IMG/VR virus record: IMGVR_UViG_3300047560_001754
Coordinates: 1 to 38,369 of that record
DNA: 38,369 nucleotides
Strand: one strand, 5' to 3'
Source: a virus
The position numbers and the translations under genes are program-made. Positions 1 through 38,369 of the stretch are shown here, piece by piece (the first letter of the stretch is position 1; the number at the start of each line of letters is the position of its first letter). The notes under the pieces are model-generated. The model was not told where the DNA came from. It saw nothing but the letters and a program-made list of their open reading frames with translations, and made no database searches.

Positions 1-1150
1 TAACTGGGTAAGCGTTAGCCGCTACGTTAGGCATGAATCCGCTGTAAACAACAGGGTAGCCAAGAAGCGTATCAACACGGCTTCCAGCAAGACCGGAGTC
101 CTGATAGCCATAGGCAAACAGGTAGCGGTTCTGGAGATCCTTGAGCTTGTCAACGGTGCGCTTTGTGCTAACACGGTTCATAACAACACGGATGTTCTCG
201 TTGTACTGTTCTGGCAGTGTGTCGATGAGGTCGATAAGACCATCGGCAGTCAGAGCAGAAGCGTTGCCAGAGTTTACGATGCGTGGTGCATCAGCAGTAC
301 CGATTGCGGAAAGGATACCAAGTGGTTGGTTTACACCGGAACCGCTAAGAATCATGCGATCACGCTCAAGAGCAATGGTCTCATCAAACTTATCAGCAAT
401 CCATCCCTGAATATCAATAGCAGCGTCTTCCAGCATGTTGCGGGTAATGCGGCTTTTCATCATACCTGTGTAGACATCGATACGAGTCTGACCAAAGAGG
501 TCGGAGTCGTCTACAAGTCCATCATCGGTTGCTGGTGTTTCACCCGTGTACGTCACACGGAAGCCAGTTGAATAGATGTCGTTGCTATCTGCGTAGTTGA
601 CCTTTGGCATCTCGACTGCATCACGGCTGGTAGAGAGCTGAGTAACGAGACCAGCAACACGGGTTGGAGTAGCCAAACGGCTAACAACTCGGTTGATGAT
701 TTCAGGCGTTACAAAGTATCCACCCTGTGGGTCAAGCCCGATTTCAAGGTCTTTACGAGCAGTAGCACCCATGCCAGTAATACCCTTGCGGAGGTATTCG
801 TGGAATGCTTGCTTATAACCATCGGTGTTCATGTGCGCCCAAACACTCTTGGTAAAGGAACCTTCACCAACGTGGTTGACTTCCATGCCCGTGCGTGTAC
901 GGTCAAGGTCTACATGTCCAGCCTTGGCGTAGTGAACATTGCCAGGAATCTCGTTTGCTGGCTCTGCGAACCACTGCTTCTCATCCTGTGCAGTCTTGAT
1001 TGCTTCGTACTGTTCCTTAGCAACTGCGATTGCGTCGTTAATCGACTTTACCTTTGCCAAGTCATCATGACTGAAATCAGACTTAGCGAGAATCTGATCA
1101 CGTTCTGCCGACTTAGTTTTGATACCATCGACAATCTTGTTAAGATCCAT
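1..1150 (-). CDS. Major capsid protein, HK97 family (C-terminus missing)
   Basis: Reading the minus strand from the ATG at 1150 gives 383 codons with no stop before the window edge. The first ~100 residues are charged and helical, like the HK97 delta/scaffold domain. The rest has HK97-capsid-like blocks, including IQGWIADKFDETIALERD and, close to the edge, LLGYPVVYSGFMPNVAANAY, which normally lies shortly before the end of the family. About 20-40 residues are probably missing. The Shine-Dalgarno sequence GGAGAGATCAT lies directly before the ATG. The gene follows the prohead protease by 11 bases in one head operon. The product forms the icosahedral shell after cleavage of its N-terminal domain. 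The family call is firm; the exact end is unknown. Confidence 0.93.
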   Translation of the reverse strand, partial: MDLNKIVDGIKTKSAERDQILAKSDFSHDDLAKVKSINDAIAVAKEQYEAIKTAQDEKQWFAEPANEIPGNVHYAKAGHVDLDRTRTGMEVNHVGEGSFTKSVWAHMNTDGYKQAFHEYLRKGITGMGATARKDLEIGLDPQGGYFVTPEIINRVVSRLATPTRVAGLVTQLSTSRDAVEMPKVNYADSNDIYSTGFRVTYTGETPATDDGLVDDSDLFGQTRIDVYTGMMKSRITRNMLEDAAIDIQGWIADKFDETIALERDRMILSGSGVNQPLGILSAIGTADAPRIVNSGNASALTADGLIDLIDTLPEQYNENIRVVMNRVSTKRTVDKLKDLQNRYLFAYGYQDSGLAGSRVDTLLGYPVVYSGFMPNVAANAYPV

Positions 1151-1161
1151 ATGATCTCTCC

Positions 1162-2532
1162 TTACTTGATTGATAGCTCAAAGATTTGTTTATCGAGTTC
1201 AGCACTAGCCTTCAGAGCTTCCACCAATGCTGACTGTGATTCGGCTTTCGCGACATCCCGCTGCTTCCAGCCTTGTGATGCAATGATTTTTGCATCGCTC
1301 TTTGAAAAGCGTCCACTTGTATGCAGCCACTTCTCAAAATCTCTGACCGTTGTCAATTGTATAGACTTGACTTGGGTCATAAAATCGTCACCCATAGCGT
1401 CAATGTGTGACACGAGAACCTTTGCTTTATCAGCAAACTCATCAAGTGCCTCACCGACCATTTCAGGTTCATCAGGGTTACCGGCGATGTAAGACATCAG
1501 CCGACCAAACAAAAGTTGAAGACCATACAAAGACATCTCATCATCGATGCTACCTAGCATTCCGGAGTCTTCGGCTTCTTCTCCCTGCTCGTCTTCCTCG
1601 ATGCCTTCGTCTTCGTATTCCATTTCAGCCTTAGAGGACTCTTCCTCGTCGTCTTCTTCCTCTTCCATATCGTCTGGGTCATATGCACCAAACATGCTCT
1701 TATTCTTTAGGATTGTATTACGACAGCGTTTAGCAAAAGCAAACCCAGGGTCTCCACCCCAAGCATCCCAAGCAACACGACCTGGTGATGGAAAACCATC
1801 TTCTCCAGAACTGAATCCCTTAGCCTTCTTGTCTACCTCATGGCGAGAAAAGAAACTGTACATACGCATGACGGTACTAGCCGACAAAGACTCACCCTTG
1901 ACAATCTGATTAGCACGAGCCCAACCAACGGCTGTCGCACCATCATGACCTGCTTCACGCCAAGCAATCGCACGTTTTGCAGCTGTCTTCATTGCTGACG
2001 TAGGCTTGAATGTCTTTTCTTCCTTGACCTTAACTTCCATCAAAGACTTGACTGGAACAACAGAGTTACGAGGCTCCGCTGGACAAGGCGTAAGGCTTGC
2101 TTCTGCGATAGGCCACGAAAGAATCTCTTTGCGATCAGCACTCTTCTTGGAGTAAGCAACAAGATGTGGTGCAGCACCACTACTAAGTCCAAGTCTGCCT
2201 TCGCGTAGAAGTTGGTTTACCTTAGCCATGTAGCGGTTACTAATGTCAATTTGACCTTCATACCAAAGGCCGGCATCGTCCATCTTTACCTTGCCACGAC
2301 CAATAACCTGGTTACCAAAGACGTCGGTAAATCCGTGACCGTAATACAGGTTTAGGTCAAACTCATCTCCGCTCTTTAGAGGGCGTCCAAAATCAGTCTT
2401 TGCGGTGAAATATTCACCTGTGGTGTCGTTGGCATTACCTTGATTGTCAAAGCGTACCAAGTAACCTGCAAAGCGACCGTCGGACGATGCCTTTACAGCA
2501 TCTCCAATCCAGCACAAGACTTCGTTATTCAT
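1162..2532 (-). CDS. Prohead protease (HK97/S78-like) fused to a second phage domain
   Basis: The 456-residue product has an N-terminal protease-like domain (about residues 1-165). It shows a histidine in YYGHGF (~65), the strand IGRGKVKMDDAGLWYEGQI and the serine motif GLSSGAAPH (~115), as expected for the His/Ser pair of HK97-type maturation proteases. Residues ~175-265 form a separate block with SASTVMRMYSFFSRHEVDKK and PSPGRVAWDAWGGDPGFAFA, which I recall as a recurrent phage domain of unknown function. A very acidic stretch (~285-325) and a helical tail follow and may act as scaffold. It lies between portal and capsid and overlaps the portal stop by 4 bases (ATGA). The length is about twice that of a minimal protease. 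No separate scaffold gene is seen, so this protein may supply that function. Confidence 0.85.
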   Translation of the reverse strand: MNNEVLCWIGDAVKASSDGRFAGYLVRFDNQGNANDTTGEYFTAKTDFGRPLKSGDEFDLNLYYGHGFTDVFGNQVIGRGKVKMDDAGLWYEGQIDISNRYMAKVNQLLREGRLGLSSGAAPHLVAYSKKSADRKEILSWPIAEASLTPCPAEPRNSVVPVKSLMEVKVKEEKTFKPTSAMKTAAKRAIAWREAGHDGATAVGWARANQIVKGESLSASTVMRMYSFFSRHEVDKKAKGFSSGEDGFPSPGRVAWDAWGGDPGFAFAKRCRNTILKNKSMFGAYDPDDMEEEEDDEEESSKAEMEYEDEGIEEDEQGEEAEDSGMLGSIDDEMSLYGLQLLFGRLMSYIAGNPDEPEMVGEALDEFADKAKVLVSHIDAMGDDFMTQVKSIQLTTVRDFEKWLHTSGRFSKSDAKIIASQGWKQRDVAKAESQSALVEALKASAELDKQIFELSIK

Positions 2533-3968
2533 CTGCTTGATCCACCAACCTTTTCCAAGTCCGAAGGGGACGGGATATGTATCTCCTCACTAGCTTGCTG
2601 CCTACGTGATACATCCTCGCTTCTCGGCTTGGTACTTGCCAATGACGGTGTAACAACCGGAGCTTCTGTTGTAGCCAGATACTCAGTACGTGCTTCCACG
2701 CTTTCCATGTCAGATTGCATGGCTTCGTGGAACGACAGTTCTCTACCAACTTCTTCGCGTGCTTCATCAACTGTAATGATTCCAGCAAGGACGTCTGCGC
2801 GTGCTTCACGTCTAGAATCAAGGACATCGGACTTGAGTTCCAAGATTCCAGATGTATCGTAGAACACCCAGAGGTCTTCGCTATCTGGATATGTACGCAG
2901 AACCTTACGAGTCAACTCATAAGCAAACATCTTCATGAATGGAAGAATGCCACCACGCCATGATTGCTTAATAGATTCTTGCTTGTTGTTGAATGTAGCA
3001 CGTTGCACACCAGTCCATAGACCAAGTGCCAATGGGTCAAGACCTAGTGCAGCTGGAATACGTGTCTCAGGCATTGACCGAACATCGTTGAGTGCCATCT
3101 CATCTGGCTTGAATCCAAGTTGATGCATGTCCAATGCGCCAGGAATAAAACGTGGTTTACCCGGTTCGCGAGACATCTTCTCTTGCAAGCGACGTGTCAT
3201 GTTGTCCGCTTGCTCTGGAGTCATTGGTGCGGCTTGTTCACCACCCTCTAACTTTAGAATCTTGGGGGTAAATACGACCGGAGGTACACCACCGGAGGAA
3301 GCAAGTCCAGCACTAAAGTCAGAGTACGAGTTGTCCGTAATGATTTCACGATACAAAGGCGCAAGAGGCGAAACGCCTTGAAGAGGTAAACGCTCATCAA
3401 TTCCATACTTTACGTGTACTACATCTTCCTTCTTCAGGATCATCAACTTGCCAAATGGTGAATACTCGTAATGCTTTAAGTATCCGTTGTCATCTGGAAT
3501 AGGACGAATCCAACGAGCAGGAACCCACAATAAATGGATAGGTGTACCTAAACGATCACGGGTTATATAGATATAACCGTTACCCTTACGGATGACGTCT
3601 GTAAGTACAGCCCAAATTAACTGTGTTCCACCATAGTGCTCATTCGGAAACTCAATAAGGTTCTCAAGTGGATGCTGTTTCTCTAAGCCTTTATAGTTGA
3701 CACCGTCACGCGTACCAACAGATACAGGTGCTTGTTGCCAAGACGTAGCAATGAAGTTAATACAGATGCTGACAATCGCATTGTCGCGTCCTTCATTGGC
3801 TTGGGCTGGATCAAGTGTCCTGTATGGACTAAGTAGGTCAGAGAATGACTGGAAACCAGTTATGTACTGACCATAGGCATAGCGTGGCAAAGGTGTATCA
3901 TCGCCAATGGACAACTCATTGATTTTCTTTATGCCAAGTTTATGTAGAGCTTTATCCCAGAATGCCAT
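2529..3968 (-). CDS. Portal protein, HK97 family
   Basis: The 479-residue product carries portal-family signatures: NAIVSICINFIATSWQQAPV near residue 70, then LLWVPARWIRPIPDDNGYLKHYEY and EDVVHVKYGIDERLPLQGVSPLAPLYREI in the centre, and ALGLDPLALGLWTGVQRATFNNKQE followed by a helical C-terminal part. Portal proteins form the dodecameric ring at one capsid vertex through which DNA is packaged and to which the neck attaches. The length is normal for the family. The ATG at 3968 follows GAGGCGGC, an acceptable Shine-Dalgarno site. It sits between the large terminase and protease genes, as usual. Its own promoter/operator candidate lies in the 80-base gap upstream. Confidence 0.93.
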   Translation of the reverse strand: MAFWDKALHKLGIKKINELSIGDDTPLPRYAYGQYITGFQSFSDLLSPYRTLDPAQANEGRDNAIVSICINFIATSWQQAPVSVGTRDGVNYKGLEKQHPLENLIEFPNEHYGGTQLIWAVLTDVIRKGNGYIYITRDRLGTPIHLLWVPARWIRPIPDDNGYLKHYEYSPFGKLMILKKEDVVHVKYGIDERLPLQGVSPLAPLYREIITDNSYSDFSAGLASSGGVPPVVFTPKILKLEGGEQAAPMTPEQADNMTRRLQEKMSREPGKPRFIPGALDMHQLGFKPDEMALNDVRSMPETRIPAALGLDPLALGLWTGVQRATFNNKQESIKQSWRGGILPFMKMFAYELTRKVLRTYPDSEDLWVFYDTSGILELKSDVLDSRREARADVLAGIITVDEAREEVGRELSFHEAMQSDMESVEARTEYLATTEAPVVTPSLASTKPRSEDVSRRQQASEEIHIPSPSDLEKVGGSSR

Positions 3969-4004
3969 GCCGCCTCACTAAAAAGTATACAGACCTATAT
4001 AAAA

Positions 4005-4034
4005 GCCATAAGTAAATCAGATACTCCATGTCAA
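4005..4034 (-). promoter_or_regulatory. Putative promoter for portal-protease-capsid genes
   Basis: On the minus strand a perfect TTGACA occupies 4034-4029. It is followed after 18 bases by TATGGC (4010-4005), a weak -10 match. The site lies in the only gap of this head operon, between the terminase stop and the portal start. The -35 overlaps a 16-bp palindrome at 4032-4047, which suggests regulation. Strength and start point are not known. Confidence 0.45.
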
Positions 4035-4047
4035 GTCTATACACTTG
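4032..4047. promoter_or_regulatory. Operator-like palindrome CAAGTCTATACACTTG
   Basis: The outer five bases are inverted copies (CAAGT/ACTTG) around CTATAC. A 15/16 identical copy is at 11871-11886, again overlapping a -35 element on the minus strand. A third 15/16 copy in the opposite orientation is at 1354-1369. The position over the -35 box is that of a repressor or activator site. The binding protein is unknown; the small HTH proteins encoded at 14152, 22009 or 26498 are candidates by inference only. Confidence 0.5.
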
Positions 4048-4048
4048 C

Positions 4049-5518
4049 TTAGAAGACATCCCAATTCACACTAACTTGCCTCTTTGTGTTTTCCTCAGCG
4101 AGCGTTGTGAATGCGTCGGCTAAAGCGTCCACGATGTCGTCGTGCCTTCCGTTAGGAAACATCTTCAATTCATCCACCAAGATACTATTCCATTCAGCCT
4201 TGACCATGCGGAAATGTCCTTGGTTTACCTGCGATGACATTGGGTCTGCCCTAATTGTTTTATCACCTGAAATGGGCTTGAACCGTAATCTGTGTCCTGA
4301 CAACATGCGAGTAATACTTGCAACAAGAGACTTACCTGCCGCACCAGGGTCTTGTGGAAACCTCTGAATAGTCTCTTCTATGCCGTCAATCATAGCAGTG
4401 ACACGTATCATCTCGTCACGCTCATTGGTGGCTAGTTGTTTACGGACAACATCAAGAATCCAGTAGTTACCATCCTCGCCAAGTCCTACAAGTACACCTA
4501 CGGTAAAGTCACCTTTACCTTTAGTAGATGCTAAGTCCCAACCACGTACCTGTGACTTCATCTCAGGTGGATTACCTTCAAGGATGTTGTCAGCAAGTAT
4601 CATGTTGCCTTGCTGTGTTGATGGTCTTTGTTGATACTGACTATTCCAAACACGCTCACTAACCGCTGATCGCAGGCCCGCTAGTTCCTTGACGTCATAG
4701 CGTTCTGGCCATAATGCTTCACCATACTTGCGCCCAAGAGTATCAACACCATTTGGTTCATCTGGTTCTGCGGTTGCAGGAAAACTTACGATCTTCCACT
4801 GCTCACCAGCGTGCTTCATCTCTTCAATAAGACGTCCTGCCAAATCGTCCTCATGCCAACGGGTCATAATCAGGATAATGCGTCCACCAGGCTCAAGACG
4901 AGTACGAAGCTTTGACTGATACCAACGCCATAGACTCTCACGTCTATCTTCTGTCCAGACTGCTTCTTCATCTGCTACAGGGTCATCAATCAGGATGAGG
5001 TCTGCACCGCGTCCAGTAATACCACCACCAACACCAGCGGCTCTGTACGTGGCTCTGTGCGCCCACAGAAGTGCCCATGTCTGTGCGTTGCGCTGGTCAG
5101 TGGCTAACTGACAATCCGGGAATACAGCGTTGAAATCACGGTTACTCTGAATAGTGTCACGCACACTACGAGAGAACTGCTCTGCTAGGTCGTTGGAGTA
5201 CGAACAATGGATGATAGTGCGTCGTGGATCTCTACCTAAAAACCAAGCAGGAAACTTCTCAGATACTGTAGAACTCTTCCAGTGTCTTGGTGGCATAAAG
5301 ACCATAAGTCTATCCACATGACCACTCTCTACCAGTTCGAGTTCTTTTGCCAATGCTTTTAGATGCTTGGCTTTGTATTGATCGGCGGCTTTACGGTCTA
5401 CGAATCCTGCAAACTCTGTAAGACTGATACGCGCCGCATTGACTTTCTTCTCGTAAGCACGCTTTGCTGCTTCCGCCATAAGTGCAGATGTAGCTGGTGA
5501 TTCTTGAATCTTACTCAA
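4049..5518 (-). CDS. terL: Terminase large subunit
   Basis: The 489-residue product is a two-domain packaging motor. The ATPase part has a Walker-A-like loop PPRHWKSST (residues ~76-84), Walker B LILIDDP (174-180, with two Asp) and a coupling motif TRWHEDDLAGRL (219-230). The nuclease part starts at RGWDLAST (D328) and has a late acidic motif GRHDDIVDALADAF (~455-470), as in RNase H-like terminase nucleases. It cuts concatemeric DNA and drives it into the prohead through the portal. The length is normal. It overlaps the small terminase gene by 8 bases and precedes the portal gene. The sequence alone does not settle whether packaging is by headful or cohesive ends. Confidence 0.94.
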   Translation of the reverse strand: MSKIQESPATSALMAEAAKRAYEKKVNAARISLTEFAGFVDRKAADQYKAKHLKALAKELELVESGHVDRLMVFMPPRHWKSSTVSEKFPAWFLGRDPRRTIIHCSYSNDLAEQFSRSVRDTIQSNRDFNAVFPDCQLATDQRNAQTWALLWAHRATYRAAGVGGGITGRGADLILIDDPVADEEAVWTEDRRESLWRWYQSKLRTRLEPGGRIILIMTRWHEDDLAGRLIEEMKHAGEQWKIVSFPATAEPDEPNGVDTLGRKYGEALWPERYDVKELAGLRSAVSERVWNSQYQQRPSTQQGNMILADNILEGNPPEMKSQVRGWDLASTKGKGDFTVGVLVGLGEDGNYWILDVVRKQLATNERDEMIRVTAMIDGIEETIQRFPQDPGAAGKSLVASITRMLSGHRLRFKPISGDKTIRADPMSSQVNQGHFRMVKAEWNSILVDELKMFPNGRHDDIVDALADAFTTLAEENTKRQVSVNWDVF

Positions 5519-6032
5519 CGACTACTGCTTCCTCTACGTCATCTTCTGGCTTGGCTGCGATTAACTGTGCCTCAGCAAGAATCTCTTCCTGTGAAAGCCC
5601 ATACTGTTCCGCAAGAACACGCCATGTACCAGATGGGCCTATGCCAACATTCTCGGTGTTCTCACCTGATAGCAATAATCTTATCTTTACTGCTTTCTCT
5701 AAGTCAGTTACGCTATCTAGGCGTATCTCACCTTTCGCTAGGTTTTGCTTCCACTGTTCAATGGTGTCATCGACAATACCGATGAATGCAGCCTTAGCAA
5801 CGGCTACGGATGCAACAGACGACTTTGTTAATTGAGCAGACACCTCAGCATCACGCTGAAGTGTCCTTGTTTCCCAACTAAAGTTACGTCGCCAACTGCG
5901 AACAGTCTGTACTGATACGTGGTGCCTCTCAGAGACCTTTTCAAGGTTTCTGTCGCGCGTGTCACCAAGACTATAGTAAGTCTCGAAAGCCTCACGCTGT
6001 AGGAGGTTTTCGTTGGCGATATGCTTTGCCAT
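5511..6032 (-). CDS. terS: Terminase small subunit (HTH DNA recognition)
   Basis: The 173-residue product has an N-terminal helix-turn-helix, about residues 15-50, with FETYYSLGDTRDRNLEKVSE followed by SVQTVRSWRRNFSWETR, the pattern of phage small terminases. A helical middle part and an acidic C-terminus (EDDVEEAVVVE) follow. Small terminases bind the packaging site and load the large subunit; they form rings. It directly precedes and overlaps the large subunit gene. It also overlaps the upstream ssb stop by one base (TAATG), so the two are translationally coupled. The identification rests on the HTH and on gene order. Confidence 0.85.
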   Translation of the reverse strand: MAKHIANENLLQREAFETYYSLGDTRDRNLEKVSERHHVSVQTVRSWRRNFSWETRTLQRDAEVSAQLTKSSVASVAVAKAAFIGIVDDTIEQWKQNLAKGEIRLDSVTDLEKAVKIRLLLSGENTENVGIGPSGTWRVLAEQYGLSQEEILAEAQLIAAKPEDDVEEAVVVE

Positions 6033-6406
6033 TAAGCGAAAGGATCCTCAATATCGGACACATCTACAGATGCCCCTGAGTCTGCGTCACGACTACCCTT
6101 TGTGAGCGGTGACACATTAGCAACGACAATGTTTGTAAATCGCTTTTGTGTACCATCCATTGATGTGACGACGTTGATTTCAATACGTCCGGTGACAGCA
6201 ACAAGGCGTCCCTTTTCAAGGTACTTGCCAACAAACTCAGCTGTCTTTCCCCAAGCTACGCAGTCAAAGAAGTCTGTAGCCTTCTCTTTGTCCTTGATAT
6301 ACGGACGATCTACTGCTACCGAGAAGTTACAACGAGGTGTTGCGCCTGTCCCAACAAAGGACGGGTCACGGGTGATTCTCCCTACTAGTGCTACTTGATT
6401 CATCAT
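6032..6406 (-). CDS. ssb: Single-stranded DNA-binding protein
   Basis: The 124-residue product matches the bacterial/phage SSB family from its first residues (NQVALVGRITRDPSF), through NFSVAVDRPY and TDFFDCVAWGKTAEFVGKYLEKGRLVAVTGRIE, the OB fold. It ends in an acidic tail DIEDPFA, close to the usual DDDIPF-type tip that recruits replication and repair partners. It coats single-stranded DNA during replication and recombination. Two adjacent ATGs (6406, 6403) lie behind GGAG; 6403 has the better spacing. Its presence in the head operon, just before the terminase genes, suggests expression with late genes as well. Confidence 0.95.
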   Translation of the reverse strand: MMNQVALVGRITRDPSFVGTGATPRCNFSVAVDRPYIKDKEKATDFFDCVAWGKTAEFVGKYLEKGRLVAVTGRIEINVVTSMDGTQKRFTNIVVANVSPLTKGSRDADSGASVDVSDIEDPFA

Positions 6407-6656
6407 CTAACTCCACCAATTCCTTCAAACGCCAAACGGCTTTCTTGATTTCTTCAGCTGCGTCATCACTGCCAGTAAATTCCTTGGCTAAGTACCAGAT
6501 GGCTTTTGCCAAGTCCCCATGATAACTGCAACCTTCTTTTTGTCCACGACGCTGAATGTACTTTATTGCCGTGAACAAATACCTATTCAATCCCCAAGAA
6601 TCCGCTACGTCGGTTGGACGTAGCGAATACTTCTCGTAGTGACTGTTATCCTTCAC
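6366..6656 (-). CDS. DUF3310-like small protein
   Basis: The well-formed part is DNSHYEKYSLRPTDVADSWG, then NRYLFTAIKYIQRRGQKEGCSYHGDLAKAIWYLAKEF, which resembles the DUF3310 family common in phages (sometimes labelled nucleotide kinase, without solid proof). A longer reading from 6764 has an N-terminus that merely mirrors the overlapping upstream gene. I therefore prefer the GTG at 6656, which gives 96 residues, overlaps the upstream stop by 11 bases and has AAAGG upstream. It ends inside the start of ssb (41-base overlap). Function unknown. Confidence 0.7.
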   Translation of the reverse strand: MKDNSHYEKYSLRPTDVADSWGLNRYLFTAIKYIQRRGQKEGCSYHGDLAKAIWYLAKEFTGSDDAAEEIKKAVWRLKELVELDDESSSTSRENHP

Positions 6657-6966
6657 GAGGAACAGATACCTTTGGCTTACGTGGCTTAGGTACTTGAGGG
6701 ATGTTCTCATCCACTGGAGGAACTGCATCAATGTCAAACTCATGCGGCGTCTCATGAACTCCACTCAAGTTTAACTTTGAGAATACCCAGTCCTGGGCAT
6801 CGGTCAATTTAGTAAACACTTCTTGACCAGCATTAGCCTCATCGTAAACATTGGCTACAAACGACGAAGGCGACAAATGGACAATAGCCTTCATTTCCGA
6901 TCCTACATACAAACGAACGATACGTTCAGCACCATTGACTGTGTCAAACTGCCACACGGGTTCCAT
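6646..6966 (-). CDS. Hypothetical protein, first gene of the leftward operon
   Basis: I do not recognise this 106-residue protein. The start chosen is the ATG at 6966, which follows AGGAGAAAGCAC; an upstream in-frame ATG at 7014 would lie at the transcription start region. The body (MEPVWQFDTVNGAERIVRLY onward) is predicted mixed alpha/beta. The last ~35 residues are rich in proline and charge (VPPVDENIPQVPKPRKPKVS) and probably unstructured. It is the first gene after a good promoter and overlaps the DUF3310-like gene. Confidence 0.7.
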   Translation of the reverse strand: MEPVWQFDTVNGAERIVRLYVGSEMKAIVHLSPSSFVANVYDEANAGQEVFTKLTDAQDWVFSKLNLSGVHETPHEFDIDAVPPVDENIPQVPKPRKPKVSVPREG

Positions 6967-6996
6967 GTGCTTTCTCCTAGTAACCGAGGTTGTTTT

Positions 6997-7025
6997 ACTA
7001 TACACTTTACCCATGCGTGACGCAA
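6997..7025 (-). promoter_or_regulatory. Promoter of the leftward ssb-terminase operon
   Basis: On the minus strand TTGCGT (7025-7020) and TATAGT (7002-6997) are 17 bases apart. Transcription would begin near 6990, about 25 bases before the Shine-Dalgarno site of the first leftward gene. The same -35 hexamer TTGCGT recurs at 8409 in a second promoter. A plus-strand -10-like TATACA (6999-7004) lies inside the same site, so the region looks divergent. Confidence 0.6.
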
Positions 7026-7549
7026 AAATTAGTAAACAACCAAGTCTGCATGGATATACAGCTACTCAGCCAATCTGTCTGACCAAGGATGTAACGGGAG
7101 CAGAAGATGACTTTGGTGAATGGCCGAAAGAGTACCAGATAGACCCATACGTCAAAACCTGTATTCGATTACCACAACATCTATTCGGCATAATCAAAGA
7201 CCAAGGTTTGCACAAGTCAATACGGCGGCTGATCCTCATAGCCAATCCCTTGTATGCCCATCATCTGATTACGCTAAACCCATTGACTCAACTTAATCGC
7301 AGCCAGCTAAGACAAGTACGGGATGAAGCGTTAGCTTTGCAATGCATGTCGCTGATGATTGAAGCCAACTTACCAATGATGCGTGAGAACCTAAGCAAGA
7401 CAATTGCTATGGCAGATCACATTGCAGATCAACGAGACAATGAACGTAAACGTCAGTTACGTGAAGGACGTCGTCAAAGACTTATGGAACTCAGAGCAAA
7501 AGGAAAATTAAATGTACGAGTACGGAATAAAAATAAAGAGAGTAATTGA
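7013..7549 (+). CDS. Hypothetical basic protein, first gene of the rightward operon
   Basis: I do not recognise this 178-residue protein. The part from MRDAKISKQPS is kept because the sequence upstream of it mirrors the opposite-strand gene. It is mostly helical, with a highly basic C-terminal ~45 residues (ERKRQLREGRRQRLMELRAK) suggesting nucleic-acid binding. There is no Shine-Dalgarno site before the ATG at 7013, but a -10-like TATACA ends about 9 bases upstream, so the message could be leaderless. It overlaps the next gene by 38 bases. Confidence 0.65.
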   Translation: MRDAKISKQPSLHGYTATQPICLTKDVTGAEDDFGEWPKEYQIDPYVKTCIRLPQHLFGIIKDQGLHKSIRRLILIANPLYAHHLITLNPLTQLNRSQLRQVRDEALALQCMSLMIEANLPMMRENLSKTIAMADHIADQRDNERKRQLREGRRQRLMELRAKGKLNVRVRNKNKESN

Positions 7550-7874
7550 CGGCGATACCGTTGTTGTTGACGTTGACCTTGGATTTGGTACATGGCTTAT
7601 GGATAAACATGTGCGAATCTATGGCGTGAACACACCAGAAAAGAACACGCCCGCTGGTAAAGCTGCTCAACAATACACTATTACTTTTATGCTGGAGCAG
7701 AATCCTGAAACTTACAGACTTACAGTAAAAGACCATAAGGCAGATAAGTATGGGCGAATCCTTGGAAGCATTACCAGATTGAGTTACGAGACCATTGAAG
7801 CAACAGATTTAGCAACCAAATTACTTGCTGACGGCATGGGTAAACCTTATTTCGGAGTAAAGAAAGATGTCTGA
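7512..7874 (+). CDS. Staphylococcal-nuclease-like nuclease
   Basis: The 120-residue protein is a compact SNase-fold enzyme. It has RVIDGDTVVVDVDLG (D13, D15), HVRIYGVNTPE (R35, E43) and DKYGRILG (R82), which correspond to the metal-binding Asp, the catalytic Glu and both phosphate-binding Arg of the family. The Asp usually found in the middle motif is Asn, common among phage members. No signal peptide is seen, so it acts inside the cell. Host DNA breakdown or nucleotide scavenging are likely roles, by inference from the nucleotide genes downstream. AAGGAAAATTAA precedes the ATG. Confidence 0.87.
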   Translation: MYEYGIKIKRVIDGDTVVVDVDLGFGTWLMDKHVRIYGVNTPEKNTPAGKAAQQYTITFMLEQNPETYRLTVKDHKADKYGRILGSITRLSYETIEATDLATKLLADGMGKPYFGVKKDV

Positions 7875-8406
7875 TAGACCGATTGCAATACGAGCTGTAG
7901 AAAACGCTAGGCTTAACTTAGGCATTCGTGAAGAAGGAAACAACGCCGGTAAAGCAGTTGAATCGTACTTGGCATCATGTATTCCACCACTACCTGCCGG
8001 CAACCCATGGTGTGTTGCAGTTGTGCGATTCCGATTAAAGCAAGCTGCGACGCAACTTGGACTGACATACGACGAAACAATGCCGCGTACTGCCTACACT
8101 CCAGACTATGTTCGATGGGCGCAAAAGAACGGTTGTTGGATTAGTCTTTCACAAGCAAAGTCAATGCCATTCAAAATAAGGCAAGGTGACTTGGTTTGTT
8201 TTTGGTTTAGCGCGTTGAATCGACATGCTCATATGGGTGTTGTTGATCGAGTGCGTGAAGACGGAACCGGGGTACTCACCATTGAAGGCAATACCTGCCC
8301 AGAGAACTTCTATGGTGATGAACGAGACGGCGACGGCTACTATCCAAAAGTGCGAGACTGGAGTGAACTAGGCGCACGAGGTGGATTCATACAGTTAAAT
8401 TTCTAA
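7867..8406 (+). CDS. CHAP/NlpC-P60-like cysteine peptidase, probable endolysin
   Basis: The 179-residue product has the order expected of CHAP-type peptidoglycan hydrolases. REEGNNAGKAVESYLASC is followed by GNPWCVAVV with the candidate nucleophile C49, then IRQGDLVCFWF, then RHAHMGVV with the candidate H122, and TIEGNT with an acidic/polar third residue. Such enzymes cut peptide bonds in peptidoglycan. There is no signal peptide and no cell-wall-binding repeat, so it may be a single-domain lysin needing a holin. A virion-associated or toxin-like role is not excluded. It overlaps the nuclease gene by 8 bases. Confidence 0.75.
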   Translation: MSDRPIAIRAVENARLNLGIREEGNNAGKAVESYLASCIPPLPAGNPWCVAVVRFRLKQAATQLGLTYDETMPRTAYTPDYVRWAQKNGCWISLSQAKSMPFKIRQGDLVCFWFSALNRHAHMGVVDRVREDGTGVLTIEGNTCPENFYGDERDGDGYYPKVRDWSELGARGGFIQLNF

Positions 8407-8408
8407 CA

Positions 8409-8438
8409 TTGCGTTATAAGTTAGCACTGTTGTATGAT
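8409..8438 (+). promoter_or_regulatory. Promoter upstream of the methyltransferase-thyX-dut genes
   Basis: TTGCGT (8409-8414) and TATGAT (8433-8438) are spaced by 18 bases, immediately after the lysin stop. The predicted start lies about 25 bases before the Shine-Dalgarno sequence GGGGAG of the next gene. The -35 hexamer equals that of the promoter at 7020-7025. Confidence 0.55.
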
Positions 8439-8468
8439 TCTGTCATCGTTTCTGTTAGGGGAGAATAT

Positions 8469-8681
8469 ATGAAGAATCATGATAAACGCGCACAAGAGCT
8501 GCTTGACTTGGTCATTGCAGCTTCTTGTGAAGCAAAGTACTTGCGCATTAAGCACGGTTTAAACGTCAAGGTCGAACAGGCATTGGACGACGCTGCCGGC
8601 TTATTGCGTGTTATGACTAACGACATCGAAAAAGAAGAACAATCACGACCTTCTGTGTTTAAAAAGTTAGGTTTACGCTAG
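8469..8681 (+). CDS. Small hypothetical helical protein
   Basis: I do not recognise this 70-residue protein. The start is the ATG at 8469 behind GTTAGGGGAGAATAT; an in-frame GTG-type start further up would place the promoter inside the gene. It is almost all helix with heptad-like leucines (AQELLDLVIAASCEAKYLRI, then VEQALDDAAGLLRVM) and a basic tail. Its TAG stop overlaps the GTG of the methyltransferase by one base, so the two are coupled. Confidence 0.65.
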   Translation: MKNHDKRAQELLDLVIAASCEAKYLRIKHGLNVKVEQALDDAAGLLRVMTNDIEKEEQSRPSVFKKLGLR

Positions 8682-9880
8682 TGCGTTACCTAAGCGTTTG
8701 CAGTGGCATTGAAGCCGCGAGTGTAGCATGGGAATCTCTTGGTTGGACTCCCGTAGCTTTCTCTGAAATTGAAAAGTTTCCATCTAAGGTGCTGGCACAT
8801 AGATTTCCAAACGTGCCAAATTTTGGTGACATGACGCGTTATAAGGAATGGGACATTGCAAGAGGTTCAATTGACCTTCTCGTTGGAGGAACACCCTGCC
8901 AAGCTTTTTCAGTCGCAGGATTGCGCAAAGGGCTTGACGATCCACGGGGAAATCTCGCACTCACCTTCATTGCAATGGTTGAACTTTTTAAACCCGAATG
9001 GGTCGTTTGGGAAAATGTCCCCGGTGTTTTGTCAAGCAACAGAGGACGGGATTTTGGTTCCTTCCTCGGCGCGTTGGGGAACATCGGGTATGGGTTCGCC
9101 TACCGAGTGCTTGACGCTCAGTACTTTGGAGTCCCCCAAAGACGTCGTAGAGTCTTTGTTGTCGCACATTCTTCAGGAGACTCAAGACGTGCAGCAGAAG
9201 TACTATTTGAGCCAGAAAGCTTGCATAGGAATTCTACGGAGGTCTTCAGAAAGAGGCAAGAGGTTGCCGGCAAAGTTACAGCAAGCATTGCAAGCTGTAG
9301 CTCAGCCAAAAGATTGTCAGTAAATACATTGACAACAAATGACATACACACGACTGGAATCGATGTAAAGTTATTCGTTATGGCTGACGGACAAAGTAAC
9401 GCAGCAATATCAACAAATGGTATTGCACCGACTTTAAATAGCAGTATGGAGAATCCAATAGTTGCTTTTGTATTAGATACGCCTAAAAAAAGTCACTGCC
9501 TTTTGGCCGGTGGTGGACAGCGATATGACCCAGAGTTTGAAACGCTTATCCCAGTAGCCCATGCTTTTAAGATACGAGGCGTTGGGCATTACACCGGTGC
9601 AAACGGCGGGGTAGCAAAACCTGGAACAGGTGGTAGTGGTTACATGGGTCAGGATGAAAAAGCCTACACGATTGCTACAACACAAGACCAACAAATAATG
9701 CATGGAATGGCTGTTCGCAGACTTACACCTACTGAGTGTGAACGGCTACAAGGATTTCCAGACGGATGGACAAACATTCAAACGGATACACCTGATGGCC
9801 CTAGATACAAAGCATTGGGCAATTCTATGGCTGTACCAGTTATGCATTGGATTGGAAAAAGAATTAATGAACTTTGCTAA
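8681..9880 (+). CDS. DNA (cytosine-5) methyltransferase
   Basis: The 399-residue product shows the ordered motifs of C5-methyltransferases: motif I LSVCSGIEAASVAW (4-17), motif IV GGTPCQAFSVAG with catalytic C73, motif VI WENVPG (E111), motif VIII QRRRRVFVVA (153-162), a ~170-residue variable target-recognition region, and motifs IX/X ending in LTPTECERLQGFPDGW and ALGNSMAVPVMHWIG. It transfers a methyl group from SAM to carbon 5 of cytosine in a short target I cannot predict. No partner restriction enzyme is adjacent, so protection of phage DNA is the likeliest role. It starts with GTG overlapping the preceding TAG. Confidence 0.93.
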   Translation: MRYLSVCSGIEAASVAWESLGWTPVAFSEIEKFPSKVLAHRFPNVPNFGDMTRYKEWDIARGSIDLLVGGTPCQAFSVAGLRKGLDDPRGNLALTFIAMVELFKPEWVVWENVPGVLSSNRGRDFGSFLGALGNIGYGFAYRVLDAQYFGVPQRRRRVFVVAHSSGDSRRAAEVLFEPESLHRNSTEVFRKRQEVAGKVTASIASCSSAKRLSVNTLTTNDIHTTGIDVKLFVMADGQSNAAISTNGIAPTLNSSMENPIVAFVLDTPKKSHCLLAGGGQRYDPEFETLIPVAHAFKIRGVGHYTGANGGVAKPGTGGSGYMGQDEKAYTIATTQDQQIMHGMAVRRLTPTECERLQGFPDGWTNIQTDTPDGPRYKALGNSMAVPVMHWIGKRINELC

Positions 9881-10502
9881 GTTAGTTACCATCACACCAA
9901 ACGCAGAAGCACACATAGCTTACTGCGCTCGTGTAAGTAGTCCAAATCAAGAGAATCGAGAATACGAGAAGTTACTACGTTACTGCATTCGCAAGAAGCA
10001 TTGGTCTATCTTTGAGATGGCGCATATGGTTGTGGAGATCAATACTACTCGCGCAATCAGTGCACAGATACTGAGACATCGTAGCTTTTCGTTTCAAGAG
10101 TTTAGCCAACGGTACGCACCTGTTCCGCAGACCATCTACCTGCCACTTCAAAGGATGGCTGGAGCAACTAACCGACAAAGTAGCTTAGACCTTCCAGATG
10201 AACTTACAGAGAGTCAAGAGAAGGCATACAACGACGCTAACGATGCTGTAATACGTGCCTTTGACGCATATCAATGCTTACTGGCAAATGGCTTTGCTAC
10301 TGAGACTGCACGCATGGTGTTGCCGATGTCCTCGTCTACACGTTTATACATGGCCGGAAACATTCGTGACTGGCTGCATTACGTTGATGTGAGAACGCAG
10401 GACGACACGCAAGCAGAGCATCGAGTCATTGCGAATGACATCAAGTTGATTATCGAAGAACAGCTTCCAACAATACACGAAGCGATGTGGGGAAAAGACT
10501 AG
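9867..10502 (+). CDS. thyX: Flavin-dependent thymidylate synthase
   Basis: The 211-residue product is ThyX: the signature RHRSFSFQEFSQRY (residues ~70-83) is the RHRxxSxxxxSxRY motif that binds dUMP and FAD. TARMVLPMSS and LHYVDVRTQDDTQAEHRVIA match the later family blocks. It makes dTMP from dUMP with methylene-tetrahydrofolate and NADPH. The start is the ATG at 9867 behind GGAAAAAG, within the last 14 bases of the methyltransferase gene. With the downstream dUTPase, which makes dUMP, it forms a two-step thymidylate supply unit. Confidence 0.95.
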   Translation: MNFAKLVTITPNAEAHIAYCARVSSPNQENREYEKLLRYCIRKKHWSIFEMAHMVVEINTTRAISAQILRHRSFSFQEFSQRYAPVPQTIYLPLQRMAGATNRQSSLDLPDELTESQEKAYNDANDAVIRAFDAYQCLLANGFATETARMVLPMSSSTRLYMAGNIRDWLHYVDVRTQDDTQAEHRVIANDIKLIIEEQLPTIHEAMWGKD

Positions 10503-10921
10503 TGTTTACTCTTATCAATACTGAAGATTCAATATATCTTCCGAATCAAGCAACAGCTTTATCAGCAGGTTTTGACCTGCGTGCACGATTAGATGCTGAT
10601 GTTTTATTGAAGTCTGGAGAAAGGTTATTGATTCCAGTCGGTGTTGCACTCACGTCTAACTTTCCGACTAACTACTTCTTGGCGGTTTGCTCTCGATCAG
10701 GTTTAGCAATCAATCATGGTGTATACGTTTTGAATGCACCAGGCATTGTAGATGCCGATTATGTTGGTCACGAGATTAAAGTCATTCTTACAAACTGTGG
10801 GACACTAGATATCACGATAGCTGACAAGATGCGTATTGCGCAAGCTCTTATCTTAGAACACAAAGGCACTGCAAACCTAGATGCAGGAATCCGCCTTGGA
10901 GGATTCGGCAGCACAGGTTAG
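10502..10921 (+). CDS. dut: dUTP diphosphatase
   Basis: The 139-residue product has the five dUTPase motifs in order: SAGFDLRA (I), CSRSGLAINHGV (II), NAPGIVDADYVGHEIKVIL (III), MRIAQALI (IV) and the Gly-rich tail RLGGFGSTG (V), as in the trimeric family. It hydrolyses dUTP to dUMP, lowering uracil incorporation and feeding ThyX. I prefer the GTG at 10502, which overlaps the thyX stop (TAGTG) and has GGGGAAAAG upstream; an ATG at 10487 is possible but lacks a ribosome site. It meets the opposite-strand phosphoesterase gene tail to tail with 4 bases overlap. Confidence 0.94.
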   Translation: MFTLINTEDSIYLPNQATALSAGFDLRARLDADVLLKSGERLLIPVGVALTSNFPTNYFLAVCSRSGLAINHGVYVLNAPGIVDADYVGHEIKVILTNCGTLDITIADKMRIAQALILEHKGTANLDAGIRLGGFGSTG

Positions 10922-11808
10922 ATATGCAACTGACTGTGCACTTGGATTTCTCGTTTATCCTTGTCATAGTCTTGTTCGCACTTGAGCTTCAATATCATGC
11001 CACCTTTTGGTAAAGCGTTTCCATCCATGAGCGCACCGTAGTTATCCTTACGACCATGTTCCATCAGGTGGCTTGATGTTGTTCCGGTGTACGTGTCCAT
11101 GTACGCACCTGTACGAATAGTCAGTACTTCTTTATGACATACTCTATTCTCAGGCTTTACTTTATTTATGTTGTAAACAACCTTAGCATCGCGGCCAGCT
11201 TGTTTATTGTGCGTGTGACCACGCCATATTGCATCAACACCTTCCAGCCACATCTGTGCTCTTGAGAATGTGATTGCACCTTTTGTCACTGGTGCTCCAC
11301 CACCAGCTCCATGATGGTAATGAATGACGTAGTGTCCATACTTTCTGTTCTGGCCATTTATATCCATGCGAATATGTATAAATCCATGATAGCCGCCATA
11401 TTGAATGGACTTACCTGTTTCTTTAGCTAGAAGAATACACAGATGCTTTACAGGCTCAATATGATGGAAACGAGCTACTGAGTCATCGTGGTTTCCATCG
11501 CCGATCATCAGAATACGATCAGCATACGGAGCAAGTATTTCATAAGCCCATCGTATGCTTTCACCAATCATGTCATCACCGGCTGTGTACATTCTTGGGT
11601 GTAGGTTGTTAGCGCGATAGCGTTTCCGATCACCAGGCAAGATAGCGTCAAAGACGTCTCCATTGATTGCTATCATTGCATCTTCTTCTACTGCTCTTTT
11701 TAGTTCCCTATCAATCAACTTGTAGTCAGTATGCAGTGACCCAATGTGTAGATCGGACATCATTGCAATGTTTAGACTCGTTCCGGATACGTGCTCGATG
11801 ACTGTCAT
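10918..11808 (-). CDS. Calcineurin-like metallophosphoesterase
   Basis: The 296-residue product has the metal-binding motifs of the family in order: SDLHIG (D19, H21), NGDVFD (D51), GDGNHDD, HYHHGAGGG and GHTHN. These enzymes use two metal ions to cleave phosphomonoesters or phosphodiesters. The motif set resembles the Mre11/phage phosphoesterase group, but no SbcC-like partner is nearby, so a nucleic-acid or nucleotide substrate is only inferred. The ATG at 11808 fits a promoter whose -10 is at 11849-11844. A longer reading starting with TTG at 11856 would begin upstream of the expected transcript. Confidence 0.85.
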   Translation of the reverse strand: MTVIEHVSGTSLNIAMMSDLHIGSLHTDYKLIDRELKRAVEEDAMIAINGDVFDAILPGDRKRYRANNLHPRMYTAGDDMIGESIRWAYEILAPYADRILMIGDGNHDDSVARFHHIEPVKHLCILLAKETGKSIQYGGYHGFIHIRMDINGQNRKYGHYVIHYHHGAGGGAPVTKGAITFSRAQMWLEGVDAIWRGHTHNKQAGRDAKVVYNINKVKPENRVCHKEVLTIRTGAYMDTYTGTTSSHLMEHGRKDNYGALMDGNALPKGGMILKLKCEQDYDKDKREIQVHSQLHI

Positions 11809-11843
11809 GTTTTGATTATTGTCACATGTTTTGGTGTTTGTAG

Positions 11844-11886
11844 TAATAACAATCAAAGGCTAACAGGATGCAAGTCTATATACTTG
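11844..11886 (-). promoter_or_regulatory. Promoter with operator palindrome for the phosphoesterase gene
   Basis: On the minus strand TTGCAT (11873-11868) and TTATTA (11849-11844) are 18 bases apart. The palindrome CAAGTATATAGACTTG (11886-11871) overlaps the -35. This copies the arrangement at 4005-4047, where the same palindrome covers a TTGACA. The predicted start leaves a ~25-base leader before the ATG at 11808. Confidence 0.5.
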
Positions 11887-11902
11887 AACCACGCAATGGC
11901 AC

Positions 11903-11928
11903 AAAAAAAGGGTATCCGAAGATACCCT
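11903..11928 (-). terminator. Rho-independent terminator after the MuF-like gene
   Basis: On the minus strand an 8-bp perfect stem AGGGTATC/GATACCCT closes a TTCG tetraloop and is followed by seven T. It lies 23 bases after the stop of the minor head protein gene. Confidence 0.9.
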
Positions 11929-11950
11929 GAGATTTGGACATGTAAAGGGA

Positions 11951-13033
11951 TTAGAAACCTTGCTCGCGCAAGACCGAAAGAGGCGTGATACGTATGAGCG
12001 GGCCGTATTCCTCTGTGCGTTCTATGTATATCATTCTCTCAAGTGGCAGACCAGCTTCATACATGGCGTATCTTCCCGGCCCTAAAATGTCTCGCAATAT
12101 TGCATCTGGCAACATGCCGATAATCTCATCACGAGACATGTAGTCAGGTATTGCGCCACCCTGAACAGATGCGTACTCCATCCAAGACATGGTTACGGGC
12201 ACAAGCATACATCTACACCGTGGATGCGACTCGAACTCATCCTGAAGGGAATACAACTTACCGTGCAGCGTCAAGCATCCAACACACGTTTTGTTGTCAA
12301 TGACGGCTACACGTCTGTATCCCTTGACTAGTCCTGAATTCAAGTTATTGATACGCGTTGCTACGCGCCTTGTCGTAGCCTCAATTTCCGTTGTCGAGAT
12401 ATTCTCCATCATGCTGTCAATGGTGTCTATATTGTCATTAACTGATGTCACCCATGCCTTTCCATCAAAGTCTTGGTCAGCATAGGACTCACGCATTCCG
12501 ATGTAGATGCGAGTAAAGATATCGTTGGTAGTGTTTTGGATAACGTCACGAAGACTTGAACCACCATAACTCCAGCCGGTAGCAAACTCATTTGCATCTG
12601 GTCTGCGAATCTTAGGACGTGCGACACGAGCTGGCTTTGAACCCATGTTGTATAGAACAACATCAGGGTAGATGAGCAACGTAGCTGCGATAACTGCATC
12701 CTGACCTGCAATGACTTCATCAGTTACCTTTGTGACGTAGGAATCGAACTTATCTTTATTCTGTAGTAACTCGACTATTTCCTGGTAGTAACGTTCGGCC
12801 TGAAGTGCGGTCACGTCCGGCATCTGCATCATTGCAAGGATATCAATGACGCGGTCATACACATCTACAAACACGTTAGAGATGCGATCCTTTGCTATCC
12901 AAAGAACTGCATCGACTTCATCTCGGTAATAACCAACAGCGTTGTCATACTTGTTGACTACCTGTTTTACTCCGCCACACTTGTTGTGATTGCATTCATC
13001 ACCACAAGCGTAAACCAGCCACCCGTCGTTCAT
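11951..13033 (-). CDS. MuF-like minor head protein (head morphogenesis)
   Basis: The 360-residue product is mainly helical with a C-terminal Mu gpF/SPP1 gp7-like block: RRVAVIDNKTCVGCLTLHGK, YSLQDEFESHPRCRCMLVPV, with the CxxC and HPRCRC cysteines of that family. An N-terminal Cys cluster (YACGDECNHNKCGG) may bind zinc. These proteins sit inside the head near the portal and may be ejected with DNA. The start is the ATG at 13033 behind AAGGAGA; an upstream reading from 13102 has no ribosome site. It is unusual that this gene is isolated, about 8 kb from the portal gene, with its own terminator. The C-terminal 100 residues after the motif are not recognised. Confidence 0.75.
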   Translation of the reverse strand: MNDGWLVYACGDECNHNKCGGVKQVVNKYDNAVGYYRDEVDAVLWIAKDRISNVFVDVYDRVIDILAMMQMPDVTALQAERYYQEIVELLQNKDKFDSYVTKVTDEVIAGQDAVIAATLLIYPDVVLYNMGSKPARVARPKIRRPDANEFATGWSYGGSSLRDVIQNTTNDIFTRIYIGMRESYADQDFDGKAWVTSVNDNIDTIDSMMENISTTEIEATTRRVATRINNLNSGLVKGYRRVAVIDNKTCVGCLTLHGKLYSLQDEFESHPRCRCMLVPVTMSWMEYASVQGGAIPDYMSRDEIIGMLPDAILRDILGPGRYAMYEAGLPLERMIYIERTEEYGPLIRITPLSVLREQGF

Positions 13034-13118
13034 AAAAACATTCTCCTTGCTATACAACTTCAACGTGTTATAGAATAGTGTAACGCATTTTGATGCTATC
13101 ACGGCAGTTAGGGGCAGA
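13034..13118. promoter_or_regulatory. Divergent promoter region
   Basis: This 85-base gap separates the leftward minor head gene from the rightward accessory cassette. On the plus strand TTGCTA (13047-13052) and TATAGA (13069-13074) are 16 bases apart. GTTAGGGGCAGA lies before the ATG at 13119. A leftward promoter must also be here, but I do not see a clear one. Confidence 0.35.
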
Positions 13119-13343
13119 ATGACAGATAAAACACCTCGTGTTCGCAGGGACTACTTGTGGGCACATAAAGAAATCCTTGCTGGTGGCAAGGTCATGCGCT
13201 TTGAAGCGCGTTGGTTTATTCAACTTGTTGATGGACGAATGTGCACATACAGGATTGACGGAGCATCCAACAGAGTATTTGCCGGTATCACAACATTGTC
13301 ATCAGCGGATCTCATGGCATTAGACTGGGTGTCATACGAATGA
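13119..13343 (+). CDS. Small DUF2829/Tad2-like protein, first copy
   Basis: This 74-residue protein has the pattern of the four small proteins encoded at 14406-15284: an N-terminal helix and basic turn (AHKEILAGGKVMRFEARW), a short beta-rich middle, and a C-terminal helix with acidic DW near the end (SSADLMALDWVSYE). The pattern resembles the DUF2829 family, which includes Tad2, a phage protein that binds the signal molecules of Thoeris defence. The resemblance is by eye and this is the most divergent member. It overlaps the next gene by 4 bases (ATGA). Confidence 0.5.
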   Translation: MTDKTPRVRRDYLWAHKEILAGGKVMRFEARWFIQLVDGRMCTYRIDGASNRVFAGITTLSSADLMALDWVSYE

Positions 13344-13720
13344 AAGTTAGACATATAGAATTGAAAGATGCTAACGAGTTTGTAGAAAAATATCATCGTC
13401 ATCATAAGCCCGTTACTGGACATAGATTCAGTATTGCTTGCGTTGTAGATGACATAGTACATGGTGTTGCTATTGTAGGAAGACCAGTAGCAAGATTAGT
13501 TGATGCAAGCACAACTCTTGAAATAACTAGACTTGTCACAGATGGTACACCGAATGCTTGTTCGTTTTTATACGGTGCATCAGCTAGGGCCGGTAAGGAG
13601 CTTGGTTACTCAAAAATACAAACGTACATATTAGAGTCAGAAACCGGCGTAACACTTAGAGCTTCTGGTTGGACTATGGTTGCGGTAACTCAAGGGGGGG
13701 TGGAAACGTTCCGATGGTAA
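13340..13720 (+). CDS. XF1762-type acetyltransferase-like protein, C-terminus lost by a G7 frameshift
   Basis: The 126-residue in-frame product matches the XF1762 family of phage/prophage GNAT-like proteins: YHRHHKPVTGHRFSIACV, VAIVGRPVARLVD, LEITRLVTDGTPNACSFLYG and LGYSKIQTYILESETGVTLRASGW. The family normally ends in a basic W...R.R...PT..K.RWE segment. Here that segment exists in the +1 frame: GGWKRSDGKPRRTDQPTERK then LRWEKVL, ending at a TGA at 13782-13784. The two frames meet at seven G (13694-13700). The full product would be ~147 residues and its stop would overlap the GTG start of the next gene (GTGA). Substrate unknown. Confidence 0.8.
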   Translation: MKVRHIELKDANEFVEKYHRHHKPVTGHRFSIACVVDDIVHGVAIVGRPVARLVDASTTLEITRLVTDGTPNACSFLYGASARAGKELGYSKIQTYILESETGVTLRASGWTMVAVTQGGVETFRW

Positions 13721-13780
13721 GCCACGCAGGACGGATCAACCCACAGAACGAAAACTGCGATGGGAAAAGGTTTTAGTAAA

Positions 13781-14152
13781 GTGAATGTATCAATAGAAGA
13801 CCTACAAGGCTTACCCAAAGACTGGGTCAACGAGATTGAGTGGGAAAACGACATCACCTTGATGGTGCGGTACGAAGTACTGAACATTGAAAAGATATCT
13901 AGCGACGTGCTTGACTTTATGAACAAGCACGGACGTGACGTAGCTTTTACCGGTTCTGTTGAGGGATGCGAGCACTTGCACGAAGCGTGCAAGATTGGGC
14001 TGACCTTGATTGAAGATGGTGAAAAGTACACGAATGAAGACTTTGCTTCATGGCTTGGCACACACCTCGAAGATGAAGTTAACTTCGGACTACATCAAGA
14101 CGCTGAACATCAGTACGAAGCAAAGCTAGATGGATCATGGTGGAGAGATTGA
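13781..14152 (+). CDS. Very acidic hypothetical protein
   Basis: I do not recognise this 123-residue protein. Asp and Glu make up about a quarter of it and basic residues about a tenth, with no clear motif (for example FASWLGTHLEDEVNFGLHQD). Charge and size recall DNA-mimic inhibitors, but so do many phage proteins, so this is only a thought. I prefer the GTG at 13781, which overlaps the TGA of the frame-shifted XF1762 reading and has AAAGG upstream; an ATG at 13760 would add seven residues and lacks a ribosome site. Confidence 0.65.
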   Translation: MNVSIEDLQGLPKDWVNEIEWENDITLMVRYEVLNIEKISSDVLDFMNKHGRDVAFTGSVEGCEHLHEACKIGLTLIEDGEKYTNEDFASWLGTHLEDEVNFGLHQDAEHQYEAKLDGSWWRD

Positions 14153-14406
14153 TGATAAACGCACGGTCTATATCGGCGATCAAAACTGCTACGCGTACAC
14201 CTACCAATAAACCTCGTAAACCTAAAGTGACAGATCAGGTTTGCATGGAAGTACAGCTGCGCATAATGGATATGTACAAGTCTGGCATCAGTATGCGACG
14301 CATTGGAGAGCAGTTATACGCTGAAGGTGTCCCACATCCAGACACAACTGTTCCTTGGAGCACGGAAGCAATCGCAGCCATCATCAAGGAGAGAAAGGCA
14401 GATTAA
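14152..14406 (+). CDS. Small HTH protein resembling a recombinase-domain fragment
   Basis: The 84-residue product has a basic N-terminus (TRTPTNKPRKPKVTD) and a helix-turn-helix-like half: RIMDMYKSGISMRRIGEQLY, then AEGVPHPDTTVPWSTEAIAA and a final IIKERK. The order of helix, G-x-P and W-S-x-x-x-I recalls the recombinase domain of large serine recombinases, but no catalytic domain is present. A DNA-binding regulator of this cassette is the likeliest role. The ATG at 14152 overlaps the previous TGA by one base and follows GGAGAG. Confidence 0.65.
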   Translation: MINARSISAIKTATRTPTNKPRKPKVTDQVCMEVQLRIMDMYKSGISMRRIGEQLYAEGVPHPDTTVPWSTEAIAAIIKERKAD

Positions 14407-14636
14407 TGACAGGAATTGAAGCCTTTATTGCATTGCGATGCCGAAAGAACATACGGCGTAAATCCTGGGATGAAAATCAGTTAGTCAAATGGACAGTCGT
14501 GAATGAAAATCAAATGAGTATGGAGATACTTAAAAATGATTATTCTCTTGAAGACAAGATTTACAGACACGCCAACTTATTTGCTAACTTGATGGGGGAC
14601 TTACTGGAATACGATGACTGGGAGATAGTCGAATGA
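14406..14636 (+). CDS. DUF2829/Tad2-like small protein, copy 2
   Basis: The 76-residue product begins MTGIEAFIALRCRKNIRRKS and ends LLEYDDWEIVE. The start (helix, then basic turn with R-R-x-W) and the end (D-W-E-I/V) are shared with the three genes that follow and agree with DUF2829, the family of the Thoeris inhibitor Tad2, which sequesters a cyclic ADP-ribose-type signal. The middle differs strongly between copies. The ATG overlaps the previous TAA; the gene overlaps its follower by 4 bases. The binding-pocket residues cannot be judged by eye. Confidence 0.65.
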   Translation: MTGIEAFIALRCRKNIRRKSWDENQLVKWTVVNENQMSMEILKNDYSLEDKIYRHANLFANLMGDLLEYDDWEIVE

Positions 14637-14860
14637 AGACGCGATTGACGCCTCGTAAAATATTGTCCATGATTGTGGCTGGTAAAACAATGCGTAGAAA
14701 ATGCTGGCCTGAAAGTTATCTCTATTGCATCCTCAGTGAAGAGACTGGAGAACTGATGGTGCGCAAGGAAGTGGAAGATTCAGTAGGTAACGTAGCCAAA
14801 ATTTGGGACAGGTTATGGGTAGAAGAATTATTCGAAAATGGATGGGAGGTCATTGAATGA
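14633..14860 (+). CDS. DUF2829/Tad2-like small protein, copy 3
   Basis: The 75-residue product has a different first part (MKTRLTPRKILSMIVAGKTM) but keeps the basic turn with R-R-K-C-W and the closing LWVEELFENGWEVIE. It is chained to both neighbours by ATGA overlaps, so all copies are probably translated from one message. The DW of the other copies is GW here. It belongs to the same family as copies 2, 4 and 5 by pattern. A cyclic-nucleotide-sponge role is inferred, not shown. Confidence 0.6.
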   Translation: MKTRLTPRKILSMIVAGKTMRRKCWPESYLYCILSEETGELMVRKEVEDSVGNVAKIWDRLWVEELFENGWEVIE

Positions 14861-15099
14861 CAGGAATTGAAGCACTGAAAGCATTAGCATCAGGGAAAAA
14901 GATTCGTCGTGAAGATTGGGGAGAAGATGAAGCAGTATGCCCTTATGAAACTGGTGAATACATCCCTCTTATAGCTCAAGCAACATATGCGCTAACCATG
15001 AATAGGTGGAAGAGAATTAATGAGCCACTTGACTTTGATGTAGAACTACAACGCATCTATACAGATTTTCTTATGGATGATTGGGAAGTAGTCGAATGA
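14857..15099 (+). CDS. DUF2829/Tad2-like small protein, copy 4
   Basis: This 80-residue copy is closest to the family pattern: MTGIEALKALASGKKIRRED then WGEDEAVCPYETGEYIPLI, a central segment YALTMNRWKRINEP as in DUF2829 proteins, and IYTDFLMDDWEVVE at the end. It shares the MTGIEA start with copy 2 and MTG-EAL with copy 5. The start overlaps the previous stop by 4 bases. It is the best single candidate for testing a Tad2-like function. Confidence 0.7.
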   Translation: MTGIEALKALASGKKIRREDWGEDEAVCPYETGEYIPLIAQATYALTMNRWKRINEPLDFDVELQRIYTDFLMDDWEVVE

Positions 15100-15284
15100 C
15101 AGGATCCGAAGCTTTGATAATGATGAAGCGCGGATTACTCATGCGCCGAACTAGATGGCTCCAGGATGTGTATGCTGTAGTCAAGGACAATGACATAGTC
15201 ATGCTGCGGGATACAGCAAGTAAACCTCAGTACACAATGGCGATATCAGACTTACTCCACGATGACTGGGAAGTATATTTATGA
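15096..15284 (+). CDS. DUF2829/Tad2-like small protein, copy 5
   Basis: The 62-residue product is the shortest copy: MTGSEALIMMKRGLLMRRTRW, a beta-rich middle (VYAVVKDNDIVMLRD) and TMAISDLLHDDWEVYL. The ATG at 15096 overlaps the stop of copy 4; an upstream reading from 15081 is only the tail of that gene in another frame. It overlaps the next gene by 4 bases. The truncated middle may mean a smaller or altered ligand pocket. Confidence 0.65.
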   Translation: MTGSEALIMMKRGLLMRRTRWLQDVYAVVKDNDIVMLRDTASKPQYTMAISDLLHDDWEVYL

Positions 15285-15514
15285 TTAGTATAATCACCGG
15301 CATACTCATAGGAGTAGGGATGTGCTACGTAGGTACATTGATTGCCGACATCATAAAGACTCGCAGGTTCATGAAATGGCTACGCAATCGAGGTCTTGAT
15401 CCGTACGCGTTAGACAACGACAGTATTCGAGCAGCTCGCATTGCATACATAATGGAAAATGTACCAAACGTCAGCATAGAAGTTAGCCATAACAAAGAAA
15501 TTGATATAGAATAA
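15281..15514 (+). CDS. Small membrane protein
   Basis: The 77-residue protein has one N-terminal membrane segment (ISIITGILIGVGMCYVGTLI) followed by a basic turn (KTRRFMKWLRNRG) and an acidic, probably cytoplasmic tail. I do not recognise it. It ends the accessory operon, coupled to the last Tad2-like gene by an ATGA overlap. A holin is possible by size, but only one clear membrane segment is seen and the lysin lies 7 kb away. Confidence 0.65.
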   Translation: MISIITGILIGVGMCYVGTLIADIIKTRRFMKWLRNRGLDPYALDNDSIRAARIAYIMENVPNVSIEVSHNKEIDIE

Positions 15515-15517
15515 TCC

Positions 15518-15596
15518 GTCGTGCTGTGCAACTCACGACATGATGTTGGAGTCAGTTTAATAACTTTGAATCGGTAATTGATAGCTGACTCCAACA
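15518..15596 (+). other. Two strong hairpins after the accessory operon
   Basis: A 6-bp stem GTCGTG/CACGAC (15518-15539) is followed by a perfect 12-bp stem TGTTGGAGTCAG/CTGACTCCAACA (15544-15555 with 15585-15596) enclosing 29 bases. No T-tract follows, so these are not classical terminators. They may protect the 3' end of the operon message or act as processing sites before the tRNA-like element. Confidence 0.5.
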
Positions 15597-15606
15597 CTCC
15601 TTATAT

Positions 15607-15683
15607 GGGCTGTTAGTTTAACGGTAAAACAGCATCTTAGAACAGACAAGATGAAGATGAAGGTTCAAGTCCAGGCCGGCCCA
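15607..15683 (+). tRNA. tRNA-like element with enlarged anticodon loop (degenerate)
   Basis: The 77-base element has an acceptor GGGCTG/CGGCCC (six pairs), a canonical D-arm GTTTAACGGTAAAAC, a 4-6 bp anticodon stem (CATCTT/AAGATG) and a standard T-loop GGTTCAAGTCC. Two things are wrong. The anticodon loop has nine bases between TT and AA instead of three, and the T-stem has only two pairs. The genomic 3' end is A then TTC, not CCA. It may be a decayed phage tRNA, an atypical functional one or a structural mimic. The amino acid cannot be assigned. Confidence 0.45.
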
Positions 15684-15692
15684 TTCAACTTT

Positions 15693-15709
15693 TTCCAAAA
15701 TGGAAACAC
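15693..15709 (+). repeat. Left arm of a 17-bp inverted repeat
   Basis: TTCCAAAATGGAAACAC is repeated perfectly as its reverse complement at 15983-15999. Each arm also contains its own small palindrome TTCCA-AAA-TGGAA, so it may be a protein-binding site. The two arms bracket both mini transcription units. Confidence 0.75.
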
Positions 15710-15739
15710 TTCAGTTGTAAAGATATTCTTGATAACTGG

Positions 15740-15829
15740 TACACTTTAGACGCCACCGACAGGTGAGTGTTACAAAGAACAACAACTACCAAAAAGGAAG
15801 CCCTGGCATAACGCTAGGGTTTCTTTTGT
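15740..15829 (+). ncRNA. Mini transcription unit 1 (candidate small RNA)
   Basis: An extended -10, TGG-TACACT (15740-15745), is followed by GCCACCGACAGGTGAG, a spacer rich in A and C, and a strong terminator at 15797-15829. The predicted RNA is about 75 bases. The leader is nearly identical to that of unit 2 at 15844. No ATG follows its AGGTGAG, unlike unit 2, so it is more likely an RNA than a gene. A 14-codon GTG reading frame ending at the terminator stem exists but starts too close to the ribosome site. Target or ligand unknown. Confidence 0.45.
15797..15829 (+). terminator. Rho-independent terminator of unit 1
   Basis: An 11-bp stem with two G-T pairs (GAAGCCCTGGC with GCTAGGGTTTC) closes a 5-base loop and is followed by TTTTGTTG. 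Confidence 0.85.
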
Positions 15830-15831
15830 TG

Positions 15832-15837
15832 TATACT
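15832..15837 (+). promoter_or_regulatory. -10 element TATACT of unit 2
   Basis: A near-consensus TATACT lies directly behind the terminator of unit 1, placing a start near 15844, just before the conserved leader GCCACCGAGAGGTGAG. The -35 region lies inside the terminator stem and is weak. Confidence 0.45.
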
Positions 15838-15863
15838 TCCTTTGCCACCGAGAGGTGAGCTTT

Positions 15864-15911
15864 ATGGAAAGACCAGTAAACTCGGGCTGCCGTAAATACA
15901 AACTCTGCTAA
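15864..15911 (+). CDS. 15-residue micro-ORF in mini transcription unit 2
   Basis: ATG at 15864 follows AGGTGAG with good spacing and opens a 15-codon frame, MERPVNSGCRKYKLC, ending with TAA five bases before the next terminator stem. With the TATACT upstream, this is a complete unit of promoter, ribosome site, tiny gene and terminator. It could be a microprotein, or a leader peptide whose translation controls the following hairpin. No downstream plus-strand gene exists to be attenuated, which argues for a product in its own right. Confidence 0.4.
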   Translation: MERPVNSGCRKYKLC

Positions 15912-15916
15912 CAAAG

Positions 15917-15946
15917 AAAGACCACCATTTGCCGGGTGGTCTTTTT
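15917..15946 (+). terminator. Rho-independent terminator of unit 2
   Basis: A perfect 10-bp stem AAAGACCACC/GGTGGTCTTT with an 8-base loop is followed by further T residues (TTGTTC). Confidence 0.88.
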
Positions 15947-15950
15947 GTTC

Positions 15951-15975
15951 AACTTGTAAGGATTTCTTACAAGTT
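15951..15975. repeat. 10-bp inverted repeat AACTTGTAAG
   Basis: AACTTGTAAG and CTTACAAGTT are separated by five bases (GATTT). The half-site ACTTG also occurs in the palindromes at 4032, 11871 and 17441. It may be an operator or an RNA hairpin. Confidence 0.5.
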
Positions 15976-15982
15976 CAAGTGG

Positions 15983-15999
15983 GTGTTTCCATTTTGGAA
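15983..15999 (-). repeat. Right arm of the 17-bp inverted repeat
   Basis: GTGTTTCCATTTTGGAA is the exact reverse complement of 15693-15709, 273 bases away. Confidence 0.75.
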
Positions 16000-16017
16000 C
16001 TAACCACTCATAAAGAG

Positions 16018-16055
16018 ACCCGACTGGTTGAGCATCCAAGAGAGGCTTGTCGGGT
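16018..16055 (-). terminator. Possible terminator of the beta-class methyltransferase gene
   Basis: A 7-bp stem ACCCGAC/GTCGGGT with a 24-base loop lies just after the gene. On the minus strand only TCTCTTTATG follows, a poor T-tract, so termination may be weak. Confidence 0.35.
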
Positions 16056-16076
16056 TCGTTGTAAGGACTCTACCAT

Positions 16077-17387
16077 TTACGTGGCATCACGAAAATGGTT
16101 ACTCTCCAAAGCGTGTTTTATTCGTGCTTCCGCGATCTTATAGTACTGCTCATCCATTTCACAGCCAATAAACTGAAGGCCATCGAGCATAGCAGCTTTA
16201 CCAGTAGTGCCGGAACCCATGAAAGGATCCAGTACTGTGCCTCCAGGCTGTGTTACGAGGCGACATAAGTAACGCATGAGATCTGTAGGTTTCACCGTAG
16301 GGTGGATGTTCTTTACTTTCTGTAACTCTACATGGGTGATACCAGCCGCACGCTCGGCTGCATTACCTACACGCGTATTGGACTTACCGTTGTTGTGCGT
16401 ACCAGTACCTCGGTTGTAGTCTTCCTCAAAGTCATCTAGGCCTTCATTACGATCGGCCTTGTTAGCCTTAGCACAGTAAAAATAGCGTGCAGCGGATCCA
16501 CCTAAATCATCGTGCCCGGTACGAGCATGAGGCTGTTTACCATTTAGGTGTTGAGTATCTTTGTTGTAACTCATCCCTCCAGATCTACTAGGTTGTGTAT
16601 CAGGGAATAGGTCAAGTACTGCTTGGGATCCATCATGGATGAAATTAGCTGGCCATCTACCTAGTGGGTTAGCGGGGTTAGCACCAGACAAGTCACTACT
16701 ATTCTTCCAGCTGTTATCCATGACACCGCCACGCTGGCGTATCTGATCCACACCCTTAGATAACTGCTCGTAATCAGCGGCATCCATAGGTACACGGCAA
16801 GCATCTATGTTCATACCACCTGTACCGTACTCCAATACATTATTGGCTACAGTGCCTACCAATGGTTTACGAGCTACCGTTATTGGCTCCAGTGAAGGTT
16901 TCAAAGCTGTACCCCAGCCTTCCCACTTCTTGGCATCATCTGACTTAGCCTCATATGGCGGGACAGGATTACTAGTAAGCTTATTTTCCTGCTCTACATC
17001 AGACGCCTGGTAACTACTAGCAGTAGGAATAGCCTTACCCCTATTCCCATGACCATGTAACTTATCAATCGAGACAGACACATTATGGGACTTAGGAAAA
17101 CCACTACCATATACCCAAGCGATCATGTCCCTTATCTCAAAGCCAGCATCCTCAATATTCACAGCCATACGATGCTGCGTTCGAGTACCAGCGAAAGCTA
17201 ACAAATAACCACCAGGCTTCAATACCCGGTAACACTCTCTCCATATATCAACAGAAGGAACATCATAGTCCCACTTCTTACCCATGAAACTCAAACCATA
17301 CGGAGGATCACACACAACACTATCTACACTACTATCCTCCAATAAACCCATACTAACCAAACAATCCCCTAACAATAACCTATACAT
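16077..17387 (-). CDS. Beta-class DNA methyltransferase (N4-cytosine or N6-adenine)
   Basis: The 436-residue product has the catalytic motif CDPPYGLSF (DPPY at 27-30) near the start and the SAM-binding block HPTVKPTDLMRYLCRLV, VLDPFMGSGTTGKAAM near the end, the beta-class order. A ~230-residue insert between them with motifs such as GTGGMNIDACRVP and LGRWPANFIHDGS is usual in phage members of this type. It methylates an exocyclic amine in a target I cannot predict. The ATG at 17387 follows GGGGAATATGT. There is no adjacent restriction enzyme. Two inverted repeats upstream suggest regulated expression. Confidence 0.92.
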   Translation of the reverse strand: MYRLLLGDCLVSMGLLEDSSVDSVVCDPPYGLSFMGKKWDYDVPSVDIWRECYRVLKPGGYLLAFAGTRTQHRMAVNIEDAGFEIRDMIAWVYGSGFPKSHNVSVSIDKLHGHGNRGKAIPTASSYQASDVEQENKLTSNPVPPYEAKSDDAKKWEGWGTALKPSLEPITVARKPLVGTVANNVLEYGTGGMNIDACRVPMDAADYEQLSKGVDQIRQRGGVMDNSWKNSSDLSGANPANPLGRWPANFIHDGSQAVLDLFPDTQPSRSGGMSYNKDTQHLNGKQPHARTGHDDLGGSAARYFYCAKANKADRNEGLDDFEEDYNRGTGTHNNGKSNTRVGNAAERAAGITHVELQKVKNIHPTVKPTDLMRYLCRLVTQPGGTVLDPFMGSGTTGKAAMLDGLQFIGCEMDEQYYKIAEARIKHALESNHFRDAT

Positions 17388-17399
17388 ACATATTCCCCA

Positions 17400-17417
17400 T
17401 TGACACAATAACGTCAA
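17400..17417. promoter_or_regulatory. Inverted repeat TTGAC-N8-GTCAA before the methyltransferase gene
   Basis: The repeat lies 13 bases before the start codon and just upstream of its ribosome site. It is operator-like in size and position; a control protein has not been identified. Confidence 0.4.
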
Positions 17418-17440
17418 CCAAACCTTACATAAATTAGACT

Positions 17441-17505
17441 ATATATCTAGAACAAGTAAGATTTCAGAAGAAGCAATTTCAAACTCTTACTTGTTCTAGA
17501 TATAT
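17441..17505. repeat. Perfect 21-bp inverted repeat with 23-base spacer
   Basis: Positions 17441-17461 and 17485-17505 are exact reverse complements; the core of each is TCTAGAACAAGTAAG. The left arm overlaps a weak minus-strand promoter candidate for the methyltransferase gene (TTACTT and TAATTT, 17 bases apart). Flanks are A+T rich. It could be a regulatory site, a cruciform, part of a replication origin or an element end. Confidence 0.7.
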
Positions 17506-18231
17506 TTAAATATATAAGGGACTCAGAAAGCTACGCAAGATGACAAAATGAAAATAACTCCGATATCAGTAACTATTTTTATCATACGCCTCAGAGGTTG
17601 TGACAAAAGGTAAGGATGCGAAAGTGAGAAAAATTGTTGGTTACCTATTGCCATCGATCGGTTTCGTTTTTGTTAGAGTCCTCTCCTTTGTGACTTTGGG
17701 ATTTAGGATGCGCAATGGCGGGGAGGTGGTATTTACCTAATTTGCCGATATTCACAAGGGAGTAAACCGATAGAGCTAGCGCGATCAATACATAACAGCA
17801 GCGGAATTATTACGTTATGCCCGTTATGTATAACGGCCTGTAGTGTACAAATTTAACGAATTCTAAAGGTTACATGTATACGGTATGCATTGACGCAGCA
17901 TGCGGTATTTTAGGCGTGTATGTGTGAATACTCGGTTGCATGCATAACGGCCGTATTTAGGCGTTTTAGGGCCGTGTAGCTGCATGTAGGGAATAAGATA
18001 CACGCGGGCATAATCCAGGCAATAGGGCCACATGTAGTAATTAGGGATCCATTGGATCGTGGGCATGCTATCCCGGTATAGCTGCAGTTGGTACGCGTTA
18101 CGTCTGAATTAGGGCCGTTATACTTGCGGGCGAATAATAGGCCGTTACATGTAATTAGGGCCGTGTATGGCCCTTGTAGCGGGCCGTGGCATGCGGGCAT
18201 GTTGCATGCTGCAGGGAATATCGGCAGGCAT
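17506..18231. other. Gene-poor stretch, A+T-rich then palindrome-rich, with TTAGGG repeats
   Basis: No convincing gene was found here. The first ~250 bases are ordinary intergenic sequence. From about 17,750 the composition changes to one rich in GGCC, TGCA, CATG and ATAACGG words. Reading frames of 67-97 codons exist on both strands, but they overlap each other, lack ribosome sites, and lie beyond the terminator of the operon to the right. The repeats listed separately could mark a replication origin. Confidence 0.5.
17966..18164. repeat. Dispersed short repeats TTAGGGCCGT
   Basis: Three exact copies (17966-17975, 18109-18118, 18155-18164) are joined by near copies such as AATAGGCCGTTA at 18136 and TTAGGGATCC at 18042. 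The last two exact copies share AATTAGGGCCGT. Spacing is irregular. Iteron-like binding sites are one possibility. Confidence 0.45.
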
Positions 18232-18257
18232 AAAAAAACCGGGAATATATCCCGGTT
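18232..18257 (-). terminator. Terminator of the micro-membrane-protein operon
   Basis: On the minus strand an 8-bp perfect stem AACCGGGA/TCCCGGTT with a 5-base loop is followed by seven T. It lies 23 bases after the last gene of the operon. Confidence 0.92.
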
Positions 18258-18279
18258 ACAAAGTCTATTTAATCGCGTG

Positions 18280-18534
18280 TTATACGTGTATTATTCCCGG
18301 CCGGCCGTAACCGTTAAGGTGTATAAAGTGGCCTTGTATTTCAAGCGTACTATCACGGCCGATACAATCGCTGCATGTTAATTCGCTGCCCATACAATCT
18401 AAACAGCGGGCCGTATCATACACGGCCGATATCGCGATCTTATGTGATATCCGGCTAATACCATTAGGCGTAATTAGGCGAATATATCGGGATCCCTTAA
18501 TTAATTCGATCGCCCGCGCAATTTCTGTTTTCAT
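18280..18534 (-). CDS. Small zinc-ribbon-like protein, last gene of the island operon
   Basis: The 84-residue product has two CxxC pairs ten residues apart (CLDCMGSELTCSDC), typical of a small zinc ribbon. They sit between a basic helical N-terminus (MKTEIARAIELIKGSRYIRL) and a C-terminal part rich in Gly and His. It may bind nucleic acid or protein. The ATG at 18534 follows GGGGGAATAACAGC. Codon choice (many ATA, GCG, CGG) is that of the island and unlike the rest of the phage. Function unknown. Confidence 0.7.
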   Translation of the reverse strand: MKTEIARAIELIKGSRYIRLITPNGISRISHKIAISAVYDTARCLDCMGSELTCSDCIGRDSTLEIQGHFIHLNGYGRPGIIHV

Positions 18535-18538
18535 GCTG

Positions 18539-18646
18539 TTATTCCCCCAATTTTTCCGCGCGATCGATCGCATGCCACAATGCAGAAAATGCTACCGCGG
18601 CAAATACCGCGGCAGCTGCAACGATAGCACAAAGTAGAATCACCAT
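18539..18646 (-). CDS. 35-residue single-pass membrane protein
   Basis: This small gene begins at ATG 18646 behind AAGGTGTATTAAT, whose bases also form the end of the preceding gene. The product starts MVILLCAIVAAAAAVFAAVA-like hydrophobic sequence, about 24 residues long, and ends in a charged helix (WHAIDRAEKLGE). It is the right size for a phage membrane peptide that modulates a host membrane complex or acts in lysis. It belongs to a six-gene operon in which four products have membrane segments. Confidence 0.65.
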   Translation of the reverse strand: MVILLCAIVAAAAVFAAVAFSALWHAIDRAEKLGE

Positions 18647-18647
18647 A

Positions 18648-18890
18648 TTAATACACCTTAATCCATTCTAGACCGTCATACCGAAATTTCCGCACGTCAA
18701 ATGTCGCGGCCAGTGTAGCGGTAATTGTTGCACCAGTTATGAATTCATTTGTAATGAGGCCTGTTATAGCTGCGTCAATTAATCCCGATTTTAGGCGATC
18801 AATATCGGCCCATGTATCAACATAGGCGCATTTTGCCGGCTGCAGCAGCGAGTCAGTTTTCAGATGTAGCGTAACGTGTATTTTTTCCAT
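18648..18890 (-). CDS. Small hypothetical protein of the island operon
   Basis: I do not recognise this 80-residue soluble-looking protein. It starts with a beta-strand-like MEKIHVTLHLKTDSL, has a central helix and Ala/Thr-rich middle (LITNEFITGATITATLAATF) and ends EWIKVY. The ATG follows AGGAAA. The stop lies one base upstream of the next small gene's start. Confidence 0.65.
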   Translation of the reverse strand: MEKIHVTLHLKTDSLLQPAKCAYVDTWADIDRLKSGLIDAAITGLITNEFITGATITATLAATFDVRKFRYDGLEWIKVY

Positions 18891-18914
18891 TTTCCTAATC
18901 TCCCCGGTGATATC

Positions 18915-19094
18915 CTAGCGGTACAAAGTATTGATCGCTGCACGAATTACCATGCATGCGATAAATGCGGCGGTGATAGCAGCGGCCCATACATTGGCAT
19001 ATGCTGCAGCTTTTAACGGCCGGTAGTAAAACAAATTATGCGCAAATGCTAAAACATTTAGCACGCAAAATACCGATAACGTGTAATTGATCAT
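18915..19094 (-). CDS. 59-residue membrane protein with two predicted segments
   Basis: From the ATG at 19094 the product reads MINYTLSVFCVLNVLAFAHN, then a short polar turn (YYRPLKAAAY) and a second hydrophobic stretch (VWAAAITAAFIACMVI). Both ends would lie on the same side of the membrane. GGAG and CGGGGAA precede the start. A two-segment small protein is compatible with a holin or antiholin, but nothing here proves it. Confidence 0.65.
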   Translation of the reverse strand: MINYTLSVFCVLNVLAFAHNLFYYRPLKAAAYANVWAAAITAAFIACMVIRAAINTLYR

Positions 19095-19110
19095 TTCCCC
19101 GATATCTCCC

Positions 19111-19209
19111 TTAACCTGCAATAACAGCATCGTTAACGATAATTTCGTACAATCCCCAAATCAATACGCCCGCGCCTATCGCGGCAGCGGCCCAAATAGC
19201 TATTAACAT
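19111..19209 (-). CDS. 32-residue single-pass membrane protein
   Basis: The ATG at 19209 overlaps the TAA of the preceding gene (TAATG) and has GGGGGAAATA before it. The product is almost only a membrane helix, MLIAIWAAAAIGAGVLIWGL, followed by a short acidic end (YEIIVNDAVIAG). It lies in the chain of tiny genes under the promoter at 19324. Confidence 0.65.
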   Translation of the reverse strand: MLIAIWAAAAIGAGVLIWGLYEIIVNDAVIAG

Positions 19210-19301
19210 TATTTCCCCCATGGGCCGGGCGCATTTGAACCAAATACCGCGCTAAATGCAACGATCAACATTGCAATAATTCCAACAATTACCATTTCCA
19301 T
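19209..19301 (-). CDS. 30-residue membrane protein, first gene of the island operon
   Basis: The ATG at 19301 (or the second at 19295, better spaced from GGGGGAT) opens a 30-residue frame: MEMVIVGIIAMLIVAFSAVF followed by GSNAPGPWGK. It is the first gene after the TTGACA promoter, about 15 bases from the expected start. A single hydrophobic helix with a short polar tail is predicted. Function unknown. Confidence 0.6.
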   Translation of the reverse strand: MEMVIVGIIAMLIVAFSAVFGSNAPGPWGK

Positions 19302-19323
19302 ATCCCCCAATGTTTGATGCATA

Positions 19324-19353
19324 ACTATACACGCGTGTATTCTGTTATGTCAA
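19324..19353 (-). promoter_or_regulatory. Strong promoter of the micro-membrane-protein operon
   Basis: On the minus strand TTGACA (19353-19348) and TATAGT (19329-19324) are 18 bases apart. The 14-bp perfect palindrome ATACACGCGTGTAT (19327-19340) reaches from the spacer into the -10, as an operator would. The promoter at 20197-20226 shares its -35, the bases TAAnAGAAT behind it, and TATGCATC behind the -10. Confidence 0.8.
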
Positions 19354-19383
19354 TACCACGCGTGTATATTTTCCCCGGTATAG

Positions 19384-20151
19384 CTACACTGTTTTTAAAT
19401 GTGTCATTTTGCGTTTTCCCTGCCCGTGGGCCGCGAATATGATCACGCGCTTATTTTCATGCAGCATTTGATCGCGCATGCATAGGCCGCAAGCTTGACA
19501 ATTAGCAGCGCGGCCTGTTTGCTCTGGGCATGGGATCCCGGTAAATTCCGAGTCTAATTTGTACGCGCGATCGTGCACATGTTCCGGTACCACGATAGCA
19601 GCAGCATAGCCGGCAGCATGCGCGGCCCGTACCTGCGTCAATGTTTCGCATGATCGTAAAACCGAGATACGGCCCCATGATGCGCGCTTTGTATCGCGGG
19701 CATGCGTGTAAGTCCATACGCGTACTGTTTTACCTTTAGCTGCGCCACGTGCAATGTACCTATCGGCAGCAGCGGCCAATATTTGCGCGGCTTTATCGGT
19801 TCGCGCGTCTCCCACAACATGCAACCTGAGATCGCGGCGGCCCGTCAATTTGTCGATCCCTGCAGCTTCTATCATTGCAACGGCCGCGGGCGATAATGTC
19901 GCAAAATCGCGGGCGGCCCTATTAAGTCTATTCGTGGTAAATGCGGCGGTACCGGATTCTGCGTAACATCCGGAATTCATGTGCGGGCATGATGTCGGGC
20001 AGCTTATTTGTGCAACCCATGTACACGATACCGGCCCGATTTTGTCATTTACCGATTTTTCTACGGCCGCGACCAAATCCGAAATATTAGCGCGATCACG
20101 TGGCTGCATTTCTAGAATGCCCGCAGCGTTGACGGTGGTTAATGTTTTCAT
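19384..20151 (-). CDS. Cys-rich phage protein of unknown function (DUF7227-like)
   Basis: The 255-residue product has an N-terminal cysteine block WVAQISCPTSCPHMNSGCYA, a central alpha/beta part with DLRLHVVGDARTD and VRVWTYTHA, and a C-terminal block GIPCPEQTGRAANCQACGLC. I recall this pattern from a family common in phages and plasmids (DUF7227 in some annotations); its function is unknown. The eight-odd conserved Cys suggest metal or Fe-S binding. The ATG at 20151 follows GAGGAAA; an upstream reading from 20205 would begin inside the promoter. Codon use is that of the island. Confidence 0.7.
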   Translation of the reverse strand: MKTLTTVNAAGILEMQPRDRANISDLVAAVEKSVNDKIGPVSCTWVAQISCPTSCPHMNSGCYAESGTAAFTTNRLNRAARDFATLSPAAVAMIEAAGIDKLTGRRDLRLHVVGDARTDKAAQILAAAADRYIARGAAKGKTVRVWTYTHARDTKRASWGRISVLRSCETLTQVRAAHAAGYAAAIVVPEHVHDRAYKLDSEFTGIPCPEQTGRAANCQACGLCMRDQMLHENKRVIIFAAHGQGKRKMTHLKTV

Positions 20152-20196
20152 TTTTCTAATTTCCTCATTCTCATACCGTGGCGGTATTGATGCATA

Positions 20197-20226
20197 GGTA
20201 TACATGCAACGATTCTATTATGTCAA
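20197..20226 (-). promoter_or_regulatory. Promoter of the Cys-rich gene
   Basis: TTGACA (20226-20221) and TATACC (20202-20197), minus strand, 18 bases apart. It is homologous to the promoter at 19324-19353 in the -35, part of the spacer and the bases after the -10. Confidence 0.75.
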
Positions 20227-20312
20227 GCGCGCGCGGAAAAAATAAGCTTGTTAACAGAAATACCGCGTGATTTACTCGCTGCATGCATACCGACAATTTG
20301 CGGCCCTTTATC

Positions 20313-20495
20313 CTAAATGCCCGCGTGCAGCTTGACGCGCTGCGGGCAATTCTGATCCCTGCGGGCGATCATGCGGCCCGCAGCATAGGCGCGATCATAT
20401 CCCCGGTTACATGTAGCCATACCGCGGCCCGCTATACCTGCAACGATACTACCGCCCGCGATCGCTGCGGCCTAAATAGCTGCAATAACGGCCAT
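20313..20495 (-). pseudogene. Small membrane-protein-like frame with an in-frame TAG
   Basis: From ATG 20495 the frame reads MAVIAAI, a TAG (20472-20474), then AAAIAGGSIVAGIAGRGMAT and on to HAGI before a final TAG: 59 sense codons in all. Without the first TAG it would be an Ala/Gly-rich membrane helix plus a basic tail (YDRAYAAGRMIARRDQ), like the neighbours in this island. No ribosome site is seen at the first ATG or at the ATG at 20420. It may be decayed, read through, or not a gene. Confidence 0.3.
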
Positions 20496-20514
20496 ATGGC
20501 AAAATCGATTTTGC
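20491..20514. promoter_or_regulatory. Adjacent perfect palindromes (10 and 16 bp)
   Basis: GCCATATGGC (20491-20500) overlaps by two bases GCAAAATCGATTTTGC (20499-20514); both are perfect. They are the longest of the many short palindromes in this island and look like protein-binding sites. Confidence 0.5.
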
Positions 20515-20785
20515 ATAGAAGGAATCGCGCGCGCGAGAGATCTCGGATAATTTTCCTCGCGGATGCGCGAGCGCATGTGCACGCACGCAATGCGACGCAG
20601 ATGTCGGTGCGCTCTCACACTCCAGCACACACATTCACATACACACATGCAACACATATACGGCGTGTATGTTTTCCGTCTCTCTCTGGCCCGCGAGCGA
20701 GCTGATGGCCGCTGTCGTGAATTGCGCTCTGCGTCCGTTTCGGCGTCCGCCTGGCTGGTACTCGTTTGCTCTCTGGATCCACACA
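20515..20785. other. Gene-free low-complexity stretch
   Basis: This stretch holds CG-alternating runs (GCGCGCGCGAGAG near 20527), CA-rich runs (CACACATTCACATACACACA near 20630) and TCTCTCTCTGG near 20680. Reading frames on both strands run through it and through the following terminator, have strongly biased residues and no ribosome sites, and are not credible genes. Confidence 0.5.
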
Positions 20786-20822
20786 AAAAGAAAAGCACGG
20801 CAGCTATCTTGCTTACCGTGCT
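20786..20822 (-). terminator. Rho-independent terminator of the early operon
   Basis: On the minus strand AGCACGG/CCGTGCT (7 bp, 15-base loop) is followed by TTTTCTTTTTG. It lies about 70 bases after the stop at 20891 and ends the long leftward transcript of the early region. Confidence 0.85.
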
Positions 20823-20862
20823 CGCTATCATGTGTCGCGCTCACCATCATGTGTACGCGCCT

Positions 20863-20882
20863 CCGTCCGTCCGTCCGTCCCG
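20863..20882. repeat. Tandem CCGT repeat, downstream copy
   Basis: Four CCGT units followed by CCCG. The 15 bases CGTCCGTCCGTCCCG are exactly repeated at 21493-21507. The two copies lie on either side of the gene at 20891-21379. Confidence 0.65.
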
Positions 20883-20890
20883 ATTTTTTC

Positions 20891-21379
20891 CTATTGCTGC
20901 ATCCAGGTCTCCGCGTGCTCGCAGTGCGCAAAGACTCGCGCCCATTCATTGGGAGTGCATCTGGCAAGCAGTGTAATACCTCGCTCGCGACGATCTGCTA
21001 CAGGTGCATCAGCTTCCATCTCCTCCGGAAGAATATGCCAATCATCGGCAGCCATGTCCGTGATACCGATGTGCTTTTCTTCCAGCTCACTGCTGTCGTC
21101 TTCACTACCCATTGTGATAAGGCGGCCGCGATCAAAGTACATGTACATCGGTGCACGACCAAAGGGAATTGCGGAGTATCGCACCAGGATGGATCCTGAC
21201 CACATCTTGCTCATTCCGCTAAAGAATGACTCCGTACCCGCATTCTGAAGCAATGCCTTGAGCTTCTCTGCGTACGTCACAGGTTCCGGGTCACGATGTG
21301 GCTGGAATAACATACATTCCATGCATGTCCCGTTGTATAGCTGCACTGCTGGAATTCCGCACTTTGGACACTTTTCCAT
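20891..21379 (-). CDS. Zinc-ribbon protein of unknown function
   Basis: The 162-residue product opens with MEKCPKCGIPAVQLYNGTCMECM, a four-cysteine zinc ribbon. A soluble domain follows with MSKMWSGSILVRYSAIPFGR and an acidic stretch (GSEDDSSELEEKH). I do not recognise the rest. The ATG at 21379 follows AGAGGTTATTGAC; an upstream frame start at 21484 has no ribosome site. It is the last gene before the early terminator and is flanked by matching CGTC repeats. Confidence 0.65.
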   Translation of the reverse strand: MEKCPKCGIPAVQLYNGTCMECMLFQPHRDPEPVTYAEKLKALLQNAGTESFFSGMSKMWSGSILVRYSAIPFGRAPMYMYFDRGRLITMGSEDDSSELEEKHIGITDMAADDWHILPEEMEADAPVADRRERGITLLARCTPNEWARVFAHCEHAETWMQQ

Positions 21380-21491
21380 GTCAATAACCTCTTTTGCGTC
21401 AACAAGTGTGACTGCTTTTACTTTTCTTGTGTAAAGTGGACGTACACGATTTGTGCTCGATATTAGGATATGAGCGTCCCTCACATTGTAT

Positions 21492-21508
21492 ACGTCCGTC
21501 CGTCCCGT
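21492..21508. repeat. Tandem CCGT repeat, upstream copy
   Basis: The 15-base core CGTCCGTCCGTCCCG (21493-21507) equals 20868-20882. On the minus strand it is followed at once by TATACAAT, a -10-like sequence, so it may lie in a promoter spacer. Confidence 0.6.
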
Positions 21509-21541
21509 AGAGATAGCTTATTGCTATACTTTGTGTGTCGT

Positions 21542-22012
21542 TTACTCAGTCCACTTTGGCAGGAAAAACGCATCTTCCTTACGCCATCTGTTATAGTCTT
21601 CGAGGATGCTCTGGATCACTGCGTGCTCGGTTGTGAGATTCCACCAAAGGTGTGAATTTTCATCGTACTCATCAGCGGTGTACATCCAGATGCGTTCTAC
21701 ATCCGTGTCGGTTTCCCGTGACACTGTGAAGCTGACTGTGTCAATAACACGCGTTCCGTAGTTAGCGTGCTTATCAACCATGACCTGTGTGAAGTGTACG
21801 TTTACTTCCACGAGCACGTTTGATGGCTCATACTTACCGGCCATATAGAAACGTGCATTGATACTGCAAGCTTGCTCTGCACCAGCAGTGGACATCGTGA
21901 CCTGTGCATCACGTACATACATGTCGTTTGCCTCACGCTGATCCTTGATAATGTGCGTGAGTGTTCCTGCAATGCTTCCCGACTCTCCCCAAACGTCCAG
22001 ATACTTCTTCAT
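21542..22012 (-). CDS. Hypothetical protein of the early operon
   Basis: I do not recognise this 156-residue protein. From MKKYLDVWGESGSIAGTLTH it looks like a soluble beta-rich fold (NVLVEVNVHFTQVMV, VIDTVSFTVSRETDTDVERI) with a helical end (AVIQSILEDYNRWRKED). The ATG at 22012 follows GGGTAGAGAG and overlaps the HTH regulator gene by 4 bases, so the two are translated together. Confidence 0.65.
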   Translation of the reverse strand: MKKYLDVWGESGSIAGTLTHIIKDQREANDMYVRDAQVTMSTAGAEQACSINARFYMAGKYEPSNVLVEVNVHFTQVMVDKHANYGTRVIDTVSFTVSRETDTDVERIWMYTADEYDENSHLWWNLTTEHAVIQSILEDYNRWRKEDAFFLPKWTE

Positions 22013-22293
22013 CTCTCTACCCCTAACTCTTTGTGCCTTGTAATAATGTGCGCAGCAGCTGCGATATCGACATCGTTCAAACCAAACATTTGAACCAATA
22101 ACAATACTTCTTTCCCGTACTGCGCTTTGATGTTCGCCACTAAGTACATCGCTGCACACTGCATAGGTGTGACGCCGGTGATCGCAGCAATCTCTTCAAT
22201 ACGATTCTTTGACGGCATAATTTTTCCGTTTGCATATCGCGATGTAACAGATGGTGTCACACCAAGCGCATCAGCCAACTCATTGTTTGTCAT
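22009..22293 (-). CDS. Cro/CI-type HTH regulator
   Basis: The 94-residue product has an N-terminal helix-turn-helix: MTNNELADALGVTPSVTSRY then ANGKIMPSKNRIEEIAAITG, the XRE/Cro-CI pattern. Its C-terminal helices (ANIKAQYGKEVLLLVQMFGL) may dimerise. The start is ATG 22293 behind the strong AAGGAGGAAGTT. It is the first gene after the TTGACA/TAATAT promoter at 22327-22355 and may control it or other phage promoters. No partner repressor is nearby. Confidence 0.8.
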   Translation of the reverse strand: MTNNELADALGVTPSVTSRYANGKIMPSKNRIEEIAAITGVTPMQCAAMYLVANIKAQYGKEVLLLVQMFGLNDVDIAAAAHIITRHKELGVER

Positions 22294-22326
22294 AACTTCC
22301 TCCTTTAGCGTTAACCCAACACGCAC

Positions 22327-22355
22327 ATATTAGGATGAAGTCTCCAATATGTCAA
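22327..22355 (-). promoter_or_regulatory. Strong promoter of the HTH regulator
   Basis: TTGACA (22355-22350) and TAATAT (22332-22327), minus strand, with 17 bases between them, inside the 3' end of the DUF1064 gene. This is the best consensus promoter in the window. Confidence 0.82.
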
Positions 22356-22764
22356 TACCATGTATTGATTTCATCAATTTCTTTTTAGTCCGATACGCTT
22401 GTGTCTTATGGCCTTTGACATCTTCTACAATGGTTTGATCGTCTTGCTGATACACGAAGTCAGCGATGTATACACCGTAAAAAATTCCATCGTGCTCAAG
22501 CTTGTATCTAACCTGGCGTTGAAGATTGCTGATAACTCCAGACTTTAGCAGCAGGGTCAAGTCACCAAACCGTTTGAACTCCATCTTGGAATCAAACATG
22601 CCATGTTCAACCGAGTACACACGCTGGTTGCGATACTTACTCTTTGCTGGCGGTGTTCCTGCAAAGCCGAAAGCCCCACATGCTTTGCATGTGAGTACAT
22701 ATGTGCTGTGCTGTGCTTGCTCCGCTATCCCTTCAGCTCCGCACTTTTTACACGTCGCTTTCAC
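22330..22764 (-). CDS. DUF1064 family nuclease-like protein with zinc ribbon
   Basis: The 144-residue product has an N-terminal four-cysteine ribbon (CKKCGAEGIAEQ and TCKACG, C5, C8, C26, C29). A DUF1064 domain follows: KYRNQRVYSVEHGMFDSKME, RYKLEHDGIFYGVYIADFVY, TIVEDVKGHKTQAYRTKKKL. E62, D102, E114 and K117 form a PD-(D/E)XK-like pattern. The family is thought to act as an endonuclease or Holliday-junction resolvase in phage recombination; this is family knowledge, not shown here. It overlaps the upstream gene by 17 bases. Confidence 0.8.
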   Translation of the reverse strand: MKATCKKCGAEGIAEQAQHSTYVLTCKACGAFGFAGTPPAKSKYRNQRVYSVEHGMFDSKMEFKRFGDLTLLLKSGVISNLQRQVRYKLEHDGIFYGVYIADFVYQQDDQTIVEDVKGHKTQAYRTKKKLMKSIHGIDILETSS

Positions 22765-23092
22765 GGTTCATCTCCTCTAGGATAGATCCGGTCAAGATGT
22801 CAGGTTTCTGCTGTAGCCACCACTGTAGTTCCTCTGGAGCGTTTGCTTGCATATATGCCCTCACAGACGCCCCGTGAAGCAGGAATATCTTGCCGATGCG
22901 TTCGCCGGTAAGCAGCCCACGATGCTTGTATACCCGTAAGCTCTTTGGATTCATCCGAAGGAATATCCCGGCGTCCTTGTATGTCATCAGGTCATCTTGG
23001 ATGCAAAGACGTACGCGCTTACGTGCTTCCTTTTGGTATCCGCTGTACTCGGCTAACGGATCGTACTTTAACTTTCTACCCTTCCACTTCAT
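22748..23092 (-). CDS. HTH DNA-binding protein (MerR/excisionase-like)
   Basis: The 114-residue product has a basic N-terminus (MKWKGRKLKYDP) and a winged-helix-like core: LMTYKDAGIFLRMNPKSLRV, YKHRGLLTGERIGKIFLLHG, as in MerR-type or excisionase-like proteins. The C-terminus is rich in Trp/Gln (EELQWWLQQKPD). It sits between the nuclease gene and a replication-region gene with 4- and 17-base overlaps. A regulator or accessory replication factor is likely. Confidence 0.6.
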   Translation of the reverse strand: MKWKGRKLKYDPLAEYSGYQKEARKRVRLCIQDDLMTYKDAGIFLRMNPKSLRVYKHRGLLTGERIGKIFLLHGASVRAYMQANAPEELQWWLQQKPDILTGSILEEMNRESDV

Positions 23093-23496
23093 GGCATCCT
23101 CGTCCCCGCCATCAAGTCACGAAACTTCTGGCGGAATCTCTCGCGTGCTCTCTCCGTCTCTTCCGGATGTGCCTCTATGGCCAGAGGTGCGGTCACTACA
23201 CGACGTGCAGCAGCTTCACTGGCCGCTATGTGTCGTCCTGCAATCTCGTCCGCCCATTCTTCGACCTCTTTGGGTGTCGGTCGAAACTTACACTCACGAC
23301 GTATACGCATCTCAAGTTCGTGTAAACCTTTTGGGTTATATGGCTGTGCCAATGAACGACAAGACTGAGCGTATAACTTGCAATCCGTCTCATCAATCGG
23401 AACGCCTTGATAACGCGCCACAATCGGAACAATGCGGTCTACAACGTGCTTGATTGCTTCAGGGTCAACACCACTGCGAGTAGCTATCTGTGTCAT
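23089..23496 (-). CDS. Hypothetical replication-region protein
   Basis: This 135-residue helical protein is not recognised. It has Cys-containing helices (DETDCKLYAQSCRSL), a polar basic middle (ELEMRIRRECKFRPTPKEVE) and an Arg-rich end (ERARERFRQKFRDLM). It directly follows the putative replication initiator with a 4-base overlap, the usual place of a helicase loader or similar factor, but no ATPase motif is seen. Confidence 0.6.
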   Translation of the reverse strand: MTQIATRSGVDPEAIKHVVDRIVPIVARYQGVPIDETDCKLYAQSCRSLAQPYNPKGLHELEMRIRRECKFRPTPKEVEEWADEIAGRHIAASEAAARRVVTAPLAIEAHPEETERARERFRQKFRDLMAGTRMP

Positions 23497-24314
23497 TGAA
23501 TCTGCTCCAAAATGCTGTCACGGAATTGTTGTGCAACGTCCTGATTTGTTGTCCTCCGAATAGGCTGCGTATTTACACTTCCAGTCACCAATGAATCCCA
23601 CATGGAAACCAGGATTGTAGACTTGTGTGCGTTCCTTATAACCCATGCATCGGATAGCCCAAAAAACGCCGAAATAGAGGACTTTATAGTCTCGTCGGGT
23701 GTTTTACCAATAACACGCTTAAAGTGGCTTCCTAGCGCGGCTAGCGAACCCGTAGGTGCATGTCCGTACTTCGCTGTCCATTGATCCACGAACATAGATA
23801 CGCAAAGCTTAGGTGTAAGACTCTCGGTTGCGTCTGCAATCGAGGAATTAGTATTTAATTCTCTTATACATATATCTTTATCCTTATCTATATTCTTCTT
23901 CTTAATTCTTAATTCTATACGCGTGGAATCTTCAGCGGATTCCACTGCGGATTCCACTGCGGATTCCGCTGCGGAATTGTTGCGACGTGCAACTACATTG
24001 GCTTTTCGAGCACGATCATCAGCCCTACGTTTTTCAACATAATCACGACTTGTTTGAGTCTCGGAATAACCCACAATTTCGTATTGCCATGCGTCAGTTT
24101 CGCGTACTAAATCAGCTGCGATAACTTCGGTAAAAGATGACTCAGGGACGCGCATACAAGCGGTAATTGTCTCCACGTCCATAGAGTCCAACCGCCCGTC
24201 TGTCAGATGTTCTCCGCAATAACAAAGCGCGTAGATGTACCATCGGAATGCATCCGAAGATAACCTACGCACAGCCTTATTCATTGGAAACTTACAATCC
24301 AATTTGACCCACAT
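23493..24314 (-). CDS. Putative replication initiator (DnaD-like winged helix)
   Basis: The 273-residue product starts MWVKLDCKFPMNKAVRRLSS with an N-terminal region like phage replisome organisers (SSDAFRWYIYALCYCGEHLT, VPESSFTEVIAADLV). A low-complexity linker with AESAVESAVES repeats and a Lys-rich stretch (RIKKKNIDKDKD) follow, then a C-terminal helical domain (LSDAWVIRNAHKSTILVSMW). Such proteins bind the origin and load the helicase. The ATG at 24314 follows AAAGGGGAAATT. The linker is encoded by a 12-base tandem repeat. Confidence 0.65.
   Translation of the reverse strand: MWVKLDCKFPMNKAVRRLSSDAFRWYIYALCYCGEHLTDGRLDSMDVETITACMRVPESSFTEVIAADLVRETDAWQYEIVGYSETQTSRDYVEKRRADDRARKANVVARRNNSAAESAVESAVESAEDSTRIELRIKKKNIDKDKDICIRELNTNSSIADATESLTPKLCVSMFVDQWTAKYGHAPTGSLAALGSHFKRVIGKTPDETIKSSISAFFGLSDAWVIRNAHKSTILVSMWDSLVTGSVNTQPIRRTTNQDVAQQFRDSILEQIQ
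23936..23980. repeat. 12-base tandem repeat in the initiator gene
   Basis: GCGGATTCCACT is repeated three to four times, the later copies with one or two changes. It encodes the ES-A-V/A linker; length may vary between relatives. Confidence 0.7.
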
Positions 24315-24335
24315 AATTTCCCCTTTGTGAATAAT

Positions 24336-24359
24336 GAACCCGGGTGTTTCACCGGGTTC
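24336..24359. other. Hairpin in the leader of the initiator gene
   Basis: GAACCCGG and CCGGGTTC pair over 8 bp, extendable with one bulge by GTG/CAC. It lies between the stop at 24365 and the ribosome site of the initiator gene. No T-tract follows, so attenuation or mRNA stability is more likely than termination. Confidence 0.45.
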
Positions 24360-24364
24360 TGTCT

Positions 24365-24724
24365 TTAGCGCATTCGTGCGATGTCTAGCATCGCGGATCT
24401 GAGTACTGTCGTTAGTAGCCATCGTGGTTTCTTGCTATCACAGAATGCTTGCAGTTGACTATGTACTGTCTCGCCCAGGTTTACCTGCAATCGCTCCTCC
24501 CTACGGGTGATTGCCCTCTTCTTGACTGGTTGTACGTGACCGGCAATGAGAAGCTGTGCTGCCTCTCTAGCAAGTGCTGAGATATACAAACCGCGACGTT
24601 CAGCCGCCGCATGGATAAACTCTAACTCGTCCTTGGAAAACCGCAGCATGAAGGAACGATAACCGATATTGATGCGTGTTCCTTTGTGCTCTGGCTTCCG
24701 CTTGTGAAATGCGTATTCAGGCAT
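24365..24724 (-). CDS. Hypothetical protein with ribbon-helix-helix-like segment
   Basis: The 119-residue basic protein has a short strand followed by two helices, FMLRFSKDELEFIHAAAERR then ISALAREAAQLLIAG, reminiscent of ribbon-helix-helix regulators. A second, similar strand-helix half follows (LQVNLGETVHSQLQAFCDSK). It may be an internally repeated DNA-binding protein. It overlaps the upstream gene by 8 bases. Confidence 0.55.
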   Translation of the reverse strand: MPEYAFHKRKPEHKGTRINIGYRSFMLRFSKDELEFIHAAAERRGLYISALAREAAQLLIAGHVQPVKKRAITRREERLQVNLGETVHSQLQAFCDSKKPRWLLTTVLRSAMLDIARMR

Positions 24725-24989
24725 TATGCTTTTCTAACTCCTTGTATAGTCGGAAGGCCAGATGCCTCCGGTTTTCTGACCACTTACGGATATCGTGGTC
24801 AAACTCAATTTTAGTAACGTAGTCTCCCTTCCACAAAATCTTTATCCATCGAATGTAATCCGGAGCATCCTTCGGAGTCTCATTAACGATGGTCAAACCG
24901 TCCATTGTTACTGGACGGTTCCACCGGATAAACGATTGATGTGTTGGAAACTCTTCATGTAAAGCGGTGCGTATTTCCATCAAATTCAT
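24717..24989 (-). CDS. Small hypothetical protein
   Basis: I do not recognise this 90-residue protein. It has an aromatic middle (PDYIRWIKILWKGDYVTKIE) and a basic helical end (RKWSENRRHLAFRLYKELEK). It is linked to the upstream Gam/Gp157-like gene by a 4-base overlap, so a role in recombination or replication is possible from context alone. Confidence 0.6.
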   Translation of the reverse strand: MNLMEIRTALHEEFPTHQSFIRWNRPVTMDGLTIVNETPKDAPDYIRWIKILWKGDYVTKIEFDHDIRKWSENRRHLAFRLYKELEKHNA

Positions 24990-25534
24990 AATGTCTTGAT
25001 CGCCATACTTTCTTCCGCAGGGATAATCTCAAACGCATCTGACTCGGCAGGGATATTCTCGATGTCAAGCTTAGAGACCAACACTTTCTTGGAGACTACA
25101 ACGGCTTCCGGTACGTTTGCTTCCGCCCATTCAATTGCCTGTGCGTCATCCTTGATTGCAATGCGAGGATTCTTCTTGCGAAACGACACCGTACCGTAAA
25201 CACATCGGTACGTCTTTGACCCGCGTGCAAGGTTCCCTTCGGCTACAGCACGAACCTCATCCTGGTGCTTAAGTTTGTACCAGTCAATACGTGCTTGGAT
25301 ATTGCCAATCAGTTTGTTTGCGTTCTCCACGATGGCGGCGAGTGCCAACTTGCGAGCAGCAAGGTCAGCTTCCATATCCATCAGGTTCGCCATGTACTTC
25401 TCAAGGTCGTACACATTGTCCACGCGAGATATGTAACGATTCGAGTCTGGCGACATGCCAATGATTTCGCCTGTTTCTGCGTCCACTAGCCAATCCCCCG
25501 ATACTTCTACTTGTTGAATACTTTGCTCGTCCAT
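24986..25534 (-). CDS. Gam/Gp157-like coiled-coil protein
   Basis: The 182-residue product has a long helix (EKYMANLMDMEADLAARKLA, NANKLIGNIQARIDWYKLKH) followed by CVYGTVSFRKKNPRIAIKDD and EWAEANVPEAVVVSKKVLV. This layout, coiled coil then a small beta part with a kinked K-x-P segment, is seen in Gp157 and Mu Gam-type phage proteins, which bind DNA ends or inhibit host exonucleases. It is adjacent to the ERF recombinase, which supports such a role. AAAGGGGAATAA precedes the ATG. Confidence 0.6.
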   Translation of the reverse strand: MDEQSIQQVEVSGDWLVDAETGEIIGMSPDSNRYISRVDNVYDLEKYMANLMDMEADLAARKLALAAIVENANKLIGNIQARIDWYKLKHQDEVRAVAEGNLARGSKTYRCVYGTVSFRKKNPRIAIKDDAQAIEWAEANVPEAVVVSKKVLVSKLDIENIPAESDAFEIIPAEESMAIKTL

Positions 25535-25803
25535 TTATTCCCCTTTGAGTCCTTCCAAGTCAAACGATCTGCGTCCAATACAAATACAATGCCGATAGGT
25601 AAACCTTCAGCGTCGCATCGTTGCACGGCCACAAAGTCTGTACCTTCGTACTGATGCCCGACTGTCTTTGCGTAAACTGTCTCACCACGCTGATTCACAT
25701 ATTGAACGATAGTGTCATCTTCAATACGCCGTGGAAGCAAAGCAAAACCACCTACGATAAATCCAAGCAACGAACAAAAGATACTTACGAGTACTAATGC
25801 CAT
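25507..25803 (-). CDS. Small membrane-anchored protein
   Basis: The 98-residue protein has one N-terminal membrane segment (LVLVSIFCSLLGFIVGGFAL) followed by a basic stop (PRR) and a soluble beta-rich domain (IVQYVNQRGETVYAKTVGHQ). I do not recognise it. GGGGTTGAT precedes the ATG. It is placed between recombination genes with a 28-base overlap downstream. Confidence 0.6.
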   Translation of the reverse strand: MALVLVSIFCSLLGFIVGGFALLPRRIEDDTIVQYVNQRGETVYAKTVGHQYEGTDFVAVQRCDAEGLPIGIVFVLDADRLTWKDSKGNKWTSKVFNK

Positions 25804-25804
25804 A

Positions 25805-26461
25805 TCAACCCCATATAGCTTTCAATGCTCTAGCCAACCCATCAGGTGATGGTGTTTCCTCACCTGACAACTCACGGTAGATTTCCTTCTTGCGATCAGC
25901 GGAAACATCACCGTATTTACTCTTTACTGCTGCCCAAAACTGGATATTGATATCCTGCTTGGGTGCTTCCATTCGTGGCGCGTGCTGGTGTGTAGATGCA
26001 TTGCCGTCGTCATCCTCATCCGTAGCCAAAGCCAACAGGCTCGCCAAGCTGAAACGACGTGCGTATGTCTGCGCAGCTCCAAGACCGTGTGCGTCAAACT
26101 TAGCAACAGGGACAATACTAAACGATTCTATCCATTGACCGGATAAATGTATACATCGTGATACTGCGGTGATGGTGAACACCGATGTTTCTTGAAACGT
26201 CTCAATCACTTGATCTGTTTCTTCGTTGTTTTGCTTGCGACGCATTGTGACGTTATGGCTTGAACCATCCGTAAGCGTCTGCGTCAAGAAACAACCGTGC
26301 TTTACCAAGATAGGACGAACGGTATCAAGGATTACATCCAAAGATGCATACTTACTTTTAAAGTGTGGATTCTTTGAATCCTTGATTATTGCCCGTAGTT
26401 CGTTGTGGATACCGACCATCGCCACTGCGATTTGGTCTAGCGATTCACTAGTTCGCGTCAT
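25805..26461 (-). CDS. erf: ERF-family single-strand annealing recombinase
   Basis: The 218-residue product has the ERF family core: IAVAMVGIHNELRAIIKDSK, NPHFKSKYASLDVILDTVRP, then DAHGLGAAQTYARRFSLASL and ALATDEDDDGNAS, the typical Gly-Ala-TYarR and DeDDDGn motifs. It anneals complementary single strands during recombination-dependent replication, together with SSB and probably the DUF1064 nuclease. The C-terminal ~60 residues are family-variable. The start is ATG 26461, five bases after GGAGG; an in-frame ATG at 26473 lies inside the palindrome that contains that ribosome site. Confidence 0.92.
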   Translation of the reverse strand: MTRTSESLDQIAVAMVGIHNELRAIIKDSKNPHFKSKYASLDVILDTVRPILVKHGCFLTQTLTDGSSHNVTMRRKQNNEETDQVIETFQETSVFTITAVSRCIHLSGQWIESFSIVPVAKFDAHGLGAAQTYARRFSLASLLALATDEDDDGNASTHQHAPRMEAPKQDINIQFWAAVKSKYGDVSADRKKEIYRELSGEETPSPDGLARALKAIWG

Positions 26462-26466
26462 ACTAA

Positions 26467-26480
26467 CCTCCATATGGAGG
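26467..26480 (-). promoter_or_regulatory. 14-bp palindrome containing the erf ribosome site
   Basis: CCTCCATATGGAGG is a perfect palindrome. On the message GGAGG, the ribosome site of erf, would pair with CCTCC across an ATAT loop. It may control translation or be a DNA operator just after the -10. Confidence 0.6.
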
Positions 26481-26481
26481 C

Positions 26482-26511
26482 ATTATGTCACAGGCTATCA
26501 CGCACTGTCAA
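26482..26511 (-). promoter_or_regulatory. Promoter of the erf operon
   Basis: TTGACA (26511-26506) and CATAAT (26487-26482) on the minus strand with an 18-base spacer, directly before erf and inside the end of the LuxR-like gene. Confidence 0.75.
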
Positions 26512-26737
26512 TATTAATGCGTTCTATCCTAATGCGAATTCCAAGCAACTTTGCTTGTTCGTGTCTATTGCTAGTACCAAGAACCTTAGATATTCGGTAC
26601 ATGTGCCACTCAAGTGTACGTTCACTTTTCTTCAGCACCTTAGATGCACCTTGGAATCCAAGCTGAGTGACAGCAGCCCACACTCGTTTTTGTTGACGAG
26701 TTAAATCCTTGTGTGGCTGTGTCTCTTGGGTATTCAT
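26498..26737 (-). CDS. LuxR-type HTH regulator
   Basis: The 79-residue product is essentially one GerE/LuxR or sigma-region-4-like helix-turn-helix: LTRQQKRVWAAVTQLGFQGA, SKVLKKSERTLEWHMYRISK, VLGTSNRHEQAKLL. No receiver or ligand domain is present. It probably regulates early or late phage promoters. I place the start at ATG 26737; it has no clear ribosome site, and an upstream start at 26779 is possible. A -10-like TATACA ends ~10 bases upstream. Confidence 0.7.
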   Translation of the reverse strand: MNTQETQPHKDLTRQQKRVWAAVTQLGFQGASKVLKKSERTLEWHMYRISKVLGTSNRHEQAKLLGIRIRIERINIDSA

Positions 26738-26755
26738 GTCATTTCTGTGTATACT
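26726..26755 (+). promoter_or_regulatory. Putative plus-strand promoter of a small RNA
   Basis: TTGGGT (26726-26731) and TATACT (26750-26755) are 18 bases apart, pointing right in a region where all genes point left. A terminator follows about 60 bases later. Confidence 0.4.
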
Positions 26756-26759
26756 ATGT

Positions 26760-26821
26760 CTGCTACTTAATTTCCCCAAAGTCCAGTAGTGAACCCCGTC
26801 ACCCCTAAGACGGGGTTTTTT
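26760..26821 (+). ncRNA. Candidate 60-base small RNA opposite to the early genes
   Basis: Between the plus-strand promoter at 26726-26755 and the T6 terminator at 26792-26821 lies a short transcript with an unpaired TAATTTCCCC. Ten bases of this are fully complementary to GGGGAAATTA, the ribosome site and the A of the start codon of the replication initiator gene at 24314. Translational control of early genes is an inference. Confidence 0.35.
26792..26821 (+). terminator. Rho-independent terminator, plus strand
   Basis: A 9-bp stem AACCCCGTC/GACGGGGTT with an 8-base loop is followed by TTTT. Read on the minus strand the same hairpin follows the fibre gene but lacks a T-tract, so it is mainly a rightward terminator. 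Confidence 0.8.
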
Positions 26822-29774
26822 ATGTCAAGACTACTTCCCACGTAACTCCTAAGTCTGTCGAGCGACAAACCTTCTTCGTTCCGCCGATGTCAAAGATTGC
26901 ATACAACATTCCACCAAGGTGTGGATCGTAGCTCGTGTCTAGTACTTGCCCGACCTGCGGCGTCACGCTGTTGATTGTGCAGTTGGCGGCAGTAGTCCAC
27001 GTCGTCCCTTGATCTCGGCTTATCCTGTACTTTATGTTGCCTGGTGCTGCCGTAGTGCCATCATCATAAATAATGATGAGGAGACCACGGTTTGTGTCGC
27101 ACTCAAATCCAGCTGTGCCAGCAGTCACGGTGAGATAGTCTCCTTTGGTTGCGCCATTATCTGTTGTGTAACTTAGAGTAAACGTCGTCGTGTTTTTAAT
27201 CAGGATAAAGATATAGTCACCGACGTTTTCTGAATCGCGTAATTTTACGATGTTGCCTGAAGTTAAAACAGTGCCCGGCAATCTGTCAGTTAATGGGTTA
27301 TCTTGCCAACGTACGTTTATCTTCGTGGCTTTACCCAGCATCAAGAATCCCTTGTTTTTAAATGCCTCGATTGCAGAATATATTTCCTGCAAAACGTCAC
27401 GGAACCACGATCTATGGCGATGACTAGTATGTAACGGCGTCAGGTTCACGCTTTTCGTTAGATAGTCAACGTGATGGTTTGATTCTCCAAGCCCCCACGG
27501 TGTACCAGTAAAGTATCTACCCTCCGCATCTATTGTGGAGTCTGAACCACGGTTTGAGGCTCCACTAGTTAGAATAAGGTCAACCGTACCAGTCGATACG
27601 ATGTCACCCGCAGTGTCGAGTAATCCACCATGAGCAATACCGCGCAGTAGCGAAACGCCTCCAAGATACAAAGCACTATCTGTACCGCCGTTTATGTCGA
27701 ATGGGTCATATAGGTCTGGCGGAAAGTTGCCGTTTATTTTGTCAAACAAGGTCTGCGCTGTAATATTGCCGGTGACTTTGTGAGCATAGGTAAAGTCAGT
27801 ACCTGAAGTTGCATTCGGTGTAAGTAATGCGCCGCCGCCATACAGCCATGTAGCAAGCCCTGTATCACCGTTTAGGTAGCAATCACGCAGTGGTGGTTGT
27901 GATGCTGCACAGGTTCCACCACCAGGTTGTGCTACTGATCGCGTCATACTCCAACCAGGATGTCTTACAACGCTGTCGTCACTAGCATTGACCTCAGACG
28001 CCATCTGCGCAATGGTCAGCATTGTAACTGCATACGATGTTACACCTGTAGATCCACCAACAGTCATCTGCCAGTGGACGTCGGACTCTTCTTCGTTTCG
28101 TCCATCACGATCCTGTTGCCATAAACGACGGCCATAGAAGTAAGTAGTCGTGCCAGCTTCAGCAACTATCTGTGCCGTTTTGCGCTCGATAGCAGATGTA
28201 ACTGTATCTGGAACATATGTTGAATCCGTGTTTTTGTACTTAAGTGTGGTTGTGCCAATGTCGATGGCTCCGCTAGACACCCGTAACCTGCGGCATGAGG
28301 TAACTCCCCAATACGCACTATCAACGCTCTCAGAACCCGCAAAAGACGTGCTGGTCGTATTCTTACGAGGATAAGGATTATCTTTTGAATCTTTGTCTGG
28401 CATACTGCCAATTGAGTACGAATCGGGCGAACACAAGTCGAGCGTCACCGTTGCATAACTTGTTGTGGCGGCAGTAACATTCCAAGTCTTTGTGTTGTTA
28501 TGGAAATCGTGAAGTGTTATCTCGCCGGCAACACTTGTGCCTGACTGAGCTTTAACTTGTATGTCAAGGTAGCGGTAGCCAGACATACCCTCGTATGGCG
28601 TGTACGTCCTGTCGTTACCTGTACCAGAAATGGAACGGTTGTTAGTCTCGGTTACCGACCATCCGTTGAATCTCCAACCACGGAACATAACACGCGTTGC
28701 ACCACTGCCGTTGTCATCCCCATTGGTTGTCAGCGAACTACCCGACAAAGCAGCTGATATCCAAGTAGGAACGTCATTCAAAGACGTTGTCAAGTTACCG
28801 CTACCAGCAACAGGATCTGTAAGCGTTGTATACGCGCTGTAGTCATTGAACGTGTCATTGCCTGACCAACTACCAGAAGACGCTGTTACGTTACGAGAAC
28901 TACCGTCATATCCGGTGATTGCGACTGTTACGCTGTCCGGATATACACCATCCCATGCACGTATACGCCCAAACATTCCAACGCTTCTTGCGAGGCATAC
29001 GGTAGTGCTAATAGTTCCGCTACCAGTACGGTAAATACCGAACGCGTCTGCATCTCCTTCGAGAGACAACGACCACTCGGTAGCATCTTGCATACCTTTG
29101 TTTTGCGCATGTGTTATATCTGGAACGGTTGTGCCATTGACCTTAACATTGGTAACGCCAAAGTCATGCGTTTGTGGGCCAGTACAGAAACCTGTAGCAC
29201 TTAGTGTGGCTTTGTAGTTTGCTGTCTGACGTGTAGTAGAAACAGTACTAGTCGCAGTAACCGTTGACCCGCCAACCGAAAGGCTACATGTAGCTGTACT
29301 TCCTACCGTGCTTTTCTCGTACCAAGTATATGAAGTCTCTGCTGGGAATCTGGTTGGTGCAGATGTTGTACTGAAACCTACTTCAGCAATATCCCACAAC
29401 TTATCCGTACCAACACTTGCAGAAAATGCACCAGCAAACGTGGCCGATGCATCCACGTAATATAAAGTTGATGTGCCGGTGGCAACCGTAATAGTACTTG
29501 TTTGCGTAGCACCATGACCATTATTTACCGTAACGGCAGCACGTAATTCCCATCCCCATGTTGTCGTGTTTATGCCATAAACATACGTGCTTATGGTCAT
29601 AGTTCCAGAAAAACCTAAATGACCACTAAATGTAAACTCAGTACGCTTATCAAAGTATTGGTTGTCCCATGTTGGTGGGGCAATAATGCCGATTGGGTTG
29701 ACTAAAGTAACGGTCACACCTTGCGTGTGATCCATTGTTAGCGTTGATGTACGCGTACCGTCAATGTACGGCAT
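26820..29774 (-). CDS. Large tail fibre/receptor-binding protein with Asp-box repeats
   Basis: The 984-residue product is Thr/Ser/Gly-rich and beta-structured, as tail fibres are. The last ~100 residues contain two sialidase-type Asp-boxes, SRDQGTTW and STDLGVTW, typical of beta-propeller or BNR-like folds. Earlier parts hold many similar beta segments but no enzyme motif I recognise. It is the last gene of the tail operon, the usual place of receptor-binding proteins, and starts on the stop of the preceding gene. The Asp-boxes do not by themselves show sialidase activity. Confidence 0.7.
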   Translation of the reverse strand: MPYIDGTRTSTLTMDHTQGVTVTLVNPIGIIAPPTWDNQYFDKRTEFTFSGHLGFSGTMTISTYVYGINTTTWGWELRAAVTVNNGHGATQTSTITVATGTSTLYYVDASATFAGAFSASVGTDKLWDIAEVGFSTTSAPTRFPAETSYTWYEKSTVGSTATCSLSVGGSTVTATSTVSTTRQTANYKATLSATGFCTGPQTHDFGVTNVKVNGTTVPDITHAQNKGMQDATEWSLSLEGDADAFGIYRTGSGTISTTVCLARSVGMFGRIRAWDGVYPDSVTVAITGYDGSSRNVTASSGSWSGNDTFNDYSAYTTLTDPVAGSGNLTTSLNDVPTWISAALSGSSLTTNGDDNGSGATRVMFRGWRFNGWSVTETNNRSISGTGNDRTYTPYEGMSGYRYLDIQVKAQSGTSVAGEITLHDFHNNTKTWNVTAATTSYATVTLDLCSPDSYSIGSMPDKDSKDNPYPRKNTTSTSFAGSESVDSAYWGVTSCRRLRVSSGAIDIGTTTLKYKNTDSTYVPDTVTSAIERKTAQIVAEAGTTTYFYGRRLWQQDRDGRNEEESDVHWQMTVGGSTGVTSYAVTMLTIAQMASEVNASDDSVVRHPGWSMTRSVAQPGGGTCAASQPPLRDCYLNGDTGLATWLYGGGALLTPNATSGTDFTYAHKVTGNITAQTLFDKINGNFPPDLYDPFDINGGTDSALYLGGVSLLRGIAHGGLLDTAGDIVSTGTVDLILTSGASNRGSDSTIDAEGRYFTGTPWGLGESNHHVDYLTKSVNLTPLHTSHRHRSWFRDVLQEIYSAIEAFKNKGFLMLGKATKINVRWQDNPLTDRLPGTVLTSGNIVKLRDSENVGDYIFILIKNTTTFTLSYTTDNGATKGDYLTVTAGTAGFECDTNRGLLIIIYDDGTTAAPGNIKYRISRDQGTTWTTAANCTINSVTPQVGQVLDTSYDPHLGGMLYAIFDIGGTKKVCRSTDLGVTWEVVLT

Positions 29775-30022
29775 TAGGGTCTAGGTACGTCCGGGCCACC
29801 CGTGTATGAGTAACCATCCAAGATGTAAAAGTTTCCGCTTGCATCTTGTTGTACAAAATTCCAGTTAGGAGTGACGTACACAGGAAGCTCATGAAATGTC
29901 GCTACGTTGGCATTTAATTCACGCTCTGAGTTGAATCCAACCGTGCCATTAATCTGCCCCGTCAAGAACGACTGACGTTGCGCAGCTTGTTGCTGCATAT
30001 CTATCTGTGCTCGAATGTTCAT
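29774..30022 (-). CDS. Small tail-operon protein
   Basis: The 82-residue protein has a Gln-rich helical start (AQIDMQQQAAQRQSFLTGQI) and a short beta-like end (NFYILDGYSYTGGPDV). Its one-base overlaps with both neighbours show tight coupling with the fibre gene and the upstream 789-residue protein. It may be a connector or assembly protein for the tail tip; no family is recognised. Confidence 0.6.
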   Translation of the reverse strand: MNIRAQIDMQQQAAQRQSFLTGQINGTVGFNSERELNANVATFHELPVYVTPNWNFVQQDASGNFYILDGYSYTGGPDVPRP

Positions 30023-32391
30023 TAATACACCGTACTCACATAGTTTGATTCACAGCTATATTCAACCTTTGGTGCAACGATACCACCACTGTCACGGCTG
30101 ATAATGACCGTGCGACGCTTCATATAGAGGTCATCGTAGTCTGTATCAACACCATTGACCATGAGCATACGGCAACGAGCACCAGGTTGAAAACCATCGA
30201 CATAGTAGAAGGAACATACCTTTAGTTGGAAACGACGTTGTGCCGCTGCATCATACACACGCCTTGACATCTTTAGAATGTCAGATGGCTCAAGGTAGGG
30301 AACAAAGATAGGCATTGATGTAATGATGCGTCCGAGATAGTCAGGACTACTAGCATTAAAGATACTGTCTCGGTTAATCAGAGGATGTGCAGCAGGTACG
30401 CGAGCTGCATCATTCTGTGCGGTAGTAGTACCAACCCCATTGATGTAGTTTGTTTCCGGTGGCTGTACGTTTATTGAGTACACCTTTGGTGACTCTCCTA
30501 CGCATATCTTATTCGTTGCTATGTTGTGGTCAGCAGGATTCGGTACGAACTTCCAAATGGTAGCGGCATTGTGTGCTGGCTTTTGTTCTAACACCCATTT
30601 GTAGTTGACCTGATCCCAGCGCAATCGGTATTCAATAAACTGCTTACGCAACAGCATAAGTAACTGACGGATAATCTTGTCTCCACGATCACCAGTCTTT
30701 GTACCGTGACGCCAGCTCTGACCACGAGGTGGCACAGGAACCGTTGTATTGACTGCATCTGCTGGAAGGTCTACCGTTGGGATAGGGTCATAACCAGCCG
30801 CATTCAACACGTTATTGATTGCACTGCCAACAGTATTTCCATCAAAAGCCGTGTGTAGGTATTGGTTGATTTCGTTGAACCTACCAATTTCACTTGTGAG
30901 TTCCCAGTCTGCTTCATAACGATATGCAAAGCTGTTTGTGCCGGCATTATCAAGGTACACATCACAAGAACCTAAACGCGCCCATCCTGTCTGTTGCACA
31001 ACCCATGTAGGTGATGCAACCGTAGGGTCATCTGTGCGCTCAATCTTGTAAGTAGTGTCACCGCGCTCTACAATGGCAATCTCAGCCTGTGTTGTATGCG
31101 TCGCACGTAACCGGCCACCACCATATGCCAAGTCATCGTCAAAGAACTCTAGGTGCGAATAACGGTCAATGAGAACTGGCGTTGTTGATCGCGTTACTCT
31201 AAGGTTGTCCCACCGCAAGTACACACCGTACAACATAGGAGTGTAAACAGCATTGGACGTAGACAGCATCACCTTGTGCCTAAAGAATCTATCTGTACCT
31301 ACGTCATATGTTCCGACATCTTGATCCACCAATGAAACACTAGCAGATGTAGATGCGTTTGTCTGATATGCGCCAACTACATGGCTTGCAGGTGATGTCG
31401 CAGGAATGTAACCAGGGTCATATATCTGCGTCAAGAATCGGTAACCGCTTCCACCTTCTGCTGTGACTGGATATCGAATGCGGTGTATAGCGTAATGGTA
31501 TGTGAGATTCAGAAAATCTGGATTGAAACCGATTTCGAGTTTTCCGGCATCAACTACATAAGGATTTCCACTTGCAGTACGCAATGGGACTTGCACGAGT
31601 TTTCCTGCAATAGACTTTGAATCTGCGGATGACTTAAAACTTTTTTGTACCGTTGACTTTGTAGTATGGTTCGTAATTAATACGCCCATCTGCGGAATCG
31701 GGATAATCGACAATGTCTGCCATTTACCCGTCATCTCCGTGATGGAACCAATATCAAACGTATCTACTAGTGTAGCTGTTGTATACACACCAGATACTGG
31801 ATCGTCGTACCAGTACACTGAGCACTTGCCTGTAAAGTCAATGTGAATGCCAAGTTTCTCAATGGCAATAAACAAACAGTTGCGATACTTGTTTGTCATC
31901 ACCTCGCGACTGGCAATCTTCCAGTTGATGACAAAACCTTCATCTCTGTATGTATTCGCACCTGTAGCGGTTTGCATTCCAATCCGAATAATGTCGTTTG
32001 CATAACCACTGGTTGTAACGTACTTCGGCACATGCACTGCTCCAGTAAGTGCCGGCATAAGTTTTGTCCCAAGAGTAGGTGTTTCAGATGCTAAAAACTT
32101 ACCGTTGAATGCTGGATCTCCACCATCACCATGCCACATTAATTCCCAATATGGCTCATCTCGTGTAATGACTGATTCGTCATACCAGTGTGTTGCAGTT
32201 GACCAATCCGCAGATAAGAAGCTTGGCTTTAACATCATCATGCCAGTGATGGGCTCTTGCCAAGTCTGCTCGTCATCGCTTGACTTGATGTACTGTGTGA
32301 TGTTTGTACCAAACGGCGACTGTGCAAAACCTGGACGTTGCGTCATTCGGTTCTCTACATCAAACGTTATGCGCCATTGTGGAATAGGCAT
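30022..32391 (-). CDS. Large tail-tip/baseplate protein
   Basis: The 789-residue product is Trp/Tyr-rich and beta-structured from its start (MPIPQWRITFDVENRMTQRP). It directly follows the tape measure gene and precedes the fibre. That is the position of distal tail, hub or tail-associated proteins. A lectin-like middle (e.g. GYANDIIRIGMQTATGANTY) and a C-terminal part reminiscent of hub proteins (GRIITSMPIFVPYLEPSDIL) are suggestive only. No enzymatic motif is visible. Confidence 0.65.
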   Translation of the reverse strand: MPIPQWRITFDVENRMTQRPGFAQSPFGTNITQYIKSSDDEQTWQEPITGMMMLKPSFLSADWSTATHWYDESVITRDEPYWELMWHGDGGDPAFNGKFLASETPTLGTKLMPALTGAVHVPKYVTTSGYANDIIRIGMQTATGANTYRDEGFVINWKIASREVMTNKYRNCLFIAIEKLGIHIDFTGKCSVYWYDDPVSGVYTTATLVDTFDIGSITEMTGKWQTLSIIPIPQMGVLITNHTTKSTVQKSFKSSADSKSIAGKLVQVPLRTASGNPYVVDAGKLEIGFNPDFLNLTYHYAIHRIRYPVTAEGGSGYRFLTQIYDPGYIPATSPASHVVGAYQTNASTSASVSLVDQDVGTYDVGTDRFFRHKVMLSTSNAVYTPMLYGVYLRWDNLRVTRSTTPVLIDRYSHLEFFDDDLAYGGGRLRATHTTQAEIAIVERGDTTYKIERTDDPTVASPTWVVQQTGWARLGSCDVYLDNAGTNSFAYRYEADWELTSEIGRFNEINQYLHTAFDGNTVGSAINNVLNAAGYDPIPTVDLPADAVNTTVPVPPRGQSWRHGTKTGDRGDKIIRQLLMLLRKQFIEYRLRWDQVNYKWVLEQKPAHNAATIWKFVPNPADHNIATNKICVGESPKVYSINVQPPETNYINGVGTTTAQNDAARVPAAHPLINRDSIFNASSPDYLGRIITSMPIFVPYLEPSDILKMSRRVYDAAAQRRFQLKVCSFYYVDGFQPGARCRMLMVNGVDTDYDDLYMKRRTVIISRDSGGIVAPKVEYSCESNYVSTVY

Positions 32392-34319
32392 TAGCCAATA
32401 CCTACATTCATCATGTTATTTCTACTTGCCATGTACATCTCAAGTTCGATTGCAGATACAGCACCAGATGCTCTCGGGCCACCACCGATGATGCTTGATG
32501 CTAATAAGGTCATAGCCACAGTTGCATTGTTTAACGCTTTGGTGTTTTCGTCTATGGCTTTTGACGGTAACTTACTTGGGTCTTCGGAAGTTAGGTATGC
32601 AGCTGCACCACCAATTAAGGTACCTGCGATTGTTCCAACGACATTGCCTATTACAGGTACTGCGGAACCTATAAGGTTACCAATCATTGCACCAGATGCT
32701 GCCCCACCAAGAGTATTTTGCAATCGCGTACTTTGTGCCATTGCTTTTTCATTACCGATCAAGTTAGCTTGCTGATTAGCCAGAGACTGCGAAGCAAGTA
32801 CACCACCAAACATCAACACGCCCGACATTATGTTTCCTATGGCATTTGGGTTGTTGGTCATGTAGTTGTTTATTCCGGCATTCATTGCTGTCATTCTGCC
32901 TTGAATTCCAGCACTCACTTTTTGCATAGGAGTAAGCGGAGCAGGTGGAGGAATTGGAACCCATTTACCATTAACGTATTGGTTAGCCGCCAAAAACGCT
33001 GGATTCATCTGCCCGGACATCTGAGCATATGAACTTAAGTACATAGGAATACTAGCGGCGGATCCCATAGTAGCTGACGCCATGCCGCGTGCTTGTGCAA
33101 CTTGGATACTGCTAGTAAAACTATTGAGACTCGCGATGAACGCATCCAGGCCTGACTTTGCTGTTATAAATGCATTCTTCAAATACCCAAATGTACTGAC
33201 CAGTAAAATCATTCCGGGTATGCCAAGTGTTGCGGTATTCAGTTTTCCAATAGTGCCCATAACGTCCGACAGCAGGTTTAGTCCTCCAAGAGCTACATTT
33301 AGTCCCTTGCCACTAGTACCCATAAGCATTGACTGAGCACTTTCGGAAACTCTTTGTGTTACTGATGCCATGTCAGTACGACCAAGGGCACGACTTGATC
33401 CTCCAAACTCGGCTTGTAATGCAGCATTGATTTCAGCGACACCGCGAGAACCACGTCCACTGATGCGAGATTGCAAGAACATTGTTGCTTCTTGCTCATT
33501 CTCAAATCTTCGTCCAGCCATACGCTCTGCCGTTTGGCGTAATGGCATACCGGAACGTACAAGGCCAAGTAACGTATCGGAATCTATCGCCCTTGGATTC
33601 ATACGAATCTTTGCAATAAACTCAGCAATATCTCTTAATTCACTGGCTCCGCCACCAGTAGCCGCAACAGCATCTGCAAGTGTAGTTAACTGAGGTATTA
33701 ACTGGTTACCTGGAGTACCCATTGCAAGCATCTTGCGGCCAATGCCTGAAAAGTCTTCGACTCCAAATGGTGTTTCCATTGCCAACTGTTGCAGTTGTCC
33801 AGCAATCTGTGCACCTTGCCGAGTGTCCTTCATAAGTGCGCTGATGCCGGATTGAATACCACCTAAGTTTGCAGCCATTGTGAAACCAGTAACGGTTCCA
33901 ACCATCTGACCAATATCTTTCAATCCATACATCGCACTATGGATAGCACTTACAGCATTTAGGATAGGGCTACTAAAACCTATAGCGAAGGACGAACCGA
34001 CAGATTGGCCAACCTGCGTCATTGAGGACGTACTACCCATGCTTTGTCGCATACGAGATTGCAACCTAGCCATAGACTGCGCTTGCTCGCGTTCAGCCGC
34101 CGCGAATGCGTTTCGGAATGTGTCCTGTAGACCAGTAGAAAAGGCTTGGTACTGTGCTCTAAAACCAGCGGAAAGTGTTTGATTGATTGATGAGGACATG
34201 CCCGCACCCATGCGATTGAACGCACTGGTAGCGCGGGCCATAGCGTTGTTCAGTGATGCTTCAAACCTAGTGACGTCTACATCAATAAGGATTTTAATGT
34301 CGCCGAGTTCTGTTGCCAC
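32391..34319 (-). CDS. Tail tape measure protein
   Basis: The 642-residue product starts with GTG at 34319 behind GAGGAAAAATTCA. The first ~130 residues are coiled-coil-like (FEASLNNAMARATSAFNRMG). A conserved tape-measure segment follows (TRQGAQIAGQLQQLAMETPF, GLVRSGMPLRQTAERMAGRR), then hydrophobic stretches (GKLNTATLGIPGMILLVSTF, GAASGAMIGNLIGSAVPVIG). It spans the tail lumen and sets tail length; its size suggests a tail of roughly 90-100 nm by the usual 1.5 A per residue rule. It lies just after the tail assembly chaperone. Confidence 0.88.
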   Translation of the reverse strand: MATELGDIKILIDVDVTRFEASLNNAMARATSAFNRMGAGMSSSINQTLSAGFRAQYQAFSTGLQDTFRNAFAAAEREQAQSMARLQSRMRQSMGSTSSMTQVGQSVGSSFAIGFSSPILNAVSAIHSAMYGLKDIGQMVGTVTGFTMAANLGGIQSGISALMKDTRQGAQIAGQLQQLAMETPFGVEDFSGIGRKMLAMGTPGNQLIPQLTTLADAVAATGGGASELRDIAEFIAKIRMNPRAIDSDTLLGLVRSGMPLRQTAERMAGRRFENEQEATMFLQSRISGRGSRGVAEINAALQAEFGGSSRALGRTDMASVTQRVSESAQSMLMGTSGKGLNVALGGLNLLSDVMGTIGKLNTATLGIPGMILLVSTFGYLKNAFITAKSGLDAFIASLNSFTSSIQVAQARGMASATMGSAASIPMYLSSYAQMSGQMNPAFLAANQYVNGKWVPIPPPAPLTPMQKVSAGIQGRMTAMNAGINNYMTNNPNAIGNIMSGVLMFGGVLASQSLANQQANLIGNEKAMAQSTRLQNTLGGAASGAMIGNLIGSAVPVIGNVVGTIAGTLIGGAAAYLTSEDPSKLPSKAIDENTKALNNATVAMTLLASSIIGGGPRASGAVSAIELEMYMASRNNMMNVGIG

Positions 34320-34421
34320 TGAATTTTTCCTCTTGTTCTTTTTTCATCCGAGCGTACTCTTTTTGCTCCATCTGCTCAAGTTCAATCAGATCAAGCAAGG
34401 CAAAGTATGGAAGGTCTACCT

Positions 34422-34856
34422 CTAAGGGGTGTCTTCTCCAGTGCTTGGAGCACACTCGGACGATGAGTTTTTTAGGTCGTTAGGTTTTGACCCACGTACC
34501 TGACTCAAACCAGTAAAGGACTCATTAAACGTACGGAACAGATAGTCAAAACAGTCCATATGATTCTGAGCTATCCACGTATAAAATAATGCAGTCGGCC
34601 ATTCCTCAGAAGGTAGTGGTTTCTCATGCGCTGTTGCCATTGCACAGATGTCCATAGCCAAAGGAAATGGGATGTCAGGATAACGCTTTATAAGTTCTTG
34701 AGCGTCCATACTTGATTGATAAATCTGAGGTACACCTGGACGACGCCATGTAAGGATAACCTTATCGTCATCAGACCCAAGCCAGTCAGTTACATCAACC
34801 TCTACTGTAGGACGCTCATATTTAGGAGCGTTTTGAACAATGTCACCTAGTTTCAT
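34422..34856 (-). CDS. Tail assembly chaperone (with -1 frameshift extension)
   Basis: The in-frame product is 144 residues (EVDVTDWLGSDDDKVILTWR, LAMDICAMATAHEKPL, FYTWIAQNHMDCFDYLF), a typical gpG-like chaperone. The slippery heptamer A-AAA-AAC (34473-34467) is in the right register. After a -1 slip the frame stays open to TAA at 34294 and encodes KKLIVRVCSKHWRRHPLEVD followed by LPYFALLDLIELEQMEQKEY, an extension like gpGT-type proteins. The long form would be ~187 residues and overlaps the tape measure start. No clear ribosome site precedes the ATG. Confidence 0.8.
   Translation of the reverse strand: MKLGDIVQNAPKYERPTVEVDVTDWLGSDDDKVILTWRRPGVPQIYQSSMDAQELIKRYPDIPFPLAMDICAMATAHEKPLPSEEWPTALFYTWIAQNHMDCFDYLFRTFNESFTGLSQVRGSKPNDLKNSSSECAPSTGEDTP
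34467..34473 (-). other. -1 slippery site AAAAAAC
   Basis: Codons CTA-AAA-AAC place the heptamer in the X-XXY-YYZ register. The -1 frame downstream is open for 57 codons and fills the 100 bases between chaperone and tape measure genes. Confidence 0.8.
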
Positions 34857-34874
34857 ATAGTCAGTTTACTATAC

Positions 34875-35345
34875 TTATGGAGGTGTTATTGCACCTGTCC
34901 AACCTGTGGTATCAGCCATGCCATCCAACTCGATGTCCTCAATCAGTGGGTTACCTTGATCGGTACTCATTCGAAAACTTCGAATAACTCCGACAAAGTC
35001 TTGATAGGTAGCGAGTGCACCGTTATTCTTGATGCGAACATACCCAACATAACCTACTGGTGAATACACAGTAAGACCACGGATTGCAGACAAGTTAGAG
35101 ACGTTGTCAGCGTTGTACGTGGTTACCATACGCAAGCGAACCATTTGTTGCCTGTTGAAATAGCGACGCTTGATACCTGCTGCACCACCAGCATTGACGG
35201 AATCAAATTCGTCGCTATACTCAACCGACCGGCTCACACCGATGATTTGGCTATTGGCGGAAAAAGTGGGAGCTGCTCCCGTCGGTGAATATGGAAGTGC
35301 TGACACCCATATCTGTACCGACATATCCTCCATAATCAATGCCAT
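34875..35345 (-). CDS. Major tail tube protein, copy B
   Basis: The 156-residue product shares its start (MALIMEDMSV), the central DEFDSVNAGGAAGIKRRYFN and the late RMSTDQGNPLIEDIELD with the adjacent gene at 35348. Position before the chaperone and tape measure genes, size and beta-rich sequence fit the tail tube. AAGGAGCATAACT precedes the ATG. It is a diverged duplicate. Confidence 0.75.
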   Translation of the reverse strand: MALIMEDMSVQIWVSALPYSPTGAAPTFSANSQIIGVSRSVEYSDEFDSVNAGGAAGIKRRYFNRQQMVRLRMVTTYNADNVSNLSAIRGLTVYSPVGYVGYVRIKNNGALATYQDFVGVIRSFRMSTDQGNPLIEDIELDGMADTTGWTGAITPP

Positions 35346-35347
35346 AG

Positions 35348-35815
35348 TTATGCTCCTTGGCTGGCAGAGTATGAACCCCAGTCTGCCATGAGGTCAATTT
35401 CCATTTCCTCAATGAGAGGATTACCTTGGTCAGTAGACATGCTCATACGTCGCATAACACCTTCAAAGCTACGCGATGGCGTAAGCGTTGAGTTGTTCTT
35501 GACCGTAATCTTGATGTTGTAAAGACCAAGTGTGTATGTCGTCAAAGACTTTGCTTGCGGGATGTTTAGGACGTTGTTTGCGTTATACGTGACAACACCA
35601 CGAATGCGAATCATCTGGTTACGGTTGAAGTAACGGCGTTTAATACCCGTTGCTCCACCAGCGTTTACAGAGTCAAACTCATCCGTAATCTCAATTGATC
35701 GCGCTACTCCAAGGTAAGCATATGTGGGCGCAGCAGTCCAAACTGGTGCAGTACCCGGAGTATACGCATCACCAATTGTGAAGGTGATCGACATATCCTC
35801 AAGAATCAGTGCCAT
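35348..35815 (-). CDS. Major tail tube protein, copy A
   Basis: The 155-residue product is the partner of copy B (MALILEDMSI, DEFDSVNAGGATGIKRRYFN, SMSTDQGNPLIEEMEIDLM). AGGAGAAAATA precedes the ATG, a stronger ribosome site than that of copy B. The copies are most alike in two blocks and differ in the rest, so they are not a recent duplication. One may form the tube and the other a tube-cap or decoration. Confidence 0.78.
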   Translation of the reverse strand: MALILEDMSITFTIGDAYTPGTAPVWTAAPTYAYLGVARSIEITDEFDSVNAGGATGIKRRYFNRNQMIRIRGVVTYNANNVLNIPQAKSLTTYTLGLYNIKITVKNNSTLTPSRSFEGVMRRMSMSTDQGNPLIEEMEIDLMADWGSYSASQGA

Positions 35816-35824
35816 TATTTTCTC

Positions 35825-36241
35825 CTATAGGTTACTGACGTATATCCGCCAGGTTCGTCCAACTGTACGCCAATAAACCTGTCCATCGCCTAGTTCAATC
35901 GTGGAAGGAACTACACCTGATGATCGGCATATCACGCGATACCCACTGTACGTCTCGTTCGCATTTATTAATGCAGTATCTATCACATCCATAGCGTTGT
36001 ACATGGCGTCATCGTCTTGTCCTGTAAAACCCACGACTAGTACGTGAAATTCTATAAATGCACCTTGCCGGTAGCCAGCTTCTAAGTCATAGCCACCAAT
36101 TTCCTCAATGATGACATATGGACTACGAGCATCTTGTACGGCTAGGTCTTGATAAATACCACTGACATAATTAAGCACAGTGGAAGCGTTTAACTTACTG
36201 TTTATCCATTGCCTAGCCAAACGTGGCTCATAGATACTCAA
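35825..36241 (-). CDS. Tail terminator/completion protein (DUF3168-like)
   Basis: The 138-residue product (SPYVIIEEIGGYDLEAGYRQ, FIEFHVLVVGFTGQDDDAMY) has the pattern and position of tail-terminator proteins such as DUF3168 members, which cap the tail tube and join it to the head. It lies between the gp10-like gene (4-base overlap) and the tail tube genes. Confidence 0.72.
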   Translation of the reverse strand: MSIYEPRLARQWINSKLNASTVLNYVSGIYQDLAVQDARSPYVIIEEIGGYDLEAGYRQGAFIEFHVLVVGFTGQDDDAMYNAMDVIDTALINANETYSGYRVICRSSGVVPSTIELGDGQVYWRTVGRTWRIYVSNL

Positions 36242-36618
36242 GGTAATACCTGCTTAATTGTGTCACGTACAATGCGTTCTACATTGTCCTTTTGCTCTAC
36301 CATTGCTTTGATTAAGAATGGATTACCGGGAAACGCAACAATCGGTGCTCGGTGTCCATTGTGCAAAAAGATAGCGTAATGCACGTTGTTACCAACCCAG
36401 TTTGTTCCTTGTGGGTCTGCAATAACCTCGGCTACAAACTTACTGATTTTACGACCACGAATACTTTGTACCAAGCGACCAGATGCAATGTTTGTACTAG
36501 CATGACGTTTAGCACTCTCTGCTACCGTTTGTGCAGCTGGACGTAAGCCAGAAGCAACGCCACTCTTTATGCTAAGTGACACCGATCTTACGTTGCTAGT
36601 GGCTTCTATGTACTTCAT
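36238..36618 (-). CDS. HK97 gp10-like head-tail protein
   Basis: The 126-residue basic product has the family's signature GTNWVGNNVHYAIFLHNGHR and PGNPFLIKAMVEQK, with a helical N-terminus (GLRPAAQTVAESAKRHA). HK97 gp10-type proteins act in tail completion near the head-tail joint. It overlaps the terminator-like gene by 4 bases. Confidence 0.82.
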   Translation of the reverse strand: MKYIEATSNVRSVSLSIKSGVASGLRPAAQTVAESAKRHASTNIASGRLVQSIRGRKISKFVAEVIADPQGTNWVGNNVHYAIFLHNGHRAPIVAFPGNPFLIKAMVEQKDNVERIVRDTIKQVLP

Positions 36619-36620
36619 GT

Positions 36621-38369
36621 TTATCCGCTACTTAACTGCACAAGGAAAGGCCCAAAGGTCGTTGTTGTCGTACCCATTGTACGCTCAACAATGATTCTAT
36701 ATGTACCTGCGGTTGTAACCCCCAAAGCAGTCCATGACTGGTTTGGAGTCCATCTGATTACACCACCGTCAGCATATGCAACTGTAGGTGTTACGTTATT
36801 GACTACAGCAGTACCAGCCTGGTTCCTTACACGCAGTACAAGTGTTGATCCATTGACAGATACGGCACCACCACTACTGTCAATCAAGACCATCTCCATA
36901 TTGGGGACGGTAGACAAGAACTGATTGACTTCTGTAATCAATCCTTCAGTAGCGTTTTGTTTGATAAGAAATGGCCCCTGACGTAGCTGAATGCGTGCCG
37001 TGTCTGCAACCGTAGAAACCTTAGCATCCAGATAGTCACCAAACGTACCAGCCGTTGCGTGGCTTACCTTAGGTTCATCCCATACAGCTTGAGGTAACGC
37101 TTGTACAAGTACTTCAGTAGAACCAACTAATGAGCGTGTCTCGTTTAGTACACCACCAAACTCTGTAGCCGTTATATAACTCGATGGGTCAGCACCCCAT
37201 ACGGCAGATGCCGTCTGCGCTGATGTCAAGCCACCAGAGGACAACTTAACTGTCATTACCGCACCGTTAGTACCGCTTGCACCACGTACAACAATAGTGA
37301 CATCGTCAGCACCAGCCGCAAGCGCAGCATCAGGCAAGTCAAGTCTGTAGACCCCCGGCATGTTGGTTGCGTCTACCTCAGCAAAGCCACCAGATATCCA
37401 AGCCTGTGCGATGGTACGGGCTACTAGAGGGATAGATACGCTTGCAGTGCGTGTGCGGTTGTAGCGGGCTGTGAGACCGCTTGTGGAGGCTGTAAGACCT
37501 GTAACACCGAGATAGAGTTCAATGGATTGTGATGTGCTTCCGGGAGCGATTGTGATTGTAGAAGCGTTGCGCTCGGTTGGGAAGTATGGGCTAATGCCTC
37601 CAACAGTTCTATATGTTATAGACCCTGCGTCCGGACTTACTCCAGTCCAGTTGATACCAAATAGGTCAGATGCTGGCGCACCCGTTGCATTTCCGAATCC
37701 AGTGTTTACAGAATTGGCTGTGCTACCAAATGGTTGAACGTTTAAAAGACCATATAAAAGTGACTCAAATAAATCAAATCCAAAGTTTCCAATAGTTGTA
37801 CTGCCAGTCCCAGCAGAAATATTTGTCCTTGCAGTTATTACACCGACAAATCGATTGTTACTTTCAATCGCACTATTTGATGTGGTGACGTATATGCCGT
37901 TATCGTTGTGTGCAAATATATTGTTTTTAACAACTGATGGAAAAGTGGCTGACCCAGTGTTATAAAACAAGCCACTTGCTCCTGTACCTGTAAAAGCTAT
38001 TGTGCAGTTTGTAACATTGACCTTTCCGATTATTCCGAAAGCATTACTTGTTGGGCCTACAAGTAATGTAGTTTTAACTTCTGATGAATCATTAACTCCA
38101 ACGATATTTGTGATTACAATTTGTTGATATCCACCAAAAAATGCGCATTGTGAAATCTGTAAATTTGCATTTGTACTGGCTGGAGCCGTTGCTCTCAGCA
38201 TGGCCGTTGATCCGCTTCTTGTCCCACAATGTGCAAAGATACACTTGTTAAAACTCGTGTTTGTGCAAGTAGTAAACGTTAATCCTGTAGCACTGCCCCC
38301 GTATTCAAAATATATGTTTTGAAAACTAAGGAAGTTTTTTGATGTCGCTGTAATCAGTGATGTGTAGAG
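36621..38369 (-). CDS. Beta-helix structural protein (N-terminus outside window)
   Basis: The frame is open from 36621 to the right edge, 582 codons. No start is visible; an internal ATG at 38201 is not the real one because similar sequence continues upstream to the edge (LTFTTCTNTSFNKCIFAHCG). Residues near the edge form repeats of the right-handed beta-helix type (ISQCAFFGGYQQIVITNIVG, VNVTNCTIAFTGTGASGLFY, VVKNNIFAHNDNGIYVTTSN). The second half is a series of Ig-like or carrier domains. It may be a head decoration, neck whisker or tailspike; placement before gp10 favours a neck or head part. Confidence 0.7.
   Translation of the reverse strand, partial: LYTSLITATSKNFLSFQNIYFEYGGSATGLTFTTCTNTSFNKCIFAHCGTRSGSTAMLRATAPASTNANLQISQCAFFGGYQQIVITNIVGVNDSSEVKTTLLVGPTSNAFGIIGKVNVTNCTIAFTGTGASGLFYNTGSATFPSVVKNNIFAHNDNGIYVTTSNSAIESNNRFVGVITARTNISAGTGSTTIGNFGFDLFESLLYGLLNVQPFGSTANSVNTGFGNATGAPASDLFGINWTGVSPDAGSITYRTVGGISPYFPTERNASTITIAPGSTSQSIELYLGVTGLTASTSGLTARYNRTRTASVSIPLVARTIAQAWISGGFAEVDATNMPGVYRLDLPDAALAAGADDVTIVVRGASGTNGAVMTVKLSSGGLTSAQTASAVWGADPSSYITATEFGGVLNETRSLVGSTEVLVQALPQAVWDEPKVSHATAGTFGDYLDAKVSTVADTARIQLRQGPFLIKQNATEGLITEVNQFLSTVPNMEMVLIDSSGGAVSVNGSTLVLRVRNQAGTAVVNNVTPTVAYADGGVIRWTPNQSWTALGVTTAGTYRIIVERTMGTTTTTFGPFLVQLSSG

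What the first reader, a model, noticed from the sequence alone, without database searches (positions are those of the whole stretch)
13119..15284. Array of one plus four diverged Tad2/DUF2829-like small proteins
Seen: five frames (13119, 14406, 14633, 14857, 15096) share a start with helix and basic R-R-x-W turn and an end with D-W-E-V/I; four are chained by 4-base overlaps. Known: DUF2829 includes Tad2, a phage protein that captures the nucleotide signal of Thoeris defence; some relatives are reported to bind other cyclic signals. Inference: several copies with different middles could each capture a different signal, or form hetero-oligomers. I know of no described phage array of this kind.
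Basis: partly seen in the sequence, partly recalled or inferred. Interest (0 to 1): 0.78.

Follow-up and report, generated by a model that had tools for sequence, protein, structure and literature searches.

The report
Swappable cassette array of Tad2-like genes
An uncultured phage carries five different small relatives of Tad2, a phage protein that soaks up the alarm molecules of bacterial immunity, and related phages swap, add, drop and reorder these genes one at a time, as if assembling a made-to-fit set of counter-defences.

Summary
All five frames are real Tad2-family proteins. Two pass Pfam's Tad2-like cut-off (PF11195), two match weakly, and P0001, which has no Pfam match, folds confidently into the Tad2 fold (pLDDT 91; VIA Z 9.2-10.5 to every solved Tad2, next unrelated 5.7). 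Four sit in one operon with ATGA overlaps behind an HTH gene. In related phages with 91-96% identical flanks the array is rewritten in whole-gene steps: P0002-P0004 are replaced by one different Tad2-like gene with breakpoints at start codons; elsewhere single genes are inserted, swapped or reordered. Of 47 retrieved contigs, 29 hold at least 3 copies (up to 7). Each lineage is under purifying selection (dN/dS 0.06-0.18). Middles are conserved within lineages (58%) but unrelated between them (14%). The WNGK motif of studied Tad2 proteins is almost always lost. P0001 differs: it is almost always the first copy, is not swapped, and is fused to HTH domains in other phages. Best reading: an exchangeable counter-defence repertoire, probably binding different immune signals. 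Ligand binding is inferred, not shown. Main rival: regulatory modules. Phage SpaA1 has four DUF2829 genes, but I found no described array of this kind.

The parts
13119..13343 (+). P0001, 74 aa: minimal Tad2-fold protein, conserved first gene of the locus; HTH-fused in other phages
   Evidence: AF2 pLDDT 91.2, VIA Z 9.2-10.5 and rmsd 1.7-2.0 to SPO1, Myroides, Spt and Hgm Tad2; hhalign 95.3% to the array family; 10 of 25 family members carry a long N-terminal extension with HTH matches in those tested
13340..13720 (+). XF1762-family, Mom-like DNA-modification protein; replaced by another Tad2-like gene in relative L016
   Evidence: NF045478 E=6e-51, phrog_1384 E=4e-34; replacement
13760..14152 (+). 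conserved gene of unknown function within the operon
   Evidence: no family match; 66% identical homologue in L005
14137..14406 (+). 89-aa stand-alone DNA-binding (recombinase-type HTH) protein directly upstream of the array, overlapping P0002 by 1 base
   Evidence: PF07508 22.6 bits, cut-off 21.1; 99% identical in L016, dN/dS 0.02
14406..14636 (+). P0002, 76 aa, Tad2-like cassette
   Evidence: PF11195 19 bits, below cut-off; phrog_643 E=3.5e-6; 60% identical orthologue in L043
14633..14860 (+). P0003, 75 aa, most diverged Tad2-like cassette, no close relative found
   Evidence: phrog_643 E=0.002; array profile E=2e-16, but it is a seed of that profile; best outside relative 32%
14857..15099 (+). 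P0004, 80 aa, Tad2-like cassette
   Evidence: PF11195 28.2 bits, above cut-off; AF2 model, all 12 best Foldseek matches are Tad2, VIA Z 6.5-7.7 versus 3.9 for the next
15096..15284 (+). P0005, 62 aa, Tad2-like cassette
   Evidence: PF11195 25.8 bits, above cut-off; 97% identical in L016 behind a different upstream neighbour
15281..15514 (+). 77-aa probable membrane protein (hydrophobic N-terminus), conserved gene closing the locus
   Evidence: sequence; homologous ORFs close the arrays of L005 and L026-L028
14622..14637 (+). example of the cassette junction type: the W-E-V/I codons of one gene give a Shine-Dalgarno-like site just before the next ATG, which overlaps the stop codon (ATGA)
   Evidence: 50 of 59 non-redundant junctions have the 4-base overlap; 39 of 59 have an SD-like site

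Best explanation
This is a counter-defence locus: an operon of co-translated, strongly diverged Tad2-family proteins whose members are exchanged between phages as single-gene cassettes. Shown: all five copies belong to the Tad2-like family or fold; four are chained by start-stop overlaps; closely related phages differ by whole-gene replacement, insertion, loss and reordering with breakpoints at gene ends; members were assembled from already diverged lineages, each under purifying selection; P0001 is a conserved first gene that is HTH-fused in other phages. Inferred: like Tad2, each cassette folds into an oligomer whose variable loops hold a small molecule, probably a nucleotide alarm signal of Thoeris, CBASS or similar systems. 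Different cassettes would capture different signals, so the gene set follows the defences of local hosts, while the HTH gene or HTH-Tad2 fusion controls the operon.
For: Family and fold. Coupling: 50 of 59 junctions with ATGA overlap. Cassette exchange: the window and L016 share 91-96% identical flanks, yet the match stops at 13343 (stop of P0001), stops again at 14409 (start of P0002) and resumes exactly at 15096 (ATG of P0005). L026 and L028 differ by one inserted Tad2-like gene between 94% and 93% identical flanks; L006 and L014 by one inserted and one swapped gene; L006 and L008 carry two cassettes in opposite order. Single genes move between unrelated phages: L011 and L012 share only this one gene, 85% over 246 bases. 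Best relative lies in another contig for 105 of 108 members. dN/dS 0.06-0.18. Middles 58% identical within lineages, 14% between. Neighbours: Mom-like protein and two DNA methyltransferases. Solved Tad2 relatives bind gcADPR, His-ADPR, cADPR or cGG (entry titles; PMC12043709, PMC13299392).
Against: No ligand binding was tested. The WNGK segment (13 of 17 classical domain segments) is kept in only 2 of 70 array domains, both in a tandem-fused protein of other phages. HTH fusions and an HTH gene at the head suggest that at least some Tad2-like domains here serve regulation. Hosts and their defences are unknown. Strong purifying selection fits a fixed cellular role as well as an arms race.
Confidence: 0.55

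Rival explanations
1. The Tad2-like domains here are mainly regulatory or assembly modules. HTH-Tad2 fusions and the separate HTH gene bind DNA, and the small stand-alone copies join them in mixed oligomers that tune phage gene expression; any ligand is a phage or host metabolite rather than an immune signal.
For: HTH fused to a Tad2-like domain in many contigs, with HTH_23/HTH_7 matches up to 37 bits. P0001-type genes head the array in nearly all cases and 10 of 25 have the N-terminal extension. PHROGs labels phrog_643 'transcriptional regulator'. The conserved N-terminal helix is shared by most members.
Against: Most array members (all four here) lack any HTH. A regulator set would not be expected to be swapped gene by gene between closely related phages or to move alone between unrelated ones. 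All functionally studied members of the fold that I know of act as sponges or inhibitors.
Confidence: 0.2
2. The paralogues form hetero-oligomers, giving one multi-specific sponge with composite pockets rather than several independent proteins.
For: Tad2 pockets form between protomers of a tetramer (PMC12043709); the four genes are chained by start-stop overlaps; N- and C-terminal segments are conserved across lineages while middles differ.
Against: Members are exchanged individually without co-varying partners, which argues against obligate partners. No complex prediction was possible.
Confidence: 0.12
3. The copies inhibit host defence proteins directly, like the anti-CRISPR AcrIIA7 that is part of this family, with different middles for different protein targets.
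For: AcrIIA7/HgmTad2 entries are among the matches; high turnover and lineage-specific middles fit protein-target specificity too.
Against: The same AcrIIA7/HgmTad2 protein is solved with cADPR and cGG bound (titles), so ligand capture is the better-documented activity.
Confidence: 0.1
4. Virion part: the copies are small head or neck proteins.
For: A chain of the phage 812 neck resembles the P0001 model (VIA Z 5.7); the locus borders a head-morphogenesis gene.
Against: Far weaker than the Tad2 matches (Z 9.2-10.5); copy number varies from 2 to 5 between phages that share this locus, unlike structural genes.
Confidence: 0.03

Closest known systems
Tad2 of Bacillus phage SPO1 (gp34.65, PF11195/DUF2829) and solved relatives MoTad2, SptTad2, HgmTad2/AcrIIA7
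   Same: Same family and predicted fold; small phage proteins encoded among accessory genes
   Different: The best copies in the 12 named phages scored 76-92 bits against PF11195 and most keep R-x-G-W-N-G-K; array members score at most about 38 bits, lack WNGK, and come as several unrelated copies in one operon
Tandem DUF2829 pair of Staphylococcus phage SpaA1 (ORFs 60/61) and the adjacent pair in Lactobacillus phage Lenus
   Same: More than one PF11195 gene per phage, two of them adjacent
   Different: Only pairs, and mostly classical sequences; no larger array, gene exchange or HTH fusion was seen there
Anti-CRISPR (acr-aca) and anti-defence islands (PMC7648647)
   Same: Small, exchangeable counter-defence genes in an operon with an HTH gene, next to DNA-modification genes
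   Different: All exchanged cassettes here are of one fold, with a conserved first member that is itself Tad2-like; the HTH gene leads the array, and no known aca family was identified
Acb4, Acb2 and Tad1 sponges
   Same: Proposed mode of action: capture of immune nucleotides
   Different: Unrelated folds (PMC11722364 reports no structural homology of Acb4 to Tad2); no array described

Membership tests
Tad2-like domain family (PF11195/DUF2829) | Match to the curated profile above its cut-off | tested here: met
   P0004 28.2 and P0005 25.8 bits, cut-off 25; P0002 19 bits (below); P0003 and P0001 no match. Met for two copies; the others are linked by profile and fold
Tad2-like domain family (PF11195/DUF2829) | Tad2 fold (helix, strands, short helix, last strand) | tested here: met
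   P0001 Z 9.2-10.5 and P0004 Z 6.5-7.7 to all solved Tad2, well above the next rows at 5.7 and 3.9. P0002, P0003 and P0005 were not modelled
Functional Tad2 (signal sponge) | WNGK segment after the conserved W, shared by SPO1, Myroides, Spt and Hgm Tad2 | tested here: not met
   absent from all five window copies; 2 of 70 array domains versus 13 of 17 classical segments. Whether these residues are required for binding was not established
Functional Tad2 (signal sponge) | Binds gcADPR, His-ADPR or cyclic dinucleotides and cancels defence | not testable with these tools
   needs binding and plaque assays
Functional Tad2 (signal sponge) | Homotetramer with pockets between protomers | not testable with these tools
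   only single chains could be predicted
AcrIIA7 anti-CRISPR | Sequence relationship to AcrIIA7/HgmTad2 | tested here: inconclusive
   fold match at Z 6.5-10.0, but no specific sequence match: best PDB sequence hits for P0004 are Tad2 at E=0.14
acr-aca type regulated operon | Small HTH gene in the same operon | tested here: met
   14137-14406, PF07508 22.6 bits, 1-base overlap with P0002
acr-aca type regulated operon | HTH protein represses the operon promoter | not testable with these tools
   promoter-like sites are no more frequent than in shuffles

The most novel reading that the evidence does not exclude
A cassette-swapping, single-fold 'repertoire' of phage counter-defence: one Tad2 scaffold diversified into many pocket types that are collected and exchanged one gene at a time through shared gene ends, together with HTH-Tad2 fusions that act as signal-responsive switches, so the phage both senses and absorbs host alarm molecules.
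Probability: 0.2. Interest if true: 0.9.

Novelty: new variant of a known kind. Interest (0 to 1): 0.74.

Why it matters
Known phage sponges are mostly studied as single genes. Here one phage group appears to keep a changing set of one sponge-related fold at a fixed locus. If the copies bind different signals, the arrays offer dozens of natural Tad2 variants to read out pocket specificity, and they point to immune signals not yet known. The HTH-Tad2 fusions make it directly testable whether phages sense host alarm molecules. The dN/dS and breakpoint data also suggest that counter-defence here evolves by swapping whole genes rather than by rapid point mutation.

Tried and rejected
Recent in-place duplication as the origin of the array: rejected, because the best relative lies in another contig for 105 of 108 members and the median within-contig identity is 32%. 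Chance ORFs: rejected by profiles, shuffles, dN/dS and fold. Assembly artefact: unlikely, since another record carries the same array at 99.98% over 10.8 kb. Finding isolates or hosts: tblastn of P0004, three other array proteins and two HTH-Tad2 fusions against 50,697 phage records gave no array relative; the only hits were two records of one phage, to the HTH part alone. Junction-pattern and protein scans of 84,980 bacterial and archaeal genomes gave none (the protein query was a consensus I composed). The terminase only points vaguely to proteobacterial phages (best 42%, Acetobacter phage), so no host is claimed. PADLOC matched only the two DNA methyltransferases, none of the array proteins given. 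Literature on residue-level Tad2 contacts was not in the held library, so the pocket was judged only by the WNGK segment.

Full report
OBSERVATION. The window is a whole IMG/VR virus record of 38,369 bases with portal, terminase, head and endolysin genes, so it is a tailed phage. Four (P0002-P0005, 14406-15284) form a chain with three 4-base ATGA overlaps; P0001 (13119-13343) lies 1.06 kb upstream in the same direction. Between them lie a Mom-like XF1762 protein, an unknown gene and an 89-aa HTH protein. A small, apparently membrane-anchored ORF (15281-15514) closes the chain, again with a 4-base overlap.

FAMILY. PF11195 (Tad2-like, formerly DUF2829) matches P0004 (28.2 bits) and P0005 (25.8) above its cut-off of 25, and P0002 below it (19 bits); P0003 matches only phrog_643. 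P0001 has no direct match. Its family aligns over its length with the array family at 95.3% probability. Two relatives match PF11195 below the cut-off: the HTH-fused L013 protein (E=0.002) and the stand-alone L061 protein (E=2.2e-4).

FOLD. AlphaFold2 gave P0004 a model of moderate confidence (pLDDT 76.9, with a weak middle). Its 12 best Foldseek matches are all solved Tad2 chains, and VIA-align gives Z 6.5-7.7 for them against 3.9 for the next row. P0001 was predicted with high confidence (pLDDT 91.2) and matches SPO1, Myroides, Spt and Hgm Tad2 at Z 9.2-10.5, rmsd 1.7-2.0; the next unrelated row is 5.7. The claim of Tad2-family membership therefore stands, even for the copy that Pfam misses. 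P0002, P0003 and P0005 were not modelled.

THE LOCUS IN RELATIVES. Scans of IMG/VR with single copies and with the tandem-junction DNA pattern returned dozens of contigs. With profiles of the array and of P0001, 47 contigs including the window hold Tad2-like ORFs, 29 of them at least three and up to seven; shuffled ORFs gave no hit. The contigs were fetched by similarity, so these figures are not a prevalence. The PF11195 model alone agrees: eight matches in the 87-kb contig of L012, six in that of L042, five each in those of L013 and L043, four in that of L011.

GENE-BY-GENE TURNOVER. A phage with 91-96% identical flanks (L016) differs exactly by cassettes. The match ends at 13343 (end of P0001), where the XF1762 gene is replaced by a Tad2-like gene; it ends again at 14409 (start of P0002) and resumes at 15096 (ATG of P0005), P0002-P0004 being replaced by one other Tad2-like gene. 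In L005, P0004 (90% identical DNA, 14856-15097) sits directly behind the HTH gene. L026 differs from L028 by a single inserted Tad2-like gene; L006 from L014 by one inserted and one exchanged gene; L006 and L008 carry two cassettes in opposite order. L011 and the unrelated 87-kb phage L012 share one gene at 85% over 246 bases and little else. Over all comparisons, 57% of alignment ends inside arrays fall within 20 bases of a Tad2-like ORF end, against 17% for random positions; these ends are not independent, so I give no probability. For 105 of 108 non-redundant members the closest relative is in another contig.

A POSSIBLE EXCHANGE MECHANISM (inference). Gene ends are alike across lineages: N-terminal 41%, C-terminal 53%, middle 14% identity. 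Of 59 distinct junctions, 50 overlap by ATGA, and the W-E-V/I codons of one gene often form a Shine-Dalgarno-like site for the next (39 of 59 junctions have such a site). Shared ends of 10-30 bases could guide homologous exchange while keeping translation coupled. The L026/L028 event leaves a 14-base match at both sides of the inserted gene, as this predicts.

SELECTION. Orthologous pairs show dN/dS of 0.06-0.18, similar to the neighbouring HTH gene and the unknown gene 13760-14152 (0.02-0.16). Middles are 58% identical within lineages but 14% between them. Each lineage therefore seems to keep its own specific function; change comes from exchanging genes.

ONE PLUS FOUR. P0001 is not simply a fifth copy. 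Its 25 relatives are, with one exception, not preceded by another Tad2-like gene, and are not exchanged between close relatives. Ten carry a long N-terminal extension with helix-turn-helix matches in the members tested. A second kind of HTH-Tad2 fusion (131-142 aa) stands inside arrays such as L011, L026-L032 and L071-L073. In the window the HTH is a separate gene directly before P0002. This looks like a conserved controlling part and an exchangeable part; that reading is an inference.

MECHANISM. Solved members of the family capture gcADPR, His-ADPR or cyclic dinucleotides as tetramers (PMC12043709; PMC13299392; entry titles). The most likely role here is the same kind of work with different ligands. 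Against a simple transfer: the W-N-G-K segment, in 13 of 17 classical segments including SPO1, Myroides, Spt and Hgm Tad2, remains in 2 of 70 array domains and in none of the window's five. Since loop beta1-beta2 lines the gcADPR pocket (PMC12043709), the pockets are probably altered. Whether they bind other nucleotides, other small molecules or proteins must be measured.

KNOWN AND NEW. Multi-copy DUF2829 phages are on record: SpaA1 has four matches, two adjacent, and Lenus two neighbours; most other named phages checked have one. A Myroides Tad2 query met 398 phage records with only 404 places. The array proteins tried have no match in 50,697 phage records and no near relative was found in the bacterial or archaeal genome scans. 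I found no paper describing such arrays or HTH-Tad2 fusions, but the held library lacks most subscription journals. I rate it a new variant of a known kind: known fold and probably known kind of work, with a new genetic organisation.

Noticed in passing
window 13340-13720: The XF1762/Mom-like gene is 126 aa here but 145 aa in a 99.98% identical record (L024/L035), identical over the first 120 aa; a one-base difference, probably near the G-run around 13693-13700, shifts the frame. It may be an assembly error.
   Followed up: partly
window 20894-21484 (-): 197-aa protein whose residues 93-154 weakly resemble the array profile (E about 0.055; no Pfam match); possibly a sixth, strongly decayed Tad2-like domain.
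   Followed up: partly
L033 2650-3168, L037 and L040: 172-aa proteins with two fused Tad2-like domains, the second with an intact WNGK motif, in phages unrelated to the window.
   Followed up: no
L012 2692-3567: 291-aa protein with two Tad2-like domains at its C-terminus, close to a tandem run of six single-domain copies.
   Followed up: no
PDB 8qkh versus the models of P0001 and P0004: A chain of the neck of phage 812 has a Tad2-like arrangement (VIA Z 5.7 and 3.9); a possible structural cousin of the Tad2 fold.
   Followed up: no
window 26820-29774, 30022-32391, 36621-38201 (-): Three large genes (984, 789 and 526 aa) without any PHROGs match at E 0.01, probably virion proteins of a poorly sampled phage group.
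   Followed up: no
window 8681-9880 and 16077-17417: Two DNA methyltransferases (a cytosine-C5 type and another type) flank the region, which with the Mom-like gene suggests layered protection against restriction.
   Followed up: partly
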